Shown here: in pieces, positions 1-64,000 of the stretch
Position numbering within the stretch: the stretch's first letter is position 1
Layout: each line of letters begins with the position of its first letter
Origin: Bacteroidota bacterium
Lineage (GTDB): Bacteria; Bacteroidota; Ignavibacteria; Tepidaquicellales; Tepidaquicellaceae
DNA length: 64,000 nt
Direction: 5' to 3'
NCBI GenBank assembly: GCA_018266835.1
Contig: JAFDZP010000002.1
Location: 1,525,302 to 1,589,301, forward strand
Translations under genes and position numbers: made by a program
The notes under the pieces: generated by a model
What the model was told of the DNA's origin: nothing
Seen by the model: the letters and a program-made list of their open reading frames with translations, nothing else
The model's database searches: none

Positions 1-171
1 AGTATGGTATTGAATTACAAGAAAGCTGGCGTGAATAATGCTTAAAAGAATAATTGTTACGGGAACAAAAATAATGTAGGAAACACTGACTTTAGGAGGT
101 AAAGTTACTATAAATACGTATGCACCGGCAGCAGTATATGATAAACGTAACCAAATATGTTTAGTAAGCAT
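1..171 (-). CDS. Partial membrane protein, runs off the left edge
   Basis: A reading frame opens with ATG at 171 and stays open for 57 codons to the first base of the window, so only the N-terminus is present. The translation is strongly hydrophobic: a polar start (MLTKHIWLRLSY) is followed by two membrane-like stretches, around residues 12-24 and 31-53. An uninterrupted frame of this length with this composition is unlikely by chance in such AT-rich DNA, but the family cannot be named from this much sequence. It is the next leftward gene after the small zinc-ribbon frame. Confidence 0.5.
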   Translation of the reverse strand, partial: MLTKHIWLRLSYTAAGAYVFIVTLPPKVSVSYIIFVPVTIILLSIIHASFLVIQYHT

Positions 172-237
172 TCAAAATAAGTTTTTCTTGGCAGGTATCA
201 TTTAAATTATAAAACGTAAATCTTAAAATAAAGACTA

Positions 238-273
238 ATTAAACTTCTTTACCTTGCGATAAAGAAGTTTAAT
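238..273 (-). terminator. Hairpin terminator downstream of the small zinc-ribbon frame
   Basis: Two perfect 14-base arms (238-251 and 260-273) are separated by 8 bases. Read leftward, the hairpin is followed by a T-rich stretch, which fits an intrinsic terminator for the leftward frame ending at 327. The rest of 172-326 holds nothing else recognisable. Confidence 0.5.
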
Positions 274-326
274 CAGCATGAATTTGTAATGCCTTTTAAA
301 AACATCACTAATAACGATCGGGGCAA

Positions 327-491
327 TTAGCTCACCTTTGAGAGAATTTTTCCTAGTAAACAATAGTACAGTTTGTAACAATTTGTACATTCGTATACTT
401 TTATACCGAGGATTCCCAAGAATCTATCCAAGGCTTTACGTGATTTCATTCTCCTGAAGCGCGAGTTTTTTTTGCAGTGGGGACAATTTAT
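327..491 (-). CDS. Small two-CxxC zinc-ribbon protein, start unresolved
   Basis: The leftward frame encodes about 53 residues with CPHC at its beginning and ECTNC about 35 residues later, joined by a basic helix (SRFRRMKSRKALDRFLG) and LGIKVYEC. This Cys-pair/basic helix/'LLGLRPYRC' arrangement resembles short zinc-ribbon proteins common in bacterial genomes. No ATG, GTG or TTG lies between the in-frame stop at 516-518 and the first Cys codon (483-485). The given end therefore uses an ATA codon at 491 as a placeholder; the next ATG (449) would delete the first CxxC. Either the start is non-canonical or the gene has decayed. It sits beside a decayed T9SS fragment, which favours decay. Confidence 0.45.
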   Translation of the reverse strand: MNCPHCKKNSRFRRMKSRKALDRFLGILGIKVYECTNCYKLYYCLLGKILSKVS

Positions 492-560
492 ATTATTCGC
501 TTTTAAGAACCCCCTTTACTTTTTTTGTTTTACAAAAATATAAAATTCTGAGCATATAAA

Positions 561-863
561 TCAAATAATTTTTATATTAATTTTTCCAAATTTATAACAA
601 TTCTTAATTATTACATAAGGTTTTTTTTTAAAATTTAATTGTTTAATTAATATCATCTTTTTTGTCTCACTAAATTCTCCGCTTATAATTTTGTAAAAAT
701 ATATTCCTGATGGTAAATTCCTTATATCAAAATTAACTTCGTATTTTCCTGAAATTTTTTCTTCATTCACCGGCTCTTTTATTACACTTCCAAGTAAATT
801 ATACACAACTATTTTTATCTGTCCGTCCTTCGGAATGCTGTAGTTTATTTTTGTTGCAGGGTT
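561..863 (-). pseudogene. Remnant of a T9SS type A C-terminal sorting domain
   Basis: The leftward frame reads NPATKINYSIPKDG, then VVYNLLG, LPSGIYFYKI and ETKKMILIK, which is the canonical last 75 residues of a T9SS cargo protein. The upstream N-Y-P-N-P-F part is replaced by unrelated codons (Y-L-R-Q) and no passenger domain exists before it. The domain normally ends right after K-K-M-I-L-I-K; here the stop codon has become CAA and translation runs on 26 residues into AT-rich sequence. Loss of both ends marks it as a decayed gene tail. Three intact homologous tails occur at 3157, 16560 and 48172. Confidence 0.75.
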
Positions 864-899
864 TTGCCGAAGATAAGAATAAAATAATAAAAGTAATTT

Positions 900-927
900 C
901 CCTATTAGCAGGAATAGGGATGAAAAG
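900..927. repeat. Copy 1 of the CCTATTAG short palindromic motif
   Basis: CCCTATT (900-906) and AATAGGG (913-919) form an inverted repeat with a 6-base loop, followed by ATGAAAAG. Closely related elements lie at 13313 and 28984. This copy sits just beyond the broken end of the T9SS remnant. Confidence 0.5.
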
Positions 928-1002
928 CTTTACCGGAAATTATTTTATTCCTATATTATTGGAGCGCGGACACACAGGAAAGTTTAATTGAGTTCTTCAC
1001 AA

Positions 1003-1100
1003 AATCCGTCAAAAACCCGTCATTTCAGGTGATAAAAAAAAATGGTGTTGTAAAAACAACACCGGAGTTTCTAAAACCCGACATTTTCCCGACTTTTTGA
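1003..1100 (-). repeat. Single copy of the 73-bp intergenic repeat family
   Basis: This gene-free stretch (864-1183 has no gene) contains GGTGTTGT-AAAA-ACAACACC (1044-1063), a perfect hairpin, flanked by paired ccgtc/cccgtc and cccgac/cccgac boxes. Its reverse complement aligns by eye with the tandem units at 28536-28875: two GTCGG boxes, a hairpin centred on TTGTTTTT, a T/A-rich spacer, then two more TCGG-like boxes. Confidence 0.55.
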
Positions 1101-1183
1101 AAACATATTCTTCATTTAATTTTTATTTAAAAATATTTTGATTAATTTTCCTGTACAAACTATTTAACCAAAACCATAATAAT

Positions 1184-1747
1184 ATGAAAAAATTAATTTA
1201 TCTCTTTTCATTTTTGATGCTGATACCATTTTCAGCGTCAGCTCTAAAAGCACAAAGCCAGGACGACATGAAAAAATGGGCAGACGCCATGACTCCGGGC
1301 GAAGTTCAAAAAGGAATGGCAAAAATGACAGGTGACTGGAAGTTCACATCAAAATTCTGGATGGCTCCGGGACAGGAACCAATGGTCAGCGACGGCACAG
1401 CACGCTATGATATGCTCCTCGGCGGAAGATACCTTCAATTAAAGGTAAACGGAAATATGATGGGAATGCCTTTTGAAGGAATCGGAATAACAGGTTACAA
1501 CAACGTATCAAAGATGTATGAAAGCTCATGGATAGATAATTTCGGAACCGGTGTAATGTATATGACAGGAACAGCCGATGATAAAGGAGTAATTACTATG
1601 ACAGGTTCAATGGTTGACCCGCTTACAGGTAAATCACAAATGGAGAAACAAGTATTAAGACAGGACGGCGATAAATTTATAATGGAAATGTATGATAACA
1701 AAGGCGGTACAGAAGTGAAAACAATGGAAATAACTTACTGGAAATAA
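1184..1747 (+). CDS. Secreted DUF1579 family protein, copy 1 of 3
   Basis: The 187-residue protein begins with a signal peptide (KKLIYLFSFLMLIPF, likely cleaved after LKA) and then matches the DUF1579 family: MTPGEVQKGMAKMTGDWKF, a beta-strand-rich body with LLGGRYLQ, GMPFEGIGITGYNN and WIDNFGTGVMYMTG. DUF1579 proteins are small beta-barrel-like exported proteins without an assigned activity. It is followed by two paralogues in the same orientation (102- and 105-base gaps) and shares most motifs with copy 2. A hairpin terminator lies directly after the stop. Confidence 0.85.
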   Translation: MKKLIYLFSFLMLIPFSASALKAQSQDDMKKWADAMTPGEVQKGMAKMTGDWKFTSKFWMAPGQEPMVSDGTARYDMLLGGRYLQLKVNGNMMGMPFEGIGITGYNNVSKMYESSWIDNFGTGVMYMTGTADDKGVITMTGSMVDPLTGKSQMEKQVLRQDGDKFIMEMYDNKGGTEVKTMEITYWK

Positions 1748-1761
1748 TTTAACATAACTTC

Positions 1762-1790
1762 AGGGACGTCTTCAGGCGTCCCTAATTTTT
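1762..1790 (+). terminator. Intrinsic terminator after DUF1579 copy 1
   Basis: AGGGACG (1762-1768) pairs with CGTCCCT (1777-1783), followed by AATTTTTAT. The presence of a terminator between tandem copies suggests they can be transcribed separately. Confidence 0.75.
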
Positions 1791-1849
1791 ATAACTCCGT
1801 CCCCGGCTAATCAATCGAAAAATAAACTCATTAACAAAATTCTTTTATC

Positions 1850-2419
1850 ATGAAAAAATCAGTTAATCTTTTTTCGTTTATTGTATTACTTTTTTTATCT
1901 GCATCTGTTTTGAAAGCACAGAGCGCAGATGACATGAAAAAATGGGCAGACGCAATGACTCCCGGAGAGCAGCAAAAAGGAATGGCTAAGATGACGGGCG
2001 AATGGAAGTTCACTTCAAAATTCTGGATGGCACCGGGGCAAGAACCTGTATCAAATACCGGAACAGCCAGATACGAAATGCTTCTTGGAGGAAGATATCA
2101 GAAAGTTACTGCAAGCGCCAGTATGATGGGAATGCCTTATGAAGGTATTGGAATTACGGGCTACAACAATGTTTCAAAATTGTTTGAGAGCTCATGGGTA
2201 GATAATTTCAGGACAGGTGTAATGTATATGACCGGAACAATGGATGATAAGGGAATGATAACAATGACGGGCTCAACTGTAGACCCTATAACCGGAAAGA
2301 TACAAATGGAAAGGCAAACGATACGACCTGATGGAGACAACAAATATATTATGGAGATTTACGATACAAAAGAAGGACAGTCTGAAGTAAAAGTTGAGGA
2401 AATTATTTACGAAAGATAA
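1850..2419 (+). CDS. Secreted DUF1579 family protein, copy 2 of 3
   Basis: The 189-residue protein has a signal peptide (KKSVNLFSFIVLLFLSASV, then LKAQS) and the same DUF1579 landmarks as copy 1: DDMKKWADAMTPGEQQKG, WKFTSKFWMAPGQEP, GMPYEGIGITGYNN. The two copies are clearly the product of a recent tandem duplication; differences concentrate in the signal peptide and the C-terminal 30 residues. Function is unknown and localisation is inferred to be periplasmic or secreted. Confidence 0.85.
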   Translation: MKKSVNLFSFIVLLFLSASVLKAQSADDMKKWADAMTPGEQQKGMAKMTGEWKFTSKFWMAPGQEPVSNTGTARYEMLLGGRYQKVTASASMMGMPYEGIGITGYNNVSKLFESSWVDNFRTGVMYMTGTMDDKGMITMTGSTVDPITGKIQMERQTIRPDGDNKYIMEIYDTKEGQSEVKVEEIIYER

Positions 2420-2435
2420 ATATTTTTCTTTTAGG

Positions 2436-2465
2436 AAGAAGGACGTTGAATTTGACCTTCTTTAA
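2436..2465 (+). terminator. Probable terminator after DUF1579 copy 2
   Basis: AAGAAGG (2436-2442) and CCTTCTT (2456-2462) can pair across a 13-base loop and are followed by TAATTTAT. The stem is short and the loop large, so the call is tentative. Confidence 0.45.
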
Positions 2466-2524
2466 TTTATACATCTCACATTTTAAAATCACAACTCAGT
2501 TTTATTAACTTAAACTTTTTAATT

Positions 2525-3094
2525 ATGAAAAAATTAATTCTTCTTTGTTCGTTACTGGTAATTCTAACATCTTCGGTATCAACACTAAAGGCTCAGGATC
2601 AGGAGACAATGAAACGCTGGATGGAATATATGACTCCCGGTGAACAGCATACAGCTATGGCAAAATCGGTCGGTGACTGGAAGTACACGTCAAAAATGTG
2701 GATGGACCCTGCACAGCCGCCGACAACAATGGACGGCACAGCAAAGTTTGAAACAGTTTACGGCGGAAGATATTTACAGGCAAAAATTACCGGTACAATG
2801 ATGGGAATGCCTTTCGAAGGAACATCATTAACCGGTTATAACAATGCTACAAAAAAATATTTCAACACTTGGATTGATAACATGGGAACAGGTGTAATGG
2901 TAACTGAAGGTACAAGCGATGCTTCAGGTCTTATTACTTTAACCGGCTCTATGTTTGACCCTACCACAGGGAAGAATTGCACAATGAGAGAAACATGGAA
3001 GATGGATAACGCCAATAAAATGACTATGGAAATGTACAGCACACCTGAAGGCGGAACGGAAAAGAAAGATATGGAAATAGTTTACACAAGATAA
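2525..3094 (+). CDS. Secreted DUF1579 family protein, copy 3 of 3
   Basis: The 189-residue protein carries a signal peptide (KKLILLCSLLVILTSS, then LKAQD) and DUF1579 landmarks (YMTPGEQHTAMAKSVGDWKY, GGRYLQAKITGTMMGMPFEG, WIDNMGTGVMVTEG). It is the most divergent of the three copies, for example DPAQPPTT replaces APGQEP, so it probably split off before copies 1 and 2 duplicated. It ends in a strong bidirectional terminator shared with the convergent T9SS gene. Confidence 0.83.
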   Translation: MKKLILLCSLLVILTSSVSTLKAQDQETMKRWMEYMTPGEQHTAMAKSVGDWKYTSKMWMDPAQPPTTMDGTAKFETVYGGRYLQAKITGTMMGMPFEGTSLTGYNNATKKYFNTWIDNMGTGVMVTEGTSDASGLITLTGSMFDPTTGKNCTMRETWKMDNANKMTMEMYSTPEGGTEKKDMEIVYTR

Positions 3095-3103
3095 TTTTAT
3101 AAA

Positions 3104-3129
3104 AAAGGGGCGTTTTAAAACGCCCCTTT
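3104..3129. terminator. Bidirectional terminator between convergent genes
   Basis: A perfect 26-base palindrome, AAAGGGGCGTTTT followed by its complement, lies between the DUF1579 copy 3 stop and the stop of the leftward VCBS gene. A-rich and T-rich flanks allow it to act on both strands. Confidence 0.85.
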
Positions 3130-3156
3130 AAAATAAATACTATTCAGATTTATAAA

Positions 3157-4917
3157 TTACTTTATTAGTATCATTTGTTTTGAAGCTGTAAACTCACCGC
3201 TTGTAATTTTATAAACATAAATTCCGCTTGAAAGATTTGCTGCATTGAAATTAATATCATAGTTGCCTGCAGCCCTATTCTCATTCACAAGTGAAGCAAC
3301 TTCTTTTCCGAGTAAATCAAATACAGCAAGCTTTACAAATCCCGGTTTAGGGATTGAGAAATTTATTACCGTGGACGGATTAAAAGGATTCGGATAATTC
3401 TGCTTCAATTCAAACCCTGAAACAACAACAGGAGAATTGTTTCCTAAGGAAACAACCGATGGTCTGTTATAAACTCCGTCATGTCTTACATTGTACTGAA
3501 AAACCGGAAGTACAATTTTAGAAGCGTTGTAGTTCTTTCCTGTATTCCAAAGATATAAATTTATATTTGCAGTCGCGCCAAAACCCGTTTGTCCCGAGCC
3601 GATAATATCAAGAATTCCGTTTCTGTCGATATCGGTTAAACATGGAACATTAAATAATGTTGTTCCTGTTAATGTCAGGGGCCATCCTGTTACTGGTGTG
3701 CCGTCACTATTGTAGGCAAGGTACTGACCTAGTCCGCTTCCGGATGTAGTGTTATCGTCAATGATTAATTCCATACTGTTGTCGTTATCAATGTCTCCGA
3801 TAAGTATCTGGCTGTTGATTGCGTTCAGAGTTCCTATTGGAAATCCTGTAAGCGGGTTGCCGTTTATATCCCAGCAATAAAGTTTATCAATAGGTGTTCC
3901 GCTTAGCACCTGGTCACCAACTGCAACATCAAGTACGTTATCACCATTAATAAAACCAACTGCAGGGGGAGTGTAAACCCAGTTGTCCGTTATCTTCGGC
4001 CAGCCTGTATAAACACTTCCGTCATTTTTAAGAATGGTTACACAGCCTGTTCCGGTTTGCGACTGCGAACCGAATATAATTTCTCTTTTGCCGTCGTTGT
4101 TGACATCGGCAAGAACGGGGGAAGAGTATGAGTTTTTAAAATCACCGGGGAGAACGTATGGAAAGCCTGCGAGTAAATTCCCGTCTTTATCCCATGCATA
4201 AAGAGATGTATATGATTCTGAAACAATTTCAGGAACTCCGTCACCTGTAATATCGCCCACTGCTGAGCTGGATGCAGGAACGTGGTTAATAGGTTTTGGC
4301 CAACCGGGATAAACGGTTCCGTCTCCTTTATAAACCCAGACTTCACCTGCGCTTGATAATCTTTTGTTAACTATAATTTCCAGCTTGCCATCATTGTCTA
4401 AATCTGCAAGGACTGGTGTACGTGAAGAGTAGCCCGGTGAAATAGGGAAGCCTGTTACGGCTGTTCCATTTTTTTTATAAGCATAAATTTTTCCTTGTGA
4501 GCTTCCGAATGTAGAAACACATACAATTTCTTCCTGCCCGTCGCCATCGATATCACCAAATGCAGGCGCGCCTTGCAGCGGCTGAGTGCCAACATTAATG
4601 GGCCATCCTGTAACATTTGAACCGTCTTTGTTATAAGCATAGATTGTAGTGTTTATGTTTATAACAATTTCGAGGTCGGGGTCAGAATCCATATTGCAAA
4701 AAATAGCGCCTTCAAATGTTGTACCTGCATTCACTTTTGGAAATCCCGGAAACGTTGGAAGCGTATCCATGGGAGATGCAACATTGTAAGGAGCGGTGAT
4801 TTTATTTTTGGGGTTTGATATTCCCATTACATCGGGAATATTTACTTGTGAAAAAACATCTGAGAAGAGAGACGAACAAAATACTAATAGAAGGGGCAGC
4901 AATACTTTTTTCATCAT
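3157..4917 (-). CDS. Exported VCBS/FG-GAP repeat protein with T9SS sorting domain
   Basis: The 586-residue protein has a signal peptide (KKVLLPLLLVFCSSLF, cleavage near FSQ), a body of about seven calcium-binding-type VCBS/FG-GAP blades (FGDIDGDGQEEIV, LADLDNDGKLEIIV, VGDITGDGVPEIV, LADVNNDGKREIIF, IGDIDNDNSMELII, LTDIDRNGILDIIG), and a C-terminal T9SS type A sorting domain (NYPNPFNPSTVINFSIPKPG ... KQMILIK). The blades predict a beta-propeller displayed on or released from the cell surface after export through the type IX system. Spaced F/W-P-G/T-GWP motifs between blades recur. No enzyme domain is visible. Its ligand is unknown. Confidence 0.88.
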   Translation of the reverse strand: MMKKVLLPLLLVFCSSLFSDVFSQVNIPDVMGISNPKNKITAPYNVASPMDTLPTFPGFPKVNAGTTFEGAIFCNMDSDPDLEIVININTTIYAYNKDGSNVTGWPINVGTQPLQGAPAFGDIDGDGQEEIVCVSTFGSSQGKIYAYKKNGTAVTGFPISPGYSSRTPVLADLDNDGKLEIIVNKRLSSAGEVWVYKGDGTVYPGWPKPINHVPASSSAVGDITGDGVPEIVSESYTSLYAWDKDGNLLAGFPYVLPGDFKNSYSSPVLADVNNDGKREIIFGSQSQTGTGCVTILKNDGSVYTGWPKITDNWVYTPPAVGFINGDNVLDVAVGDQVLSGTPIDKLYCWDINGNPLTGFPIGTLNAINSQILIGDIDNDNSMELIIDDNTTSGSGLGQYLAYNSDGTPVTGWPLTLTGTTLFNVPCLTDIDRNGILDIIGSGQTGFGATANINLYLWNTGKNYNASKIVLPVFQYNVRHDGVYNRPSVVSLGNNSPVVVSGFELKQNYPNPFNPSTVINFSIPKPGFVKLAVFDLLGKEVASLVNENRAAGNYDINFNAANLSSGIYVYKITSGEFTASKQMILIK

Positions 4918-5369
4918 GATATGTTTAATTTATAAACAAAAATTCCAAATCTAAAATTAAAAGTAAATGCAGGAATAAATTGTTTTATAAAAGGAAAACC
5001 CGTTTCGTTAAACAGACCGAAACGGGTTTGCTATTGGCAGTAATTGGGAGAATATAGAAAGTGTCAGATATTTATCAGCAATGCTTTCTCTGCCGAAAAC
5101 GGCACGATTACATGTGATGTGAAATTGTGCGAGTTTTTCATAGAGGTTTTATTTTTAAATTTTTTGTTTTCTGCTTTTCCTTGAAAATGAATGTCATTTT
5201 CAAATGCAGATAAAATTAGCTCTTTTTTATGCCTTAATACAAAGAAACATTTAAGGCTGTGTGAAAGGAGATTTTTAAAAAACGCTAAATACAGCTTAAA
5301 ATTGAAGAAAATGTATTGAAATGTGTGACGATATGTATCGTTTTTTTTCGTATTTTCCGCATATAAGGA
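4918..5369. promoter_or_regulatory. Divergent intergenic region with three strong hairpins
   Basis: This 452-base region between divergent genes has no open frame of note but three inverted repeats: AAACCCGTTTCG (4996-5007) with its complement at 5018-5029; TTGAAAATGA (5181-5190) with its complement at 5194-5203, loop of 3; and GCCTTAA (5231-5237) with its complement at 5251-5257. Read leftward, the first is followed by TTTTCCTTTT, so it could be a terminator or attenuator in the 5' leader of the VCBS gene, about 80 bases before its ATG, or the 3' end of an unannotated small RNA. Promoters for both flanking genes must also lie here but no box is clear. Confidence 0.4.
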
Positions 5370-6809
5370 ATGAAAAACACGCGAATAGCAGAGATTTTAA
5401 AAACTTTTACAGAAAAAGAACTGAAGGGCTTCGGTGATTTTGTCTCGTCAAAATATTTCAATCAGAGCGATAAAATAGTAAAGCTATTTGAAATCCTTAG
5501 CAAGTATTATCCGGATTTTGAAGGCGATGAACTTGAAAAAGAGAAAGTGTTTGTAAAACTCTTCGGAAAGAAAAAATACGAAGACGAAAAAATGCGGACG
5601 CTGATTTCAAATTTAATGAAACTCTGCAAAAAATATCTCATTCAGTTAGATATAGAGTCAAATGCAAGCCGGACAAATCTCCACTTACTAAATCAGTTAA
5701 AAGACCGCGGACAGAAATCACTTTTTGATTACGAATACAATAAATTGAATTCCGCTCTTGAGCAAAACTGCTATAAAGAGAGGGAATATTTTTTTGTAAA
5801 ATACTATATGGAGCAGGAGATGTATTACAGTAACCCTACTTCAATAAACGATAATTATCTTCAGCAGCCTTTGATTGAAAAAGTTTCAAACAATTTTGAA
5901 ATCCTGTTTCTCATTGATGCACTGGAAATAAATTACAACAAGCTTACCAGAAAGAGTAAAGTAAATTACAATCCCGAATTCATTTTTTTAGATGTAATAA
6001 AATCAAAAATAGAGAACGGAGATTATTCCGAGATTCCTATTATTCCTCTGAAGTACTACATCTTTATGTGCGTTCAGAATCCCATGCAGGAAGAGTATTA
6101 TGCACAAGCTGAAAAGATTTTCTATGATAATCTTGAAAGAATTTCTCCCCATGAAAAACCATATATCAATACAGGACTGATAAATTATTGCTGGCTGAGA
6201 GTTGGTACAGGAGATGTTAAATACTTTCGCAAGGTATTTGAAATGTATAAAATCGGGCTGGAAGAGGGGATATACTTTTATGAGAATAAATACCTTCTTA
6301 ACTCTTTATTTAACGGAATAGTAAAGTGCGCATGTTATCTTAAGGAATACAAATGGCTGTTTCAGTTCATACACGAATATAAAAACAAAATTGACCCCGA
6401 GCACAGAAAAGAAATTGTGAATGTTGCGTACTCAAAATATTATTTTGAGATAAAAGATTTTGATACTGCGCTTAAACATGTTAATAAAATAAACCCTACC
6501 AATTCGCTGCTTAAATTAGAAATAAAAGTGCTTACAATAAAAATTTTATATGAACTGAATTATCTTGAAAGCGTTTACTCATCCATTGATTCTCTGAAGC
6601 ATTTTTTCCGGAACAACAAATTGCTTCATCCGGGAACAATAGAGCAGGGTTATGCATGTTCAAAAGCATTTAAAAAACTGTGTGACCTGAAAATAAAAAA
6701 AGATAAAAAAGAATTAGAGTTTTTCAGAAAATCGATAAACGAATCCAATGAGCTTGGAATGATAAATACCAGATGGATTACGGAAAAAATTGATGAAATA
6801 TTAAAATAA
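5370..6809 (+). CDS. Uncharacterised helical protein, paralogue A
   Basis: The 479-residue protein is not recognised. It is charged, rich in Lys, Glu, Tyr and Phe, lacks a signal peptide or membrane segment and looks all-helical, with repeat-like segments in the C-terminal half (YSKYYFEIKDFDTALKHVNKI resembles a TPR). The N-terminus (KTFTEKELKGFGDFVSSKYF) and the segment MRTLISNLMKLCKKYLIQLDIE are shared with the next gene, which begins one base after this stop. The pair is clearly a tandem duplication read as one message. A role in signalling or scaffolding would be a guess. Confidence 0.8.
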   Translation: MKNTRIAEILKTFTEKELKGFGDFVSSKYFNQSDKIVKLFEILSKYYPDFEGDELEKEKVFVKLFGKKKYEDEKMRTLISNLMKLCKKYLIQLDIESNASRTNLHLLNQLKDRGQKSLFDYEYNKLNSALEQNCYKEREYFFVKYYMEQEMYYSNPTSINDNYLQQPLIEKVSNNFEILFLIDALEINYNKLTRKSKVNYNPEFIFLDVIKSKIENGDYSEIPIIPLKYYIFMCVQNPMQEEYYAQAEKIFYDNLERISPHEKPYINTGLINYCWLRVGTGDVKYFRKVFEMYKIGLEEGIYFYENKYLLNSLFNGIVKCACYLKEYKWLFQFIHEYKNKIDPEHRKEIVNVAYSKYYFEIKDFDTALKHVNKINPTNSLLKLEIKVLTIKILYELNYLESVYSSIDSLKHFFRNNKLLHPGTIEQGYACSKAFKKLCDLKIKKDKKELEFFRKSINESNELGMINTRWITEKIDEILK

Positions 6810-6810
6810 T

Positions 6811-8256
6811 ATGCAGAATACAAGATTAATAGAGCTATTAAGAACATTCAAAGAAAAAGAATTTCTCGGGCTGGAAGATTTTATTTCTTCAAAATACTTC
6901 AATAAAAATACTCAGATAATAGAGTTGTTTTCCCATGTAAAAAAGTATTTTCCTTTGTTCGATTCCGAAGAGCTTAGCAAACAAAATCTTTACAATAAAA
7001 TCTTCGGTAATAAAAAATACAGCGATGAAACAATGCGGACGCTTATTTCGGGACTGATGAAGCTTACAAAAAAATATTTGATTCAGATTGAGCTTGAAAA
7101 AAGAAATCCTTATTCCAATTTGTTTCTTCTTGAACAGCTTAGAGTCCGAGACCAGGAAAATCTTTTTGAATATGAGTTCAGCAAAGCAGATAAATTCCTT
7201 GAAGAAAATTTATATAGAGAGGGAGAATATTTCTTAGCCAGGTATTTAAGTGACTTCATGAATTTCTACGGGCATCCATCAGGTTTTAAAGATTCAAACT
7301 TAGAAAGTAACCTGATATATAAAATCGGCGCTAGCCTTGAGCGATATTTTTTACTCGAAGCAATGGATGTTAATTATCAGATGCTCACAAGAAAAATAAA
7401 AATGAATTACCAGCCGAAATATATTTTCCTGGAGCATATAAAAAGCAAAATAGAATCAAATGAATACAACGATGCGCCGCTCCTGCCATTGAAATACTAT
7501 TCGTTTATGGCAATTGAGAACAGAGATAACGAGGAATATTTTGAAAAGTGTCAGGAATTATATTTTCAAAGCTTTGATAAAATTTCTGAGTTTGAACGCG
7601 GTGCTATTCATCTGGCTATGGTAAATTATTGTATGCTTAGTATTTCCGCAGGAAAAGAAAAATATTTTGAAAAATCTGTAGTGTTGTACAAATTTGCGCT
7701 TGAGCATAATCTGTATTTTCAGAATAACAAATATTTGCTTCCTTATATGTATCACAATATTGTGAAGAATGCAACGTACATAGGGGATAATAAGTGGGCT
7801 TATAACTTTATTTTTGAATACAAAAATAAAGTCCCGCCGGAAGTAAGAAAGGAAGTAGTGAATGTATCATACGCAAAATATTATTTTGAAACAGGGGACC
7901 TGGATTCAGCATTAAAACACATTAATAAAATTAATCCACAGAATGCTCAATTAAAGTTTGAAGTGCTTACATTATTTATTAAGATCTTTTATGAACTGGA
8001 TTATGTTGAAAGTGTCTATTCATCAATCGAGTCCTTAAAGAGATTTGTCAAAACCAATAATTCGCTTGCTCCATCATTTATTACCGGCGGAAAATATTTT
8101 TCAACTTACATGCGCAAATTTATGGACCTTAAAGAGAAGTTCAGGAAGAACGATCTGGATTATCTCAGAAAAGAAATCAGTTCTATACAGGATTTCGGTT
8201 TAATTAACCGGAAGTGGATTTTACAGAAAATTGACGCCGTTTTAAAGAAAAGATAA
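6811..8256 (+). CDS. Uncharacterised helical protein, paralogue B
   Basis: The 481-residue protein is homologous over its whole length to the preceding one: LRTFKEKEFLGLEDFISSKY, MRTLISGLMKLTKKYLIQIE, LPLKYYSFM and a C-terminal TPR-like helix pair (YAKYYFETGDLDSALKHINK). It starts one base after the stop of paralogue A, so translation is probably coupled. No signal peptide, membrane segment or catalytic motif is evident. The gene is followed by 115 bases without a terminator before the SPFH operon, so the two groups might be co-transcribed. Confidence 0.8.
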   Translation: MQNTRLIELLRTFKEKEFLGLEDFISSKYFNKNTQIIELFSHVKKYFPLFDSEELSKQNLYNKIFGNKKYSDETMRTLISGLMKLTKKYLIQIELEKRNPYSNLFLLEQLRVRDQENLFEYEFSKADKFLEENLYREGEYFLARYLSDFMNFYGHPSGFKDSNLESNLIYKIGASLERYFLLEAMDVNYQMLTRKIKMNYQPKYIFLEHIKSKIESNEYNDAPLLPLKYYSFMAIENRDNEEYFEKCQELYFQSFDKISEFERGAIHLAMVNYCMLSISAGKEKYFEKSVVLYKFALEHNLYFQNNKYLLPYMYHNIVKNATYIGDNKWAYNFIFEYKNKVPPEVRKEVVNVSYAKYYFETGDLDSALKHINKINPQNAQLKFEVLTLFIKIFYELDYVESVYSSIESLKRFVKTNNSLAPSFITGGKYFSTYMRKFMDLKEKFRKNDLDYLRKEISSIQDFGLINRKWILQKIDAVLKKR

Positions 8257-8371
8257 ATAGTTGAAACTATTGCGGGATTTTTGCTGTACAATATCAGTAA
8301 ATACCCGGAACCCGAGTATTTTACATAATTTATTCTAAAAAGAAATTTCGATATATTAAATAAAAATCATT

Positions 8372-8902
8372 ATGAGCGACTTACAAACACAACTAAATAC
8401 GGTTAAAGCAAACGAATCGTGGCTTGAAAAAATCAAACGCTATATTCCAGGTTATGACGGATATGTAAATAAAGATAATGCAAGAGAGCTTGATACGATT
8501 GTAAGAAATCAGCTTGCAGCTAATCTTGAAGCAAATAAAACAAGAATAAAAAATGCTGTTTCAAGTCTTTCTAAAAACGGAAGACTTTTTGAAACAAGTG
8601 ATATAGATAAGATCGATAAAAAGAATGAGAACTGTATTGCTCAGTTTAAATCAGCAGCGCGCGGTTACAGCGGAGCATTTGACGTTGTTAAAATAAAAGA
8701 AGATAAGCTGAACAGGATTTACGAATTTGATAACGCGCTTTTAACAGATGTTGAAAACATTAACGCTTTATTTGCTGCTTTAGAAAACAATGCTGCGGCA
8801 AATCTTGACGTTTCTCCCGATGTTGCAAAAGTTTCTTCAGCTTTAGATGAGCTGCTAAGGAAATTTCAGGAAAGAGAAAATCTGCTGCACGCTTTTAATT
8901 AA
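8372..8902 (+). CDS. Small helical protein, first gene of SPFH/zinc-ribbon operon
   Basis: The 176-residue protein is not assigned to a named family. It starts with an amphipathic segment and the motif IPGYDGYVNKDNARELD, followed by helices rich in Ala, Asn, Lys and Glu (RNQLAANLEANKTRIKNAVS) that may form a coiled coil. There is no signal peptide or membrane segment, so it should be cytosolic, possibly membrane-peripheral. It lies 33 bases before the SPFH gene and is probably its partner. In Bacillus the comparable operon begins with the membrane-binding coiled-coil protein PspA; this protein is not recognisably PspA but could occupy that place. Confidence 0.75.
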   Translation: MSDLQTQLNTVKANESWLEKIKRYIPGYDGYVNKDNARELDTIVRNQLAANLEANKTRIKNAVSSLSKNGRLFETSDIDKIDKKNENCIAQFKSAARGYSGAFDVVKIKEDKLNRIYEFDNALLTDVENINALFAALENNAAANLDVSPDVAKVSSALDELLRKFQERENLLHAFN

Positions 8903-8935
8903 CATCATTCAAAAAGAAAATTTAAATTTAATTAT

Positions 8936-9943
8936 ATGGCACTTTTAGATGTAATACAATTTTTTGATGAAACAGGAAAAACCATGGTTCATCGTGAGCC
9001 GCAGGACGGTTCATCTGCAATAAGATTAGGTTCGCAGTTAATTGTTCAGGACTCACAGTCAGCTTTATTTTATCGTGACGGTAAAGTTCTCGATGAATTT
9101 ACGGCAGGAAGACATACCTTAACGACTGAAAATATTCCGCTGCTTACGAAATTAATAAGCCTTCCGTTCGGCGGAACATCGCCGTTCCAGGCACAGGTGT
9201 ACTTCCTTTCAATGAAGAAATTCATTGACTTGAAATGGGGTACAAAGTCACCTATAAATTTCAGAGACAGTGAGCTTACCTATGTTCAGCTAAGAGCATC
9301 TGGTAAATTCTCCATTAGAATTACAAATCCGAGACAATTCATGCTGGAAATAGTTTCCACACAGGGATTATTTACAACGAATGACATCGAAGATTATTTA
9401 AGAGATGCAATCGTTTCAAGACTGAACAGCGTACTTGGTAAAAATCTCAAAACGGTGTTTGAGCTCGGACAATATTTTGCGCAGATTGAATCGGGAGTGA
9501 AAGCTGAAGTTGCTGACTTCTTCAATGCTATGGGTATAGAGCTTACCGATTTAATTATCGTTGGTATTGTGCCACCGGATGAAGTACAGGAAAAAATCAA
9601 TGAGAGAAGTTCAATGGGTGCGCTTGGAAATCTTGACCAGTATATGAAATTCAAAACTGCTACAGCAATTGAAAAGGCTGCAGAGAATGAAGGCGGCGGC
9701 GGAACGGCAGGACTTGGAGTCGGACTTGGCGCTGGAATGCAGATGGCAAATATGATGGGACAAAGTATGAATCAAAACAATAATCAGAACCAGCAGAACA
9801 ACCAGCAAAATCAGCAGCAGGCAAAAATGTCTGTTGATGAAATAATGAGCGCGATAGAAAAATTAGGAAAGATGAGAGATGCAAAGCTTATAACGGATGA
9901 GGAGTTTGATACAAAGAAAAAAGAACTTTTAGCAAAAATGTAA
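8936..9943 (+). CDS. SPFH-domain (YdjI-like) protein with C-terminal SHOCT domain
   Basis: The 335-residue protein belongs to the SPFH/stomatin-like group typified by Bacillus YdjI ('virion core protein' in old annotations). It begins [17 protein letters not shown] with [20 protein letters not shown], continues with the SPFH core (residues about 35-240: [38 protein letters not shown]), then a Gly-rich and Asn/Gln-rich linker (about 250-300) and a SHOCT-type tail ([19 protein letters not shown], about 306-335). Such proteins form oligomeric scaffolds on membranes. The third gene begins 3 bases after the stop. Confidence 0.85.
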
Positions 9944-9946
9944 AAC

Positions 9947-10765
9947 ATGGCTCAACAAGTTTTAGATAAAGTTCGTTGTCCTCAATGTGGCGCGGATAAC
10001 GATCTGCCCGTTGACGAGAAATTTCTTGAGTGTGCTTACTGCGGTTCGGCTATTTACGTTGATAAACGCAAAGTCGTAACGCACTTTGTTGTAGCATGCA
10101 ATTTCAATAAGCAGGATGCAGAAGGTAACTTACGAAGATGGATGGCAGGCAATTTTCATGTAAAGGATTTAGATAAGCTGGCTCAGATATCACAGGTGAA
10201 TTTCTATTATTTCCCTATGTGGTATTTTAAATCTAAAGATACTTCATCCGAAAAAATTTATCTTCAGCCTGCAACATCTACGTCCATATCTGAAATTAAA
10301 AAAATCAATATTCCTGCAGGAAGCCTGAAGGTATTTAAAGAAAAAGAATTCAATGCTTCTGAATTCATTGTTCCCGATGTAATGTACGATGCTGCGCAAA
10401 GCTGGCTGCAGCAGTCAGGTGTGAATCTTGATACGATAGCAGAGTCTGACTTAGTCCACATTCCATTTTATCAATTCTATTATACATATAAAGGACAGCA
10501 GTACACTGCATTAGTTGAAGCATCTTCAGGTAAAGTATATGCAAATGTCTGGCCGACAAAATCAGAAGCGCCGTTCAGAGTAATGTTCGGTGTTGGTATA
10601 TTTGTTTTTCTGGTAATGAGTCTGATATCTTTCGCAATTGGTTTTATGATTGAGAAAAAAGCGGCAGTAGCACTGGTCTCGGGAGAAATGATAAAATTTC
10701 CTTTGTATATAGTTGCAGCAGTTCCGCTTATAGTAATTGCATATTTCATAGCTAAAAAAGTTTAA
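9947..10765 (+). CDS. Zinc-ribbon membrane protein, YdjG-like, copy A
   Basis: The 272-residue protein has an N-terminal zinc ribbon (CPQCGADN at about residue 11 and CAYCGSAIYVDK at about 29), a soluble middle domain and two C-terminal membrane helices (about 211-233 and 250-269). This layout is that of Bacillus YdjG, which works with the SPFH protein YdjI; the correspondence is inferred from architecture and context. Tightly linked to the SPFH gene (3 bases) and to the next zinc-ribbon gene (11 bases), with which it shares the same order of domains. Confidence 0.8.
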   Translation: MAQQVLDKVRCPQCGADNDLPVDEKFLECAYCGSAIYVDKRKVVTHFVVACNFNKQDAEGNLRRWMAGNFHVKDLDKLAQISQVNFYYFPMWYFKSKDTSSEKIYLQPATSTSISEIKKINIPAGSLKVFKEKEFNASEFIVPDVMYDAAQSWLQQSGVNLDTIAESDLVHIPFYQFYYTYKGQQYTALVEASSGKVYANVWPTKSEAPFRVMFGVGIFVFLVMSLISFAIGFMIEKKAAVALVSGEMIKFPLYIVAAVPLIVIAYFIAKKV

Positions 10766-10776
10766 TTAGAGATTTA

Positions 10777-11892
10777 ATGGATACAACGGTAACAGCTCCT
10801 GTAAAAAAAGAGAAAGTTATAAAGGGCATAACATGTCCTGCATGTAATGGCGAGCTTGATTTAAAAGAGGGCATAAAAACATTCAACTGTAAATACTGCG
10901 GAACACTTCTTGCCGTAAAAGGAGAGAGCGGCGCCGCAAAATATTATGTACCGAAGACCATAAAAAAAGAAGATGCTATAGGCAGGACTTTCAACTGGCT
11001 GGATAAAGGTATTTCAAAAGCTAAAGGCCTGAAGGCAAGCTCAAAGATTGATGAGGCGTTCTTAACTTATATTCCTTACTGGAGAGTCAGAGCCGATGTA
11101 GTCGGCTGGGTGTTCGGTCAGGAAAGAAGGACAAGAACGGTTAACAACAGAACTGAAACATATTACGTTGACGTAGAGAAAAAAATTCAGCAGTCGTTTG
11201 ATAGAACATTTCCTGCATGCGATGTTGCAGAGCTTGGAGTTAAGCAGGTAAATCTCACAGGGGATGAACTGCTTCCCGTTGATGTTGAAAGCCTTCAGCA
11301 GGACGGAATGATGTTCAATATCGTTTCCTCAGAAAAAGAAATTTATGACTATGCAAAAGATAATTTTGCCTCGATGGCAAGAGCTTCTGCAAATGTTGAC
11401 AGAGTTTCATTCGAGCATTATGATTTAGTAAGAGATGATTTGAATGTTGTTTATTATCCTTTATGGGTAGTGCGTTATGTTTTTCAGAACAGAACATACC
11501 AGGTTATTGTTGACGGTCAGGATGGAACAATCTGCTACGGTAAAGCCCCGGGTAATAATTTATTCCGAGCCGTTATGGGAATTCTTGGAGTCGGCGCAGG
11601 CATGTACCTGGCAACTTTATTTGGTGCATTTGCCATAGGAGAAAGCTCAGGGAAAGGCGCACTCGTTGCGTACATAGTAGCTCTTGTTGCAGGAATATTT
11701 TTAATTAAATGGGGATACAAAAAATTCAGATACGGCGGCGAGATAGAAGAAGGAACAGGAATAATCGAAGAGAAGGCAGTGACTCCGGTGAAGACACAGT
11801 CCAGCCAGGGATTTGATATAGCTAAAGATGTCGTAACTTCAGTTGCAATTGGAAGCGTAATGGATGCTGTGTTCAGACAGATGCGAAGATAA
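10777..11892 (+). CDS. Zinc-ribbon membrane protein, YdjG-like, copy B
   Basis: The 371-residue protein starts with a zinc ribbon (CPACNGELDLKEG and CKYCGTLL within residues 20-45), then a soluble region with KYYVPKTIKKEDAIGRTFNW and YIPYWRVRADVVGW, and two membrane helices near residues 265-287 and 294-312. A basic, flexible C-terminal tail of about 55 residues follows. It is a longer relative of the previous gene product. Its cytoplasmic zinc ribbon and membrane anchor suggest it recruits soluble partners to the membrane, alongside the SPFH scaffold. Confidence 0.8.
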   Translation: MDTTVTAPVKKEKVIKGITCPACNGELDLKEGIKTFNCKYCGTLLAVKGESGAAKYYVPKTIKKEDAIGRTFNWLDKGISKAKGLKASSKIDEAFLTYIPYWRVRADVVGWVFGQERRTRTVNNRTETYYVDVEKKIQQSFDRTFPACDVAELGVKQVNLTGDELLPVDVESLQQDGMMFNIVSSEKEIYDYAKDNFASMARASANVDRVSFEHYDLVRDDLNVVYYPLWVVRYVFQNRTYQVIVDGQDGTICYGKAPGNNLFRAVMGILGVGAGMYLATLFGAFAIGESSGKGALVAYIVALVAGIFLIKWGYKKFRYGGEIEEGTGIIEEKAVTPVKTQSSQGFDIAKDVVTSVAIGSVMDAVFRQMRR

Positions 11893-11916
11893 ATTTTAAA
11901 CTCCAAAATTTTAACA

Positions 11917-12525
11917 ATGTCAGATTTTAAATTAGTTGCCATAAAATGTAAATCATGTGATAGCGGACTTGTTGTCTCGCTTAACGATAATATAACTTAT
12001 TGTCAGAGCTGTGGAAGCGGATGGGAAATTATTGACGGTGAGCTTCATCCGATTGAAATAAATTTTGCTGCCGCAGCAATGCGCGGAGACGGCGAGCTTG
12101 TTTACAAACCATTCTGGCTGGTGACAGCTAACATAAATATTCTGGAGCGGGAATCATCCGGAGGATTTTTCTCTAATCTCTTCGGCGGCTCTAAAGAGCA
12201 AACTTCCGGCACAATAAAATTTTATATTCCCGCTTTTACATGCGAGCTTGAAAAAATGAAAAATCTTGCGCTTGCATTTACAAGCTCAAATCCCGTTGCA
12301 TCACCTCAGAAATTTAATACCAGACTTGTAGGCTTCAACTACGGTAAAGAAGATGCAAAAAAACTTGCTGAATTTTTATTGATAACAATTGAAGCAGAGA
12401 AATCCGATACAATAAAAACTTTCCGCTACGATATGAATTTTGAAAAGCTTGAGATACTGGGTATTCCATTCTACCGCCTTCCTAATAACAAAATGAAAGA
12501 TGCGTTAATGGGAATAGAAATTTAA
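11917..12525 (+). CDS. Soluble zinc-ribbon protein, last gene of the SPFH operon
   Basis: The 202-residue protein has a zinc ribbon (CKSCDSGLVVSLNDN and CQSCGSGWEI, residues about 10-38) and a body resembling the middle domain of the two preceding proteins (KPFWLVTANINIL, FYIPAFTCELEKM) but no membrane helix. It therefore looks like an anchor-less sibling in the same complex. The gene starts 24 bases after the previous stop. A weak hairpin (12565-12580) lies between it and the convergent HTH gene. Confidence 0.78.
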   Translation: MSDFKLVAIKCKSCDSGLVVSLNDNITYCQSCGSGWEIIDGELHPIEINFAAAAMRGDGELVYKPFWLVTANINILERESSGGFFSNLFGGSKEQTSGTIKFYIPAFTCELEKMKNLALAFTSSNPVASPQKFNTRLVGFNYGKEDAKKLAEFLLITIEAEKSDTIKTFRYDMNFEKLEILGIPFYRLPNNKMKDALMGIEI

Positions 12526-12663
12526 TCAATGATTATCTTTTTATTTTTCTTAACCATTTCATCTTAAAACTCAGGTTTTACTACTAAGCACGTCCGTATT
12601 TTCAAAGAACTAAATTATTGTAAAAACTTATATCGAAAATTACGCCCCCTCGTAAGTTTTGGC

Positions 12664-13239
12664 TTAACCTGTTGATTTATCAGAAATGCGTTTGTAAGAT
12701 TTTTCACTTCCCCTCTTCCTGAAATTCATTTCTTCCTTATCGGTCAATTTTTCTTTTTCGTATGTTCTGTAAGGGAGCGGCTGAGGCGGATTTGCCTTTA
12801 GCTGCTTCACTTCACTCTCCGGCAAAGCGTTTGTATTTGCGCCTTCAAGATATGCATCTTCCCTGTCCAGTCCTTTATGAAACATTTTTCTGATGCTTGA
12901 GTATCCCCACTCCGATGTGCTTAAAATATATTCATCATCTTTCTTTTTACTCTGTGTATATTTTTTCTGCGGTGCTGTGCCGTTTTGCGGAAAAGTCGCG
13001 AGATACCACTTAGTAGTTTCCTTATCGTTGCAGATTATTGCATCAAATATATTGAGCTGGGCGTAATCATAAATGCGCGATTTTTCCTGCTCAAGCATTT
13101 CCAATATGTCACAGTTCTCCGGCTTATGAATGAATTGCGAGACGGCTGCGCGCGTTACACGCAGGTCATCTGCAACCCGCTGAATTATTCCGAACGAAAA
13201 AGGAACTCTGGATATGACTTCTTTTCTTGTGAGTTTCAT
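12664..13239 (-). CDS. HTH protein resembling phage terminase small subunits
   Basis: The 191-residue protein has an N-terminal helix-turn-helix (GIIQRVADDLRVTRAAVSQF, residues about 17-36) followed by a helical segment, EKSRIYDYAQLNIFDAIICN-DKETTKWYLATF. In terminase small subunits the equivalent helices read like 'AE.KLF..I..GD..A..FFL'. The C-terminal 90 residues are charged and probably disordered. No other phage gene is nearby, so this may be a domesticated remnant or a stand-alone DNA-binding protein. It converges with the SPFH operon. Confidence 0.6.
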   Translation of the reverse strand: MKLTRKEVISRVPFSFGIIQRVADDLRVTRAAVSQFIHKPENCDILEMLEQEKSRIYDYAQLNIFDAIICNDKETTKWYLATFPQNGTAPQKKYTQSKKKDDEYILSTSEWGYSSIRKMFHKGLDREDAYLEGANTNALPESEVKQLKANPPQPLPYRTYEKEKLTDKEEMNFRKRGSEKSYKRISDKSTG

Positions 13240-13312
13240 ATAGTGATGTAATTTTAAGATTTCAAAAAATTACAAAATAATAATAACAGTTTTTTAAAAA
13301 CATACGGGTGAA

Positions 13313-13340
13313 CCTATTAGCACTAATAGGGAAGAAAAGA
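13313..13340. repeat. Copy 2 of the CCTATTAG short palindromic motif
   Basis: A perfect inverted repeat, CCTATTAG (13313-13320) and CTAATAGG (13323-13330), with a 2-base loop is followed by GAAGAAAAG. It lies between two leftward genes. Compare the copies at 900 and 28984. Confidence 0.55.
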
Positions 13341-13369
13341 AAAAAAGCGCTTGACAGAAAACTTTAAAC

Positions 13370-15307
13370 TTATGGATTAATTAGATGCGTATAGGGATTT
13401 GCAAAGTCATAATTAAAATTATCAAGTCTTCTCCAGAATTGAGTGCGGTTTATTTTGCATTCAATTTCATTGCTGTGGAGCTTTAAAGTTTTTTTATAAT
13501 TGTAGGGGTCGGCAATTTCCAATTCTGCTCTTATTTTAGTTTCAAAATCACCTTCAAATATAGGGAATATGTATTGCTGAGCGTTATTTTTTGAGAGCAT
13601 TATCGGAACGTAATCAAAATCAATAAAAAAATTAAACTGTCCTTCAATATATTTCCACTCTTCTTTTTCATTCAGTGCCTGAAGACGGATATTTATAAAT
13701 TCCGTTATACCAACCTTAACAACGGTATCATAGGTATTTATTATGTACATTTCAAATGCTTTAAATCGATTAGAAAGCAGAACAGCATCTTTATCATTTA
13801 CAAACAATGTTATCCCCTTTTGCTTAATTTTACTTTTATTAAAATCTATTGTTCTTTTTCCTTTAACACGGCTTGGTTCATAGTTCATCTCTTTTATGTA
13901 ATCAATATTTATTACAGATTCTTCCGGAAATAATTTTGATTTGTAAATAAGCCTGCGGGATTTATTAAAACAATAATAATAAGATGAATCGAATGCTGAT
14001 AATGTCCCGTTTTTGTTGATTATAAAACGGAACACGTTTGTAACAGTATCTTTCTTTTGAAGGTCATTCCCTATAAAAATTGAAACAACCGGAGTTTTGT
14101 AGTAAAAATTTCCCGATTCTTTAAAGAATAATATTCTTCTTTTTAAATTCCAGTTTCCGTATTCCTCCAGCGAGTAAATTTCTTTTTCCTGATAAGGAAT
14201 AAGCTCATTACCTTTAGTATCATATAATGCGTATAAAGAATTTTTTTGAAGTATAATATAATTTTTATCGTTGTTTTCAGTTTTTATAAGATCGTAGGCA
14301 TTTGTATCTATAATCCTTTCCCCCATATCATTCATTAAAACACTTTTTTTCCAACCTGTATAATTCACAAGAAAAGTATTTTCTGTTAAAGGTTGTATAT
14401 AAAAGATTTGTTTATCTATGTAAATTTTTTTATTTCCGTTTAAAATAATTGCTGATGAATCATCTTTATAATTTCTGTTTATTATAACTGCGGCAGTATC
14501 ATTCAGCAAAGTAAATGTATAATCGTTGCTGTAATTCTTAAAATCAAAATCAAAAATTTTAAGTTCTCCGGTCTTGCTTACGTAACCTTTTTTTTCGGTA
14601 CCTGCAGAATCGCCGTATAGAGTTACCCTTACTCTGCCATTGCTTACGGAAGCATATTTATATTTCTCAGGGGTAACAATAAAATTAAATTCAGAATTGA
14701 TAACAGATACTTCGTACTCAGGTCCGTTTTTAATATTACCTGAAGGGATAATTTTGTAAACAGATGCAACTCCGTTTTCAAATTCGCCTATCTCGGAAAA
14801 AACAGTATCGATTATAAATTCTCCTTTTGAATTTATAATTCCGCTGTGCTTGTAATATGTTTTAACAATTGCTGCTGAATCAGTAATGAATTTTACTGAT
14901 GAGTAATTAGGAAAAAAAATTTCTTTTCCGTCTGCGAATAAAAAACCTGCGGTGCTGTCTTTATAAATAAGCGCAGTACCGTTTCTAAAGCTTTCTGCAT
15001 AGTCATATTTAGGCTGAACAACGTATACGCCCTTTGTATTTATAAAGCCGTACTTGCCGGAAATTCTTGCTGCTGCGGGACCATCATAAAAATCATATGC
15101 GTTTGCAAATACAGGCTTGATAGCAACTTTTCCCGTTGTATCAATATATCCGACTTTGCCTTCAGAAAAAATTCTTATTAATGAGTTACCATATGCAATA
15201 TCTTCTGGCGATTGCAAAATTGATTGCGCTGAGGAAATTAAGGGAAGAGAAAAAATAAGGATAAAAATGAGGAGAAGAAATGCGAGAGAGAACTTTGATT
15301 TCTTCAT
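13370..15307 (-). CDS. Exported WG-repeat protein
   Basis: The 645-residue protein starts with a hydrophobic signal sequence (SLAFLLLIFILIFSLPLI, cleavage near SSAQ) and contains WG-type beta-repeats in the first 200 residues (EGKVGYIDTTGKVAIKPVF, SGKYGFINTKGVYVVQPKYD, HSGIINSKGEFIIDTVF), with more degenerate ones up to about residue 380. The last 150 residues form a separate beta-rich region with no recognised family. WG repeats are usually found in surface or secreted proteins of unknown ligand. There is no T9SS tail, so the protein probably stays in the periplasm. Confidence 0.82.
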   Translation of the reverse strand: MKKSKFSLAFLLLIFILIFSLPLISSAQSILQSPEDIAYGNSLIRIFSEGKVGYIDTTGKVAIKPVFANAYDFYDGPAAARISGKYGFINTKGVYVVQPKYDYAESFRNGTALIYKDSTAGFLFADGKEIFFPNYSSVKFITDSAAIVKTYYKHSGIINSKGEFIIDTVFSEIGEFENGVASVYKIIPSGNIKNGPEYEVSVINSEFNFIVTPEKYKYASVSNGRVRVTLYGDSAGTEKKGYVSKTGELKIFDFDFKNYSNDYTFTLLNDTAAVIINRNYKDDSSAIILNGNKKIYIDKQIFYIQPLTENTFLVNYTGWKKSVLMNDMGERIIDTNAYDLIKTENNDKNYIILQKNSLYALYDTKGNELIPYQEKEIYSLEEYGNWNLKRRILFFKESGNFYYKTPVVSIFIGNDLQKKDTVTNVFRFIINKNGTLSAFDSSYYYCFNKSRRLIYKSKLFPEESVINIDYIKEMNYEPSRVKGKRTIDFNKSKIKQKGITLFVNDKDAVLLSNRFKAFEMYIINTYDTVVKVGITEFINIRLQALNEKEEWKYIEGQFNFFIDFDYVPIMLSKNNAQQYIFPIFEGDFETKIRAELEIADPYNYKKTLKLHSNEIECKINRTQFWRRLDNFNYDFANPYTHLINP

Positions 15308-15466
15308 GATAATATTATAAGTTACTTAATTAAAATATACAAATACTTTTGGAATAAGTAAAGAGTTATTGTTTATAAAAATCCTTGTGGATTAAATCTT
15401 TGTGTTTGTTCTCACGTATAAATAATAAACGGCTGACACAATTTTAGCAGTAAATAAAAACAGGCG

Positions 15467-15793
15467 ATGTTAGTTTTTATTAAATCAGTTCACACATTTA
15501 TATGGCTTGTAATGACCTGCGCAAACTTTCTTGCGTTTTACTTTGCTTATATAGGAATGTTTGATATGTGGTTCTGGATTCCATGCCTGCTGATAGTCTC
15601 TGAAATATTTATTATTCTTTTTAATAACTGGAGATGCCCTATAACACCTATAGCGGAGAAATATACAACTGACAGAAAAAGTAATTTTGATATTTACCTT
15701 CCCGAATGGCTTGCAAAAAATAACGTGAAAATATTTTCAGTGATAATTGTAGTGGAGATATTGATTGTGAGTGTGAAAGGAGTTTTTAAGTAG
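15467..15793 (+). CDS. Small membrane protein of a conserved unknown family
   Basis: The 108-residue protein has three membrane helices (about 7-31, 34-53 and 88-106). Between helices 2 and 3 lies NWRCPITPIAEKYT followed by NFDIYLPEWLAKNN, a signature seen in small membrane proteins of many Bacteroidota that is reminiscent of DUF2784. No function is known. It is a single-gene unit divergent from the WG-repeat gene and convergent with the DinB-like gene, with a GC-rich palindrome after it. Confidence 0.72.
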   Translation: MLVFIKSVHTFIWLVMTCANFLAFYFAYIGMFDMWFWIPCLLIVSEIFIILFNNWRCPITPIAEKYTTDRKSNFDIYLPEWLAKNNVKIFSVIIVVEILIVSVKGVFK

Positions 15794-15801
15794 TTAACCA
15801 T

Positions 15802-15822
15802 CCCCTCCTTATTAAAGAGGGG
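15802..15822. repeat. GC-rich palindrome between convergent genes
   Basis: CCCCTC (15802-15807) and GAGGGG (15817-15822) form a short hairpin of the same CCCCTCCTT-type as the cluster at 48216-48368. It may serve as terminator for the small membrane gene. Confidence 0.45.
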
Positions 15823-15882
15823 AAAGTAATTTGCAAAAAGAATTTTACGGACAACTGACAACGAATAACAAATAACGACCAA

Positions 15883-16428
15883 CTATTTCCCCATCATCTT
15901 TTCATTAAACTCATTGCTTTTGCCTCTGGGAATTGTGAGTGAGTTCCAGTTATCCTTTGCAAGAAATCTTGCCAGGTAAACTATCTGACCTATGTGATAT
16001 CCGTAATGATATATCTGTCTGTTGATTGCCTGAATTACAGTGTGCGGCTCTTTTCTTATCATAACGACTTTTGATAAATCGTTTTCAGTGAGAGAGTTGA
16101 GCGCGTTGAAAAGACATTCCCATCCTTTTTCCCATCTTTCCTTTATGTCGTCTGTATCTGTATAAAAAATTCTTTCGAATTCAGAATCTCTGTGACGCCA
16201 TTCTTTTTCACCGTCCGTTGTAAGGAAGTCAGTCCAGCGTGAAAGCATATTACCGGAAAGGTGTTTTATAATTGTGGCAATGCTGTTTGATTGCTCGTTA
16301 GGCTCAAAGAAAAAATCTTCATCTTTTATCTGCGCCATTGCTTTATCGCCGGCTTTTTTTATATCGTGAAAGTTCTTTATTGCATTGGTAAGATAGTCAA
16401 GCCCGATTGACATTTGTTCCATATTCAA
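15883..16428 (-). CDS. DinB-like DUF1572 family protein
   Basis: The 181-residue protein matches the DUF1572 branch of the DinB/YfiT four-helix-bundle superfamily: a His in ATIIKHLSGNMLSRW (about residue 57), the conserved FLTTDGEKEWRHRDSEF, and HYGYHIGQIVYLARF (about 141-145), which supply the metal-binding histidines. Members are metal-dependent, and related proteins act as thiol transferases; the substrate of this branch is unknown. It lies downstream of a T9SS gene and its terminator, so it is transcribed separately. Confidence 0.85.
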   Translation of the reverse strand: MNMEQMSIGLDYLTNAIKNFHDIKKAGDKAMAQIKDEDFFFEPNEQSNSIATIIKHLSGNMLSRWTDFLTTDGEKEWRHRDSEFERIFYTDTDDIKERWEKGWECLFNALNSLTENDLSKVVMIRKEPHTVIQAINRQIYHYGYHIGQIVYLARFLAKDNWNSLTIPRGKSNEFNEKMMGK

Positions 16429-16497
16429 AAATTCTATATTCCAAAAATTATTTTGGAAAGTTACTTAAGAAATGAAATAAAATGAATATAAAAAATA

Positions 16498-16527
16498 AAT
16501 CCGGACAGTTGCCGCACCGCCCGGATT
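16498..16527 (-). terminator. Terminator after the leftward T9SS gene
   Basis: AATCCGG (16498-16504) pairs with CCGGATT (16521-16527). Read leftward, the stem is followed by a T-rich run, placing the end of the T9SS cargo transcript here. Confidence 0.75.
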
Positions 16528-16559
16528 TTTAGGAGAGTTAACCAACAACAAATGATTTA

Positions 16560-18458
16560 TTACTTCATGAGTATCATTTTTTTTACATCGGTAAATCCGT
16601 TCACGTTCATCCTGTAAAAATATGTTCCTCCCGGCAAGCCTGTAGCATTAAAACCTATCAGATAGCTTCCGGCAGTTTTATACTCGTTTACAATATTCAA
16701 AACTTCCTTTCCAAGTACATCATACAAAACAATATTTACAAATCCTTCTTCAGCAACATTGTATTTTATGTTTGTTGACGGATTGAAAGGATTTGGAAAA
16801 TTTTGTGCCAGTTCATAACTTTTAATTACTGTATTGTTAGGGGTTGTATTTACTAATGTACCTGAACATCCTGCGGCAACCCAGATGTTGATAGGACCGT
16901 TTTCAGGATACAGTGCAAAGCAGCTGTCATTATCTGCAAACCTGTAACCTGCACGAGGACCAACGGTTTCCGAGGTTGCATCAATTGCATTCATCTTTGA
17001 TAAGTGAGTTGTTACTCCTTGTGAATTTACTGTGACATAATGAATGTTATCAATGGCGCTGCTTGTTTCGAAAGTGAAGTAGTGCATGTTTGAATTTCTT
17101 CTTCCCATTATATCGGGCGGGTAATTCGGGTCTGTGCCGCTTCCCCAGAGTGTACTTTCACCTGCAAGCACTGCAAAGTTTCCGAAGTTCAATGTTCTGA
17201 AATACTTAACATTCCAGTTTGAAGAAGTGAGCTGCCTGAATACACAAATTACACTTCCGTTAGTATTTCCATTGGAAGATAATCTTGCATGTGATTTCGG
17301 ATCAGTGGTGTTAGAGCCGTATTGATAGTGTCCCTGAGTTGGTGGTGTACCGTTTATATCGGATTTTGCAAAAAATATTCTGTTGCTATCAGGAACTCCG
17401 CTGAACGATACTACAAGGGAATCGCTGGTGCCGTTTCTTATATAGGCAATATCAGAGTAAAGTGTTCTGTAATAATTTGCAGGGGCTACTGCGCATTGCC
17501 ACCAGTAATTTCCTGACATGTAGGAAACTGCCGGCGCTGTTGCAGCGTAAGGATTTGTTATTCTTGCGAATCTTTGTGTGTTAACTCTTATGCTGGTAGC
17601 ACTTACTGAATCATAAGAACAGACCAGATATAAATAAGCGTTGCTAGGATAATTTGCGTTGTCGGAAGTGATTCTTATATTATAGTATCTTCGTGTGGCT
17701 TCAACATCCGGCCATGAGAGAACAAAAAATGCTCCTGCGAATGTAGGTGCCTGCAATACTATACCGCCTGTTAAATATGTGCTTGTTGTTGAAGATCTGT
17801 ATCCGTAAACAGTCCAGATATATTTTTGTCCGGTGGTATTTTCAATGATTTCCATATCAAGATCTTCATAGGAGATCTTGTCTGTTCCGCCCAGTGAGGC
17901 ATATGCATATCCTGTCCACGATAATCCGCCGTCAGTAGAGTAAGTCCAGCGTAAAGAATCAGGACTGCTGGCATTTGCGGAATATACGTAGCATACCCAT
18001 ATCTTACCTGCTGTAGTTCCTCTTTCTTCAACGGCAATTGCCATAGCTTTAAGAGTTACTGCGGGGTTATTGAGTATTCTTGTATTTCCGATTAAGTCTA
18101 TTTGCGGATGTGTGTTTTCAGGTGCCGGAGATATTGTACCTCCAATGTAGCTATCTTCAGAGAACTTATCGCCTCTTTCAAGTGCGAGTCTGCGTTCAAG
18201 TTCAGATAGTTGATTTCTGTTGGCAGAGTTATCCGCTGCTTTCAGATTTTTGATTTGCTCAATCAGATTTATTTCAGTCTGACTTTTTTCTTTGACTGCC
18301 CGTAAGCCCGTAATATCGTTGTAGCTGGTTGTATTATTGCCCTGGTAAATTTGTAGAGCAGTGTTGTTGGGAGTGAGCTCTTGTGAGAAAATAGAAGTTG
18401 TATTCATCAGTGCAAACATCATCAGGATAAAGAGAAAAAACAAAGTACACGTTTTCAT
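16560..18458 (-). CDS. Secreted T9SS cargo protein of unknown function
   Basis: The 632-residue protein has a signal peptide (FFLFILMMFALMNTTSIF then SQ), a roughly 70-residue charged segment that may form a coiled coil (EKSQTEINLIEQIKNLKAAD), a long Ser/Thr/Tyr-rich beta domain with no recognised enzyme motif, and a C-terminal T9SS type A sorting domain (NFPNPFNPSTNIKYNVAEEG ... VKKMILMK). The start is supported by a strong Shine-Dalgarno, AAGGAGG at 18470-18464, five bases upstream of ATG, which is unusual in this window. Likely surface-attached or released. Confidence 0.85.
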   Translation of the reverse strand: MKTCTLFFLFILMMFALMNTTSIFSQELTPNNTALQIYQGNNTTSYNDITGLRAVKEKSQTEINLIEQIKNLKAADNSANRNQLSELERRLALERGDKFSEDSYIGGTISPAPENTHPQIDLIGNTRILNNPAVTLKAMAIAVEERGTTAGKIWVCYVYSANASSPDSLRWTYSTDGGLSWTGYAYASLGGTDKISYEDLDMEIIENTTGQKYIWTVYGYRSSTTSTYLTGGIVLQAPTFAGAFFVLSWPDVEATRRYYNIRITSDNANYPSNAYLYLVCSYDSVSATSIRVNTQRFARITNPYAATAPAVSYMSGNYWWQCAVAPANYYRTLYSDIAYIRNGTSDSLVVSFSGVPDSNRIFFAKSDINGTPPTQGHYQYGSNTTDPKSHARLSSNGNTNGSVICVFRQLTSSNWNVKYFRTLNFGNFAVLAGESTLWGSGTDPNYPPDIMGRRNSNMHYFTFETSSAIDNIHYVTVNSQGVTTHLSKMNAIDATSETVGPRAGYRFADNDSCFALYPENGPINIWVAAGCSGTLVNTTPNNTVIKSYELAQNFPNPFNPSTNIKYNVAEEGFVNIVLYDVLGKEVLNIVNEYKTAGSYLIGFNATGLPGGTYFYRMNVNGFTDVKKMILMK

Positions 18459-18889
18459 TTTAACCTCCTTTAATTTTTTAATGTGTTTTTATGTGAAGAG
18501 TTTTGCCTCCTTTTAAATTTTATTATGAATCGATTATCAAAAATTTAGCGGTACTAAATATTATTTATAAGTCAAATAATACTGACTTAACCGTTTTTAC
18601 CTATGAAAAATAAAAATTTGAAAACAACATTAACACAAATTAAAAATTTTATTCTTGAATAAAAAAAATTAATGTTATAACTTGCCGTTCACTTCCTGAT
18701 AAAATTTCAACAGTTTACTTTTCAATTCATCAGTTGGTTAAATAGTTTATAAGGGATAAAGTTTTCACTGCAAAATTATTTGCAAATTAACCTGTAAAAT
18801 AATAACGATTGTAAAAACAGGGCTTTGCAAACTATTTTAGTATAATGTAAATCATAAATAAAAGTCAATAGTGATATTTTTTAAAACTG

Positions 18890-18921
18890 TTTGCATTTCA
18901 AAAAGAGTTCTATTAATTTTG
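18890..18921 (+). promoter_or_regulatory. Probable Bacteroidota-type promoter for ribonucleotide reductase
   Basis: TTTG (18890-18893), 20 bases, then TAATTTTG (18914-18921) matches the -33 TTTG / -7 TAnnTTTG consensus described for Bacteroidota. It points at the class II ribonucleotide reductase, leaving a leader of about 130 bases. The remainder of the 599-base gap (18459-19057) is very AT-rich; no gene, cobalamin riboswitch or NrdR box was found in it by eye. Confidence 0.45.
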
Positions 18922-19057
18922 AATTCATAACCCTAATTTCGATGCGTTATTTTACTCCCCCAAAGAAAAATTTATTATTAATTATTGCTCCGGTTATAAA
19001 TAGTTAATACTAAATTTTTCTTAATTACTTTTTTTTAATTTTTTTAATCTTCCCTGC

Positions 19058-22000
19058 ATGAAAATAAAAAGACTTCTTGTCGATAAAGGCAGAACGGCCT
19101 TTGAAATGATAGAATTCGAAAAGAGAACTTCTGTTATCCGAAACCCGGATGGTTCGATCGTATTTGAGATGAATGATATTATGGTACCGAAACAATGGTC
19201 GCAGGTTGCGACCGATATTCTTGCGCAGAAATATTTCCGCAAGGCAGGTGTTCCCAAACATTTAAAGAAGGTTGAAGAGAAAGGTGTTCCCGGGTGGCTT
19301 TGGCGCTCTGAACCCGACGAAGAAAAATTAAACTTAATTGTTGACGAAGAAAAATATACCTCAGAGACAGACTCACGCGAAGTTTTTCACAGACTTGCAG
19401 GATGCTGGACTTACTGGGGATGGAAACATAAATATTTCAATAACGAAGACGATGCAGTAAATTTTTATCAGGACCTATGCTATATGCTTGCAATGCAGAT
19501 GGCAGCTCCGAACTCACCGCAATGGTTCAACACCGGCCTTAACTGGGCATACGGCATTGCCGGACCTTCACAAGGTCACTACTATGTAGATGCTGAAACA
19601 GGGAAGCTTACAACATCTACCGATGCTTATACTCACCCGCAGCCTCATGCATGCTTTATTCAATCCGTCAGCGATGATTTAGTGAATGAAGGCGGCATTA
19701 TGGACCTTTGGGTTCGTGAAGCAAGATTATTCAAATACGGTTCAGGCACAGGCTCGAACTTCTCTAACTTAAGAGGTTCAGGCGAAAAATTATCCGGCGG
19801 CGGACGCTCATCGGGCTTAATGTCATTTTTAAAAATCGGTGACAGAAGCGCAGGCGCAATTAAATCCGGCGGAACAACACGCAGAGCTGCTAAGATGGTT
19901 ACACTTGATTTAGACCATCCCGATATCGAAGAATATGTAAACTGGAAAGTTGTTGAAGAAGAAAAAGTTGCTTCACTTGCAGCAGGTTCAAAATTACTGA
20001 ACATTCATCTTAATAAAATTATTAAGTCCTGCAATACAGTACATCCTGAAAACGACGGCTACGACAGAAAAACAAATAAAGCTCTTGCTCAGGCAATTAA
20101 CGAAGCAAGAAAAGCTTTCATACCGGAAAATTATATTGAGAGAGTAATTCAGTTAGCAAAGCTCGGTTACAAAGAATTAGAAATTCCTGTTTACGATTTA
20201 GACTGGAACTCAGAAGCATACTCAACAGTCTCAGGACAAAATTCAAACAACAGTGTAAGAGCAACGAACGAGTTTATGGAATCGGTTCTTGATGACAAGG
20301 ACTGGAATTTATACTGGAGAACTGAGCAAAGAAAAGCAAAGAAAGAAAACAGAGACCCTAAGCCTTGCAAGACAATGAAGGCAAGAGATTTATGGGGACA
20401 AATAGCTTACTCAGCATGGGCAAGCGCTGACCCGGGAATACAATTCCATACAACTATTAACGAATGGCATACATCACCTGCAGGCGGCGAGATAAAAGCA
20501 TCTAATCCATGCTCTGAATATATGTTCCTTGATGATACTGCTTGTAACCTTGCTTCATTGAACTTAATGAAGTTCTACGATTACGATAAACAGAAATTCG
20601 ATATAAATAAATACAGACATGCTGCTAGAATCTGGACGGTTGTATTGGAAATCAGTGTATTGATGGCTCAGTTCCCGAGCAAAGAAATTGCAACTTTATC
20701 ATACGATTACAGAACACTTGGTTTAGGATATGCAAACCTTGGCGCATTATTAATGGTGCAGGGAATTCCTTACGATTCACCCGAATCACTTGCAATCACT
20801 GGAGCGCTTACAGCAATTCTTCATATGACTGCTTACTCTACTTCTGCTGAAATGGCAAAGGAGCTTGGAGCTTTTGCAAGATACAATGATAACGCAGAAA
20901 ATATGCTCCGCGTAATAAGAAATCACAGAAGAGCAGCATACAACGTTTCATCAGAAGAATATGAAGGACTTTCAATCACTCCTCACGGAATAAATAAAAA
21001 ATATTGCCCTGAAGATCTGTTAAATGCAGCAAGAGAAGATGCTGATAAAGCATTGGAGCTTGGCGAAAAACACGGCTACAGAAATGCTCAGGTAACAGTT
21101 ATCGCTCCTACAGGTACAATCGGTCTTTTAATGGATTGCGATACAACAGGAGTTGAACCCGATTTTGCACTGGTGAAATTCAAAAAACTAGCAGGCGGCG
21201 GATATTTTAAAATTATAAATGAATCCGTTCCTCCGGCATTAAAGAAATTAGGTTATACTTCACATGAAATTGATGAGATAATAAAATATACAAAAGGACA
21301 CGGCTCGTTAATCGGCTGTCCTCATTTAAATGCGCAGTCATTAACAGATAAAGGATTCACAAAGGAAATTATTGCAATGTTGGAAAAATCGTTGCCAACG
21401 GTATTCGATATAAATTTTGCATTCAATAAATGGAGCTTAAGCGTTGCATTCTGTAAGAACGTTCTTGGCTTCTCTGAAGAGCAGCTTGAAGATCCGAACT
21501 TCAACATTTTAAAAGAATTAGGATTTACAAAAGAACAGGTAGAAGAAGCAAACGATTACATCTGCGGTACGATGACAGTTGAAGGCGCTCCTCACTTAAA
21601 AGAAGAGCACTATCCTATTTTTGACTGCGCTAACAAATGCGGCAAAAAAGGAAAGAGATATATAAAGACTGATGCTCACATAAAAATTATGGCAGCAGCA
21701 CAGCCGTTTATCTCCGGAGCAATTTCAAAGACAATCAATCTTCCTAACGAAGCAACGATTGAAGATATGAAGAATGCATACATGCTTTCATGGAAGTCAT
21801 GCTTAAAAGCAAATGCATTATACAGAGACGGTTCTAAATTATCTCAGCCGCTGAATTCAGTAACAGATGATGATTCTGCATCAACAACTGACGACGTTAC
21901 AGAAAATGTAGCAACGTTCACAAAGAACAATGACATTGTTAAAGTTGCAGAGAGAATTATTCACAGATACATTGCAAAGAGAAGAAAGTTACCGTTCAGA

Positions 22001-22702
22001 AGAAAAGGTTATACACAGAAAGCGAAGATCGGAAATCACTCTGTCTATTTAAGAACAGGGGAATACGAAAACGGACAGCTTGGCGAGATCTTTATCGATA
22101 TGCATAAAGAAGGCGCGGCCTTCAGAAGCTTAATGAACTGCTTTGCTATAGCTATTTCACTCGGACTTCAGCACGGAGTTCCGCTTGATGAATTTGTAGA
22201 TGCATTTGTATATACAAGATTCGAACCAAACGGAATTGTAATGGGAAATCCGAACATCAAAATGTCTACATCTATAATTGATTACATCTTCCGTGAGCTT
22301 GCAGTAACATATCTCGGCAGAAATGATTTATCTCACATACAACACGATGATGATTATAAAACTTCACCAATCGATGCGCTATCCAAATTAGAAAGCGAAG
22401 AAGATTTTGATGAAGAGGAAATTTACTCTGAAAGAATTATAGAAGAGAAGCATAAACCGCTTGATGCAGTTCCAACTTCATCAATTTCGATAAAGCCGGC
22501 TCCTGTTCAGGCAGCTGTAATAGATGCAGTTGCATCTAACGGTAAGGCAGTTGCAGGAAAAGCGAACATTGAAAAGATTAAGGAAGCAAAACTTAAAGGT
22601 TATACAGGCGATATCTGCCAGTCATGCGGAAGCGTTACAATGGTCCGCAACGGAACATGTTTAAAATGCGTGACCTGCGGCGAGACAAGCGGCTGCTCAT
22701 AA
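19058..22702 (+). CDS. nrdJ: Vitamin B12-dependent (class II) ribonucleotide reductase
   Basis: The 1214-residue protein reduces ribonucleotides to deoxyribonucleotides using adenosylcobalamin, so it works with or without oxygen. Landmarks: [20 protein letters not shown] near residue 150, [18 protein letters not shown], the radical-site loop [16 protein letters not shown] with Cys485, [20 protein letters not shown] near 690, a TSCPD-like region and a C-terminal Cys cluster ([26 protein letters not shown]) that acts as electron shuttle from thioredoxin. Length agrees with the long NrdJ form. It has its own promoter and terminator. A thioredoxin reductase gene (60922) is in the same window. Confidence 0.95.
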
Positions 22703-22730
22703 TAACAGAATAAATATTTCGGAACTACAA

Positions 22731-22763
22731 AAATCCCGCTGACGAAAGGAGCGGGATTTTTTA
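22731..22763 (+). terminator. Terminator after nrdJ
   Basis: AAATCCCGCT (22731-22740) pairs perfectly with AGCGGGATTT (22750-22759), followed by TTTA. Confidence 0.9.
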
Positions 22764-22856
22764 TTTGTACACATCTTTATATGCCCTTAATTATATACCT
22801 TAAATTATTATAGCCTTAGGTCTTTTTTTTATTTAATATTTAATTTATATTTATAT

Positions 22857-23069
22857 ATGGATGGAACAGCATTAAATAAAGTTGTAGAAGATTTTAAATC
22901 TCTTAATTCTGAAGAAAAGGAATATGCATTAGAATTATTGCAAAATCAGGTTAATGAAGATTTTAGGAAAAAATTTCTTAAAAAAGCTAAAGTTATTGAC
23001 AAGAAATATTCTGAAGGTAAGTTAAAGCATGGCTCAGCGCAAGACTTATTAAATGATTTGGAATCATGA
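22857..23069 (+). CDS. Probable antitoxin of a RelE-type pair
   Basis: The 70-residue acidic/basic helical protein (LNSEEKEYALELLQNQVNED) has no named domain, but its stop codon overlaps the start of a RelE/ParE-like toxin gene (ATGA, 23066-23069), the normal arrangement of type II toxin-antitoxin modules. The C-terminal half (KYSEGKLKHGSAQDLLNDLE) looks like a toxin-wrapping helix; no DNA-binding fold is evident. It lies between nrdJ and recA with its own AT-rich upstream region. Confidence 0.7.
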   Translation: MDGTALNKVVEDFKSLNSEEKEYALELLQNQVNEDFRKKFLKKAKVIDKKYSEGKLKHGSAQDLLNDLES

Positions 23070-23335
23070 TAGAAATATTTTGGGATAATCATTTTAAGAA
23101 AGCTTATAAAAAAAGAACCCAAAATACACCTTACCTAAAAAGAAAACTCGCTATAGCAATTTTGAAATTTGAAAAAAATCCATTTGAAAAATCTCTAAAT
23201 ACTCATAAGCTTTCCGGCTCAATGAGTGAATATTGGTCTTTTAAAGTTGATTATAATTGTAGAATAATATTTAAATTTATAGATGAATCGAAAGTGATAT
23301 TTTATGATGTCGGTACACATGATCAGGTCTACTAA
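23066..23335 (+). CDS. RelE/ParE-family toxin
   Basis: The 89-residue basic protein shows the RelE-superfamily pattern: an N-terminal strand and helix (FWDNHFKKAYKKRT), HKLSGSMSEYWSFKVDYNCR, the strand RIIFKFIDESKVIFYDVGTH and a C-terminal DQVY. Family members cleave mRNA on the ribosome or poison gyrase; the Arg in YNCRIIF and the terminal His-Asp region are the likely functional positions. It overlaps the upstream antitoxin gene by four bases. The pair stops 81 bases before recA. Confidence 0.85.
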   Translation: MIEIFWDNHFKKAYKKRTQNTPYLKRKLAIAILKFEKNPFEKSLNTHKLSGSMSEYWSFKVDYNCRIIFKFIDESKVIFYDVGTHDQVY

Positions 23336-23376
23336 AAATTCTCATCTTATGGGAATATCTATATAAGAATTCTTCC

Positions 23377-23384
23377 TAACTTTG
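23377..23384 (+). promoter_or_regulatory. Candidate -7 element upstream of recA
   Basis: TAACTTTG matches the TAnnTTTG consensus and is 32 bases before the recA ATG. No convincing TTTG lies at the expected distance upstream, and no LexA-like palindrome was recognised. Confidence 0.3.
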
Positions 23385-23416
23385 TATAATTAAAAAACAA
23401 ATAAAATAACAAACAT

Positions 23417-24505
23417 ATGGCTGAAGATAATAGCATGAAATTGCGCTCTCTTGAAATCGCAATGGAGCAAATCGAAAAAGATCACGGTAAAGGCGCTGTG
23501 ATGAAACTCGGCGATAAACCGATTGCAAAGCTTGAAGCTATTTCTACCGGTTCAATTTCGCTCGACTCTGCATTAGGAATCGGCGGAGTACCAAGAGGAA
23601 GAATTATTGAGATTTACGGACCTGAATCTTCAGGTAAAACCACAGTTTGTCTTCACATCATTGCTGAGGCAATGAGAAACGGCGGACTTGCTGCATTCAT
23701 CGATACAGAACATGCTCTCGATACAGGTTATGCGCAGAAACTTGGAGTTGATGTCGGAAACCTTTTAATATCTCAGCCGGAATACGGCGAGCAGGCATTG
23801 GAAATCTGTGAAACACTTGTAAGAAGTAATGCATTGGATGTGATTGTAGTTGACTCAGTTGCAGCACTTACACCAAGAGCTGAAATTGAAGGCGAGATGG
23901 GTGATGCAGTTATGGGTATGCAGGCAAGACTGATGTCACAGGCATTGAGAAAATTAACAGCGGCTGTTTCAAAATCAAATGTAGTTCTGATTTTTACAAA
24001 TCAGCTCAGAGATAAAATCGGAGTTATGTTCGGAAGTCCCGAAACAACTACCGGAGGTAAAGCGCTTAAGTTCTACGCATCTATCAGAATGGATATCAGA
24101 AGAATTGCTGCTATCAAAGACGGTACTGATGTAGTCGGTAACAGAACGAAAGTGAAAATTGTAAAGAATAAAGTTGCTCCGCCGTTCAAAGAAGTTGAAT
24201 TCGATATCATGTACAACGAAGGAATTTCCAAGATGGGTGACTTAGTTGACTTCGCAGTGAACAAAGAAATTATCAAAAAAGGCGGCGCATGGTTTACATA
24301 CGGCGAAATGAGAATGCAGGGTAAAGAAGGCGTGAAGAAAGCATTGATGGAAGACAGAGAAACATTGAAGAAATTATATGCTGAGGTAAAATTAGCTGCA
24401 GGAATAACTGATAACGCTTCTAACGGAGTGCCGGAATCAAACGGCTCTGCCAAGAAAGCTAAAGATGAAAACAAAGAAGAAGTAAAAGAGAAAGCCAAGA
24501 AGTAA
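23417..24505 (+). CDS. recA: Recombinase RecA
   Basis: The 362-residue protein is the DNA strand-exchange recombinase and SOS co-protease. Walker A is GPESSGKTT (residues 68-76); Walker B is [10 protein letters not shown]; the loop [15 protein letters not shown] and the ssDNA-binding [19 protein letters not shown] are intact. The last 30 residues form the usual flexible tail, but Lys-rich ([17 protein letters not shown]) rather than acidic as in E. coli. It is followed by a strong terminator and then recX. Confidence 0.97.
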
Positions 24506-24554
24506 ATTCAAAGAAGTAATTTAACATAAATTTCAATATTAAATTTTTTAAAGA

Positions 24555-24589
24555 GACCGTTAGTTCGCTGAATTAACGGTCTTTTTTTT
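24555..24589 (+). terminator. Terminator between recA and recX
   Basis: GACCGTTA (24555-24562) pairs with TAACGGTC (24574-24581), followed by eight Ts. The recX start codon is only 14 bases beyond the T-run, so recX expression probably depends on read-through from recA. Confidence 0.9.
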
Positions 24590-24603
24590 GTAGTTTAGTA
24601 AGC

Positions 24604-25233
24604 ATGGAAATCACAAAAATTGAGCAGCAGTTAAAAAACACAGCGCGGTATAATATTTATATCGACGGTGAGTTTGTATTAGGAGTTTATGATGACACAC
24701 TTCTGAAATACCAGCTTAGAAAAGGTGATGAAATCACCGCTGAAAAACTTGCTGAGCTAAGAGCTTACGATGAATACAATTACGGGAAAAGTATAGCGTA
24801 TAAATTTCTATCATACAAACCCCGAAGCATAAAAGAAGTAAAGAATAAGCTCACCTATAAAAAAATTTCCAAGGAGTCCGTTGAAAAGATAATAGAGCAT
24901 TTGAAAAAGTATCAGTTCCTGAATGATGAATCGTATGCTAAGATGTACCTTGAGCAGAAGACTAATTCAAAAGGAATGGGAAAGAGCATGGTTACTTTTA
25001 AAATGATTGATAAAGGCATCGATAAAGAAATGATTGCCAAAGTTATTGAAGAAAACTATCCCGAAGATAAACAGATTGAAGCCGGAAAAAAGCTTCTAGA
25101 AAAATATCTCAAGAAAAAACAGAAAATTGAAGATAAGAACGAGCTGAAAAGGAAGTGCTCCCAGTACCTGTTTTCAAGAGGATTCAGCTATTCTGTGATC
25201 GGGAAAATACTGGAAATTCCTGAAAGCAATTAA
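24604..25233 (+). CDS. recX: Regulatory protein RecX
   Basis: The 209-residue helical protein has the RecX pattern: an N-terminal beta-rich part (RYNIYIDGEFVLGVYDDTLL), then three-helix repeats with YKFLSYKPRSIKEVKNKL, LKKYQFLNDESYAKMYLEQK and QYLFSRGFSYSVIGKIL. RecX binds RecA filaments and limits their extension. Its place immediately after recA supports the assignment. The only gap between them is a strong terminator. Confidence 0.93.
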   Translation: MEITKIEQQLKNTARYNIYIDGEFVLGVYDDTLLKYQLRKGDEITAEKLAELRAYDEYNYGKSIAYKFLSYKPRSIKEVKNKLTYKKISKESVEKIIEHLKKYQFLNDESYAKMYLEQKTNSKGMGKSMVTFKMIDKGIDKEMIAKVIEENYPEDKQIEAGKKLLEKYLKKKQKIEDKNELKRKCSQYLFSRGFSYSVIGKILEIPESN

Positions 25234-25308
25234 AAAACTTCATTTTATTGAAAAATCCGCTATAAAAGACGTTGAATAAGTTATCCAAAATGGGTATATT
25301 ACAGATTA

Positions 25309-25382
25309 CGGAGCGTAGCGTAGCCCGGTATCGCGCCAGTTTTGGGAACTGGAGGCCGCAGGTTCGAATCCTGCCGTTCCGA
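25309..25382 (+). tRNA. tRNA-Pro (anticodon TGG)
   Basis: The 74-base cloverleaf has acceptor arms CGGAGCG/CGTTCCG, an anticodon stem CCAGT/ACTGG with loop TTTGGGA giving anticodon TGG, a T-arm GCAGG-TTCGAAT-CCTGC and discriminator A. The CCA end is not encoded (genome reads CAC). It lies between recX and pyrD with a terminator just after it. Confidence 0.95.
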
Positions 25383-25403
25383 CACAAATTATGAACAAAT
25401 TTA

Positions 25404-25440
25404 AAAAAGTCCTTGGATTATCCTTCAGGGACTTTTTTTT
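25404..25440 (+). terminator. Terminator after tRNA-Pro
   Basis: AAAAAGTCC (25404-25412) pairs with GGACTTTTT (25429-25437), with a run of eight Ts. It separates the tRNA from pyrD, which starts 13 bases later. Confidence 0.8.
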
Positions 25441-25452
25441 TAGCATTTTCAA

Positions 25453-26466
25453 ATGTATAAAATAATAATACGACCAATATTATTTTTATTTGACTCTGAA
25501 AAAGTTCATAACTTTACTTTAAGCTTTGTATCGAAGTTTACATTTTTACATCCGCTCTTTAAAATATTTTCCGGAAGCAATAAAACTGAACCGGTAAATA
25601 TAAACGGACTTGTTTTCATAAACCGATTGGGACTTGCTGCGGGATTTGATAAGAACGCAGTAGCATTACGATTCTGGAATGCGCTCGGACTTTCTCATGC
25701 AGAAATCGGTACAGTTACTCCGCTTCCGCAGAGCGGAAGCGAGAAGCTAAGACTCTTCAGGCTCAAAAAAGATTTTGGTATTATAAATCGCATGGGCTTT
25801 AACAACAAAGGAGCCGATGAAATAAGAAAGAACATACTTGCTTCGAAGAAATATCTTTCAAAAGATTTTATCGTAGGAGTAAATATAGGGAAGAATAAAA
25901 ACACTCCAAACGAAGAAGCCGTGAATGATTATATTACGTGTTTCAAAAAAATGTATGGCGTTGCTGATTACTTTACGATTAACATCTCTTCTCCCAATAC
26001 AAAAGGACTACGAGAACTGCAGGAAGAAGAGAGTCTGAAAGATCTGCTTACTAAAATTAAAAATCTGAACAAGTCACTTTCCGAATTTAAAGATGAAAAA
26101 AACATCTTTGTAAAAATTGCTCCCGATATAAATGATGAACAGATAAGAATTATTTATAACACAGTCAGTGAAGCCGGTATCACAGGTATCATATTAACGA
26201 ACACTACGATTACAAGAAACAATCTCAAAGAAAAAATCAACGAAGCAGGCGGACTAAGCGGCAAGCCGCTTAAAAAAATGGCAGATGAAGTTTTACAAAA
26301 ATTTCATAAATTAAATACTGATAACAAACTTATTCTAGTCGGAGTCGGCGGCGTGTTTACTAAAGATCATTATGATAAAAAAATAAGTAACGGTGCATCA
26401 TTGGTGCAGATCTATACGGGAATGATTTACGAAGGTCCCGGTATTGTCAAAAAACTATTAAATTAA
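25453..26466 (+). CDS. pyrD: Dihydroorotate dehydrogenase (quinone), class 2
   Basis: The 337-residue flavoprotein oxidises dihydroorotate to orotate in pyrimidine synthesis, passing electrons to membrane quinones. The class 2 type is shown by the N-terminal amphipathic region (RPILFLFDSEKVHNFTLSF) and by the catalytic serine in NISSPNTKGLRELQ (about residues 178-191). FMN/substrate motifs LGLAAGFDKNA (59-69), EIGTVTPLPQSG, INRMGFNNKG, ILTNTT and GGLSGKPL are present. The rhomboid gene starts one base after its stop, suggesting coupling. Confidence 0.95.
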   Translation: MYKIIIRPILFLFDSEKVHNFTLSFVSKFTFLHPLFKIFSGSNKTEPVNINGLVFINRLGLAAGFDKNAVALRFWNALGLSHAEIGTVTPLPQSGSEKLRLFRLKKDFGIINRMGFNNKGADEIRKNILASKKYLSKDFIVGVNIGKNKNTPNEEAVNDYITCFKKMYGVADYFTINISSPNTKGLRELQEEESLKDLLTKIKNLNKSLSEFKDEKNIFVKIAPDINDEQIRIIYNTVSEAGITGIILTNTTITRNNLKEKINEAGGLSGKPLKKMADEVLQKFHKLNTDNKLILVGVGGVFTKDHYDKKISNGASLVQIYTGMIYEGPGIVKKLLN

Positions 26467-26467
26467 A

Positions 26468-27091
26468 ATGAATTCTCCCGTAACGTTTACATTACTCTTT
26501 GCAAATATTGCTATATCTCTGTGGGCATTTTACAGCAACCCTATTTACTTCGAAAGATTTTCAGAATGGCCTTACCAGATAATTCACGAAAAAAGATATT
26601 ACCAGGTTCTTACTTCTGCGTTCCTGCACGCTAACTTCATGCATTTATTTTTTAATATGCTGGCGCTCTTTTCGTTTGGAGTTTTTCTGGAAACGGTTTT
26701 CAGAAACAGCTTCGGTGAAATTTACGGCAGTCTATACTTCTTTATTATTTATTTCGTCAGCTTATTCCTGGGTTCACTGCTTACAGTTGTCTTCAATTAT
26801 AAAAATCCTATGTATGTTGCAGTCGGCGCATCAGGCGCTGTATCGGGAGTGGTATTTGCTTACGTAATTCTTTTCCCTATGAATACTATCGGAGTCTTCT
26901 TCGTCCCCATGCCTGCATTTATTTTTGCTTTCATTTACATCGGAGCATCCATCTGGGGTATGAAAAGCAAGTTCGGAAACATAGGACATGAAGCTCACTT
27001 AGGCGGAGCAATTGGCGGGGTGATATCCACCATTATCCTCATTCCCGATGCACCAAGAATTTTTCTTGCAAACTTCGGAATTCAGATTTAA
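26468..27091 (+). CDS. Rhomboid-family intramembrane serine protease
   Basis: The 207-residue protein has six predicted membrane helices and the rhomboid catalytic pattern: HANFMHLFFNM with HxxxN (His59/Asn63), GASGAVSG with nucleophile Ser122, and HEAHLGGAIGG with catalytic His177. Rhomboids cleave membrane proteins within the bilayer; no substrate can be inferred. It begins one base after pyrD and is convergent with kmo, only five bases from the latter's stop. Confidence 0.92.
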   Translation: MNSPVTFTLLFANIAISLWAFYSNPIYFERFSEWPYQIIHEKRYYQVLTSAFLHANFMHLFFNMLALFSFGVFLETVFRNSFGEIYGSLYFFIIYFVSLFLGSLLTVVFNYKNPMYVAVGASGAVSGVVFAYVILFPMNTIGVFFVPMPAFIFAFIYIGASIWGMKSKFGNIGHEAHLGGAIGGVISTIILIPDAPRIFLANFGIQI

Positions 27092-27096
27092 ACTTT

Positions 27097-28449
27097 TTAA
27101 ATTATCTTAGAAAGTTTTTCCTGTACTAATTTTTCTCCCATAGAAAAATCAATTTCTTCAATCGTAGTTTTTCCTTCGCTCAGTTTATCTAATATTTCCT
27201 GCTGAGTATTTCCTCTGTTCAGTGCTGTTGAATACGGAAATCTGTAGAACGTAACCATTGAATATTTAGGAACAAAAGTTTCCGGAAATCTTTTAAACAA
27301 CTCTGCTTCAATTTTTTTATTCAGCAAAAATCTTTTATCTGCAACCTTATCTCTCATCTCGATAAAATTTTCAAGCGCTAAATCAGCTATGGCATCGGTG
27401 TTTACTTTTCTTAAGTTATAATATTCAGGATATACTTTATTCCAGTCATCTCCGTATTTCTCAATACATTCATTCAGCACAGTGCAGTCTTCGAATGCAG
27501 CGTTCATTCCCTGCCCGAAGAACGGAACGATTGCATGGCAGGCGTCTCCCAGCAAAGCGACTTTATCTTTGTAATACCAGGGACCGCAACGGACCGTCAT
27601 TAAATTCCCTGTGGGATTTGCAAAGAAACTCTCTTCAAGATTTTCAACCAATGAAATTGAATCAGGGAAATACTTTTTAAAGAATGTTAAAACTTTCTCT
27701 TTTGTGTTTAAATTGTTCAGTCCTTCTTCTCCGTCAAATGGATGAAACAAAGTGCATGTAAAACTTCCGTCAAGATTCGGCAGAGCAATTAACATAAACG
27801 TTCCTCTTGGCCAGATGTGCAGCGCATTCTTCTCCATCTGAAAAGAACCGTTTGCTCCGGGAGGAATGTTTAACTCCTTATAGCCGTGCAGAAGATACTC
27901 CTGTGAAAAATCAAATCGCGGCAGCTTAAGCATATCTATTCTCAATGCAGAGGCAGAGCCGTCTGTTCCAATTATAGTATCAGATGTGACGAAATAGTTT
28001 TCATTGGTTAAATCATTAGTGAAATGACATTCACCTGATTCAAAATTCATTCCCGTACATCTCTGATTAAAATGGATTTTTATATTTGAATACTGTTCGG
28101 CTAAATCCATCAGCTTCATGTTCAAGGTCGAACGTGAAACAGAGTTTATATATTCGCTGTCATCTTTTCCGTATCGCTGAAACATAAGCTCGCCTTCAAC
28201 CGGATGCATCATCCTTCCGTACATAGGGATTGCTATTTTTTTTATCTCGTCATACAATCCGATTTCTTTAAGCGCATGAATTCCTCTTGTTGATAAAGCA
28301 AGATTTATCGAGCGGCCGCGTTCAACGGGACCCTTGCGCATATCCGAACGTCTTTCGTATACGTTAACTTCAAATCCTTTTTTTGCAAGATAGACTGCAA
28401 GCAGTGAGCCGGCAAGTCCAGCGCCGACAAGTGTAATTTTATTTCCCAA
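27097..28449 (-). CDS. kmo: Kynurenine 3-monooxygenase
   Basis: The 450-residue FAD enzyme hydroxylates kynurenine to 3-hydroxykynurenine in tryptophan degradation or the de novo NAD pathway. It has the N-terminal Rossmann motif GAGLAGSLLA (about residues 8-17), the KMO signature ERGRSINLALSTRGIHAL, YERR, and the FAD/substrate motif GDACHAIVPFFGQGMNAAFE (around residue 300). The C-terminal 70 residues may associate with the membrane. No other kynurenine-pathway gene is adjacent. Confidence 0.93.
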   Translation of the reverse strand: MGNKITLVGAGLAGSLLAVYLAKKGFEVNVYERRSDMRKGPVERGRSINLALSTRGIHALKEIGLYDEIKKIAIPMYGRMMHPVEGELMFQRYGKDDSEYINSVSRSTLNMKLMDLAEQYSNIKIHFNQRCTGMNFESGECHFTNDLTNENYFVTSDTIIGTDGSASALRIDMLKLPRFDFSQEYLLHGYKELNIPPGANGSFQMEKNALHIWPRGTFMLIALPNLDGSFTCTLFHPFDGEEGLNNLNTKEKVLTFFKKYFPDSISLVENLEESFFANPTGNLMTVRCGPWYYKDKVALLGDACHAIVPFFGQGMNAAFEDCTVLNECIEKYGDDWNKVYPEYYNLRKVNTDAIADLALENFIEMRDKVADKRFLLNKKIEAELFKRFPETFVPKYSMVTFYRFPYSTALNRGNTQQEILDKLSEGKTTIEEIDFSMGEKLVQEKLSKII

Positions 28450-28535
28450 TTTTTTTTAATTGTTTAAATGAAAATTATAGAAATTAATTCATAAGAACTA
28501 TTCAATCAATTTTCGGTTATCAAATAAATTTTTTA

Positions 28536-28875
28536 ATTAGTCGGGTTTTAGTCGAATTCTTATTCAATTACAAATTTCAAATTACGAGTTACGAATTGCT
28601 GCATTGTTACAAAAAGTAATATTCCACTTTCACGATTTCGCAGTTTGAAAAAAAATCGAATGTCAAAATCCCGATATTGTTTTTTCAATACCGGTAAATT
28701 TTATTTTTAAATTTTGTCGGAAAAAAGTCGGATTTTTGAATACCCGATATTGTTTTTTCATCACCGCAAATTTTTATTTTTGAAATTAGTCGGATTTTGG
28801 TCGGGTTTTCAAAAATCAATATTGTTTTAACAATACCGCTGATTTTATTTTTCTTAAATTGATGAGTTTTTGATG
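28536..28875 (+). repeat. Tandem array of a 73-bp intergenic repeat
   Basis: The 646-base gene-free gap 28450-29095 contains three tandem units starting near 28670, 28743 and 28815 (periods about 73 and 72), preceded by a half unit near 28536. Each has CCCGATATTG-TTTTTT-CAATACCGG or a similar hairpin, an A/T-rich spacer (TTTTATTTTT), and paired GTCGG boxes. The third unit is degenerate. A related copy in the opposite orientation is at 1003-1100. No frame longer than a few dozen codons is present. Confidence 0.6.
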
Positions 28876-28983
28876 AATTATTATGTAAAGTTGAAAACTG
28901 AATTTATCACTTTAACAAAAACGGTTAATAAAAACAGCAGTACTAAAATAATAGAATAAATCTTAAGTTCAAACGAAATGTTA

Positions 28984-29005
28984 CCTATTAGTAGGGAGGA
29001 AAAAT
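28984..29005. repeat. Copy 3 of the CCTATTAG short palindromic motif
   Basis: CCTATTAGTAGG (28984-28995) is followed by GAGGAAAAA. It is a shortened version of the elements at 900 and 13313 and borders the 73-bp repeat array. Confidence 0.4.
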
Positions 29006-29030
29006 TTATTTTGGTATGAGAATTGTCCTG

Positions 29031-29066
29031 AATAAAAAACGGCTGTAAAGTTTCCTCCACAGCCGT
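29031..29066 (-). terminator. Terminator after the serine hydrolase gene
   Basis: ACGGCTGT (29039-29046) pairs with ACAGCCGT (29059-29066). Read leftward the stem is followed by TTTTTTATT. Confidence 0.85.
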
Positions 29067-29095
29067 CTGAAATCATTTTTATATTTTATTGTATA

Positions 29096-30862
29096 TTATT
29101 TCTTCTTGGCCTTAAATACTCCGTTCGGCTGATTGAATTGTATCTCAGCAGCCTTGCCGTCACTCATATTAAATGTAACTGAGTATCCTTTCAGATCTTT
29201 TATATCAAAGTTATTATCACCGGAAGGGACTAAATCATACTCAGGCTGTCCCGGAATAAACAATTTTAAAACATTATTCTTAACACTTACTTTTGCAACT
29301 GCGCCCTGCAAATCATAGTCGCCTGTATATTTTTCATAAGCGTACGAGTTATCTTTAAACTCAGGGACTTTTTTGAACTCAATATCTTTTACACCCTGCT
29401 CAAGCTGAGCATAAACTTTGGAGACTTTGCCTTTCTCATCGATTGTAAAGTTCACAAGCATTGGCGGCATATCTTCACTTGTTGATTTAAAATAATCGTA
29501 ATGATAATGCGCTAATGGAATTTTAAAAGTATGATAATCTATCAACAAATTATCATTCTTCAATTCAATTTTCATTGTGCCGTATGCTTCATTTTCAAAA
29601 CTTCCAACGTAATCAACTAAGGGATGTGAAGGCGTTGTGTTCTCAACCTGATTCGGATCTTTTTGCTCTTCGGGTTTTTGTGTACCCTCATCATTTTTTT
29701 GCATTCCGAGCAATCTGCCGTTCCAGTCAATCGGGTCAAGCTCAAGCATTCTATCTATAATAGAGTTTCTTACAACGCTGGGCAGTACAGTGTTATCCAT
29801 GTTTGTAAGTATTACAATACCGAGCGAGTCAGTTGGCATTAAGCAAACGTTCGCGGAGAAACCGTCAATGTTTCCGCCGTGCTCTAATCTTAAATGGTCC
29901 CTGTATTGATTTATTCCCCAGCCAAGTCCGTAGCTTCCGTAAAAAAGTTCTTTGCTTGGAGTACCCGGAGTAACAATTTGCGGTGAGTGCGCAGTGATAA
30001 CCATTTCTTCATCAACAATTTTTTTGCCGTTAAATTTTCCGTAGTTAAGATGCATAATTACCCAGTTAGCCATATCTTTTGCATTTGAGTTTATGCATCC
30101 GGCAGGACCGACTGATTGTATATCTCTGAAGTCAATAAGTTTTACTTTATCTTTTTCTTCTCTGTATGGTTTCGCAAAATCGGTAGTGGCTCTTGAATCG
30201 AAAGTAGAAAAATTAGTGTTATTCATTTCAAGAGGAATAAGAATGTTCTGCTTTGTAAAATTTTCCCATGTATCTTTTGAAATTGCTTCCACTAAAATTC
30301 CTGCAGTCATGTACATAAGGTTCTGATACTGAAATTTTTCTCTGAATCCTGCTGAGGGTTCAAGAAATCTGAGTCGGTTAAACAATTCCATGCGGGATAA
30401 ATCCGAACCGTACCACATTAAGTCGTGTCTCGGTAATCCTGAACGGTGTGTCATTAAATCTCTCGCAGTCATATGCTGTGTAACATACTCATCGTACATT
30501 TTGAATGTCGGCATGTAGTTGATGACGGGCTTATCTAGATTAAGCTCGCCCTTTCCGACCAATATACAGTTATCAATAGCAGTGAATGCTTTTGTGCATG
30601 AACCGATTGAGAACAATGTATTTTCAGTAACGGGAAGTTTGCCCTCAACATCTCGGTAGCCGTAGCCCTTTGCTAAAACAACTTTTCCGTTTTTTACAAT
30701 TGAGATGCCAACGCCCGGAACTTTCCAGTCTTTGAGAAACTGATTTATTAAAGTATCTAAATCTTTTAATTTTTCTTCATTGGTTTTTCCCTGCGAAAAA
30801 GCAAAAGATGCAGTTAATAAAAAGATTAACAGAAGAAGGTTAAATTTCTTAAATATTTTCAT
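29096..30862 (-). CDS. Exported beta-lactamase-fold serine hydrolase with DUF3471 domain
   Basis: From the ATG at 30862 the protein has 588 residues and a signal peptide (KIFKKFNLLLLIFLLTASFA, then FSQ). A longer frame exists from 31000 but its 46 extra residues overlap the upstream MFS gene and would bury the signal peptide. The serine beta-lactamase/penicillin-binding-protein fold is shown by SIGSCTKAF (S-x-x-K), a YQN motif and LEHGGNIDGF (HGG in place of KTG). A C-terminal DUF3471-type beta domain follows (HPLVDYVGSFENEAYG). Likely a periplasmic peptidase or esterase. It ends in a terminator. Confidence 0.88.
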   Translation of the reverse strand: MKIFKKFNLLLLIFLLTASFAFSQGKTNEEKLKDLDTLINQFLKDWKVPGVGISIVKNGKVVLAKGYGYRDVEGKLPVTENTLFSIGSCTKAFTAIDNCILVGKGELNLDKPVINYMPTFKMYDEYVTQHMTARDLMTHRSGLPRHDLMWYGSDLSRMELFNRLRFLEPSAGFREKFQYQNLMYMTAGILVEAISKDTWENFTKQNILIPLEMNNTNFSTFDSRATTDFAKPYREEKDKVKLIDFRDIQSVGPAGCINSNAKDMANWVIMHLNYGKFNGKKIVDEEMVITAHSPQIVTPGTPSKELFYGSYGLGWGINQYRDHLRLEHGGNIDGFSANVCLMPTDSLGIVILTNMDNTVLPSVVRNSIIDRMLELDPIDWNGRLLGMQKNDEGTQKPEEQKDPNQVENTTPSHPLVDYVGSFENEAYGTMKIELKNDNLLIDYHTFKIPLAHYHYDYFKSTSEDMPPMLVNFTIDEKGKVSKVYAQLEQGVKDIEFKKVPEFKDNSYAYEKYTGDYDLQGAVAKVSVKNNVLKLFIPGQPEYDLVPSGDNNFDIKDLKGYSVTFNMSDGKAAEIQFNQPNGVFKAKKK

Positions 30863-30930
30863 GAGGGTTAATTTGTAATTATTCATTGATAATGTTATAG
30901 ACGATAAAAATGTATGCAGGGTTTCAGATT

Positions 30931-32145
30931 TTACAGCTTTAGTTTTCGCAGATTCGGGAATTTCAAAGCGACTAAAACGACTACAATTAATGTCATGCAT
31001 CCTCCAAAAATAACTGAAGGAACTGTGCCCAGTAACTTTGCTGCAAAGCCTGATTCAAACGCACCGATTTCATTAGATGAACCGATGAAAATGCTATCGA
31101 CTGACGAAACTCTTCCTTTCATATTTTCAGGAGTTTCAAGCTGCATTATTAATGCGCGGATTACAACACTGACCTGGTCAAACGCTCCGCTCATAGCAAG
31201 CGCGAATATTGATAAATAAAAATTTGTTGAGAGCCCGAACGTAAGCATGCACAACCCAAATCCAAAAACTGTAACGAGTAAATTTCTTCCTGCATTGTGA
31301 GTTAAAGGTCTTCGTGCCATTATGAGTCCCATTACAACTGCGCCGAATGCAGGAGCAGCTCTTAATGCACCAAGTCCCTGTGGTCCGATTTTTAAAATTT
31401 CTGCAGCGAATACGGGCAGCAATGCAACTGCTCCGCCGAATAAAACTGCAAATAAGTCTAATGTAATAGCGCTGAGTATAAATTTATTTTGAAATACAAA
31501 TCTTACTCCGGCAAAAATACTTTCTTTAAGTGATTCGGCAATATCGTAAACTGGTAACGGTTTCTTTTTTATAAGAAGAACAAAAATTATAGATACGGTT
31601 GTAAGAATTACATCTGTTGAATATGAAGCGACGACTCCGAAGAAACCGTAAATAAGTCCGCCAAGTGCCGGACCTGCAACTGCGCCGATCTGCCAGTTTG
31701 TTGAGCTCCATGAAACTGCTTTAGGGTAAAGCTGTCTTGGGATAATCTGCGCAAGGAATGCAAAGTTTGCGGGGCTTATAAATCCTCTGCCAAGTCCGCT
31801 TAAAAATATTACTCCGTAAATTAAATAAAGTTTATTATTAACTAATGCAGGTGAAATATTTGCGGAAATAATTAACAAAGCAACGGAGCATATAAGCATA
31901 ACGAGTGATGCGAAGAGAACGATTTTTTTTCTGTCGTTTCTATCGGCAACGTGACCTGCATATAAAGAAACTGAGAGCGATGGAATTGCCTCTGCGAGTC
32001 CGATAAGTCCCAGTGAAAACGGGTCTTTTGTGATTTCGTAAATCTGCCATCCGACTATAACTGCCTGCATTTGTGTTGCAAGCATCATGCTTAAGCGGGC
32101 GAGAAGATAAAATCTGAACTCGGAAATTTTAAGAGGAGAATCCAA
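30931..32145 (-). CDS. MFS transporter of the EntS-like exporter group
   Basis: The 404-residue protein has twelve predicted membrane helices and the MFS loop motif between helices 2 and 3 (GHVADRNDRKKIV, about residues 64-76). FRFYLLARLSMMLATQMQAV and SVDSIFIGSSNEIGAFESG are typical of the MFS_3/EntS group, which exports siderophores or other small molecules by proton exchange. No siderophore biosynthesis genes are nearby, so the substrate is unknown. The serine hydrolase follows 68 bases after its stop, on the same strand. Confidence 0.88.
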   Translation of the reverse strand: MDSPLKISEFRFYLLARLSMMLATQMQAVIVGWQIYEITKDPFSLGLIGLAEAIPSLSVSLYAGHVADRNDRKKIVLFASLVMLICSVALLIISANISPALVNNKLYLIYGVIFLSGLGRGFISPANFAFLAQIIPRQLYPKAVSWSSTNWQIGAVAGPALGGLIYGFFGVVASYSTDVILTTVSIIFVLLIKKKPLPVYDIAESLKESIFAGVRFVFQNKFILSAITLDLFAVLFGGAVALLPVFAAEILKIGPQGLGALRAAPAFGAVVMGLIMARRPLTHNAGRNLLVTVFGFGLCMLTFGLSTNFYLSIFALAMSGAFDQVSVVIRALIMQLETPENMKGRVSSVDSIFIGSSNEIGAFESGFAAKLLGTVPSVIFGGCMTLIVVVLVALKFPNLRKLKL

Positions 32146-32222
32146 ATAATTCTATAACATTTCTTTATATAAAAATTAAAATATATAAGATATATTAGAT
32201 ATTCTATTTATAAAAAATATTG

Positions 32223-32798
32223 ATGAAAATAGAAATAGTACCATATAATCCTGAGTGGAAAATAAAGTTTGAAGAAGAGAAAAAAATTCTTTCTGAGCTG
32301 CTGAAGGAATTTAATCCTGAGATAGAGCATATCGGAAGCACGGCCATTGAGGGACTCGGCGCAAAGCCGATAGTGGATATACAAATCGGTATGAGAAAGT
32401 ATGAGGACCTGGATGCTATAGTTGATAAAATGATTGCAGCAGGATATGTTTATTATAAGAAGTATGAAGATGTACTTCCCGGGAGAAGATATTTTGTGAA
32501 AGCTGCAAATCCAAATAACGACACATTGCCAAAAATTTTATATACTTATGATGATATATTTGACCGCAAAGAGCATCCGCATCTGTTTCATATTCATTCA
32601 GTAGAACTGGATAGTGACTGGTGGCGAAGGCACATAGCGTTCAGAGATTATTTAAGAAATAATGACAACGCAAGAGATGAATATTATAAACTGAAAGTTG
32701 ATTTGGCTAGAAAAGAATGGGAGGATAAAAATGATTACACTGACGCGAAAACAGATTTTGTAAAATCAATTGAAAAACTGGCAGGGATACATGAGTGA
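32223..32798 (+). CDS. GrpB/UPF0157 family protein
   Basis: The protein matches the GrpB family, related to nucleotidyltransferases: VPYNPEWKIKFEEEK, EHIGSTAIEGLGAKPIVDI (the GS and DIQ positions form the nucleotidyltransferase-like pocket) and HLFHIHSVELDSDWWRRHIA. The ATG at 32223 is chosen over the TTG at 32220 directly before it, giving 191 residues. Biochemical role of GrpB proteins is not established. Its end overlaps the next gene by eight bases. Confidence 0.88.
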   Translation: MKIEIVPYNPEWKIKFEEEKKILSELLKEFNPEIEHIGSTAIEGLGAKPIVDIQIGMRKYEDLDAIVDKMIAAGYVYYKKYEDVLPGRRYFVKAANPNNDTLPKILYTYDDIFDRKEHPHLFHIHSVELDSDWWRRHIAFRDYLRNNDNARDEYYKLKVDLARKEWEDKNDYTDAKTDFVKSIEKLAGIHE

Positions 32799-33822
32799 AA
32801 GAATAAATATTCTTTTTCTATGGAAGCCGGAAGATACTCTTTGGAATTATTTGAAAGATGGTTTGAAGGATTTTCCAATTATAGAGTTTTTCATTGTTGA
32901 TAAGGAAATACAACCTGAAATCGAAAAAGAATATTATGTTAAATCTGACATTATAATCGGCTGGAGACCGAATGAAGAATATATCAGAGAAGCGAAAAAT
33001 TTAAAGCTGTTTATAAATCCCGGTGCAGGAGTTAAACACCTGATGAAGCTTTTCAAGGAATTAAATTCAGAAAGAAAAATCACACTTGTAAACGGACACG
33101 GTAATTCTTATTTCACTGCGCAGCATGGAGTTGCGCTGCTTCTCTCTTTAATGAATAAAATTGTCCCGCATCATAACTGGATGAAAGTAGGAAGATGGAG
33201 ACTGGGAGATGATGAGGCTAAAACAATCCCTTTAAGAGACAGGAGGATTGGTTTACTCGGCTACGGAGCAATTAATAAAAAAATACATAAGTTTCTTTCG
33301 GGATTTGATGTTGAGTTCCATGTTTTGAAACGTTCATGGAATGAAAACAATGAGACAGGTAATCTGAAAAAATATTTACCGGAACATCTGCATGAATTTC
33401 TTACTGCAGTTGATATTCTGATAATAGCATTACCTGATACAGATAAAACAAATAATCTTATAGATACTAAAGAATTAGAATTATTCGGAAAAAATAAGAA
33501 TGCTGTACTTGTAAACATTGCAAGAGGAGCAATTATAAATGAAGAGGCTCTTTATAATGCGTTAAAAAATAATGTTATTGTCGGAGCAGCAATGGATGTA
33601 TGGTATAATTACAGTCCCGAAGCTATTGATGATAAAAAATATCCGTATGACTCGGAAAAATTTCCGTTCCATGAACTTGAAAATGTAATCCTCTCTCCCC
33701 ACCGCGCAGCGTCACCTCACGATGACTTAAAAAGATGGGATGAAGTGATTGAAAACATATCTCGTTTTGCAAAAGGTGAACAAAAATTTTTAAACACTGT
33801 TGATATAGAGAAAGGATATTAA
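32791..33822 (+). CDS. NAD-dependent 2-hydroxyacid dehydrogenase
   Basis: Starting at the ATG at 32791, the protein has 343 residues; an upstream ATG at 32770 adds seven residues of unlikely sequence. It is a D-isomer-specific 2-hydroxyacid dehydrogenase: NGHGNSYFTAQHGVALLLSL, the NAD-binding RRIGLLGYGAINKKIHKF (151-168), ALPDTDKTNNLI, VNIARGAIINEEAL with catalytic Arg245, and SPHRAA with catalytic His304. The substrate cannot be deduced. It overlaps the GrpB gene and is 9 bases from the deacetylase gene. Confidence 0.87.
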   Translation: MSERINILFLWKPEDTLWNYLKDGLKDFPIIEFFIVDKEIQPEIEKEYYVKSDIIIGWRPNEEYIREAKNLKLFINPGAGVKHLMKLFKELNSERKITLVNGHGNSYFTAQHGVALLLSLMNKIVPHHNWMKVGRWRLGDDEAKTIPLRDRRIGLLGYGAINKKIHKFLSGFDVEFHVLKRSWNENNETGNLKKYLPEHLHEFLTAVDILIIALPDTDKTNNLIDTKELELFGKNKNAVLVNIARGAIINEEALYNALKNNVIVGAAMDVWYNYSPEAIDDKKYPYDSEKFPFHELENVILSPHRAASPHDDLKRWDEVIENISRFAKGEQKFLNTVDIEKGY

Positions 33823-33831
33823 TAAAAGAAA

Positions 33832-34740
33832 TTGAGCAAGCTAAAAGTTTTTTATACCGATAAATACAGAGTGCCATTGCCGGAGGGACATAGATTCCCG
33901 ATGACGAAATACCGCCTCACACGTGAATATCTCCTAAAAAATAATATCCTCAAAGAATCCGAATTACTCGAACCTAATATTGCAACGCAGGAAGATATTT
34001 TATTATGCCATTCGGAAGATTATTATGAATCATTCAGAACAGGTTCTATCGATGAGAAGGCAATAAGAAAGCTCGGACTTCCATGGAGTTATGATTTATT
34101 CCTCCGCTCACTTTCATCAGTCGGAGGCTCACTGTCATCGGCAAAGTCCGCTTTAGAAAATGGCGTTGCAGGCAATTTATCCGGTGGAACTCATCATGCA
34201 TTCAGAGAGCATGGTGAGGGCTACTGCGTCTTCAATGACTTTGCAATCGTCAGCACTTACCTTCAAAAAAACAATCTTGCGAACAAAATTGCAATCGTTG
34301 ATTTAGATGTTCACCAGGGAAATGGGACGTCATCAATTCTAAAAGACAATAAAAATGTTTTTATACTTGATATGCACGGCGAGAAGAATTATCCCTATGA
34401 AAAAATTCCTTCCACGCTTGATGTAAGATTACCTGATAACACAAATGACGAACAATACTTATCCGTTCTTGAAAACAAGCTTGAAATAGTTTTTGATTTT
34501 GAACCTGATATAGTTTTGTTTCTTGCGGGAGTTGACCCTCTTAAAGAAGATGCGCTCGGCAGACTTGCATTAACAAAAGAAGGATTGCGTGAAAGAGACT
34601 ACATGGTATTAAATGAATGTAAAAAAAGAAAGATTCCCGTTTCAATCGCGCTCGGCGGCGGATATGCAAAGCCGATTGAGTTGACTGTTGAATGTTATGC
34701 GCAGACTTACGAAGTGGTGAAAGAAGTTTTTAGTTTTTAA
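33832..34740 (+). CDS. Histone-deacetylase-family hydrolase, TTG start
   Basis: The 302-residue protein belongs to the bacterial class of zinc-dependent HDAC-like deacetylases (acetoin-utilisation or acetylpolyamine group). Catalytic His121/His122 lie in GGTHHAFREHGEGYCVFND; zinc ligands are Asp159 and His161 (DLDVHQGNG) and Asp235 (LAGVDPL). The TTG at 33832 is the only plausible start: an in-frame TAA lies two codons upstream and the first internal Met is residue 24. Its 3' end overlaps the convergent hydrolase gene by 11 bases. Confidence 0.9.
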   Translation: MSKLKVFYTDKYRVPLPEGHRFPMTKYRLTREYLLKNNILKESELLEPNIATQEDILLCHSEDYYESFRTGSIDEKAIRKLGLPWSYDLFLRSLSSVGGSLSSAKSALENGVAGNLSGGTHHAFREHGEGYCVFNDFAIVSTYLQKNNLANKIAIVDLDVHQGNGTSSILKDNKNVFILDMHGEKNYPYEKIPSTLDVRLPDNTNDEQYLSVLENKLEIVFDFEPDIVLFLAGVDPLKEDALGRLALTKEGLRERDYMVLNECKKRKIPVSIALGGGYAKPIELTVECYAQTYEVVKEVFSF

Positions 34741-35569
34741 TAAACTTAATCGACTCCTCTATTACATTATCAAAAGCTTTTGTAGTTCCATCGAACGGAT
34801 GCACAACTCCAAATGTATGCCCTGTCTTCTCAATTAATTTATATTGAGTCTTTTCTTTATTGCTGACAGAGTGAAGAGTTTCGGCATTGGAGTAATCTAC
34901 GGATAAATCCTGCTCTCCGTGAAGAATTAAAACCGGCACATCTACTCTCTTCATTGCTTCCTGAATATCTAGTCTTTCTTTATTATTTTCCAGGTCTTCA
35001 AGCAGAGATATATCCATTCTCATTATTTGTCCCGTGCGCGAGTTTGGTTCCTCTATATATCCTTTTTCCTTCCACTCTTTTTTCTTTCTTTCTGTGTATC
35101 TGTCATAATGTGAAACGGCTGCAAGTGTAATTAATTTTTTAACGCGTTTATCCTGCGAAGTTTTAAGAATAACACAGCCGCCTCCGCGGGAATGCCCTAT
35201 AAGTGTTAGAGTTCCGAAATCATAATTGTATTTATCTCTGTTATCATCAAAATAATCTATAACCGCTCCAAGGTCATCAAGCTCCCGTGAAAATGTATTC
35301 TTTGCAAATAATTCCAGACGTGTAAAGTGTACAAGTTCATCTTCTTTTTCACCGACACCATTATAGGAAAAATTAAAGCTTACTACAAAAAATCCTGCTT
35401 CGGCAAGTTTATCAGTCATGTATGGAAATCCGCCCCAGTCTTTAAATCCTTTAAAGCCGTGAACAAAAATTACGAGTGGTAAATCCTTTTTACTCTCGTC
35501 ATATCTTATATCTGTTACAAGATTATCACCGTACTCATTTTGTATATTAAAACTATTTTTAGTTATCAT
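34730..35569 (-). CDS. Alpha/beta hydrolase (S33/S9-like)
   Basis: The 279-residue protein has the alpha/beta hydrolase fold: oxyanion region VIFVHGFKGFKDWGGFPYM, nucleophile elbow LIGHSRGGG (Ser about residue 128), acid in LILHGEQDLSVDY and His in EKTGHTFGVVHPF. There is no signal peptide, so it should be cytosolic. An esterase or peptidase role is likely but the substrate is open. It lies 17 bases downstream of algH on the same strand. Confidence 0.88.
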   Translation of the reverse strand: MITKNSFNIQNEYGDNLVTDIRYDESKKDLPLVIFVHGFKGFKDWGGFPYMTDKLAEAGFFVVSFNFSYNGVGEKEDELVHFTRLELFAKNTFSRELDDLGAVIDYFDDNRDKYNYDFGTLTLIGHSRGGGCVILKTSQDKRVKKLITLAAVSHYDRYTERKKKEWKEKGYIEEPNSRTGQIMRMDISLLEDLENNKERLDIQEAMKRVDVPVLILHGEQDLSVDYSNAETLHSVSNKEKTQYKLIEKTGHTFGVVHPFDGTTKAFDNVIEESIKFIKN

Positions 35570-35586
35570 TAAAGTAAAATGTAAAA

Positions 35587-36138
35587 TTAATTTAAACTTG
35601 GATCTTCGGGGAAGCTTGCCATCACTGCATATTTTTTCCCGAGCTTCTTCATCACATCAGCCCACATTGAATCAGGATTTTCAGTAAAGACAATTTCTTC
35701 ATTCGCATCGGCAACTACCCATGAGTTTTCCTTCTGCTCAAATCCCAGCTGCCCTTCATCCCATCCGCAGTAGCCGACAAGAAAAATAAAATCCTCTGCT
35801 TTAATTGCGCTTACACTCATTAAAGTTTTCAGTTCTTCAAAGCTTCCGCCCCAGTAAATACCAGCGGCGATTTCTATACTGTTTTCAATCGGTTTACCTC
35901 TGTGAATGAACTGTAACGTATTCGGCTGCACGGGTCCGCCGAAGTAAACGGGGGCATCGAAGTCAGGGAAATCAACTACAACATCGTTCAAAGATAATTC
36001 TGTTTTTTTATTTATAATAAACCCAACGGTTCCTTCTGCATTGTGTTCGCAGAGCAAAACAACAGAACGTTTGAAGTTGGGGTCCTGCATGAATGGTTCG
36101 GCGAGAAGAAGTTTTCCTTTAGCGGGTTGGTGAATCAT
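35587..36138 (-). CDS. YqgE/AlgH family protein
   Basis: The 183-residue protein matches UPF0301: GKLLLAEPFMQDPNFKRSVV, LLCEHNAEGTVGFIINK, VYFGGPVQPNTLQFIH and FLVGYCGWDEGQLGFE are the family's landmarks. The family is widespread; AlgH was named for an effect on alginate synthesis in Pseudomonas but the molecular activity is not established. It forms a two-gene leftward unit with the alpha/beta hydrolase. Confidence 0.92.
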   Translation of the reverse strand: MIHQPAKGKLLLAEPFMQDPNFKRSVVLLCEHNAEGTVGFIINKKTELSLNDVVVDFPDFDAPVYFGGPVQPNTLQFIHRGKPIENSIEIAAGIYWGGSFEELKTLMSVSAIKAEDFIFLVGYCGWDEGQLGFEQKENSWVVADANEEIVFTENPDSMWADVMKKLGKKYAVMASFPEDPSLN

Positions 36139-36305
36139 ATTTTAATCTTTTTATCGTTTTTTAATCAACTTTTATAAAATATAAAATCATAAGTTAATAG
36201 GCAAAGAAGAAAAATATTATATTTATTAGATTTTATCTCTCTCCCAGATTGATTATTTTACAACTTCAAATTTAATAATCACATCAAAACTCAGAAAGGT
36301 TAATC

Positions 36306-37745
36306 ATGTCTGGAAACACACCAATAACAGTTGCATATGGAGACGGAATCGGACCGGAAATTATGCAGGCAACACTTGATATTATCATTGCCGCAGGCGC
36401 AAAGCTTGATATAGAAGTTATCGAAATCGGAGAGAAAGTTTACCTTGCAGGAAATGCAACAGGTATTGAGCAAAGCTCATGGGACTCTTTAAGAAGAACA
36501 AAAGTTTTTCTTAAAGCTCCAATCACCACTCCGCAGGGCGGCGGATATAAAAGTTTAAACGTAGCAACAAGAAAAACTCTCGGTCTTTATGCAAATATAA
36601 GACCATGTGTAAGCTACCATCCTTACGTTTCTACAAAGCATCCTGTGATGGATGTTGTTATCGTGAGAGAGAATGAAGAAGACCTTTACGCAGGTATTGA
36701 GCACAGACAGACTAACGATGTTTATCAGTGTTTGAAATTAATTTCACGTCCCGGCTGCGAAAAAATTATCAGATATGCTTTTGAGTATGCCAAAGCAAAC
36801 AACAGAAAAAAAGTTACATGCTTCATGAAGGATAACATCATGAAAATGACTGACGGATTATTCCATAAAGTGTTTGATGAGATTGCTGCAGAGTATCCTG
36901 ATATCATAAATGAAAACTGGATTATCGATATCGGCGCTGCAAAGATGGCAACATCACCTGAAGATTTTGATGTTATAGTTATGGAAAATTTATACGGCGA
37001 TATTTTATCTGACGTTGCTGCTCAGATGACAGGTTCGGTAGGTCTTGCAGGCTCTGCAAATATCGGCGATAACTTTGCAATGTTCGAAGCTATTCACGGC
37101 TCAGCTCCGAGAAGAGCAGGACAAAACCTTGCAAATCCAACAGGTCTTCTTTTAGGCGCAGTACTTATGCTAAATCATATAGGACAGTCAGACGTTGCAA
37201 CTAACGTTCACAATGCATGGCTTAAAACAATGGAAGACGGCGTTCATACCTATGATATTTTTAAAGAAGGAATCAGCAAGGAGAAAGTCGGCACGAAAGA
37301 ATTTGCGCAGGCAGTTATTTCAAGAGTCGGGCAGAAGCCTTCTATTTTGAAAGCTGTTAACTATAATAACATCGATAGAAAAGATATAGTATCAAAAAAA
37401 TATGTTGCGAAGAAACAAAGGAAAGATTTAGTCGGCGTCGATGTATTCTTTGACTGGACTGCAGGCAAGGCAGATGACCTTGGCGCAATGCTGAGCAAAA
37501 TTACTGCAGGCGGATTAAAGCTACAGATAATAAGCAACAGAGGTGTAACCGTTTGGCCGAATGCATCAGGCGATATTTTCTGTTCGGACCACTGGAGAGG
37601 AAGATATTTCTCTGAGAATAAAGGAGAGATAATTAAAAACTCCGATATCATTGCATTGCTTGATAAACTTCACGAAGGCGGATTTGATTTCATTAAAACT
37701 GAAAATCTGTACAACTTCGACGGAGAAGCAGGTTATTCTTCTTAA
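36306..37745 (+). CDS. icd: NADP-dependent isocitrate dehydrogenase, long form
   Basis: The 479-residue protein decarboxylates isocitrate to 2-oxoglutarate in the TCA cycle. Motifs: AYGDGIGPEIMQATL at the start, KAPITTPQGGGYKSLNVATR, ANIRPCVSYHP, VIVRENEEDLYAGIEHR, VIVMENLYGDILSDVAAQMT and EAIHGSAPRRAGQNLANPTG. The C-terminal extension of about 140 residues after the core, including DVFFDWTAGKADDLG, is that of the Thermus-type enzyme of about 480-500 residues. A good ribosome-binding site (AGAAAGG) precedes the ATG, and a terminator follows. Confidence 0.92.
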   Translation: MSGNTPITVAYGDGIGPEIMQATLDIIIAAGAKLDIEVIEIGEKVYLAGNATGIEQSSWDSLRRTKVFLKAPITTPQGGGYKSLNVATRKTLGLYANIRPCVSYHPYVSTKHPVMDVVIVRENEEDLYAGIEHRQTNDVYQCLKLISRPGCEKIIRYAFEYAKANNRKKVTCFMKDNIMKMTDGLFHKVFDEIAAEYPDIINENWIIDIGAAKMATSPEDFDVIVMENLYGDILSDVAAQMTGSVGLAGSANIGDNFAMFEAIHGSAPRRAGQNLANPTGLLLGAVLMLNHIGQSDVATNVHNAWLKTMEDGVHTYDIFKEGISKEKVGTKEFAQAVISRVGQKPSILKAVNYNNIDRKDIVSKKYVAKKQRKDLVGVDVFFDWTAGKADDLGAMLSKITAGGLKLQIISNRGVTVWPNASGDIFCSDHWRGRYFSENKGEIIKNSDIIALLDKLHEGGFDFIKTENLYNFDGEAGYSS

Positions 37746-37775
37746 TAGGATTTTAAAAATATTTATATATAAAAT

Positions 37776-37806
37776 AAAAGGCGTTCAAATTTTTTGAACG
37801 CCTTTT
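37776..37806. terminator. Bidirectional terminator, icd / polyprenyl synthase
   Basis: AAAAGGCGTTCAAA (37776-37789) pairs perfectly with TTTGAACGCCTTTT (37793-37806) across a 3-base loop between convergent stops. Confidence 0.92.
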
Positions 37807-37834
37807 CTATTGTTAAAATTGAATGTATGATTTG

Positions 37835-38803
37835 TTAGTGTTCTCTTATCTCCAAGAAATCTACAAGCTTCAATAATGATTTTTTGGTCTCAGTTTCTTT
37901 GAAGATGCAGATAGCTTCTTTTGCCTTCAGGGAATATTCTTTAATTTTATTCTGTGTGTATTCCATTCCGCCAAATTCATAAACAAAGTCATGTACGATA
38001 TCAAATTTCTTTTTTGAATCACTCTTTATCAGCTTCATTATCTCCGCTGATTTTTTCTTAGGAGCGTTGTTCAATGAAATTATCAAAGGCAGAGTAAATT
38101 TCTTTTCTTTTAAATCATTACCGACTGATTTACCCAGTAGTTTTTTCCTTCCTGCGTAATCTAAATAATCGTCCTGTAACTGGAATGCTATTCCGAGATT
38201 TTCGCCAAACACTCCAAGTCTTTCAACATGCTCTTCATTTGAGGTAGCGCTTAGCGCTCCCATTTTACAGCATGACTTTAATAATGATGCCGTCTTATCT
38301 TTAATAACTTTGAAGTAAGTTTCTTCCGTTGCATCGAAGTTGCGCGCTTTTTGAATTTGAAGCAGCTCGCCTTCGCTCATGCTTTTTACGGCTTCAGAAG
38401 TGTATTGTAAAAAAGTGTGCTCTTTCGCTTCGACTGCTATCAATAATCCGCTTGAAAGCAGATAATCACCTATCAGAACGGCTGCTTTATTTTTCCATAC
38501 GGCATTTATCGATGCAATGCCTCTTCTTGTTTTTGCTTCATCAACAACGTCGTCGTGTATCAAAGTTGCAGTGTGAAGAAGCTCAACGAGATTTGCTGCA
38601 ACGTATGTACGTTCGTTTACATTTCCGACAAGCTTTGCTGAAAGAATCACAAGTATAGGTCTTATCTTCTTACCTTTTTGCTTAAGAAGATACTTTGTGA
38701 TTAAATCAATTAATGCTACATTGGATTTTAAAACTTTAGAGAATTGTTCCTGAAAATACTCAAGCTCTTCGGTTATCGGTATTGATATGTCTTTTAAATT
38801 CAT
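37835..38803 (-). CDS. Polyprenyl diphosphate synthase (trans-isoprenyl)
   Basis: The 322-residue enzyme extends allylic diphosphates with isopentenyl diphosphate to make the side chain of quinones or the undecaprenyl-type carrier. First Asp-rich motif: LIHDDVVDEAKTRRG (Asp84, 85, 88); second: QLQDDYLDYAG near residue 211; GKKIRP and GNDLKEKKFTLPLI are also typical. It resembles octaprenyl/heptaprenyl synthases (IspB/HepT); chain length cannot be read reliably. Last gene of the eight-gene leftward run. Confidence 0.9.
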   Translation of the reverse strand: MNLKDISIPITEELEYFQEQFSKVLKSNVALIDLITKYLLKQKGKKIRPILVILSAKLVGNVNERTYVAANLVELLHTATLIHDDVVDEAKTRRGIASINAVWKNKAAVLIGDYLLSSGLLIAVEAKEHTFLQYTSEAVKSMSEGELLQIQKARNFDATEETYFKVIKDKTASLLKSCCKMGALSATSNEEHVERLGVFGENLGIAFQLQDDYLDYAGRKKLLGKSVGNDLKEKKFTLPLIISLNNAPKKKSAEIMKLIKSDSKKKFDIVHDFVYEFGGMEYTQNKIKEYSLKAKEAICIFKETETKKSLLKLVDFLEIREH

Positions 38804-38866
38804 GCTTACTCTGTATTGATATCCTTCTAATACAGAAAAATTATTTTAGTTTATAATAAAAATTTC

Positions 38867-39679
38867 TTACGGTTCTATATCTGCAGGCTTATCTTCAAGT
38901 AAAAGTGTTTCCTTCTTTCTTTTCTTCTGTGCAAATACGCAGATGAAAATACTTATCTCATATAATAAAAATAATGGAATACCCAGCAACAATTGATTCG
39001 TTACATCGGGCGTAGGAGTTATTATTCCCGCCACTAAAAGTATAGCTACGATTGCATGCTTTCTGTACTTGCGCATAAACTGTGGTGTAAGTATTCCTAT
39101 GCGAGCAAGAAAGAACGAAACCATCGGCAGCTCAAAAACACAGCCTGCCGTTAAAAGAACTGAGAAAACGAAGTCATAATATTCATCGGCGGCAATATTA
39201 TTTTTAATTATCGTCGAGCCGAACTGCGCAAAAAATCCTAATGATGTGGGAAGCATTACAAAGTATGCGAATGCAATCCCGGTAAGAAAACAAATTGAAG
39301 AAAATATTACTATGGATGAAACGTATTTTTTTTCATTGGGCTTTAAAGCGGGCTCAATGAATTTCCAAATCTGATATAATAAATTCGGAATGCTTAATAT
39401 TACTCCGCAGGTAATAATCACTTCCATGTACAGACTGAACTGGCCGTAAGGCTTTAAGTTCTGAAGCGAGAGCGGAGGATTGGTTAATGTTGACGGTCGC
39501 AGCAAAATGCTGTTCATTATCCAATCTATAAAAAAAGCGGCTATTGCGCCGCCCGCAACAATTCCTATAACACTCTTTACAATTCTCCATCTGAGCTCCT
39601 CAAGGTGATCGAGGAAACTCATTCCACTTTCAACTTCGCCATTTTCTTCCGGCTCGTGTATATTATTATCTTCGCTCAA
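38867..39679 (-). CDS. tatC: Sec-independent translocase subunit TatC
   Basis: The 270-residue protein has six membrane helices and the TatC signatures MSFLDHLEELRWRIVKSV near residue 20, WKFIEPALKPNEKKYV, and FELPMVSFFLARIG. TatC recognises twin-arginine signal peptides of folded exported proteins. No tatA/B gene is present in the window. An acidic 19-residue N-terminal extension precedes the conserved region. It starts 26 bases after glyA's stop. Confidence 0.93.
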   Translation of the reverse strand: MSEDNNIHEPEENGEVESGMSFLDHLEELRWRIVKSVIGIVAGGAIAAFFIDWIMNSILLRPSTLTNPPLSLQNLKPYGQFSLYMEVIITCGVILSIPNLLYQIWKFIEPALKPNEKKYVSSIVIFSSICFLTGIAFAYFVMLPTSLGFFAQFGSTIIKNNIAADEYYDFVFSVLLTAGCVFELPMVSFFLARIGILTPQFMRKYRKHAIVAILLVAGIITPTPDVTNQLLLGIPLFLLYEISIFICVFAQKKRKKETLLLEDKPADIEP

Positions 39680-39705
39680 ACCACTTTAGATTTTTTATTC
39701 TTCGT

Positions 39706-40995
39706 TTAGCTTTTGTACAATGGGAATTTTGCTGTCAGCTCTTTTACAGCTTCGGCAACTTCTTTCTTTACGTTCTCATCTTTGTGATTTGAGATCACTT
39801 TGTTAATCATATCTGCAATCTGTTCCATCTCGGCTTCTTTCATTCCGCGTGTTGTAAGCGCAGGGCTTCCTAATCTTATACCGCTTGTAATTAACGGTGA
39901 CTTGTCATCGTTAGGCACAGCATTTTTATTACATGTAATTCCTATTTCATCAAGAGCATTCTCTGCAGCTTTACCTGAAAGATTTTTATTTCTTAAATCA
40001 ATCAGCATAAGATGATTATCTGTTCCGCCTGAAATAACTTTAAAATCGTATGATATTAATTTGTTTGCCAATGCTTGTGCATTTTTAATAACCTGTTTGC
40101 AATATTCTAAGAATGAATCCTGTAAGTCTTCTTTAAATGCAACTGCTTTTGCTGCGATAACATGCATAAGCGGCCCGCCCTGTACGCCGGGCATAACCAT
40201 TGAATCAATAAGCTCGCTCATCATTTTCGTTCTGCCTGATTTAGGAGCAACAAGTCCGAAAGGATTTTCATAATCTTTTCCCATCAGAATTATTCCGCCT
40301 CTTGGTCCTCTTAAAGTTTTGTGAGTTGTTGAAGCAACTACGTGGCAGTGAGGAAGCGGGTCGTTCAGTAATTTTTTTGCTATAAGTCCTGCAGGGTGTG
40401 CGATATCTGCGAAGAGAAATGCGCCGATCTTATCAGCTATCTCTCTGAATTTTTTGTAATCTATATTTCTTGAGTAAGCTGATGCACCTACTGTAATCAT
40501 CTTTGGTTTTTCTTTTATAGCCTTTGCCTCAACATCGTTGTAATCAATGTAACCATTTTCATCTAAGCCGTAGCTTGTGAAATTATAAAGCTGACCTGAA
40601 AAGTTTACAGGAGAGCCGTGTGTTAAGTGTCCGCCCTGTGATAAATTCATTCCCATCACTTTGTCACCGGGTTTAAGGTGAACAAAGTACACAGCCATAT
40701 TTGCCTGTGAGCCTGAGTGCGGCTGAACGTTTACATACTCTGCGCCGAATAGCTGCTTTGCTCTGTCTCTTGCAAGGTCTTCTGCCATATCTACGAATTC
40801 ACATCCGCCGTAATATCTTTTTCCCGGATAACCTTCAGCATATTTGTTCGTCATAACGGAACCCTGAGCTTCCATTACAGCTTTTGAAACAAAGTTTTCA
40901 GAGGCAATCATTTCCAGCTTCTCTGATTGTCTGTTTGTTTCCTTTTCTATTGTAGAATAAATTTCAGGATCCTGAGATTGAAGAGATGAATTCAT
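39706..40995 (-). CDS. glyA: Serine hydroxymethyltransferase
   Basis: The 429-residue PLP enzyme interconverts serine and glycine, supplying one-carbon units. [55 protein letters not shown], and the PLP lysine Lys226 in [13 protein letters not shown] are all intact. Length is normal for the bacterial enzyme. Lies in a leftward housekeeping run, 59 bases after rpiB. Confidence 0.96.
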
Positions 40996-41054
40996 AGATT
41001 TTAAAAATTATAGATTAAAAAAATATAGATAACAAAATTATGTAATACAAAAAT

Positions 41055-41495
41055 TTATTTTCCTGTGAGATTTGTAATTTCTTCCACTCTTCTTTCATGT
41101 CTTCCGCCTTCGAATTCCGTGGTGAGAAAAATATTCAAAGCTCTTTCAACTAAATCAAAAGGCAGCACATCCTGCCCGAATGTTACTACGTTTGCATTAT
41201 TATGTTTTCTTCCCATCTCAGCCGTTTTTTCGGAGCAGATATTAACTGCTCTTATGCCTTTAACTTTGTTGGCAGTAATGTTTACACCTATACCACTTCC
41301 GCATACAAGAACTCCGAAATCAGTTTCTTTGGAGGCGACTGATTCACCGACTTTAACACTATACAGCGGGTAATCAACGCTATCCTCTGAGTTTGTGCCG
41401 AAATCTATGACTTCATGTCCCTGCTTTGTAAGCAGCTCTTTTATTCTTTCCTTATATATAAAACCTCTGTGGTCTGCGCCGACTGAAATTTTCAT
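41055..41495 (-). CDS. rpiB: Ribose 5-phosphate isomerase B
   Basis: The 146-residue protein interconverts ribose 5-phosphate and ribulose 5-phosphate. GADHRGFIYKERI, DFGTNSEDSVDYP, catalytic Cys65 in VLVCGSGIGVNITANKV, and ICSEKTAEMGRKHNNANVV are standard for RpiB. It starts 20 bases after the outer-membrane protein gene ends. Confidence 0.94.
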   Translation of the reverse strand: MKISVGADHRGFIYKERIKELLTKQGHEVIDFGTNSEDSVDYPLYSVKVGESVASKETDFGVLVCGSGIGVNITANKVKGIRAVNICSEKTAEMGRKHNNANVVTFGQDVLPFDLVERALNIFLTTEFEGGRHERRVEEITNLTGK

Positions 41496-41515
41496 AGTGT
41501 TAAAATTTATTGTTA

Positions 41516-42772
41516 TTATCTGTCTTCATCTTTAGGTCTAACAAACCAAAGCTCACCAAAGTTTATTCCTGCTGTTAATCTTATCATGTCATCTTTTATT
41601 AATCCGTTTTCAATTTTTCCTCTGGTGGAAACACTCACTGCAAAATCGAGCGAATTGTATTTGCTGATTGGCACACCAAGTCCTGCTGTTAATCCTATTC
41701 TGTTTATTGATTCACCGTTAACTGTATAATATGACTTTTCATAGAAGCCGCCAAGCCTGTATGAAAGCTTATCCCATGAGTTATCGGAATTTTCAATAGG
41801 CTGAATTTCTAACCCTGCTCCGACTCTCATTGCTGACTGATAATTCGGCTGAACAACTCCGTTTGAAGTAAAGCTGCTCCAGTCCTGCATCATGAAATCA
41901 GATGAAAGCAAATATCTGTTGCCTACTTTTTTTGTAATACCGAAACCTATTCTTGCTGGAATTTTTATATCGCCTTTGCTGACTGTTACCGTATCAGTTG
42001 AAATGCTTGATGTAACAATTCCGTCTAACTTAGCTGTAAGTGTAAGTGGTGATTCATATAAAAATCCTATTGTGAAGTCGTTAGACTTCTTTAATTTAAG
42101 AAGTTTTTCCAGGTCAATAATTGCGCCGCCCTTGAAATATGAACCTGTGTAATCGTATTCGCTTTGAATTCTTGTTGGTGTAAATCCTGAAGATGAAGTG
42201 AACTCAATTAATTTCAAATCTTTTATATCTCCGAATGCATAATTATAATCTGCGCCTAAGCTGATGCTCTTTGCAAGAGTGTAACTCATTCCTATATTTA
42301 TTCTGGAAATTCCGCCTCTGCCGGCATAGGTTTGTTTCACTGTTTCTCCCAATGAAACTGAGTTGTTTATAATTTTATAATTGATGTTTGAATAAGGATT
42401 AAATCCTAATGCAAGTGACCATCCCTGTTCCTGACTTAGCGGCACACCGATATTTAAACCGAATGCATTTCCGTTGGAAGAACTCACGGTTCTTGTTCCG
42501 TCAGATGATTTTAAAAAATTATAATTGAACAGCATGGAGAAACTTGTGTAAGGAAGCTTTGATAAAGCTGCAGAGTTCATGTTATTGATGTAATTTCCTG
42601 TGAGAGAAATTCCCTGTATTCCCATACCTGTTGTTCTTATTGCAGTGCTGTAGTTAAGGTCGCCTATTCCGAATATTGTGTAAGGCGAGCCTGCCGGAAA
42701 ATCATCTTGCGCAAATAAACTTGATGCGAACATCAGAGGGAAAACTACTATTAAAATTATTCTTTTTAGCAT
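41516..42772 (-). CDS. Outer-membrane beta-barrel protein, FadL/PorV-like
   Basis: The 418-residue protein has a signal peptide (IILIVVFPLMFASSLFA, then QDD) and N-terminal YTIFGIGDLNYSTAIRTTGM followed by NYINNMNSAALS, the pattern seen in FadL-like barrels of Bacteroidota. The remainder is alternating beta-strands (LGADYNYAFGDIKDLK, TIGFLYESPLTLTAKLDG). It probably forms a barrel that transports hydrophobic compounds or assists T9SS; the exact role is unknown. Lies between the lipoprotein gene and rpiB. Confidence 0.78.
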   Translation of the reverse strand: MLKRIILIVVFPLMFASSLFAQDDFPAGSPYTIFGIGDLNYSTAIRTTGMGIQGISLTGNYINNMNSAALSKLPYTSFSMLFNYNFLKSSDGTRTVSSSNGNAFGLNIGVPLSQEQGWSLALGFNPYSNINYKIINNSVSLGETVKQTYAGRGGISRINIGMSYTLAKSISLGADYNYAFGDIKDLKLIEFTSSSGFTPTRIQSEYDYTGSYFKGGAIIDLEKLLKLKKSNDFTIGFLYESPLTLTAKLDGIVTSSISTDTVTVSKGDIKIPARIGFGITKKVGNRYLLSSDFMMQDWSSFTSNGVVQPNYQSAMRVGAGLEIQPIENSDNSWDKLSYRLGGFYEKSYYTVNGESINRIGLTAGLGVPISKYNSLDFAVSVSTRGKIENGLIKDDMIRLTAGINFGELWFVRPKDEDR

Positions 42773-42833
42773 TTTAAACTTTTATGTGACGACTTTTATT
42801 GTCTCAATTTTACTGTCTTAACAGCTATCTTAT

Positions 42834-44021
42834 TTACTGTCTTAAGGAATATCTTATTCTTATCCTCGGACGTTTGGAAACGTCGGGATTATCCGAATTA
42901 TAAAATACAAAATTATCCAGATTAGCTATTTCAGAAGGGCATCTCATTGAAAGTCCGTAGTTAGGGCTTACGTTTGAGTTCCATCGTTGTACTATCTGAT
43001 TTATTCTTCCTGTATATGTTATTGAATCCAATCGAGTAAGAACAAACGATTCATTATTCGTTGCCTTAGTTGAGCTGTCTGTTACCATATCAACTTTAAT
43101 CTGATTGCTGGTTCCTGATGTAATGTATGACATTCCTGTGTTAAGAGTAACCTGCAGGTATGCTTCGTTAATGATTGCATTAGTTGGGAGATTCGGGAAA
43201 CTGAACTTCAGAATATTCCTGAAAGCAATTCCGTTCTGAACCATGAAGTACTGTGATGCCGGTAATACACTTTCCGGAGCAGTACTCAAAGAGACAGAAC
43301 TTGGATATACAAAATCAATTGTATCGGTAGAGGTAGTTGTCTGAACAACAACGGTTATCACCGGTCTTAATGATACGTCAGTATTTTCCGAGTAGAATCC
43401 TTTTATAGTTGTTGATGCAGTTGTCGGTACGAATGCCAGACCGTAATTTTTAGTTGCATAGCTTGAATCTGCGGCATAGTAAAGCCAGTCCTTCATCGTC
43501 TGGTTATCCAGTGTAATGTAGATAGCAGATGTATCTGTCGGATTGCCAGAGTAGCTTCCAATTGAAGTTGTTCCGATATCTGAAGATGAAACCGAATCGT
43601 TTGTGATTGAAAGTAAATTCAATGCTCTGTTCACTTTGTAAATATTGAAAGCAACTGTACCTGTTGTATCTTTGAATGCATATTTAGAATATCTTAATCT
43701 CATCTTTGCAGAAAGCACCGTTGCGCCTGCATAGTTGCTGTTTACACCTGCAAACTGTATGAGAGTTTTAGATGTATAAAGATTTCCTCCTGAAGCATAA
43801 TTTCCGATAAGCATATTTCCTGAGCCGTTATCATTGGTATAATAGCGGAAATTTGTATTAGTGATGAGTGTAGTATCCAGAATTATTGAACCTGCTGTAT
43901 CGTTTGGATTTATAAAGTTAAGTCCAAGGTCGTTCGGATTATTTTCGCATCCGGCCAGAAACAAAAACATCAGTAAGGGTAAGGTAGTAGCTGTGTATAT
44001 TATCTTTTTTAACAATGTCAT
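42834..44021 (-). CDS. Outer-membrane or surface lipoprotein, DNRLRE/DUF4270-like
   Basis: The 395-residue protein has a lipoprotein signal with lipobox LAGC (Cys25). The body contains two DNRLRE-like beta-sandwich stretches (SAKMRLRYSKYAFKDTTGT, and NEAYLQVTLNTGMSY) and an N-terminus similar to DUF4270 lipoproteins (NPNDLGLNFINPNDTAGS). Such proteins sit on the cell surface of Bacteroidota. The gene begins nine bases after gmhB's stop and precedes the outer-membrane barrel gene, suggesting these two work together. Confidence 0.72.
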   Translation of the reverse strand: MTLLKKIIYTATTLPLLMFLFLAGCENNPNDLGLNFINPNDTAGSIILDTTLITNTNFRYYTNDNGSGNMLIGNYASGGNLYTSKTLIQFAGVNSNYAGATVLSAKMRLRYSKYAFKDTTGTVAFNIYKVNRALNLLSITNDSVSSSDIGTTSIGSYSGNPTDTSAIYITLDNQTMKDWLYYAADSSYATKNYGLAFVPTTASTTIKGFYSENTDVSLRPVITVVVQTTTSTDTIDFVYPSSVSLSTAPESVLPASQYFMVQNGIAFRNILKFSFPNLPTNAIINEAYLQVTLNTGMSYITSGTSNQIKVDMVTDSSTKATNNESFVLTRLDSITYTGRINQIVQRWNSNVSPNYGLSMRCPSEIANLDNFVFYNSDNPDVSKRPRIRIRYSLRQ

Positions 44022-44030
44022 TCAGAGCAA

Positions 44031-44600
44031 TTAGTTAGATAAATTTTTAATGTGATTTGCTGCATCAAGTAAATCTTTGGCAATGAAGTCGATTTGCAGA
44101 TTTTCATCGAGGCATTTTTGTAAATGCTCCGCTCCATAGCCCGTTAGAACAAGTATTTTTTTTAAGCCTGCGTTTTGCGCAGTCTTCATATCTGTGTAGG
44201 TATCGCCAATAAAAAAAGAACTATTCAAATCTATTGAATGTTCTTTCCGCGCCTTGAGGAGCATCCCTATGCGGGGCTTTCTCAAATCGCTTTCAATCTT
44301 GTATTTCTCTATGGTGCCTTCAGTGTGGAAAGGCGAATAATAAATATCATCAATCAGTTTTGTTTTTTTGTTTGTAATGCCGAGCAATTCTTCGTGAATT
44401 AATTTTAGATCTTCTTCTGTAAAAAATCCCCTGGCTACTCCTGATTGATTTGTAATTATTATATTTAAAAAGCCGAGCTCTTTTAAGATCTCTAGCGCTT
44501 CTGTTGTGTATGAATATACTTTTAAATCTTCAACTCTTTTAAGGTAATCTACTTCTTCGTTTATCGTACCGTCTCTATCGAGAAAAACTGCCTTGTTCAT
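44031..44600 (-). CDS. HAD-IIIA phosphatase, GmhB-like, zinc loop lost
   Basis: The 189-residue protein aligns with D-glycero-D-manno-heptose 1,7-bisphosphate 7-phosphatase, which acts in LPS core heptose synthesis. HAD motifs are intact: FLDRDGTINEE (Asp8, Asp10), IITNQSGVARG, RKPRIGML and IGDTYTDM. The E. coli zinc loop C-P-H-H...C-D-C-R-K-P aligns without gaps to SPFHTEGTIEKY and ESDLRKP, where all four ligands are replaced: Ser89, Phe91, Ser104, Leu106. The loop length is kept. It may still be a heptose or histidinol phosphatase without zinc; no other heptose genes are in the window. Confidence 0.82.
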   Translation of the reverse strand: MNKAVFLDRDGTINEEVDYLKRVEDLKVYSYTTEALEILKELGFLNIIITNQSGVARGFFTEEDLKLIHEELLGITNKKTKLIDDIYYSPFHTEGTIEKYKIESDLRKPRIGMLLKARKEHSIDLNSSFFIGDTYTDMKTAQNAGLKKILVLTGYGAEHLQKCLDENLQIDFIAKDLLDAANHIKNLSN

Positions 44601-44644
44601 ATTTTCAGTATTATACTATGAAAAGTTAAATACGTTCCTTATTC

Positions 44645-44714
44645 AGTGTCAAGTTTCAAATTACGAGTTACAAGTGAAATAGTATTTGAAATTTGACACT
44701 TGTAACTTGAAACT
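44645..44714. repeat. Imperfect inverted repeat between glgA and the gmhB-like gene
   Basis: AGTGTCAAGTTTCAAATTAC-type and ATTTGAAATTTGACACT-type arms pair, as do GTTTCAAATTAC and GTAACTTGAAAC. These words (TTTCAAATTACGAGTTAC) recur at 28572, so it is a dispersed intergenic element, possibly also a terminator for glgA. Confidence 0.55.
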
Positions 44715-44718
44715 GTTA

Positions 44719-46185
44719 TTAGACCAGCGCTTTATACAACGCTGTATATTTCTTTGCAGAAACTTTCCATGAGAAATCCAGAGCCATGCCGTTCCTTAAA
44801 ATCTTATTCCATTTATCTTTATCTTCGTAAATCTTCAGAGCAGTTTTTATAATTTCTAAAAACTCTTTACTGCTGTATTTGTTGAATAAAAATCCGTTAC
44901 CGCCGGGTTTTTTGTAATCAACAATTGTATCTGCAAGTCCGCCGGTATTTCTTACAATCGGAACTGTACCATATCTTAAGCTGTACATCTGGTTCAGTCC
45001 GCAAGGCTCATACTTTGAAGGCATCAGGAACATATCAGCACCTGCTTCAATTTTATGAGCAAGCACTTCATCAAAACCGATTACTACTGCAAGCTTATCT
45101 TTGTATTTTTTCTCAACTGATTTTAAGAACTTCTGATACTTTTCATCACCTTGTCCGAGAATAATCATGTGGACTTTTTCTTTCATCAGAGCAGGAAGAA
45201 TTTCTTCAATTAAATCGAAACCTTTCTGGTCAACTAATCTTGATATAACTCCGATTAACGGAGTCTCTTCATCGTACTCAATTTTGAACTGTGAAAGTAG
45301 CTCGCGCTTGTTTTCCCACTTCAAAGGAATTTCCTGTGAGGTATATCTGTATTCAATTTGTTTATCAACTTCGGGATTCCAAACGGAGTAATCTATTCCG
45401 TTTAAAATACCTGATAAGTCTTTTTTTCTTTTATCTAAAATATCTTCAAATCCGCATGAATATTCTTTATCTGTTCTTATTTCCTCTGCATATTTTTCAC
45501 TTACTGTTGTTATTTTATCTGCATAAGCCAGAGCTGCCTTCATAAAGCTGAACTTACCGTGATGGTTAGCAGCCTCAAAAACTTCGGGCGGAAGGCCGGT
45601 TTTATCGAATGAAGCCTTCGGGAAATTTCCCTGATAAGCCAGATTGTGTATTGTGAAAACTGTCTTAATGTCTCTTATGTACGGATGGTCTTTATAAACT
45701 GTTTTGATAAAAGCAGGGATAAGTCCTGTCTGCCAGTCGTTACAGTGTATTACATCGGGTTTCCACTGGAGAATTTCGAGAATTTCCAGAACGGCTTTGC
45801 AGAAGAACAAATAACGTTCATCGTTATTTGTAAAATCCTGCTTTGTTTTTATGTTCTGGTATATGCCTTTATTCTTGAAAAAATCGAGGTTCTCAAGAAG
45901 ATATATCTGAGCTTTTGTGTTTTTACCGTGGATAAAGGACGATTTTATGCTGAACTTCGATTCAGTATTGTTCATCTTCATGGTCAAATCTTTCAATCTC
46001 TTGATCTCATGAATCTGCAGTCTTCTTTCATCCAGCTGTCCGTACTTAGGGCTAACAATTCTTACTTCGTTTCCTAAGGAATTAAGCGCTTGTGGTAAGG
46101 AATTTGAAACATCAGCGAGACCTCCCGTTTTAGAGTACGGAAAAACTTCACTGGTCACAAAAAGTACATTATAGCCTTTTGCCAT
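44719..46185 (-). CDS. glgA: Glycogen synthase (ADP-glucose type)
   Basis: The 488-residue GT5 enzyme elongates alpha-1,4-glucan from ADP-glucose. KTGGLADVSNSLPQAL (Lys19, glucose-donor binding), VIHCNDWQTGLIPAF, TIHNLAYQGNFP, VISRLVDQKGFDLI and the C-terminal KYEPCGLNQMYSLRYGTVPI are all present; length is normal. First gene of the eight-gene leftward run. No glgB or glgC is adjacent. Confidence 0.95.
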   Translation of the reverse strand: MAKGYNVLFVTSEVFPYSKTGGLADVSNSLPQALNSLGNEVRIVSPKYGQLDERRLQIHEIKRLKDLTMKMNNTESKFSIKSSFIHGKNTKAQIYLLENLDFFKNKGIYQNIKTKQDFTNNDERYLFFCKAVLEILEILQWKPDVIHCNDWQTGLIPAFIKTVYKDHPYIRDIKTVFTIHNLAYQGNFPKASFDKTGLPPEVFEAANHHGKFSFMKAALAYADKITTVSEKYAEEIRTDKEYSCGFEDILDKRKKDLSGILNGIDYSVWNPEVDKQIEYRYTSQEIPLKWENKRELLSQFKIEYDEETPLIGVISRLVDQKGFDLIEEILPALMKEKVHMIILGQGDEKYQKFLKSVEKKYKDKLAVVIGFDEVLAHKIEAGADMFLMPSKYEPCGLNQMYSLRYGTVPIVRNTGGLADTIVDYKKPGGNGFLFNKYSSKEFLEIIKTALKIYEDKDKWNKILRNGMALDFSWKVSAKKYTALYKALV

Positions 46186-46251
46186 TAAAGAATAGTTTTT
46201 TTAGAAATTACTCTCTTTTTTTATGATTTTCAATGAAGAAAGGGGTATTAT

Positions 46252-46352
46252 AATTTCAAATTTCAGATGTTAAATTTCAAATGTTCAGAGTTAATTTAAA
46301 TGAATTATGTTATGGTAGTACATTTGAAATCTGAAATTTTAAATTTGAAATT
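46252..46352. repeat. Inverted repeat upstream of glgA and the T9SS gene
   Basis: AATTTCAAATTT (46252-46263) and AAATTTGAAATT (46341-46352) are complementary, with inner partner words ACATTTGAAATCTGAAATTT. The element sits in the divergent promoter region (46186-46420) and resembles the repeat at 44645. Confidence 0.5.
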
Positions 46353-46420
46353 CTATAATCATTTCATTCTGTTTTTTTTGCTGTATATTTTATACTTTAA
46401 CATCAATCAATCCCATTATT

Positions 46421-48172
46421 ATGAAACAAAGTATAACAACAAAAATATTAATTGTAATACCGGTATTTTTTCTTTTATTTATTTCAAATTCCTATGCGCA
46501 ATGGAGCGCAGATCCAAATGTAAATCTGCCGGTTTGCGTACAAACCGGAGAACAAGTTTTACCCAAAATTGCGGCGCTGCCCGATGGCGGATGTTATATC
46601 TCATGGTTTGATAGCAGAAGCGGAAGCTATGCTGTCTATGTTCAAAGATATAATGCTGCCGGTGTAGCGCAATTTGCAGCTAACGGTTTGCTTGTAAGTA
46701 ATAACCCGCAGAGCACATCGCTGGTAGATTACGATATGATTGCCGATGACAGCAGCAACTGTATCGTAGCTTTTACCGATACAAGAGCGGGTGGACAAAT
46801 AATTCCTTACATCTATAAAATTTCTCCGGCAGGAACGATGTTATGGGGGGCAAATGGAATTTCTCTTAACAGCCAGACAACTGTATATCAGGCAAATCCT
46901 AAATTAGCAAAGTGTACAGATAACAGTATCTGGGTAACATGGATTTATACATCAACACCCAGAGTTGCAAAGTATCAGAGAATTTCTCCCGGAGGTGTAA
47001 AACAATTTGCCGCTGACGGACTCTCAATTTCAGGAACAGGAAGTGAAACTATAGATTTTCCTGCAGCTATAGGCTCAGATAACGGAAGCGTTATTATGAT
47101 GTTCATAGGATATACAGGAAGTTTTATTTCTCCTTCAAATTATAAAATTTATACACAGAAGTTTTCTTCAACAGGAACTTCAGTCTGGCATCCTACCTAT
47201 GATACAGTTTATGCATTAGGTGCAGGTTCGGGATTCAATCCTCCTTTTATTTACTCAGATGGAAACAACGGAGCACTGTATAGCTGGAATGATGCAAGAA
47301 GCGGAGGCGGAGCAACTTCATATGTACAAAGATTCAACTCAGCAGGTACAAGACTTTTTCCATTAAACGGAAGCGCAGGCAACACTACACCAGGAATGGT
47401 AAGAAATACTCAGCAGGCATGTTTTAATACTACAACAGGGGAAACGTTTTTATTCTGGAAGGAAGCAAACAGCGGACAGACACAATTTTCATTGGTAGGG
47501 CAAAGATTTAATGCGGCAGGGGACAGACAATGGACTGATGCAGGGCTTACAATAATTCCTATGGGACCCGGTTCTTTTTCAACATTAACAACTCAGGCAG
47601 TTGATACCAATGCAGTCCTGTACATCAATGATGCAGTATTCGGCGGAACTGATAACACCATTAAAGTGGCTAAGTTTAACAGAAACGGCACAATAGCTTG
47701 GAACGGCGGCGTACTTAAAACAATTAGTCCAACAACAGGCGCAAAATCCAGAATAGATGCAAGAATAACTGTAAATAAAATGAGTATAGTTGTATGGTCA
47801 GATTCAAGAAACGGCGCACCTGATATCTATGCACAGAATGTGAACAACAACGGAACACTAGGCGGACCGTCAGGCGTTAACCAGATTTCTTCCGAAATTC
47901 CGAACGCATTCGGATTAAAACAAAATTATCCTAATCCGTTCAACCCAACAACCAATATTGTTTACAGTTTAAAAACAAATTCAGTAGTGATGCTGAAGGT
48001 TTTCAATATGCTCGGTAAAGAAGTTGCTGCAATAGGTTTAGGTAATCAAAATGCCGGCAGCTACTCTTATACACTTGATGCAGGGAAATTAAATTTATCA
48101 AGCGGAATTTATTATTACACAATACAGGCAGGTGAGTTTAAGGATACAAAGAAAATGATGTTAGTGAAGTAA
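46421..48172 (+). CDS. Secreted T9SS cargo protein, propeller-like
   Basis: The 583-residue protein has a signal peptide (ILIVIPVFFLLFISNSYA, then QWS), repeats of the type WFDSRSGSYAVYVQRYNAAG, WNDARSGGGATSYVQRFN, and VWSDSRNGAPDIYAQ spaced about 60-100 residues apart, suggesting a multi-bladed beta-propeller, and a C-terminal T9SS type A domain (NYPNPFNPTTNIVYSLKTNS ... KKMMLVK). Start is at the ATG just before the signal peptide. No enzyme motif is seen. Confidence 0.86.
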   Translation: MKQSITTKILIVIPVFFLLFISNSYAQWSADPNVNLPVCVQTGEQVLPKIAALPDGGCYISWFDSRSGSYAVYVQRYNAAGVAQFAANGLLVSNNPQSTSLVDYDMIADDSSNCIVAFTDTRAGGQIIPYIYKISPAGTMLWGANGISLNSQTTVYQANPKLAKCTDNSIWVTWIYTSTPRVAKYQRISPGGVKQFAADGLSISGTGSETIDFPAAIGSDNGSVIMMFIGYTGSFISPSNYKIYTQKFSSTGTSVWHPTYDTVYALGAGSGFNPPFIYSDGNNGALYSWNDARSGGGATSYVQRFNSAGTRLFPLNGSAGNTTPGMVRNTQQACFNTTTGETFLFWKEANSGQTQFSLVGQRFNAAGDRQWTDAGLTIIPMGPGSFSTLTTQAVDTNAVLYINDAVFGGTDNTIKVAKFNRNGTIAWNGGVLKTISPTTGAKSRIDARITVNKMSIVVWSDSRNGAPDIYAQNVNNNGTLGGPSGVNQISSEIPNAFGLKQNYPNPFNPTTNIVYSLKTNSVVMLKVFNMLGKEVAAIGLGNQNAGSYSYTLDAGKLNLSSGIYYYTIQAGEFKDTKKMMLVK

Positions 48173-48215
48173 AATAAGGTTTCAAAATTTAACACTACTT
48201 TTATCATGCTCGGCA

Positions 48216-48368
48216 CCCCTCCGTTTCAGGGAGGGGGCATTGATAAAAAGAAAATTACAGACACCATATGTTCCCCTCCTTACCAAGGAGGGGCTAGGGG
48301 TGGTTTAACGAAGAATATGAATTCTGTTATACATTAAACCCCCCTCTAATACCCCCTTGTTAAGGGGG
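48216..48368. repeat. Cluster of GC-rich palindromes
   Basis: Three hairpins in AT-rich surroundings: CCCCTCC/GGAGGGG (48216-48222, 48230-48236), CCCCTCCTT/AAGGAGGGG (48273-48281, 48285-48293) and CCCCCTT/AAGGGGG (48352-48358, 48362-48368). The words GGGGCTAGGGGTGGTTTAA and TTAAACCCCCCTCTAATA also pair. This is a REP-like element of a kind common between genes in many bacteria. Confidence 0.7.
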
Positions 48369-48393
48369 AGAACCTTACTTGAATATCCTGACA

Positions 48394-49005
48394 ATGCTAT
48401 TACAGATTCACCCTGATAATCCCGATGAAAGAAAAATAAAACAAGTCGTGGAGTGCCTGAAAAACGGCGGAGTAATAATTTATCCTACAGATACGGTTTA
48501 CGGAATTGGCTGCGATATTTATAATACCAAAGCAGTTGAAAAAATATGCAGGATAAAAAATTTAAATATAAAAAAGACAGATTTTTCAATAGTGTGTTAT
48601 GATTTAAGCAATCTCTCACACTTTGTGATGCCGATAGACACTTCTGTTTACAGAATGCTGAAAAAAAATCTTCCGGGACCGTTTACATTCATTATGAATG
48701 CAAACAATACCGTACCGAAACTTTTTCAGAGCAAGAAAAAAACTGTCGGGATAAGAATTCCCGATAATAATATCTGCAGAACTATTGTTCAGGAACTCGG
48801 CAATCCGATTATGACTTCTTCTATCACAGAAGAAAATGATTTTAAAGATTACCCTAATGACCCTGAATTAATTTATGAGAAGTACGGGAACCTCGTTGAT
48901 ATAGTAATTGACGGAGGAACAGGAGGAAAAACTCCTTCCACAATTGTTGACTGCACAGATGATGATGTAACTGTAATAAGAGAGGGCAAAGGAGTACTCT
49001 CTTAA
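48394..49005 (+). CDS. L-threonylcarbamoyladenylate synthase-like (YrdC/YciO/Sua5 family)
   Basis: The 203-residue protein (from the ATG at 48394; a TTG at 48379 would add five residues) matches the YrdC/YciO fold: HPDNPDERKIKQVVECLKNG, GVIIYPTDTVYGIGCDIYN, KTDFSIVCYDLSNLSHF, LPGPFTFIMNA, VGIRIPDN and IDGGTGGKTPSTIVDC. It is closer to the YciO subgroup by its LQIHPDNP start. The family makes threonylcarbamoyl-AMP for t6A37 of tRNA; YciO members are less certain in this activity. TrmO, which methylates t6A, is encoded at 52663. Confidence 0.87.
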   Translation: MLLQIHPDNPDERKIKQVVECLKNGGVIIYPTDTVYGIGCDIYNTKAVEKICRIKNLNIKKTDFSIVCYDLSNLSHFVMPIDTSVYRMLKKNLPGPFTFIMNANNTVPKLFQSKKKTVGIRIPDNNICRTIVQELGNPIMTSSITEENDFKDYPNDPELIYEKYGNLVDIVIDGGTGGKTPSTIVDCTDDDVTVIREGKGVLS

Positions 49006-49028
49006 TTTATTAATACCCTAACCAAAGT

Positions 49029-49802
49029 ATGAAAAAATATTTATTGTTTTTAGTTTTATCTTCGTTAACGATTTTTTACGGATGCTCAAACCGCGCATCT
49101 TACAACATTACTCTTTCGCCGCAAACGAATGAAGTAAGAGGGCTTGATTCTGTTATTATTAATGCACACATAACTAAAGATGCTTATCCGTTCATTCCTT
49201 CAAATGCATATGCAAGAAGCACCTGCGGAGAGATGTTTAAAATTACACCTGATTACAACAGCGCAGCGGATATACAATTTTATTTCAAAGGAAATTATGT
49301 TGATGAAAATTGTTTATCCGATATAACAGTAATAATTGCCAACGATACAAACGTACAGGGACATACGCAGGTAAAAGTTCTTCCTCCTGTTATAGGCGGA
49401 TACGTGAATACGCTTGATACCAACAGACCACAAGTGAAAATCACTCCCGATGTAATCGACTTAAAAAATAAATATTTCAAGTGGCAGTATCAGATTGATC
49501 TGGTAAGTTATTTTATATCGAATCATATTACAAAGATAGAAATTACTTCACCTGCGCAGTTTACAAATCTTAGAGTGATAAATACTTCGTTCGGAATCAA
49601 AGTGAAAATTGTTTCTGAAGACGGAAACAAAAAATGGATTATCACTCCTGAAAATCCTGACGTGAAAAATTTGAACAAAGTATTGCTTGAAGCGGAAAGT
49701 AACGGTACATCAGGCGGAAGAGTATTATTCAAAGTTTTTGATAAGGACGGAAACTCAACTGAAGATCTGCAGGTAACGGGTCCTAACTTCGGCTCTAAAT
49801 AA
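49029..49802 (+). CDS. Lipoprotein of unknown function
   Basis: The 257-residue protein has a lipoprotein signal (FLVLSSLTIFYGC, lipid Cys19) and a beta-rich body with an Ig-like N-terminal part (EVRGLDSVIINAHITKDAYP) and a C-terminal part ending in GRVLFKVFDKDGNSTEDLQV. No family is recognised. It follows the YrdC-type gene by 23 bases and precedes the TPR gene by 15 bases, so the three are probably one operon. Confidence 0.75.
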   Translation: MKKYLLFLVLSSLTIFYGCSNRASYNITLSPQTNEVRGLDSVIINAHITKDAYPFIPSNAYARSTCGEMFKITPDYNSAADIQFYFKGNYVDENCLSDITVIIANDTNVQGHTQVKVLPPVIGGYVNTLDTNRPQVKITPDVIDLKNKYFKWQYQIDLVSYFISNHITKIEITSPAQFTNLRVINTSFGIKVKIVSEDGNKKWIITPENPDVKNLNKVLLEAESNGTSGGRVLFKVFDKDGNSTEDLQVTGPNFGSK

Positions 49803-49817
49803 ATTTTAGTTTTATAA

Positions 49818-50687
49818 ATGGAAACTCAAACAGAATTTGACAAGCTGTGGGATTACAATAAACCCGCAGAGACTGAAAAGAAATTCAGGGAAGTTCTCTC
49901 GCAGACGAAAAAAGAAGATAACGTAGAATATTATCTTCAGCTCCTTACACAGATTGCAAGAACTCTTGGACTTCAGATGAAGTTTGAGGAAGCCCATGCA
50001 GTTTTAGATGACGTTGAAAAGCAGCTGAAGCCCGAAATGATTACAGCACGCATTAGATATAATCTTGAAAGAGGCAGAGCATTTAATTCCTTTGGAAATA
50101 AAGATAAAGCGATTCATTATTTCCTTGATGCGTATCATCTGGCTATGGAAAACAATGCCGACTTCTACACAATAGATGCTGCGCATATGCTTGGCATTGC
50201 TGAAAGCCACGATGCTGCGCTTAACTGGAATGAAATTGCAATAGAGCTTATAGAAAAAACTACCAATGAAAGAGCAAAAGGATGGCTCGGTTCATTGCTG
50301 AATAATACAGGCTGGACATATTTTGATAAAGGTGATTACGAAACTGCAATGGAGTATTTCAGAAAAAATGTTGTGTATCATACTGAAAGAAATCATCCGG
50401 TACAGTTAAGAATAGCTAAATGGTGCGTTGCAAGAACTCTCCGCGCGCAAAATAAAATCGATGAAGCATTAAAAATGCAGAATGAAATTAAGGAGTATAT
50501 GGAAAGCACAGGCGATACCGGTGACGGATATGTGTACGAAGAACTTGGCGAGTTGTATCTTTTAAAAGAAGACAAAGAAAATTCTAAAACGAATTTTAAA
50601 ATTGCATACGAAAAATTATCACAGGATAAATGGCTGGCAGCAAATGAAAAAGAAAGATTGGAAAGAATGAAGAAGTTAAGCGAGTAA
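49818..50687 (+). CDS. TPR-repeat protein
   Basis: The 289-residue soluble protein is built of tetratricopeptide-type helix pairs (EKKFREVLSQTKKEDNVEYY, YNLERGRAFNSFGNKDKAI, LLNNTGWTYFDKGDYETAME, LGELYLLKEDKENSKTNFK). There is no signal peptide. Such repeats bind partner proteins; no enzymatic motif is present. Ends the rightward three-gene run at a strong terminator. Confidence 0.85.
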   Translation: METQTEFDKLWDYNKPAETEKKFREVLSQTKKEDNVEYYLQLLTQIARTLGLQMKFEEAHAVLDDVEKQLKPEMITARIRYNLERGRAFNSFGNKDKAIHYFLDAYHLAMENNADFYTIDAAHMLGIAESHDAALNWNEIAIELIEKTTNERAKGWLGSLLNNTGWTYFDKGDYETAMEYFRKNVVYHTERNHPVQLRIAKWCVARTLRAQNKIDEALKMQNEIKEYMESTGDTGDGYVYEELGELYLLKEDKENSKTNFKIAYEKLSQDKWLAANEKERLERMKKLSE

Positions 50688-50694
50688 AAAATTT

Positions 50695-50718
50695 GTGCCG
50701 GAGCAGTAACTCCGGCAC
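50695..50718. terminator. Bidirectional terminator between convergent operons
   Basis: GTGCCGGAG (50695-50703) pairs perfectly with CTCCGGCAC (50710-50718), A/T-rich on both sides, between the TPR gene and the leftward dipeptidase gene. Confidence 0.85.
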
Positions 50719-50728
50719 TAATAAAAAT

Positions 50729-51376
50729 TTATTTTATATCTTTAAATTTTACATCCATTACATCGTAATCTTCCCATCCGCGGTAATCGAAGTGCCACCA
50801 TTCAGTCGGCAGACCTTTAAATCCATACTTAATCATCACATCTTCTAAAATTTTTCTGTTCTTTATTTGTTCGTCCGTCAACTTCATATAATCTCTATGA
50901 GCTTTCTCGGTAAAGTCATCGTATTCAGTCGGCATTGAAAGTTCTTTCCCGTTTTTATCTACAAGAGTTAAATCAACTGCCATACCTCTGTTATGGCGTG
51001 AACCTTTCTTTGGGTCAGCCACGTATCTTTCATCCGGCATTATTTCCCAGAATATTCTTTGCACTGAGAGTGGTCTGTAAGCATCATAGACTTTTAATCC
51101 GAGTCCCATTGTTTTCAGCTCTTTCTGAACTGAATCAAGACTGTAAGCAGCGTCATCCACTAAAAATGCACGTGCTTCAGGATATACAACTTTCCCTGTA
51201 AAATTATTTTTTGTTGCGTAGCGGATATCAAGAAGTATGTGCGGATTCATTTTATTAAGCTCAATAAATACAAGCTGATTTTTGGTGAGGACTAATTCTG
51301 ATGTATCGCTCTGCGCGTAAGTAAATCCGGCTAAAAACAATATAAATACAATCAGTAATCTCTTTTTGCAGTTCAT
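50729..51376 (-). CDS. Exported D-alanyl-D-alanine dipeptidase (VanX/DdpX family)
   Basis: The 215-residue protein has a signal peptide (RLLIVFILFLAGFTYA) and the M15D signature: Arg101 in VYDAYRPLS, zinc ligands His128 and Asp135 in SRHNRGMAVDL, catalytic Glu192 and zinc ligand His195 in EWWHFDY. It hydrolyses D-Ala-D-Ala from peptidoglycan turnover. In vancomycin resistance VanX is cytoplasmic and accompanied by VanH/A; here there is a signal peptide and no such neighbours, so a periplasmic salvage role is more likely. Last gene of a six-gene operon. Confidence 0.88.
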   Translation of the reverse strand: MNCKKRLLIVFILFLAGFTYAQSDTSELVLTKNQLVFIELNKMNPHILLDIRYATKNNFTGKVVYPEARAFLVDDAAYSLDSVQKELKTMGLGLKVYDAYRPLSVQRIFWEIMPDERYVADPKKGSRHNRGMAVDLTLVDKNGKELSMPTEYDDFTEKAHRDYMKLTDEQIKNRKILEDVMIKYGFKGLPTEWWHFDYRGWEDYDVMDVKFKDIK

Positions 51377-51381
51377 GAATG

Positions 51382-52152
51382 TTAAATAAGATTTAAAGTT
51401 ATATATCCTGTAAGTATTAACCAGTAATACTGAATAACAACATACACGGCATATAAAAATAAAGTAGCCGCTATTGAAGGAATAATTTTGTTTGTGTAAA
51501 AATACCTGACTGCAAAAAACAGATAGATAAACGGAAGAACAAAAAGAATAAAATAATATGTGAAGTCACCCAATTTATCGGCAACACTTTCCAGCAAAGA
51601 AAGTATAAGACAGGCAGTAAAAAAATGAAGTGAAAATACCAGATGCTCTGCAATCACTCTTTTTTGTTTGAAAAAAATCAGAGAAAGAATAATAGTAAAA
51701 ACAACGACAACAATTAAAAAATAAAACGGGATTTTGCTGAAGTAGACAGAATTGAACTTTTCAATAAAAGCTTCTTTGCCCATATTTTTTTCAACCGAAA
51801 TCTTCTCTACTTTAGCCTGGAAAAAACTTAATTCCTCCAGCGGGAAACTATAATCATTCTTTGCAATGTACTGGCCAAGAAAAACGACAACAACACATGT
51901 AAACACAAAAAGCTTTAACGGCTTTACATAGCTTGCAATTCTTCCTTTTACGTATTCGGCGGATAAAAATCCCGGTCTGAACAATAAATATCTGAGCGTT
52001 CTGAAAACATTCGAATCAAACTTAAAAAAATCCTCGAAGAAATTGAAAATAAATTTGCTGATAGTTAGATCGTGAAGGGTGAACTTCTTCTGTCCGCAGT
52101 TTGAGCAGAATTTTCCGATTAGCGCTGCTCCGCAATTAGTACAGTTTGCCAA
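51382..52152 (-). CDS. DUF3667 membrane protein with zinc ribbon
   Basis: The 256-residue protein has an N-terminal zinc ribbon (CTNCGAALIGKFCSNCGQ, residues 4-21), the DUF3667 signature HDLTISKFIFNFFEDFF ... FRTLRYLLFRPGFLSAEYV, KGRIASYVKPLKLFVF, and five membrane helices. The family is common in Bacteroidota and functionally unassigned. It is 5 bases from both neighbouring genes, so is translated in a tight operon. Confidence 0.87.
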   Translation of the reverse strand: MANCTNCGAALIGKFCSNCGQKKFTLHDLTISKFIFNFFEDFFKFDSNVFRTLRYLLFRPGFLSAEYVKGRIASYVKPLKLFVFTCVVVVFLGQYIAKNDYSFPLEELSFFQAKVEKISVEKNMGKEAFIEKFNSVYFSKIPFYFLIVVVVFTIILSLIFFKQKRVIAEHLVFSLHFFTACLILSLLESVADKLGDFTYYFILFVLPFIYLFFAVRYFYTNKIIPSIAATLFLYAVYVVIQYYWLILTGYITLNLI

Positions 52153-52157
52153 GCTTT

Positions 52158-52649
52158 CTATCGCTCCCTGTAATATGTTATGAAATCGGTTGAGAAAAGA
52201 TTTGTAACACCTGCAGTCCGCAGCATAGTTACAATCTGCCCTCTGTGAAAAGTCGAGTGGTTCATGCAGTGCATAATTATTTCATAAAGCTTATTGGTAA
52301 ATCCCTGTCCTGCAATGTTGTGATAAAGAATGTCTGCATCAAAATCTTTTTCGTTTTTTTCATTAACTAAATTGATCATATCGAGTGATGCCTTGTGAAA
52401 CAAACCTACTGCCTCTTTAAAATTCCCATTAAAATTTTTTACAGGCCATTCGATTTTTGAACTGTCGCTTACTCTTAAAAACCATATCCATTCTGCTCCC
52501 CAGATATGGTATACAGTTTCCTTTATAGTTCTAAAACTTGAATCGATATCTTTTTCGAGTACTGAGTCATCCAGCGTGAGCAATAAATCACAGATTTTTT
52601 TGTTTGCCCAGTAATTGTAGTTTACATAGTCAGTTAAAATAGTTTTCAT
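52158..52649 (-). CDS. DinB-family protein
   Basis: The 163-residue protein has the DinB four-helix bundle with the metal-binding histidines: TVYHIWGAEWIWFLR (His about 48) and IMHCMNHSTFHRGQIVTML (His about 130 and 134). DinB proteins are metal-dependent and often damage-inducible or thiol transferases; this one's role is unknown. It lies 13 bases after trmO and 5 bases before the DUF3667 gene. Confidence 0.87.
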   Translation of the reverse strand: MKTILTDYVNYNYWANKKICDLLLTLDDSVLEKDIDSSFRTIKETVYHIWGAEWIWFLRVSDSSKIEWPVKNFNGNFKEAVGLFHKASLDMINLVNEKNEKDFDADILYHNIAGQGFTNKLYEIIMHCMNHSTFHRGQIVTMLRTAGVTNLFSTDFITYYRER

Positions 52650-52662
52650 TATTTATGTAAAT

Positions 52663-53130
52663 TTAATTCCAGTAATTTTTCATTATTTCATTTACCCAGT
52701 CAGGCTGCTTTACTTCTCCTTGGGGTAAAAAATCTTTAAAGACGGGTTTTATATCTATCACGGGAGTTCCGTTTATTGCATCAAGTCCTTTAACAAATAA
52801 AGTTTTATCTTTTACTTCAAGCAATTGGACGGTAGTTAATCCTAACTTGTTCGGTCTGTTCTTGGCTCTTTGTGAAAATATACCAACCTCAGGCAAGTGT
52901 TTTAAATTACGCGGATGCCTCGCTCCGGAAATTATTTTGGCGTCATCCACTTTATCGAAATAATATATTACTTCAAGATGCGAGAACTCTTCTATTCCTT
53001 TGATTGAATCTATTTCTATTTCATCGTTTAACTCAATCCTGCTTACAACTTCTCCCCAGTTATCGTCTTCAATTTCTGTTCTTTCGTTGAATATTTTTCC
53101 TATGGGATTTAGAATTATCTCCGCGCTCAT
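52663..53130 (-). CDS. trmO: tRNA (t6A37) N6-methyltransferase TrmO
   Basis: The 155-residue protein matches the TrmO/UPF0066 fold, a SAM-dependent methyltransferase acting on threonylcarbamoyladenosine at tRNA position 37: NPIGKIFNERTEI, GIEEFSHLEVIYYFD, ARHPRNLKHLPEVGIFSQRA, KNRPNKLGLTTVQLLEV and LDAINGTPVIDIKP. Eleven bases downstream of the kinase gene. Confidence 0.88.
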   Translation of the reverse strand: MSAEIILNPIGKIFNERTEIEDDNWGEVVSRIELNDEIEIDSIKGIEEFSHLEVIYYFDKVDDAKIISGARHPRNLKHLPEVGIFSQRAKNRPNKLGLTTVQLLEVKDKTLFVKGLDAINGTPVIDIKPVFKDFLPQGEVKQPDWVNEIMKNYWN

Positions 53131-53141
53131 TTATAAAGAAT

Positions 53142-55070
53142 TTATAATGGTCTTCCCGGCAATTTTACAAAAAATGATGCTCCTTTGCCGTGCTCGCTCT
53201 CAACCCAGACTTTGCCGTTATTCACATTTACCAATTTTTTTACAAGTGATAATCCTAATCCCGTACTTTCTTCTCCGCCGGTAGGCCGCGCGCTAAGCTT
53301 TGCAAATTTCTCAAATATTTTCTCCTTGTCCTTCATTGTTAATCCGGGACCTTCATCTTTTATTTCAGTTAATATGTATCCTTCTTTAAATGTATTTATT
53401 ATGTAAACGTTTTTATCTCTCGGTGAGTATTTTATTGCGTTTGAAATCAAATTAGAGAATACCGAGTTAAGCGAGTTCCTGTCTCCCATCAGTGAAAAAT
53501 CATTTTCAGAATTAAAATGAATTTTTATATTTTTATCTTCTGCTCTCATCTTGTAATCTTCTATCACTGAACTTATTATCGGAACAATGTTCAGCTGCTC
53601 GGGATGTACTTCAAGTTTACCGGATTCAACTTCATTAATTCTTAATAACAGCTTTAATATTTTTAAAACTTTTGTAGCTGACTGGTTTATAGAGGCTACG
53701 TACTCAAGCAGTTCTTCTTTATCTGTAGTATCTTTTTCGGCCAGGATTAAATCCGTTATTCCGTAAATGGCAGAGAGCGGGTCTCGTAAATCATGCGAGA
53801 TAATACTTATATAATGGTCCTTCTCTTCATTAAGCGAATCCAGCTTCTGAATCATCTGTTCAAGCTCAACATTCTTTTCTCTCGCAGCTTCGTATTCTTT
53901 TCTATTTTTTTCAGATTCGTACTGTGCTATTAAACCTTTGCTCTTTAGATGCGAATCTGTATTGAACAGCTCTCTTTCAAGGTCGTGAAAACTTTTGTAG
54001 TATCGTAATGCTTCTTCAAAATGAGATGTTGCTTCATTTAGTTCGGCAAGATGGAAAAGAGCAGACATTTTCATGTCTTTGATTTTTATCTCAGTAGTTA
54101 ACTCTATTGCCTGCTGTAAATATGCTTCTGCAACCGAATAATTTTTTAAATTAAGATGTGATACTCCGAGATTCAGATATGATGTAGCTTCTGTTTTTCT
54201 ATCGCCTATAGATTTTGTGATTTCAAGACACTCAAGAAATTTTTCGATTGCCTTATCTTCTTTCTTAAGAAAAGAAAAGATCGTTCCAATATTGTTAAGT
54301 ACATTTGCTTCGTCATCTTTTTTGTGAGTCATCTTTATCAGGTTCATAGACTCGTTAAAATAATCCAGTGCCTTGCCATAGTTTCCGAGTTCTTTATAAT
54401 TCATCCCTATGTTGTTCAGCACATTTGCTTCATCTGTTAACGAATTATCCCTGTCGATAAATTTTAAACTCTTAAAAAGATATTCGTTGGATTTTTTATT
54501 TTCACCGAGCGTACTGTACATAAGCCCGATATTGTTCAGTGTGTTGGCAACAGTTTTTCTATCGCCAAACTCCTCTTTCAACCCCAAACTTCTTAAGTAA
54601 TACTCAAGAGCCTTGGGGTAATTGTTGAGAAGTTTATAAACAATTCCGATATTATTCAGAGTAAGAGCTTCTGAAAGTTTATCGGGTAAATCTTTTTTTA
54701 TATTTAAAGATTTGAAATAAAACTCAAGGCAGGTCTGATAATTGCTGAGGGACTGGTTTATATTTCCAATCCAGTGATATATTTCGGCTTCGTATTTTTT
54801 ATTCTGAAAAGCTAATGCGGGTGACAAAGCTTCATAAAATTTCTGCATAGCAAGGTCATACTCAGATAATGCGTAGAGGCTCTCCCCCATAAGCATCAGA
54901 GATTTTATCCTTCCTTCATCGAAGTCATTTTTATTCGCAAGGTCATAAGTATCCTGAGCCGAAACCAGGGCCTTCCTTGGATTCGATTTCGTCAAATCCT
55001 TGTACGAATCTATTAAATTTGAAACTTCGTTATTATTCATGTATGAAATGTTTCCCGCTAAAACTTCCAT
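53142..55070 (-). CDS. Soluble TPR-containing histidine kinase
   Basis: The 642-residue protein has no membrane segment. Residues about 15-365 are TPR repeats with a regular 40-residue period (ANVLNNIG, TLNNIGIVY), then a coiled coil (about 375-418), the dimerisation/phosphoacceptor domain with HDLRDPLSAIYGITDLIL (phosphorylated His426) and an HATPase domain with N box NLISNAIKYSP, DEGPGLTMKDKEKIFEKF and STGLGLSLVKKLV. TPR kinases of this kind sense cytosolic partners. No response regulator gene is in the window. It begins 18 bases after the MutS-like gene. Confidence 0.93.
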   Translation of the reverse strand: MEVLAGNISYMNNNEVSNLIDSYKDLTKSNPRKALVSAQDTYDLANKNDFDEGRIKSLMLMGESLYALSEYDLAMQKFYEALSPALAFQNKKYEAEIYHWIGNINQSLSNYQTCLEFYFKSLNIKKDLPDKLSEALTLNNIGIVYKLLNNYPKALEYYLRSLGLKEEFGDRKTVANTLNNIGLMYSTLGENKKSNEYLFKSLKFIDRDNSLTDEANVLNNIGMNYKELGNYGKALDYFNESMNLIKMTHKKDDEANVLNNIGTIFSFLKKEDKAIEKFLECLEITKSIGDRKTEATSYLNLGVSHLNLKNYSVAEAYLQQAIELTTEIKIKDMKMSALFHLAELNEATSHFEEALRYYKSFHDLERELFNTDSHLKSKGLIAQYESEKNRKEYEAAREKNVELEQMIQKLDSLNEEKDHYISIISHDLRDPLSAIYGITDLILAEKDTTDKEELLEYVASINQSATKVLKILKLLLRINEVESGKLEVHPEQLNIVPIISSVIEDYKMRAEDKNIKIHFNSENDFSLMGDRNSLNSVFSNLISNAIKYSPRDKNVYIINTFKEGYILTEIKDEGPGLTMKDKEKIFEKFAKLSARPTGGEESTGLGLSLVKKLVNVNNGKVWVESEHGKGASFFVKLPGRPL

Positions 55071-55088
55071 CTCGGTAAAATACGAATT

Positions 55089-56909
55089 TTATAATTCAAT
55101 ATTAAGTCCGCCAAGTTTCATTATCCTCAGGGCGTTAGTGGTCGGACAGGGGCCTGAGTAAATTTTGTAATCAAAAACCATCATATTACCAACAATTTCC
55201 TCTTTAAAATGCATATTCCTGATAACATCAAATTCCTTGCCAAGATTTACCAGCTCAAGGTCGTGTGTAGAAATTGCCCCGCAGCCGTTTTTGCCGATAA
55301 GCGACTTAATATACTCCCTGCTTCCGATTAACCTTTCACGATTGTTTGTCCCTTTAAAAATTTCATCTACAAGAAAAAACAAAGGCGGCTCGTCGTATTT
55401 TAAGATGTTATCATAAATTGATTTAAGACGCTGAACCTCCGAGTAAAAATAAGAAAGACCTTCGTTGAGACTATCGCTTATTTTTATGCATGTGAAAATT
55501 CTGTAGATGGAAGTGGAAAAATATTCACAACAAACGGGGGCTCCGCTGAATGCCAGACACAGATTAATGCCGAGTGTTTTCAGAAAAGTGCTTTTACCGG
55601 ACATATTTGAACCTGTTATTATTATAATCTCATTATTTATGATTGAAAAGTCATTAGAAATTCTTTTCTCATAAGAAAGCAGCGGATGACCTAAGCTTTT
55701 TGCTTCAAGTTTTGAATTCTTCTCTTTTGAAATTTCAGGGAAAGAAAATTCAGGATTTGTATATCCGTACTCTGCCAGTGAAATCAATCCTTCAAATTCG
55801 TAAAGTTTTTCTAACCATACAGGCAGAACAGTTTTTAATACTTCTTTCTGCTTTGCAAGCTGATTTGAAAGAAAAACATCGTAAGGAATAATTGAGTTTG
55901 CAAGGAAACGGAATATTGCATTCTCCCTGAAGCTCAGTAAATTTATTAAGCGGTTTATTTTTTTAGAGAACGTTACAGGATTCGTTTCTTTATTATGAAA
56001 CGGCTCGAGAAATTTTTGCAGCTCGGGACTGTTGCTGAAATCGGTTTTGGAGATAATTTCGAAAACATTGTACGCTTTCAGATATTCGTCAAAAATAATT
56101 TCCGAGGGTCCTATTATCAGTTTAATATTTTTTTCCTGTAACCCGTAGATAATTAATACGAGCAGATACCCTCCCACCCAGTAAGATGGAGTTATATTGT
56201 AAAAGTTTAATATGAAGAAAACTATATTGAACAACGAAACGAGTGAATAAAAGAACAGAACGAAATTAGAAATTTTTAAAGTGGAATCTTTCTCAAGCCA
56301 GTTGATAAGCTGCGTGCCTTCAAATTCGTTTTGCTTTAAGTAAGAAAATCTGAGAAATAATTTTTCGCGGAAGCTTTTGAAAGGAATTAACTCACGAACA
56401 ATGCTTTGTCTGAAAGTCAGCTCGTTAAAATCTTTTAAAGGATTAAGCAGCCATGATTTTAATTTTATGTAGCCTTCTTTTGAAAAAGTGCTGTTTAAGA
56501 TTCTTAGCAATGAATACTGCCCGGTGATATCTAAGTCAATCTCGAAAGGATGATGCGAGTCGCGGTATTCTTTTTTTGCTTCGGGAATATTCTCCCATTG
56601 TAAATTCATCTTTGCAAGTCGTACACTCTTTATCTTAATCCATTTTTTTGCTTTATCTATAGAGTGAATTACTTTGCTCTGCCGCGCTGCCAGGATTGAG
56701 AATAGAGCCAAATCAAGAATAATAACAACCCAGCCTGTAAGAGTGCTGATATAATTGAATGCAACAAATGCCAGCGCAACGCCTGCAATAATTGTGATGA
56801 GACGGTAGTAAGAAAGAGAATTACTTTTCTTATTTAAAAAGTTTATTCTTTCCGTTAGTTTGTTGATTATCTTTTCTTCGTGAACAAGAATTTCATTTCG
56901 TGTTGTCAT
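55089..56909 (-). CDS. Membrane-anchored MutS-family ATPase
   Basis: The 606-residue protein carries the MutS C-terminal ATPase domain: Walker A ITGSNMSGKSTFLKT (Gly433-Ser440), signature region LNEGLSYFYSEVQRLKSI, Walker B LFFLVDEIFKGTNNRER and the His switch ISTHDLELV. It lacks the mismatch-recognition domain and connector of MutS. Instead it has membrane helices at about 36-56, 58-76, 214-236 and 243-257. Members of this MutS side branch occur in Bacteroidota; their task is not known. It heads a six-gene leftward operon. Confidence 0.88.
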   Translation of the reverse strand: MTTRNEILVHEEKIINKLTERINFLNKKSNSLSYYRLITIIAGVALAFVAFNYISTLTGWVVIILDLALFSILAARQSKVIHSIDKAKKWIKIKSVRLAKMNLQWENIPEAKKEYRDSHHPFEIDLDITGQYSLLRILNSTFSKEGYIKLKSWLLNPLKDFNELTFRQSIVRELIPFKSFREKLFLRFSYLKQNEFEGTQLINWLEKDSTLKISNFVLFFYSLVSLFNIVFFILNFYNITPSYWVGGYLLVLIIYGLQEKNIKLIIGPSEIIFDEYLKAYNVFEIISKTDFSNSPELQKFLEPFHNKETNPVTFSKKINRLINLLSFRENAIFRFLANSIIPYDVFLSNQLAKQKEVLKTVLPVWLEKLYEFEGLISLAEYGYTNPEFSFPEISKEKNSKLEAKSLGHPLLSYEKRISNDFSIINNEIIIITGSNMSGKSTFLKTLGINLCLAFSGAPVCCEYFSTSIYRIFTCIKISDSLNEGLSYFYSEVQRLKSIYDNILKYDEPPLFFLVDEIFKGTNNRERLIGSREYIKSLIGKNGCGAISTHDLELVNLGKEFDVIRNMHFKEEIVGNMMVFDYKIYSGPCPTTNALRIMKLGGLNIEL

Positions 56910-56968
56910 TGCGGAAAATTACCTATTTCTTTAAAAAATTATAATAGTAATATAATTGCTGGAAAACA

Positions 56969-58132
56969 TTGAATAGTTATGATGTAATAATTATCGGCGG
57001 CGGGGCAGCGGGACTTTTCTGTGCTTCTGAAGCAGGCAAAAGAAAAAAACGCGTATTAGTAATAGAGCACGAAGAGAAAGTCGGCAAGAAAATCCTCATC
57101 TCCGGAGGTGGCAGATGTAACTTTACAAATATGTACGCCTCACCTGAAAATTATATTTCACAAAATCCTCACTTCTGCAAATCTGCACTTGCAAGATACA
57201 CTCAGCACGATTTTATTGAGTTAGTTGAAAGTTATAAAATATCTTATCACGAAAAAAAGTTAGGACAGCTTTTTTGTGACAGCACCTCGCGTCAGATTGT
57301 CGAAATGTTACTTGAGGAATGCAGCAAGTCAGACGTTCATGTAAAAGTAAACTGCAGCGTAAAATCACTCGATAAGAAAAATAACTTTATAGTTAAGACA
57401 AACCTTGGTGATTTTGAATCGGGAAGTGTGGTAATTGCATCAGGCGGACTATCAATCCCCAAGATGGGAGCGACATCATTCGGATATAAAATTGCTAAAC
57501 AGTTTGGAATAAATTTAACAGAAACAAAACCGGCGCTCGTTCCGCTTTTGCTATCAAAAGAAGATTTGAACAAGTTCAGATTTTTAAGCGGAGTTTCGAT
57601 TGATACGATTGTTTCAAACAATGAAATAAGCTTCAGGGAAAATATTTTGTTTACTCATAAAGGGCTCAGCGGTCCCGCTATTCTGCAAATATCTTCTTAT
57701 CTGAAGGAGAATGAAGAAATAAAAATTGATTTAATTCCGGATAGAAATCTTGATGAAATTAAAAATTCAAAAGAGAAAATAGAATTAAAAACGTATTTGA
57801 AAAATTTCTTTGCCGAGAGATTTACTCAAGTGTTGAACGAAAATTATATTCCATCTAAACCTTTGTATCAGCTTAACGAAAAAGAAATTGATAACATAAA
57901 TCATTTACTCAAAAATTTTGTGTTGAAGCCTGTGGGAGATGAAGGATACGAGAAAGCGGAAGTAACATTGGGGGGAGTAGATACAAATGAGCTTTCCTCA
58001 AAGACCATGATGGCAAAGAAGGCAGAAGGATTGTTTTTTATTGGGGAAGTCGTGGATGTAACAGGCTGGCTCGGTGGATATAATTTCCAATGGGCGTGGT
58101 CAAGCGGGTATGCAGCCGCAACAAATATTTAG
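56969..58132 (+). CDS. HI0933/BaiN-family flavoprotein
   Basis: The 387-residue protein has FAD motif DVIIIGGGAAGLFCASEAG, GKKILISGGGRCNFTN, GGLSIPKMGATSFGYKIA, a family-typical TLGGVDTNELSSKTM, and the C-terminal GEVVDVTGWLGGYNFQWAWS. It starts with TTG at 56969. The family is widespread; BaiN acts on bile acids but most members are of unknown substrate. A single-gene unit divergent from the MutS-like gene. Confidence 0.9.
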   Translation: MNSYDVIIIGGGAAGLFCASEAGKRKKRVLVIEHEEKVGKKILISGGGRCNFTNMYASPENYISQNPHFCKSALARYTQHDFIELVESYKISYHEKKLGQLFCDSTSRQIVEMLLEECSKSDVHVKVNCSVKSLDKKNNFIVKTNLGDFESGSVVIASGGLSIPKMGATSFGYKIAKQFGINLTETKPALVPLLLSKEDLNKFRFLSGVSIDTIVSNNEISFRENILFTHKGLSGPAILQISSYLKENEEIKIDLIPDRNLDEIKNSKEKIELKTYLKNFFAERFTQVLNENYIPSKPLYQLNEKEIDNINHLLKNFVLKPVGDEGYEKAEVTLGGVDTNELSSKTMMAKKAEGLFFIGEVVDVTGWLGGYNFQWAWSSGYAAATNI

Positions 58133-58149
58133 ATAATTACTATTTATTT

Positions 58150-58266
58150 TACCGCTAAGATGCAAAGTTCTGATACAATGAACGCAAAGATATTTTAAAA
58201 TATTATAAATTTTATCTTCATTTGTTCTGCGTTTCTTTGCAGAAATTTTTCGCTTATTTGCGGTTA
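58150..58266. repeat. Intergenic inverted repeat, CGCAAAG type
   Basis: ACCGCTAAG near 58151 and CTTATTTGCGGT near 58253 form the outer arms; inner words AACGCAAAGA and CTGCGTTTCTTTGC also pair. It belongs to the same class as the element at 58958. The region 58133-58353 has no gene. Confidence 0.5.
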
Positions 58267-58294
58267 AATTCAGAATAAAGTTTTCAGTAAACAA

Positions 58295-58326
58295 AAAAGC
58301 CTGTCAGAAAAATCTAACAGGCTTTT
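58295..58326 (-). terminator. Terminator after nuoJ
   Basis: AAAAGCCTGT (58295-58304) pairs perfectly with ACAGGCTTTT (58317-58326), with TTTGTTT following on the leftward strand. Confidence 0.88.
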
Positions 58327-58353
58327 ATACTTATAAAATTATTTTAAAACCTT

Positions 58354-58872
58354 TTATTCAAATTTCTTTTTAGCAAGCACCACTGCTCCGATAATTCCTA
58401 CAATAAGCAGGAATGAGGCGAGCTCAAAAGGAAGCGAGTAAGTGGTGGTCAGCTCTTTTCCAAGAGATTCTGCTGTACCGAGACCGAGTGCGCTTTCGCT
58501 TATCTTGTCAAATTTTCCGTAAAATCCTGCAAACACCGTAAATCCAAGCAAACACATTAATAATAAAGAAAGCAGAATAGCAGTCAGTTTTTTGAATCCA
58601 AGCACTTCCGACATTTTTCTTTCGTCACCCAGGTTCAGAAGCATAATTACGAACAGAAATAAAACCATGATGGCGCCCATGTATACAAGCACCTGAATAA
58701 TGGCAATAAACTGAGCTCTGAGCAGTAGATAAATTCCTGATGTGGTGAAGAAATTTAAAATTAAAAACAGCGCGCTGTTAATCGGGCTTTTGCGGGTTAT
58801 CATCATAACAGCTGAAAAAACAGCAAGTATTCCGAGTCCCCAAAACAGAAAAGTTTCTAATGTAAATGGCAT
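58354..58872 (-). CDS. nuoJ: NADH-quinone oxidoreductase subunit J, stand-alone
   Basis: The 172-residue protein has five membrane helices and the NuoJ/ND6 pattern: NSALFLILNFFTTSGIYLLL, AIIQVLVYMGAIMVLFLFV, MLLNLGDERKM and LFEL-like LPFELASFLLIVGIIGAVVL. It is a proton-channel-side membrane subunit of complex I. It has its own terminator and no other nuo gene beside it; the usual partner nuoK is not downstream. Confidence 0.92.
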   Translation of the reverse strand: MPFTLETFLFWGLGILAVFSAVMMITRKSPINSALFLILNFFTTSGIYLLLRAQFIAIIQVLVYMGAIMVLFLFVIMLLNLGDERKMSEVLGFKKLTAILLSLLLMCLLGFTVFAGFYGKFDKISESALGLGTAESLGKELTTTYSLPFELASFLLIVGIIGAVVLAKKKFE

Positions 58873-58957
58873 AAAGAATAGTAAAGTGTAAATATACTCT
58901 TTCTAAAATAAAATTGTAATTACAAATTTTGGGTGAATTTTTATGAGAAATTTATTT

Positions 58958-59104
58958 GTTTAAACGCAAAGAGCGCAAAAATTATCGCAAAGTCCGCGAA
59001 GAGAATAAATAATTTGAAGAGTATTAATAATTTAAAAAGCGTTATTTTTGATTCTGTATTACTTTGCGTGCTTAGCGTAAACTTTGCGTTCTTCGCGTTT
59101 AAAC
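58958..59104. repeat. Long inverted repeat, CGCAAAG type, 147 bp
   Basis: GTTTAAACGC (58958-58967) and GCGTTTAAAC (59095-59104) are perfect outer arms. Between them CGCAAAGAGCGCAAA and TTTGCGTTCTTCGCG pair further. It fills the gap 58873-59210 between divergent genes nuoJ and the TPR gene and mimics a short ORF (58933-59193) that is not a gene. Confidence 0.75.
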
Positions 59105-59210
59105 CTGAGTGCGGGTTACCAAAGGAATTTTACCGCAATAAAATCCGTTGTAATTACTGCAATTCATTATTCGTTGAATATGCCAATCATTAAAAGTATT
59201 TTTATTTCGT

Positions 59211-60884
59211 ATGCCTAAAAAACTCGCCCTTATTTTTTTATTTCTTCTTGCAGTTACAGATGTTTTCGCTGTGAATGTTTCCGGAGATACTACAAACGGA
59301 AAAAGAAAAGCTGAAGCCCTCTTTATAGAAGGAAAGACCCTCGAGCTTAAAAATAATTATCTCGGCGCAATTGAGGATTATAAAACAGCTCTTCAATATG
59401 ATAAAGCCCCCGGAATATATTATGCTCTGGGAAATCTGTATTATTTTCTCGGAAAATATGAAGACGCTTTGACTTATACAAAGAAAGCAGTTGATATAGA
59501 CCCGAATGAAACTGAGTATCTTGAGCGGCTCTCTTCTATATATATAGGCTTAAGCGACTATCCGAAGGCAGCTGAAATATTTGAAAAAATAATTACTGTT
59601 GATTCGAATTATACATACGGACTTTATACTCTTGCGCGGTTGTATCAGGAAATGAAGATGCCATCAAAGGCGATAACGATTTACGAAAGAATAACCGATA
59701 AGATCGGCTACGACTACGAAGTGCTGAGAAAGATGTACGATATTTATGTCGGATTTAAGGAGATGGATAAGGCAACTGAAACACTTGAGGCAATTTTAAA
59801 ATTAAATCCGTTTAACTCGGAAATAAAGGGATTACTTGCTGCGCATTACAGGGAAATTGGCAGACTTGATGAAGCGGAAAAATTATATGAAGAAGTATTT
59901 GCTATAAGCCCCAAAGATAAAAATATTCAGGCAGAGCTTATAAAAATTTATTTTCAGAAGAATGATAACGATAAAGGATTTCAGAAATTCAGCCAGCTTC
60001 TCGGAAAGGATTCATTAGACTTCTATGAAAAGGTACAGGTCGGCGAAGTTTATTACAGACTGATCAACAACGATAAAGGCGCATTAGATATTACGACAAA
60101 CATTTTTACAAGTCTGAACAATGAATATCCCGGCGAGTGGATTCCTTATTACTACCTCGGCGCAATTGATTTAATAAATCAGAATGAAGGCGCTTATCAG
60201 GAGAAGTTCAATAAGGCTATGCAGTACGGCGATACTGCAAGACAGGTTTTTTTACTCGTGGGTGTTTCATATTTTCAGAAGAACAAAATGCAGGATGCAA
60301 AAACTGCACTGGTAAAAGGACTTGAGAGATTCCCGAACGATTTTGATTTTTTAAATCTGCTTGGCAATATAGAGCAGACTTTAGGCAATGCATCAAATGC
60401 ATTAACATATTATGAGAAGGCGAACGAACAAAATCCGGAAGATGTAAATAACTTAGTCGCTCTTGCAGGATTGTATGAGACATTCAAGCGATACAAAGAA
60501 TCAAACGCTGCCTACGAAAAAGTTTTAAGTATTGATCCTGATAACGCATTGGCTTTAAACAACTATGCTTATTATTTATCAGTAAGAGGCGAGAGACTCG
60601 ATTACGCAATGAAGATGTCTAAGAAGTCACTGGAAAATAATGGTGACAACGCTTCATACCTTGATACATACGGATGGATATTGTTTAAGCTCGGAAAAAA
60701 TGAAGAGGCAAGAGATTATATACTGAAGTCACTGAAGGTAAACGGCAACTCAGCAGTTGTGAATGACCACCTGGGTGACATCTACGATGCACTTGGCGAC
60801 AGGCCAAATGCAATGAAGTACTGGAAGAAGGCGTACGAACTTGCGCCGGATAATCAGGAATTCAAAAATAAGATTTCAAAATAA
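59211..60884 (+). CDS. Exported TPR protein
   Basis: The 557-residue protein has a signal peptide (KLALIFLFLLAVTDVFA) and at least eleven TPR units (GIYYALGNLYYFLGKYEDAL, YTYGLYTLARLYQEMKMPSK, ALALNNYAYYLSVRGERLDY, SYLDTYGWILFKLGKNEEA). It should be periplasmic or outer-membrane-associated and assemble protein complexes; TPR proteins of this kind occur near outer-membrane biogenesis systems but no partner is seen here. trxB follows after 37 bases. Confidence 0.87.
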   Translation: MPKKLALIFLFLLAVTDVFAVNVSGDTTNGKRKAEALFIEGKTLELKNNYLGAIEDYKTALQYDKAPGIYYALGNLYYFLGKYEDALTYTKKAVDIDPNETEYLERLSSIYIGLSDYPKAAEIFEKIITVDSNYTYGLYTLARLYQEMKMPSKAITIYERITDKIGYDYEVLRKMYDIYVGFKEMDKATETLEAILKLNPFNSEIKGLLAAHYREIGRLDEAEKLYEEVFAISPKDKNIQAELIKIYFQKNDNDKGFQKFSQLLGKDSLDFYEKVQVGEVYYRLINNDKGALDITTNIFTSLNNEYPGEWIPYYYLGAIDLINQNEGAYQEKFNKAMQYGDTARQVFLLVGVSYFQKNKMQDAKTALVKGLERFPNDFDFLNLLGNIEQTLGNASNALTYYEKANEQNPEDVNNLVALAGLYETFKRYKESNAAYEKVLSIDPDNALALNNYAYYLSVRGERLDYAMKMSKKSLENNGDNASYLDTYGWILFKLGKNEEARDYILKSLKVNGNSAVVNDHLGDIYDALGDRPNAMKYWKKAYELAPDNQEFKNKISK

Positions 60885-60921
60885 TTTTTATAAATATAAA
60901 ATATTCAAAATAATTTAACCT

Positions 60922-61869
60922 ATGTCTAACCACCACAAAGTAATAATAATAGGTTCGGGACCGGCAGGATTTACTGCCGCATTATATACAGCACGGGCAA
61001 ATTTAAATCCTATAATATTCGAAGGTCATCAGCCGGGCGGGCAACTGATGATAACAACTGAAGTTGAAAATTTTCCGGGTTTTGAACACGGAATACAGGG
61101 ACCGGAACTGATGGATGTAATGAGAAAACAAGTACACAGGTTCGGAGCGAAATCGATTTATAAATTTATTACTAAAGTAGATTTTAATGTAAGGCCGTTT
61201 GTGCTTACAACAGATGATAACGATACTTATACAGCAGATACAGTGATTGTTGCTACAGGTGCTACAGCAAAATTGCTTGGACTTGAAAGCGAACATAAAT
61301 TCATGGGATACGGAGTTTCTGCATGCGCTACGTGTGACGGATTCTTTTTCAGAAATCAAAGAGTGATAGTTGTCGGCGCAGGTGATACTGCAATGGAAGA
61401 AGCAAACTATCTTACAAGGCATGCATCGGAAGTCACAATTATTCACAGAAGCCAGAATTTCCGCGCATCAAAGATTATGCTTGATAGAGTAAAAGAAAAT
61501 CCGAAAGTAAAATTTATCACCGATACAGTTATAGATGAAGTTGTAGGAACGGAAGAAGATTTTAAGAAAACAGTAACGGGAGTAAAATTAAAAAATGTTG
61601 TTACAGGCGAGATAACTGATTATCCCGTAGAGGGAGTGTTTATTGCAATCGGTCATAAGCCGAACACAGATATCTTCAAAGGAATTTTAGATATGGATGA
61701 TGTAGGTTATCTGATTACAAAGAAGACAAGCTCAGAGACAAATATTCCCGGAGTGTTTGCATGCGGCGATGCGCAGGACAGCATTTACAGACAGGCAGTT
61801 ACCGCCGCAGGCACAGGCTGCATGGCAGCAATTGATGCTGAAAGATATTTAGAAGCGAACCATAAGTAG
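60922..61869 (+). CDS. trxB: Thioredoxin reductase
   Basis: The 315-residue flavoenzyme reduces thioredoxin with NADPH. FAD motif IIIGSGPAGFTAALYTARA, redox pair Cys135-Cys138 in ACATCDGFFF, NADPH motif VVGAGDTAMEEANYLTRHA and C-terminal FACGDAQDSIYRQAVTAAG are all standard. Together with thioredoxin it can feed electrons to the class II ribonucleotide reductase at 19058. Confidence 0.95.
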   Translation: MSNHHKVIIIGSGPAGFTAALYTARANLNPIIFEGHQPGGQLMITTEVENFPGFEHGIQGPELMDVMRKQVHRFGAKSIYKFITKVDFNVRPFVLTTDDNDTYTADTVIVATGATAKLLGLESEHKFMGYGVSACATCDGFFFRNQRVIVVGAGDTAMEEANYLTRHASEVTIIHRSQNFRASKIMLDRVKENPKVKFITDTVIDEVVGTEEDFKKTVTGVKLKNVVTGEITDYPVEGVFIAIGHKPNTDIFKGILDMDDVGYLITKKTSSETNIPGVFACGDAQDSIYRQAVTAAGTGCMAAIDAERYLEANHK

Positions 61870-61871
61870 AA

Positions 61872-62417
61872 ATGGAAACTTCTCAGCTAATAGTATTACA
61901 GGATGTCGCTGATAAGTTAACTTCTATTGGAGTCGATTATATGCTGACCGGTTCTATGGCAGGATTTATTTATGCAATGCCAAGAATGACCAGAGATATA
62001 GATATTGTTATTAAAATTTTTCATACAAATAAGGAAAAAATAATCAACGCCTTTAAGAATGATTATGGAGTCTCCGAGGAAGATATTGATTTTGCTCTTC
62101 AACATAATCTGATGTTCAATTTTTTTCATAAGGGTACAAAAGCAAAAGTTGATTTTATTGTTCAAAAAAGAACTGAGTACAGATTGAATGAGTTTGACAG
62201 AAGAAAGTTCTTTGAGTCTGAAACCTATAAGGGGTATGTTGTTTCTAAGGAAGATTTGATTATTTCTAAGGTTGAATGGGCTAAAGATTCATTTTCTGAG
62301 CAGCAAAAAATTGATATTAAATATTTGCTGCAAACAGGTGTTGATGAACAATACCTTCGCCATTGGTTAAGTGAATTAAACTTATCAGAAATTTTTAATA
62401 AGTTAGCATATGAATGA
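61872..62417 (+). CDS. Nucleotidyltransferase-fold protein, likely toxin-type
   Basis: The 181-residue protein has the minimal nucleotidyltransferase core: LTGSMAGFIYAMPRMTRDID, with Gly27-Ser28 and the metal-binding Asp42 and Asp44, and a third acid in AKVDFIVQKR. This places it with the DUF6036/AbiEii-like group often found in two-gene modules. It starts 2 bases after trxB and overlaps a small gene by 8 bases. It could be a toxin or an aminoglycoside-type transferase; a toxin-antitoxin role is inferred from arrangement only. Confidence 0.75.
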   Translation: METSQLIVLQDVADKLTSIGVDYMLTGSMAGFIYAMPRMTRDIDIVIKIFHTNKEKIINAFKNDYGVSEEDIDFALQHNLMFNFFHKGTKAKVDFIVQKRTEYRLNEFDRRKFFESETYKGYVVSKEDLIISKVEWAKDSFSEQQKIDIKYLLQTGVDEQYLRHWLSELNLSEIFNKLAYE

Positions 62418-62667
62418 CACATTACCGCACATACAGAAACGATATGAGGATATGATCATGGAATTACCATGGGAAAAGCGACTTGAAATGGGAGCAGAAA
62501 TGTTCGATACAGGTTTAGCTTTATTGAGAATGGGTTTACCAGATGGACTTACTGAAAAAGAAAAAGAATTAGAGATTTTTAAAAGAATGTATCAGCCGGA
62601 TTTCAATTCTGAAAAACTTGAAAAATGGATGAAGATGTACAAAGAATATTTAGATTCAATCGAATAA
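62410..62667 (+). CDS. Small helical partner of the nucleotidyltransferase
   Basis: The 85-residue protein reads WEKRLEMGAEMFDTGLALLR, then MGLPDGLTEKEKELEIFKRM; a family with 'MF.TA..L...GLP..LS..E' occurs next to nucleotidyltransferase genes in many metagenomic genomes, recalled from general reading rather than searched. It overlaps the upstream gene by eight bases, so it is translationally coupled. It may be the antitoxin or a small cofactor subunit. Confidence 0.65.
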   Translation: MNDTLPHIQKRYEDMIMELPWEKRLEMGAEMFDTGLALLRMGLPDGLTEKEKELEIFKRMYQPDFNSEKLEKWMKMYKEYLDSIE

Positions 62668-62701
62668 GTTATTATTAATTACAAATTATTAATTATATAA
62701 A

Positions 62702-63889
62702 ATGCCTTTCTATCATAAGCTGGGAAAATTCCCGCAAAAAAGACATACACAGTTCCGTCAGCCCGACGGCTCTTTGTATAAAGAAGAATTGTTTTCTACT
62801 ATAGGCTTTGATAGCATTTACTCAAATGCTTATCACATAAATTCTCCCGCTAAAATAAACGGTGTAGAAGATAAAGTAGAAGTGTTTCATATTGAAGAAT
62901 GGGAAAACGCTCCGCTAAAACCGTATCACTTCAAAACAAAACCGCTTACACCAGAAAGCGATATCATCTATGGCAGAAAGCCCGTGATGTATAACAACGA
63001 TGTTATAATGAGCATGTGTCTTCCTGCATCGCAGCCCGATGCATTTTTTAAAAATGCATTGTATGATGAAGTTTATTTTGTGCATGAAGGCGAAGGAACA
63101 CTTGAAACTCAGTTAGGATTTATGAAATTCAGAAGAGGAGATTATATTGTTATTCCAAGAGGAATAATTTATAAATTTAATTATACAACTCAGCCGAGAC
63201 TTTTAATATTTGAATCTAACGGACCGGTTGAAACTCCGCGCAGATACAGAAATCATTTCGGACAGCTTCTTGAACACTCTCCTTATTGCGAGAGAGATAT
63301 CAGAGTTCCCGAAGAGATGGTTACAATAGATGAGAAGGGTGACTTTGTAATTAAGATTAAAAAAGGAAAACAGATGACGGCTATTCATTATGATTTCCAT
63401 CCTTTCGATGTTGTCGGTTATGACGGATATTACTTCCCTTGGATTTTCAACATAGAAGATTTTATGCCTATCACAGGTAAAATTCATATGCCGCCGCCTA
63501 TTCATCAGACTTTCCATGCGCCGGGATTTGTAATCTGTTCGTTCTGCCCGCGACTTCTTGATTATCATCCGCTTGCTGTACCGATTCCTTACAATCACAG
63601 TAACATTGATTCAGATGAAATGCTTTATTATGTTGACGGAAATTTTTCAAGCAGAAAAGGTGTTGAGTATGCTTCAATAAGTCTGCACCCCAACGGTATT
63701 CCGCACGGCCCGCATCCCGGAACTGTTGATGCTGCATTGGGCAAAACAGAAACTCTTGAAACTGCTGTTATGATGGATACGTTCAGACCGTTAAAGCTTA
63801 CAAACTTTGCAAAAGACTGGAGCGCTGAAGAATATTACTTAAGCTGGAGAGAAGCAGAGCCGAGTGAACTGATTAACGAAGGACAGTAA
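62702..63889 (+). CDS. hmgA: Homogentisate 1,2-dioxygenase
   Basis: The 395-residue enzyme opens the ring of homogentisate in tyrosine/phenylalanine degradation. MPFYHKLGKFPQKRHTQFR, DEVYFVHEGEGTLETQLGF (cupin), GDYIVIPRGIIYKFNY, and the iron-site region YNHSNIDSDEMLYYVDGNFS with HPNGIPHGPHPG (candidate ligands His299, Glu306, His335) identify it. It is the short bacterial form. It follows the small helical gene by 34 bases and ends in a terminator. No fumarylacetoacetase or hydroxyphenylpyruvate dioxygenase gene is visible. Confidence 0.93.
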   Translation: MPFYHKLGKFPQKRHTQFRQPDGSLYKEELFSTIGFDSIYSNAYHINSPAKINGVEDKVEVFHIEEWENAPLKPYHFKTKPLTPESDIIYGRKPVMYNNDVIMSMCLPASQPDAFFKNALYDEVYFVHEGEGTLETQLGFMKFRRGDYIVIPRGIIYKFNYTTQPRLLIFESNGPVETPRRYRNHFGQLLEHSPYCERDIRVPEEMVTIDEKGDFVIKIKKGKQMTAIHYDFHPFDVVGYDGYYFPWIFNIEDFMPITGKIHMPPPIHQTFHAPGFVICSFCPRLLDYHPLAVPIPYNHSNIDSDEMLYYVDGNFSSRKGVEYASISLHPNGIPHGPHPGTVDAALGKTETLETAVMMDTFRPLKLTNFAKDWSAEEYYLSWREAEPSELINEGQ

Positions 63890-63913
63890 ATATAATTTTC
63901 ATATTATTATACT

Positions 63914-63947
63914 AAAGGCGGTTTCATTTAATGATGCCGCCTTTTTT
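63914..63947 (+). terminator. Terminator after hmgA
   Basis: AAAGGCGG (63914-63921) pairs with CCGCCTTT (63937-63944), followed by more Ts. The remaining bases to 64000 hold no gene; TATTATACTAAA occurs twice (near 63904 and 63976). Confidence 0.88.
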
Positions 63948-64000
63948 GTTGTCATATATTTTAAAACCCCATTCTATTATACTAAAATATTAATACTTAT

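Follow-up and report, generated by a model that had tools for sequence, protein, structure and literature searches.

A near-constant small helical companion of one SPFH branch, encoded in a PspA-free gene set with interchangeable zinc ribbons

INTRODUCTION

SPFH proteins occur across life, and how each of them finds its partners is mostly not understood. HflK/C, flotillin, and other SPFH scaffolds carry a membrane anchor of their own and work with partners such as NfeD and FtsH. Another arrangement is found in Bacillus subtilis, where pspA is the first gene of pspA-ydjGHI (PMC9239133). YdjI, the SPFH protein of this set, is cytoplasmic, requires YdjG/YdjH for its membrane localisation, and recruits PspA (PMC8581546). 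A survey of Psp systems assigns zinc ribbons, a YpeB-like domain, and a transmembrane segment to YdjG, describes the tail of the B. subtilis SPFH protein as zinc-ribbon-bearing, and lists Toastrack as a known Psp-associated domain (PMC11237479). According to a further study, PF13421 (Band_7_1) is the commonest partner of the SHOCT domain (PMC3581485).

Here, we describe a five-gene set in which an SPFH protein is encoded together with three zinc-ribbon proteins and a small helical protein, referred to as A. The set is a variant, without PspA, of a kind of SPFH system already known. The most interesting part of this conserved, modular system is A, which is nearly unnamed and almost unstudied; its pairing with an SPFH protein makes the SPFH partner question accessible through two small genes.

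RESULTS

Layout of the operon

The window (the whole stretch of DNA analysed, 64,000 nucleotides of contig JAFDZP010000002.1) contains five open reading frames in the order A-B-C-D-E, all on the + strand, at 8372-12525:

8372..8902, + strand: gene A, 176 aa, soluble, helical
8936..9943, + strand: gene B, 335 aa, SPFH protein without a predicted membrane helix
9947..10765, + strand: gene C, 272 aa, zinc-ribbon membrane protein
10777..11892, + strand: gene D, 371 aa, zinc-ribbon membrane protein, paralogue of C
11917..12525, + strand: gene E, 202 aa, soluble zinc-ribbon protein

The A/B, B/C, C/D, and D/E gaps measure 33, 3, 11, and 24 bases, respectively. Every gene of the tightly spaced run (gaps of 3 to 33 bases) that a sequence-only reading of this DNA had proposed was confirmed. 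An Rfam search returned no RNA family, promoters and terminators were predicted no more often than in shuffled sequences, and a PADLOC scan for defence genes gave only noise.

Directly upstream of A are two adjacent genes of ∼480 aa (5370-6809 and 6811-8256, both +), which are alike over their length, begin with a common MxNTRxxE... start, and appear to be tandem duplicates; the second matches RPN7 weakly (0.0016, under the cut-off). This pair was rejected as part of the operon, since different genes stand upstream of A in related loci (L028, L029, L033, L035, and L053). A 645-aa protein with WG repeats (PF14903, 6.2e-25) is encoded at 13370-15307 on the − strand.

The SPFH protein and the zinc-ribbon proteins

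The following features were located in genes B to E:

9014..9619, + strand: SPFH domain of B (PF13421 Band_7_1), residues 27-228
9851..9931, + strand: C-terminal SHOCT domain of B, residues 306-332
9977..10042, + strand: zinc ribbon of C (C11, C14, C29, C32, all invariant)
10595..10753, + strand: membrane helix pair of C, at about residues 217-235 and 251-269
10834..10899, + strand: zinc ribbon of D (C20, C23, C38, C41, all invariant)
11581..11706, + strand: membrane helix pair of D, at about residues 269-287 and 292-310
11947..12012, + strand: zinc ribbon of E (C11, C14, C29, C32, in the sequence of E itself)

B is assigned to PF13421 at 4.1e-56 (190.4 bits; cut-off, 24), and its 335 residues end in a SHOCT domain (PF09851, 5.5e-8, 32.8 bits against a cut-off of 27). 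No hydrophobic stretch in B exceeds 1.6, that is, no membrane helix is predicted. B resembles YdjI in combining PF13421 with an absent membrane helix, and C and D combine a ribbon with membrane helices. In architecture, the set resembles the YdjI/YdjG pair to which the sequence-only reading compared it.

Each of C, D, and E carries one CxxC...CxxC pair (11/29 in C, 20/38 in D, and 11/29 in E), and in the alignments of C and D, the four ribbon cysteines are invariant among relatives. All three ribbons score under every Pfam cut-off and fall into no named ribbon family. The twin helices expected of two zinc-ribbon proteins were found in C and D, but they are not strictly C-terminal in D, where they precede a tail of ∼60 residues; E has no predicted membrane helix. 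C and D proved paralogous by hhalign (probability, 97.5%; E value, 5e-12), whereas protein E is weakly related to C (38%, hhalign) and has no measurable relation to D. The notion of triplicated anchors was therefore not supported, as E is weakly related and helix-free; an origin of all three by one duplication was rejected for E on the hhalign result. The structure model of D is poor (pLDDT 55.6, pTM 0.44), and its fold matches are meaningless.

The absence of the other Psp components was borne out as well. PspA (PF04012) went unmatched in the source genome and throughout the 44 genomes of the order, while control genomes were positive; the operon has no gene for a TPM protein (the YdjH type), and TPM genes occur only on another contig.

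Protein A

A has no Pfam match over cut-off and no predicted membrane helix (no hydrophobic stretch over 1.6). The NCBIfam model NF047596 (LIMLP_15305, from Leptospira) matches A over its full length (2e-8, 34.3 bits) and also matched 10 of the 10 A homologues tested (4e-6 to 2e-14). The equivalog cut-off of this model is 210 bits, against 27 to 54 bits for A and its homologues; judged from these scores, A is related to the LIMLP_15305 family only distantly and is not a member. The family name carries no function, and LIMLP_15305 was found once in the literature, merely as the neighbour of a non-coding RNA. A plasmid search with A found none.

An AlphaFold2 model based on an alignment of 14 sequences predicts a four-helix bundle (pLDDT 85.5, pTM 0.80) with helices at residues 37-68, 72-97, 110-142, and 148-174. 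Two motifs were delineated:

8447..8506, + strand: motif 1 of A, residues 26-45, P-G-x-x-G-Y...R-x-x-D-x-x-x-R, unchanged or almost unchanged across 50 homologues of two phyla
8654..8731, + strand: motif 2 of A, residues 95-120, A-x-x-G-Y-x-G-x-F-D-x-x-K...L-x-x-x-Y-x-x-D

The invariant residues among the 50 homologues are P26, R38, D41, R45, G98, Y99, F103, L113, D120, and R168; G101, D104, K107, and Y117 come close to invariance. With the usual up-down helix order, both motifs would lie at the same pole of the bundle. All 14 of the 14 most conserved bundle residues then fall in one half, in which helices 1 and 3 start and helices 2 and 4 end (p 6e-5, in a test that assumes this helix order and uses halves defined after seeing the data). 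This placement of conserved residues at one pole of the modelled bundle suggests a single conserved docking site.

Foldseek returned nothing at E ≤ 0.001 for the model of A, and fold searches gave generic helical-bundle matches only. The best VIA-align match (Z 12.6, to the IncA four-helix domain) was not used, since such matches are common for helical bundles. PDB sequence searches with profiles of A, B, and D gave nothing significant.

Conservation within the order

Database records of close SPFH relatives came from Ignavibacteria/Bacteroidetes metagenome genomes and one acidobacterium. In a neighbourhood search, the B-C-D-E gene order was kept in 22 of 22 related contigs of sufficient length; within the order, the zinc-ribbon genes do travel with the SPFH gene, as had been predicted, and the gene set is conserved far beyond chance. 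A stands directly before B in one family of the order; in a second family, A is kept elsewhere in the genome rather than beside B. Across the 44 genomes of the order, A was found in 37 and B in 35: both occur in 35, neither in 7, A alone in 2 (one of these genomes is merely 64% complete), and B alone in none (Fisher p about 9e-7, ignoring kinship). The retention of A after its separation from B-C-D-E argues for a function shared with these genes, beyond mere neighbourhood.

In the second family (L141, L143, L145, and L147), the relocated A lies near a gene for a TonB-dependent receptor (PF00593 plus PF07715). An unmatched gene of 112 to 121 aa stands between the two in L141, L143, and L147, and its product is predicted to have a hydrophobic helix in L141 and in L147. 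Because A is unlinked and close to a TonB-receptor gene in this family, it might have a separate job.

A and one branch of SPFH proteins in Acidobacteriota

A was found in 30 of 149 acidobacterial genomes; a 31st match was discounted (3e-5, to part of a 550-aa frame). In 28 of the 29 acidobacterial loci read, the SPFH gene adjoins A on the same strand (one gene separates the two in L118, which is among the 28), and the remaining locus is cut by a contig end. The coordinates of A in L138 were taken from the phylum-wide search with A. Acidobacterial SPFH proteins fall into two groups by their scores against the SPFH profile: those of the near group, from 28 genomes, score over 325 bits, and those of the far group, from 39 genomes, score 190 to 275 bits. 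A occurs in 27 of the 28 near-group genomes versus 0 of the 39 far-group genomes; in three more genomes with A, the SPFH gene is split or missing at contig ends. Around the SPFH genes of 19 far-group loci and near-group genome G385, no A-like gene was found even at E 0.1.

A FastTree phylogeny of 71 SPFH domains, rooted at the midpoint, placed all A-linked proteins on one side of the root. The members on that side without an adjacent A are those of the second family of the order, those at contig ends (L030 and L034), and L149 and L150. The latter two (from G385 and G386) are long-branch SPFH proteins with no A beside them and are possible losses of A. G386 belongs to the far group by score and to the near side in the tree, the sole genome in which the two groupings differ. 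Pairwise distances of A and the SPFH protein correlate (r = 0.90 overall and 0.81 within Acidobacteriota), partly through shared history; shared species history confounds both this correlation and the presence/absence pattern. The phyla sampled are those that could be reached from the loci in hand. Across at least two bacterial phyla, A is a near-constant companion of one SPFH branch.

Zinc ribbons in cis or in trans

Of the 25 complete near-group SPFH proteins from Acidobacteriota, 23 have one to three zinc ribbons in the C-terminal tail where SHOCT would otherwise be. The remaining two tails carry SHOCT (L114) and a weak BamE-like match (L124). Separate ribbon membrane genes beside the A-SPFH pair are rare in this phylum. 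A relative of C adjoins the pair in L128, and L124 encodes a large two-ribbon protein beside it (match to D, 1e-4). L129 (4806-8846, +) combines A and the SPFH gene with close relatives of D (3e-91) and E (5e-12); most of the five-gene set thus occurs in another phylum. In L118, the gene between A and the SPFH gene (3924-5393, −) encodes a zinc ribbon, a membrane helix, and a Toastrack domain (DUF4097, 6.1e-22).

Tails vary in the far group as well, with ribbons, SHOCT, and others. Several far-group SPFH genes without A (L151, L152, L165, L166, and L168) are followed by a gene for a different two-ribbon membrane protein with a single helix, weakly related to C and D.

With ribbons placed either in the SPFH tail or in separate genes, they are accessories supplied in cis or in trans, and A marks one SPFH branch. 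A and the SPFH protein are the core, and the zinc ribbons are interchangeable. The emphasis of the sequence-only reading was not borne out: A plus SPFH is the most constant pair, and separate ribbon genes are optional outside the order.

DISCUSSION

We favour, with somewhat better than even confidence, a dedicated A-SPFH module in which B would be the membrane scaffold, C and D its tethers, E an adaptor, and A its specific partner. B would most likely assemble into a homo-oligomeric ring or cage on the inner side of the cytoplasmic membrane, where C and D, the zinc-ribbon proteins with twin helices, would keep it in place. The soluble protein E may provide a zinc-ribbon adaptor, and A a soluble partner specific to the SPFH subclade of B. 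A would dock onto the SPFH assembly through its conserved pole (R38, D41, R45, G98-K107, L113-D120, and R168), where it could be a lid, an adaptor, or an assembly factor. Acidobacterial ribbons are usually built into the SPFH tail. By analogy with YdjI, the complex would most likely organise or protect the membrane; a membrane-stress function is putative, and the wider analogy to Psp is only partly supported.

Two other readings assign A a different role. The sequence-only reading had cast A as the soluble effector in PspA's place, recruited to damaged membrane by the SPFH protein and ribbon anchors. A is soluble and helical, it comes first in the operon as pspA does in pspA-ydjGHI (PMC9239133), and PspA is absent from 44 of 44 genomes of the order. 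The ribbon-helix-Toastrack gene of L118 also points this way, since Toastrack is Psp-associated (PMC11237479); the domain is otherwise tied to Psp and Lia systems. However, PspA is lacking even in the 7 genomes of the order without A, and in Acidobacteriota, it is present in 7 of 30 genomes with A versus 34 of 119 others (Fisher p = 0.65), so that A neither excludes nor requires PspA. These independent distributions weaken the case for replacement of PspA by A. A is, moreover, modelled as a compact four-helix bundle, has no Pfam PspA match, and found no Psp fold among the matches listed in its fold searches; we regard this variant Psp system as distinctly unlikely. A quality-control or assembly platform is unlikely too. 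Here B would cage membrane proteins as HflK/C and prohibitins do, with the ribbons presenting clients and A acting as a lid or client adaptor; adaptor roles would fit a set that offers membrane helices, zinc ribbons, and a small bundle of helices. B does match the HflK model TIGR01933 weakly (4e-4, under cut-off). Against this, the operon contains no protease, ATPase, or chaperone gene, and B lacks the N-terminal membrane helix that HflK/C possess. As for the cage itself, work cited in PMC10936438 describes a distant SPFH homologue as a 24-mer that encloses a compartment on the membrane.

A regulatory complex is highly improbable; in it, the ribbons would contact either RNA polymerase or nucleic acid, a regulator would be tethered by the membrane proteins, and SPFH would serve as the platform. 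The ribbons of C, D, and E score weakly against those of RNA polymerase P, TFIIB, and PriA, but these matches are far under the cut-offs, zinc ribbons often bind proteins, and none of the five proteins has a helix-turn-helix domain. More tentatively, at somewhat under even confidence, the dedicated A-SPFH module might be extended to an unrecognised family of SPFH-specific partners founded by A. A and the SPFH protein would then form an ancient, PspA-free two-component machine shared by relatives in Bacteroidota/Ignavibacteria, by Acidobacteriota, and probably by spirochaetes. In this machine, A might cap or load the cage while ribbons, in cis or in trans, might set membrane or client specificity.

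A tracks one SPFH branch across phyla, even after gene relocation, which makes it a good candidate for binding the SPFH protein directly. Judging from this set, scaffolds of the YdjI kind may pair with a conserved protein that is not PspA, and the switching of ribbons between the scaffold tail and separate membrane proteins is a hint to their purpose.

Compared with known systems, the operon is akin to pspA-ydjGHI in that a cytoplasmic SPFH protein without a membrane helix is encoded with zinc-ribbon membrane proteins; zinc-ribbon SPFH tails are likewise common to the B. subtilis protein and the acidobacterial relatives. The operon instead lacks pspA and a TPM gene, has two paralogous twin-helix ribbon proteins plus a soluble one, and ends its SPFH protein in SHOCT; no counterpart of the 176-aa A is described for pspA-ydjGHI. 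With HflK/C, flotillin, and other SPFH scaffolds, B has the SPFH domain in common. The LIMLP_15305 family of Leptospira is similar to A over its whole length, although A scores far under its 210-bit threshold. The Band_7_1 plus SHOCT proteins show the same domain pair as B; the available portion of the paper on them concerns single proteins and describes neither a partner like A nor a zinc-ribbon operon (PMC3581485), the two elements that set the present locus apart from that domain pair.

Follow-up and report, generated by a model that had tools for sequence, protein, structure and literature searches.

Within the window, the 64,000-nucleotide stretch of a Bacteroidota bacterium genome (class Ignavibacteria) that we analysed, the minus strand carries a complete open reading frame of 189 amino acids, from ATG to stop, at positions 44031..44600. 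Its product is a HAD phosphatase resembling GmhB and the N-terminal domain of HisB, in which all four zinc-ligand positions are substituted. The upstream neighbour on the same strand is glgA (44719..46185), encoding a GT5 starch synthase, and the pair is kept in many families of the Bacteroidota as well as in the Calditrichota. Downstream lies a gene for a putative lipoprotein (42834..44021, minus strand) that belongs to no Pfam family at an E-value of 0.001; this conserved neighbour follows glgA and gmhB in most of the Bacteroidota stretches looked at. The gap between glgA and gmhB (44601–44718) contains short, partly inverted repeat copies and, as RNA, folds better than 200 of 200 shuffled sequences (z = –3.4). 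A scan for promoters and terminators around gmhB returned nothing above chance. Adjoining glgA on its other side, positions 46421–48172 encode, in divergent orientation, a protein with a C-terminal Por_Secre_tail domain (type IX secretion sorting).

The succession of gmhB after glgA is found in the order to which this genome belongs and in a number of further families of the class. In f4, f6, f8, f9, f13, f16, f17, f20 and f24 the syntenic relatives include zinc-bearing ones, and the same arrangement occurs in f10, f19 and f21. Three Calditrichota loci (L042, L043 and L046) hold the pair with the full Cys/His/Cys/Cys ligand set (CHCC). Our sample of the order comprised 44 genomes, 29 from the query's own family (f1) and 15 from the sister family (f2). 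The zinc-less copy is anchored to glgA in 29/29 f1 and 13/15 f2 genomes, the two exceptions (L116 and L141) being stretches at contig starts, and a recent horizontal origin of the gene was rejected on this ground. Since the locus is conserved in zinc-bearing relatives, the zinc-less genes would most simply be their vertical orthologues.

Family placement and the former zinc loop

The closest relative of solved structure is E. coli GmhB (phmmer, 3l8e/2gmw, E = 1.2e-30). With 111.9 bits for TIGR01656 (curated NCBIfam cut-off 84.15) and 91.4 bits for TIGR01662 (curated cut-off 44.6), the 44031–44600 protein falls into the HAD-IIIA histidinol-phosphatase/GmhB subfamily by score. It does not reach the GmhB equivalog cut-offs (146.9 against 178 for NF006506; 133.8 against 149.6 for TIGR00213). 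All HAD motifs are kept, namely Asp8, Asp10, Thr50-Asn51-Gln52, Arg107-Lys108-Pro109 and Asp133/Asp137, and we take D8, D10, T50-N51-Q52, K108 and D133/D137 to be the catalytic Asp-x-Asp, Thr/Ser, Lys and Asp motifs that mark HAD-IIIA enzymes. The catalytic Asp8-Arg-Asp10 is encoded at 44571..44579 (minus strand), and both aspartates are present in 83/83 of the zinc-less homologues that cover the site, one fragment not covering it. AlphaFold2 modelled the protein with a mean pLDDT of 97.4 (97–98 in the loop blocks), and the top Foldseek matches of this model were again E. coli GmhB, with a TM-score of 0.89 and an rmsd of 1.7–1.8. A CHCC relative from the Calditrichota (L042), modelled without zinc, was predicted with equal confidence (mean pLDDT 97.1), so the AlphaFold2 model cannot tell if the loop needs a metal.

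The zinc ligands of E. coli GmhB are Cys92, His94, Cys107 and Cys109. The phmmer alignment with 3l8e is gapless from query residue 4 past the loop, with a single gap at about residue 144, and in the loop stretch it pairs YYSPFHTEGTIEKYKIESDLRKP with 23 residues. Numbering by script places YYSPF from residue 87 and ESDLRKP from residue 103. Ser89, Phe91, Ser104 and Leu106 thereby stand at the Cys, His, Cys and Cys positions of E. coli GmhB, and the canonical Cys-x-His ... Cys-x-Cys structural zinc loop reads Ser/Phe/Ser/Leu. The former zinc loop covers residues 89–109 (SPFHTEGTIEKYKIESDLRKP; 44274..44336, minus strand, gapless to E. coli GmhB), and the four substituted codons lie, on the same strand, at 44334..44336 (Ser89), 44328..44330 (Phe91), 44289..44291 (Ser104) and 44283..44285 (Leu106). 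Alignment and numbering thus bear out the initial annotation, which had described a gapless loop with every ligand replaced and with loop length, Arg-Lys-Pro and Asp8/Asp10 retained.

This substitution is common to the sampled order. A GmhB orthologue without the zinc ligand set, its catalytic residues kept, was found in 44/44 genomes; 38 of these proteins have no zinc-ligand residue at any of the four positions and six have one. The orthologue from a genome of the same genus, 78% identical to the query, reads S-Y-S-L. Ser occupies position 89 in 42/44 order members and an aromatic residue, Tyr or Phe, position 91 in 44/44; position 104 is Ser in 19, His in 21, Cys in 2 and Asn in 2, and position 106 varies in f1 and is Ser in 15/15 of f2. 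Elsewhere in the loop, Gly95 and a Tyr or Phe at 100 occur in 44/44 orthologues, and every zinc-less sequence of the order has the same loop length of 18 from residue 89 to Arg107. With positions 89 and 91 re-fixed and 106 released, the zinc-less loop of the order looks re-modelled rather than decayed.

Purifying selection acts on the zinc-less gmhB. In eight of nine pairs dN/dS lies between 0.076 and 0.175, with a value of 0.13 for the query and its same-genus neighbour; in the ninth pair dS is saturated and pN/pS is 0.34. The ratios, together with the presence of the trait in all 44 sampled genomes, rule out a pseudogene, chance or a sequencing error. With the HAD motifs intact, the earlier statement that ligand loss does not reflect decay of the gene therefore holds. 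Aligning the homologues of the group also brought out a point that had been missed, namely that ligand loss is common to the sampled order and has recurred in other lineages.

Zinc-free loop or shifted ligands

Across the 44 zinc-less orthologues, the Cys, His, Asp or Glu positions conserved in at least 90% are Asp8, Asp10, Asp84, His92, Asp133, Asp137 and Cys163, and among these only His92 lies inside the loop. No replacement set of ligands can be seen among these positions, and the best reading of the sequences is a loop without zinc that other contacts keep in shape, as was initially suggested. The 44031–44600 protein likely has a zinc-free loop, and the structural zinc of GmhB looks dispensable in this order.

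The rival reading that fares best is continued binding of zinc or another metal by the loop through shifted ligands, with His92 joined in some members by residues 103–106. His92 is present in 42/44 order members and His104 in 15/15 of f2 and 6/29 of f1, there sometimes together with Asp106; these residues could bind a metal, which would count against a zinc-free loop. The loops of f10, f19 and f21, which read C-P-Y/F-H and keep both later cysteines, also suggest that the His ligand can be moved by one residue. However, the query has Ser104 and Leu106 and shows no third conserved ligand in the loop beyond His92, and His92 itself is not a new feature because 54 of 74 CHCC proteins have it too. 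We consider metal binding through shifted ligands unlikely.

If the loop is indeed zinc-free, an ancestor in the lineage of the order would have dropped the structural zinc, and packing and hydrogen bonds would now hold the loop in its place. Candidate contacts are the invariant aromatic residue at 91, Gly95, the mostly aliphatic position 97, the aromatic position 100, and the residues Ser89 and His92, the latter almost without exception in the order.

Pathway context and substrate

The 44031–44600 gene is the one GmhB homologue in its genome at E ≤ 1, and a zinc-bearing paralogue elsewhere in this genome can be dismissed at that threshold. The same genome encodes the other proteins of an ADP-heptose pathway for the cell envelope: GmhA (237 bits) and HldD (394 bits) score over their cut-offs, as do HldA and HldC, whose genes lie side by side. 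There are 13 matches to GT9, the heptosyltransferase family. Taken together, the subfamily, the catalytic motifs, the retained Arg-Lys-Pro and the gene content suggest that the product, whose loop would be free of zinc, is probably the D-glycero-beta-D-manno-heptose-1,7-bisphosphate 7-phosphatase of the ADP-L-glycero-beta-D-manno-heptose pathway. The enzyme would be expected to follow the usual HAD aspartyl-phosphate chemistry, removing the C7 phosphate in a Mg-dependent manner with a preference for the beta anomer. Two points may be held against a heptose phosphatase, namely its scores, which fall short of the curated cut-offs for the GmhB equivalog, and its adjacency to glgA, as a heptose role offers no explanation for why the gene stays beside that of a glycogen synthase.

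Both points can also be read in favour of a new substrate that came with the loss of zinc and is perhaps linked to glycogen or starch, the gene being behind glgA in many families and in the Calditrichota. Yet CHCC orthologues adjoin glgA too, so that zinc loss and gene neighbourhood are not linked. Moreover, Arg-Lys-Pro follows the loop in 84/84 zinc-less sequences, and the protein is the sole GmhB homologue of a genome that has the rest of the ADP-heptose pathway. We regard such a change of substrate as improbable, and the altered anomer or substrate preference raised by the initial annotation finds no support, the sole GmhB sitting by pathway content in the ADP-heptose (beta) route.

Although the protein exceeds the cut-off of TIGR01656, the histidinol-phosphate phosphatase domain, and shares its subfamily with HisB-N, we dropped a role as histidinol-phosphate phosphatase. 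Histidinol phosphate is a very unlikely substrate, as neither IGPD nor HisD turned up in any of 44 genomes, the query's included, of which 42 belong to the order and two to other parts of the class; 13/14 controls were positive. Histidine synthesis seems to be missing across this 44-genome group.

A second GmhB is encoded in 12 f1 genomes, away from the glgA locus and with CHCC in 12/12. In 11 of the 12 a gene for a SIS isomerase (TIGR00441 match) adjoins it. At the one second-GmhB locus that was annotated (L183), the cluster further comprises an epimerase, an HddA-like kinase, an HddC/MurU-like nucleotidyltransferase and a transaldolase; the kinase reaches 185 bits, below the cut-off of 600, so the cluster is only HddA-like. 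In the twelfth genome (G020), the CHCC GmhB reads as fused in frame behind a putative sugar nucleotidyltransferase (L144:194-1600), and a transaldolase-like gene comes after the fusion. That the second enzyme keeps all of its ligands, in an HddA-like setting at the annotated locus, likewise lends no support to an altered substrate for the zinc-less one. The simplest reading of these genomes would be a division of labour, with the ADP-heptose (beta) pathway relying on the zinc-less enzyme and a separate heptose cluster on the zinc-bearing one.

Recurrence of ligand loss and relation to known enzymes

The homologue set of 258 loci was collapsed to 236 distinct sequences. These were picked by similarity to the query, and the fractions are therefore not population rates. 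The set drew on 30 loci and 60 further ones, with weaker rows left out, and on genome contig matches, of which the best 80 of 268 were all used. A survey of the phylum gave a match in 308/392 genomes and, among the matches listed, contributed 28 further loci (some of them repeats) and 60 further stretches. L165, L166 and L170, possibly bifunctional HisB by the length of their open frames, are kept in the count of 236. CHCC is present in 116 of the 236 homologues, three cysteines without the His in 10 and two cysteines in 26; the remaining 84 retain a single Cys or none. Outside the Bacteroidota, the sample shows CHCC in 13/13 Bacillota and 5/5 Pseudomonadota sequences, and not in those from Elusimicrobiota (1) and Verrucomicrobiota (2). 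Position 91 is aromatic in 58/70 long-loop losses and Asp or Glu in 6/7 short-loop losses, counts that are only descriptive as the relatives are not independent. Forms of the loop include C-Y-S-C in f10 and C-E-S-R among the short loops.

We inferred a mixture-model tree from 97 hand-chosen rows of the 236, with the loop columns removed. On this tree the lost state needs 13 changes, four of them forced by well-supported branches; with so short an alignment and half of the forks open, this number is approximate. One origin of all losses is rejected, the tree with all lost rows in one clade being worse by 238 in lnL (p-AU = 2e-43). The families f1 and f2 form one side of a weakly supported branch (SH-aLRT 29), so that a single loss in the order would be the simplest reading. 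A constrained clade uniting f1 and f2 with f34 and f35 (S-Y-H-D and C-F-S-W types) is not rejected (p = 0.199), and the similar motif of f34 may thus be non-independent. The long-branched CHCC row L068 was nested within the clade of the order by a first FastTree, placed next to f1 by a second and grouped with the Calditrichota in the mixture-model tree.

In f10, f19 and f21, we observed C-P-Y-H with both later cysteines at L239, L242, L246, L250, L253, L255 and L256, which suggests that in these families a one-residue shift of the His ligand may precede the loss of zinc. More broadly, we hold it to be evenly balanced whether the structural zinc of GmhB is dispensable and has been discarded repeatedly in the Bacteroidota and their neighbours, with replacements that differ by lineage. 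Most long-loop losses would have filled position 91 with an aromatic plug, short-loop losses would carry an acidic residue there, in some cases together with an Arg next to Arg-Lys-Pro, and f10 and f19 would have given up the third ligand but retained the first and the last Cys. In several of these lineages the loss would have taken place with the gene still at its ancestral position behind glgA.

Comparing the query with known systems, E. coli GmhB (2gmw, 3l8e) shares its fold, the gapless loop, the HAD motifs, Arg-Lys-Pro and the pathway partners, whereas the two differ in the four ligand positions and the query scores below the curated equivalog models. The N-terminal domain of E. coli HisB (2fpr) belongs to the same HAD-IIIA subfamily but is an enzyme of the histidine pathway, whose IGPD and HisD are absent from the query's genome. 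The Mesorhizobium loti protein mll2559 (2o2x) also departs from CHCC, its loop reading C-A-Y-H and H-P-M-R-K-P in the phmmer alignment, that is Cys/Tyr/His/Met; an incomplete ligand set has thus been in the PDB since 2006. Unlike the query, 2o2x retains Cys at the first ligand position and carries His at the third. We assume it to be the M. loti GmhB with a beta preference. A published account reports that an M. loti GmhB prefers the beta anomer and the B. thetaiotaomicron enzyme the alpha anomer (PMC8204981). Ribosomal protein S4, which is reported to exist in zinc and non-zinc forms (PMC3087516), offers a general precedent for a zinc site present in some orthologues and absent from others. 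S4 is an unrelated protein, and its case centres on horizontal transfer, whereas the locus described here is anchored to glgA. A literature search found no paper on a zinc-less GmhB, and we make no claim that none is in print.

The zinc-less GmhB is a variant of a known enzyme, more notable as a recurrent pattern than as a single gene. If our reading is correct, these proteins, many of them encoded at the same locus, would represent one enzyme in a natural series of full, partial and absent zinc sites, and the role of a structural zinc and its possible replacements would be open to direct test. The Cys-x-His/Cys-x-Cys loop would then be unsafe as a marker of GmhB when heptose pathways are annotated.
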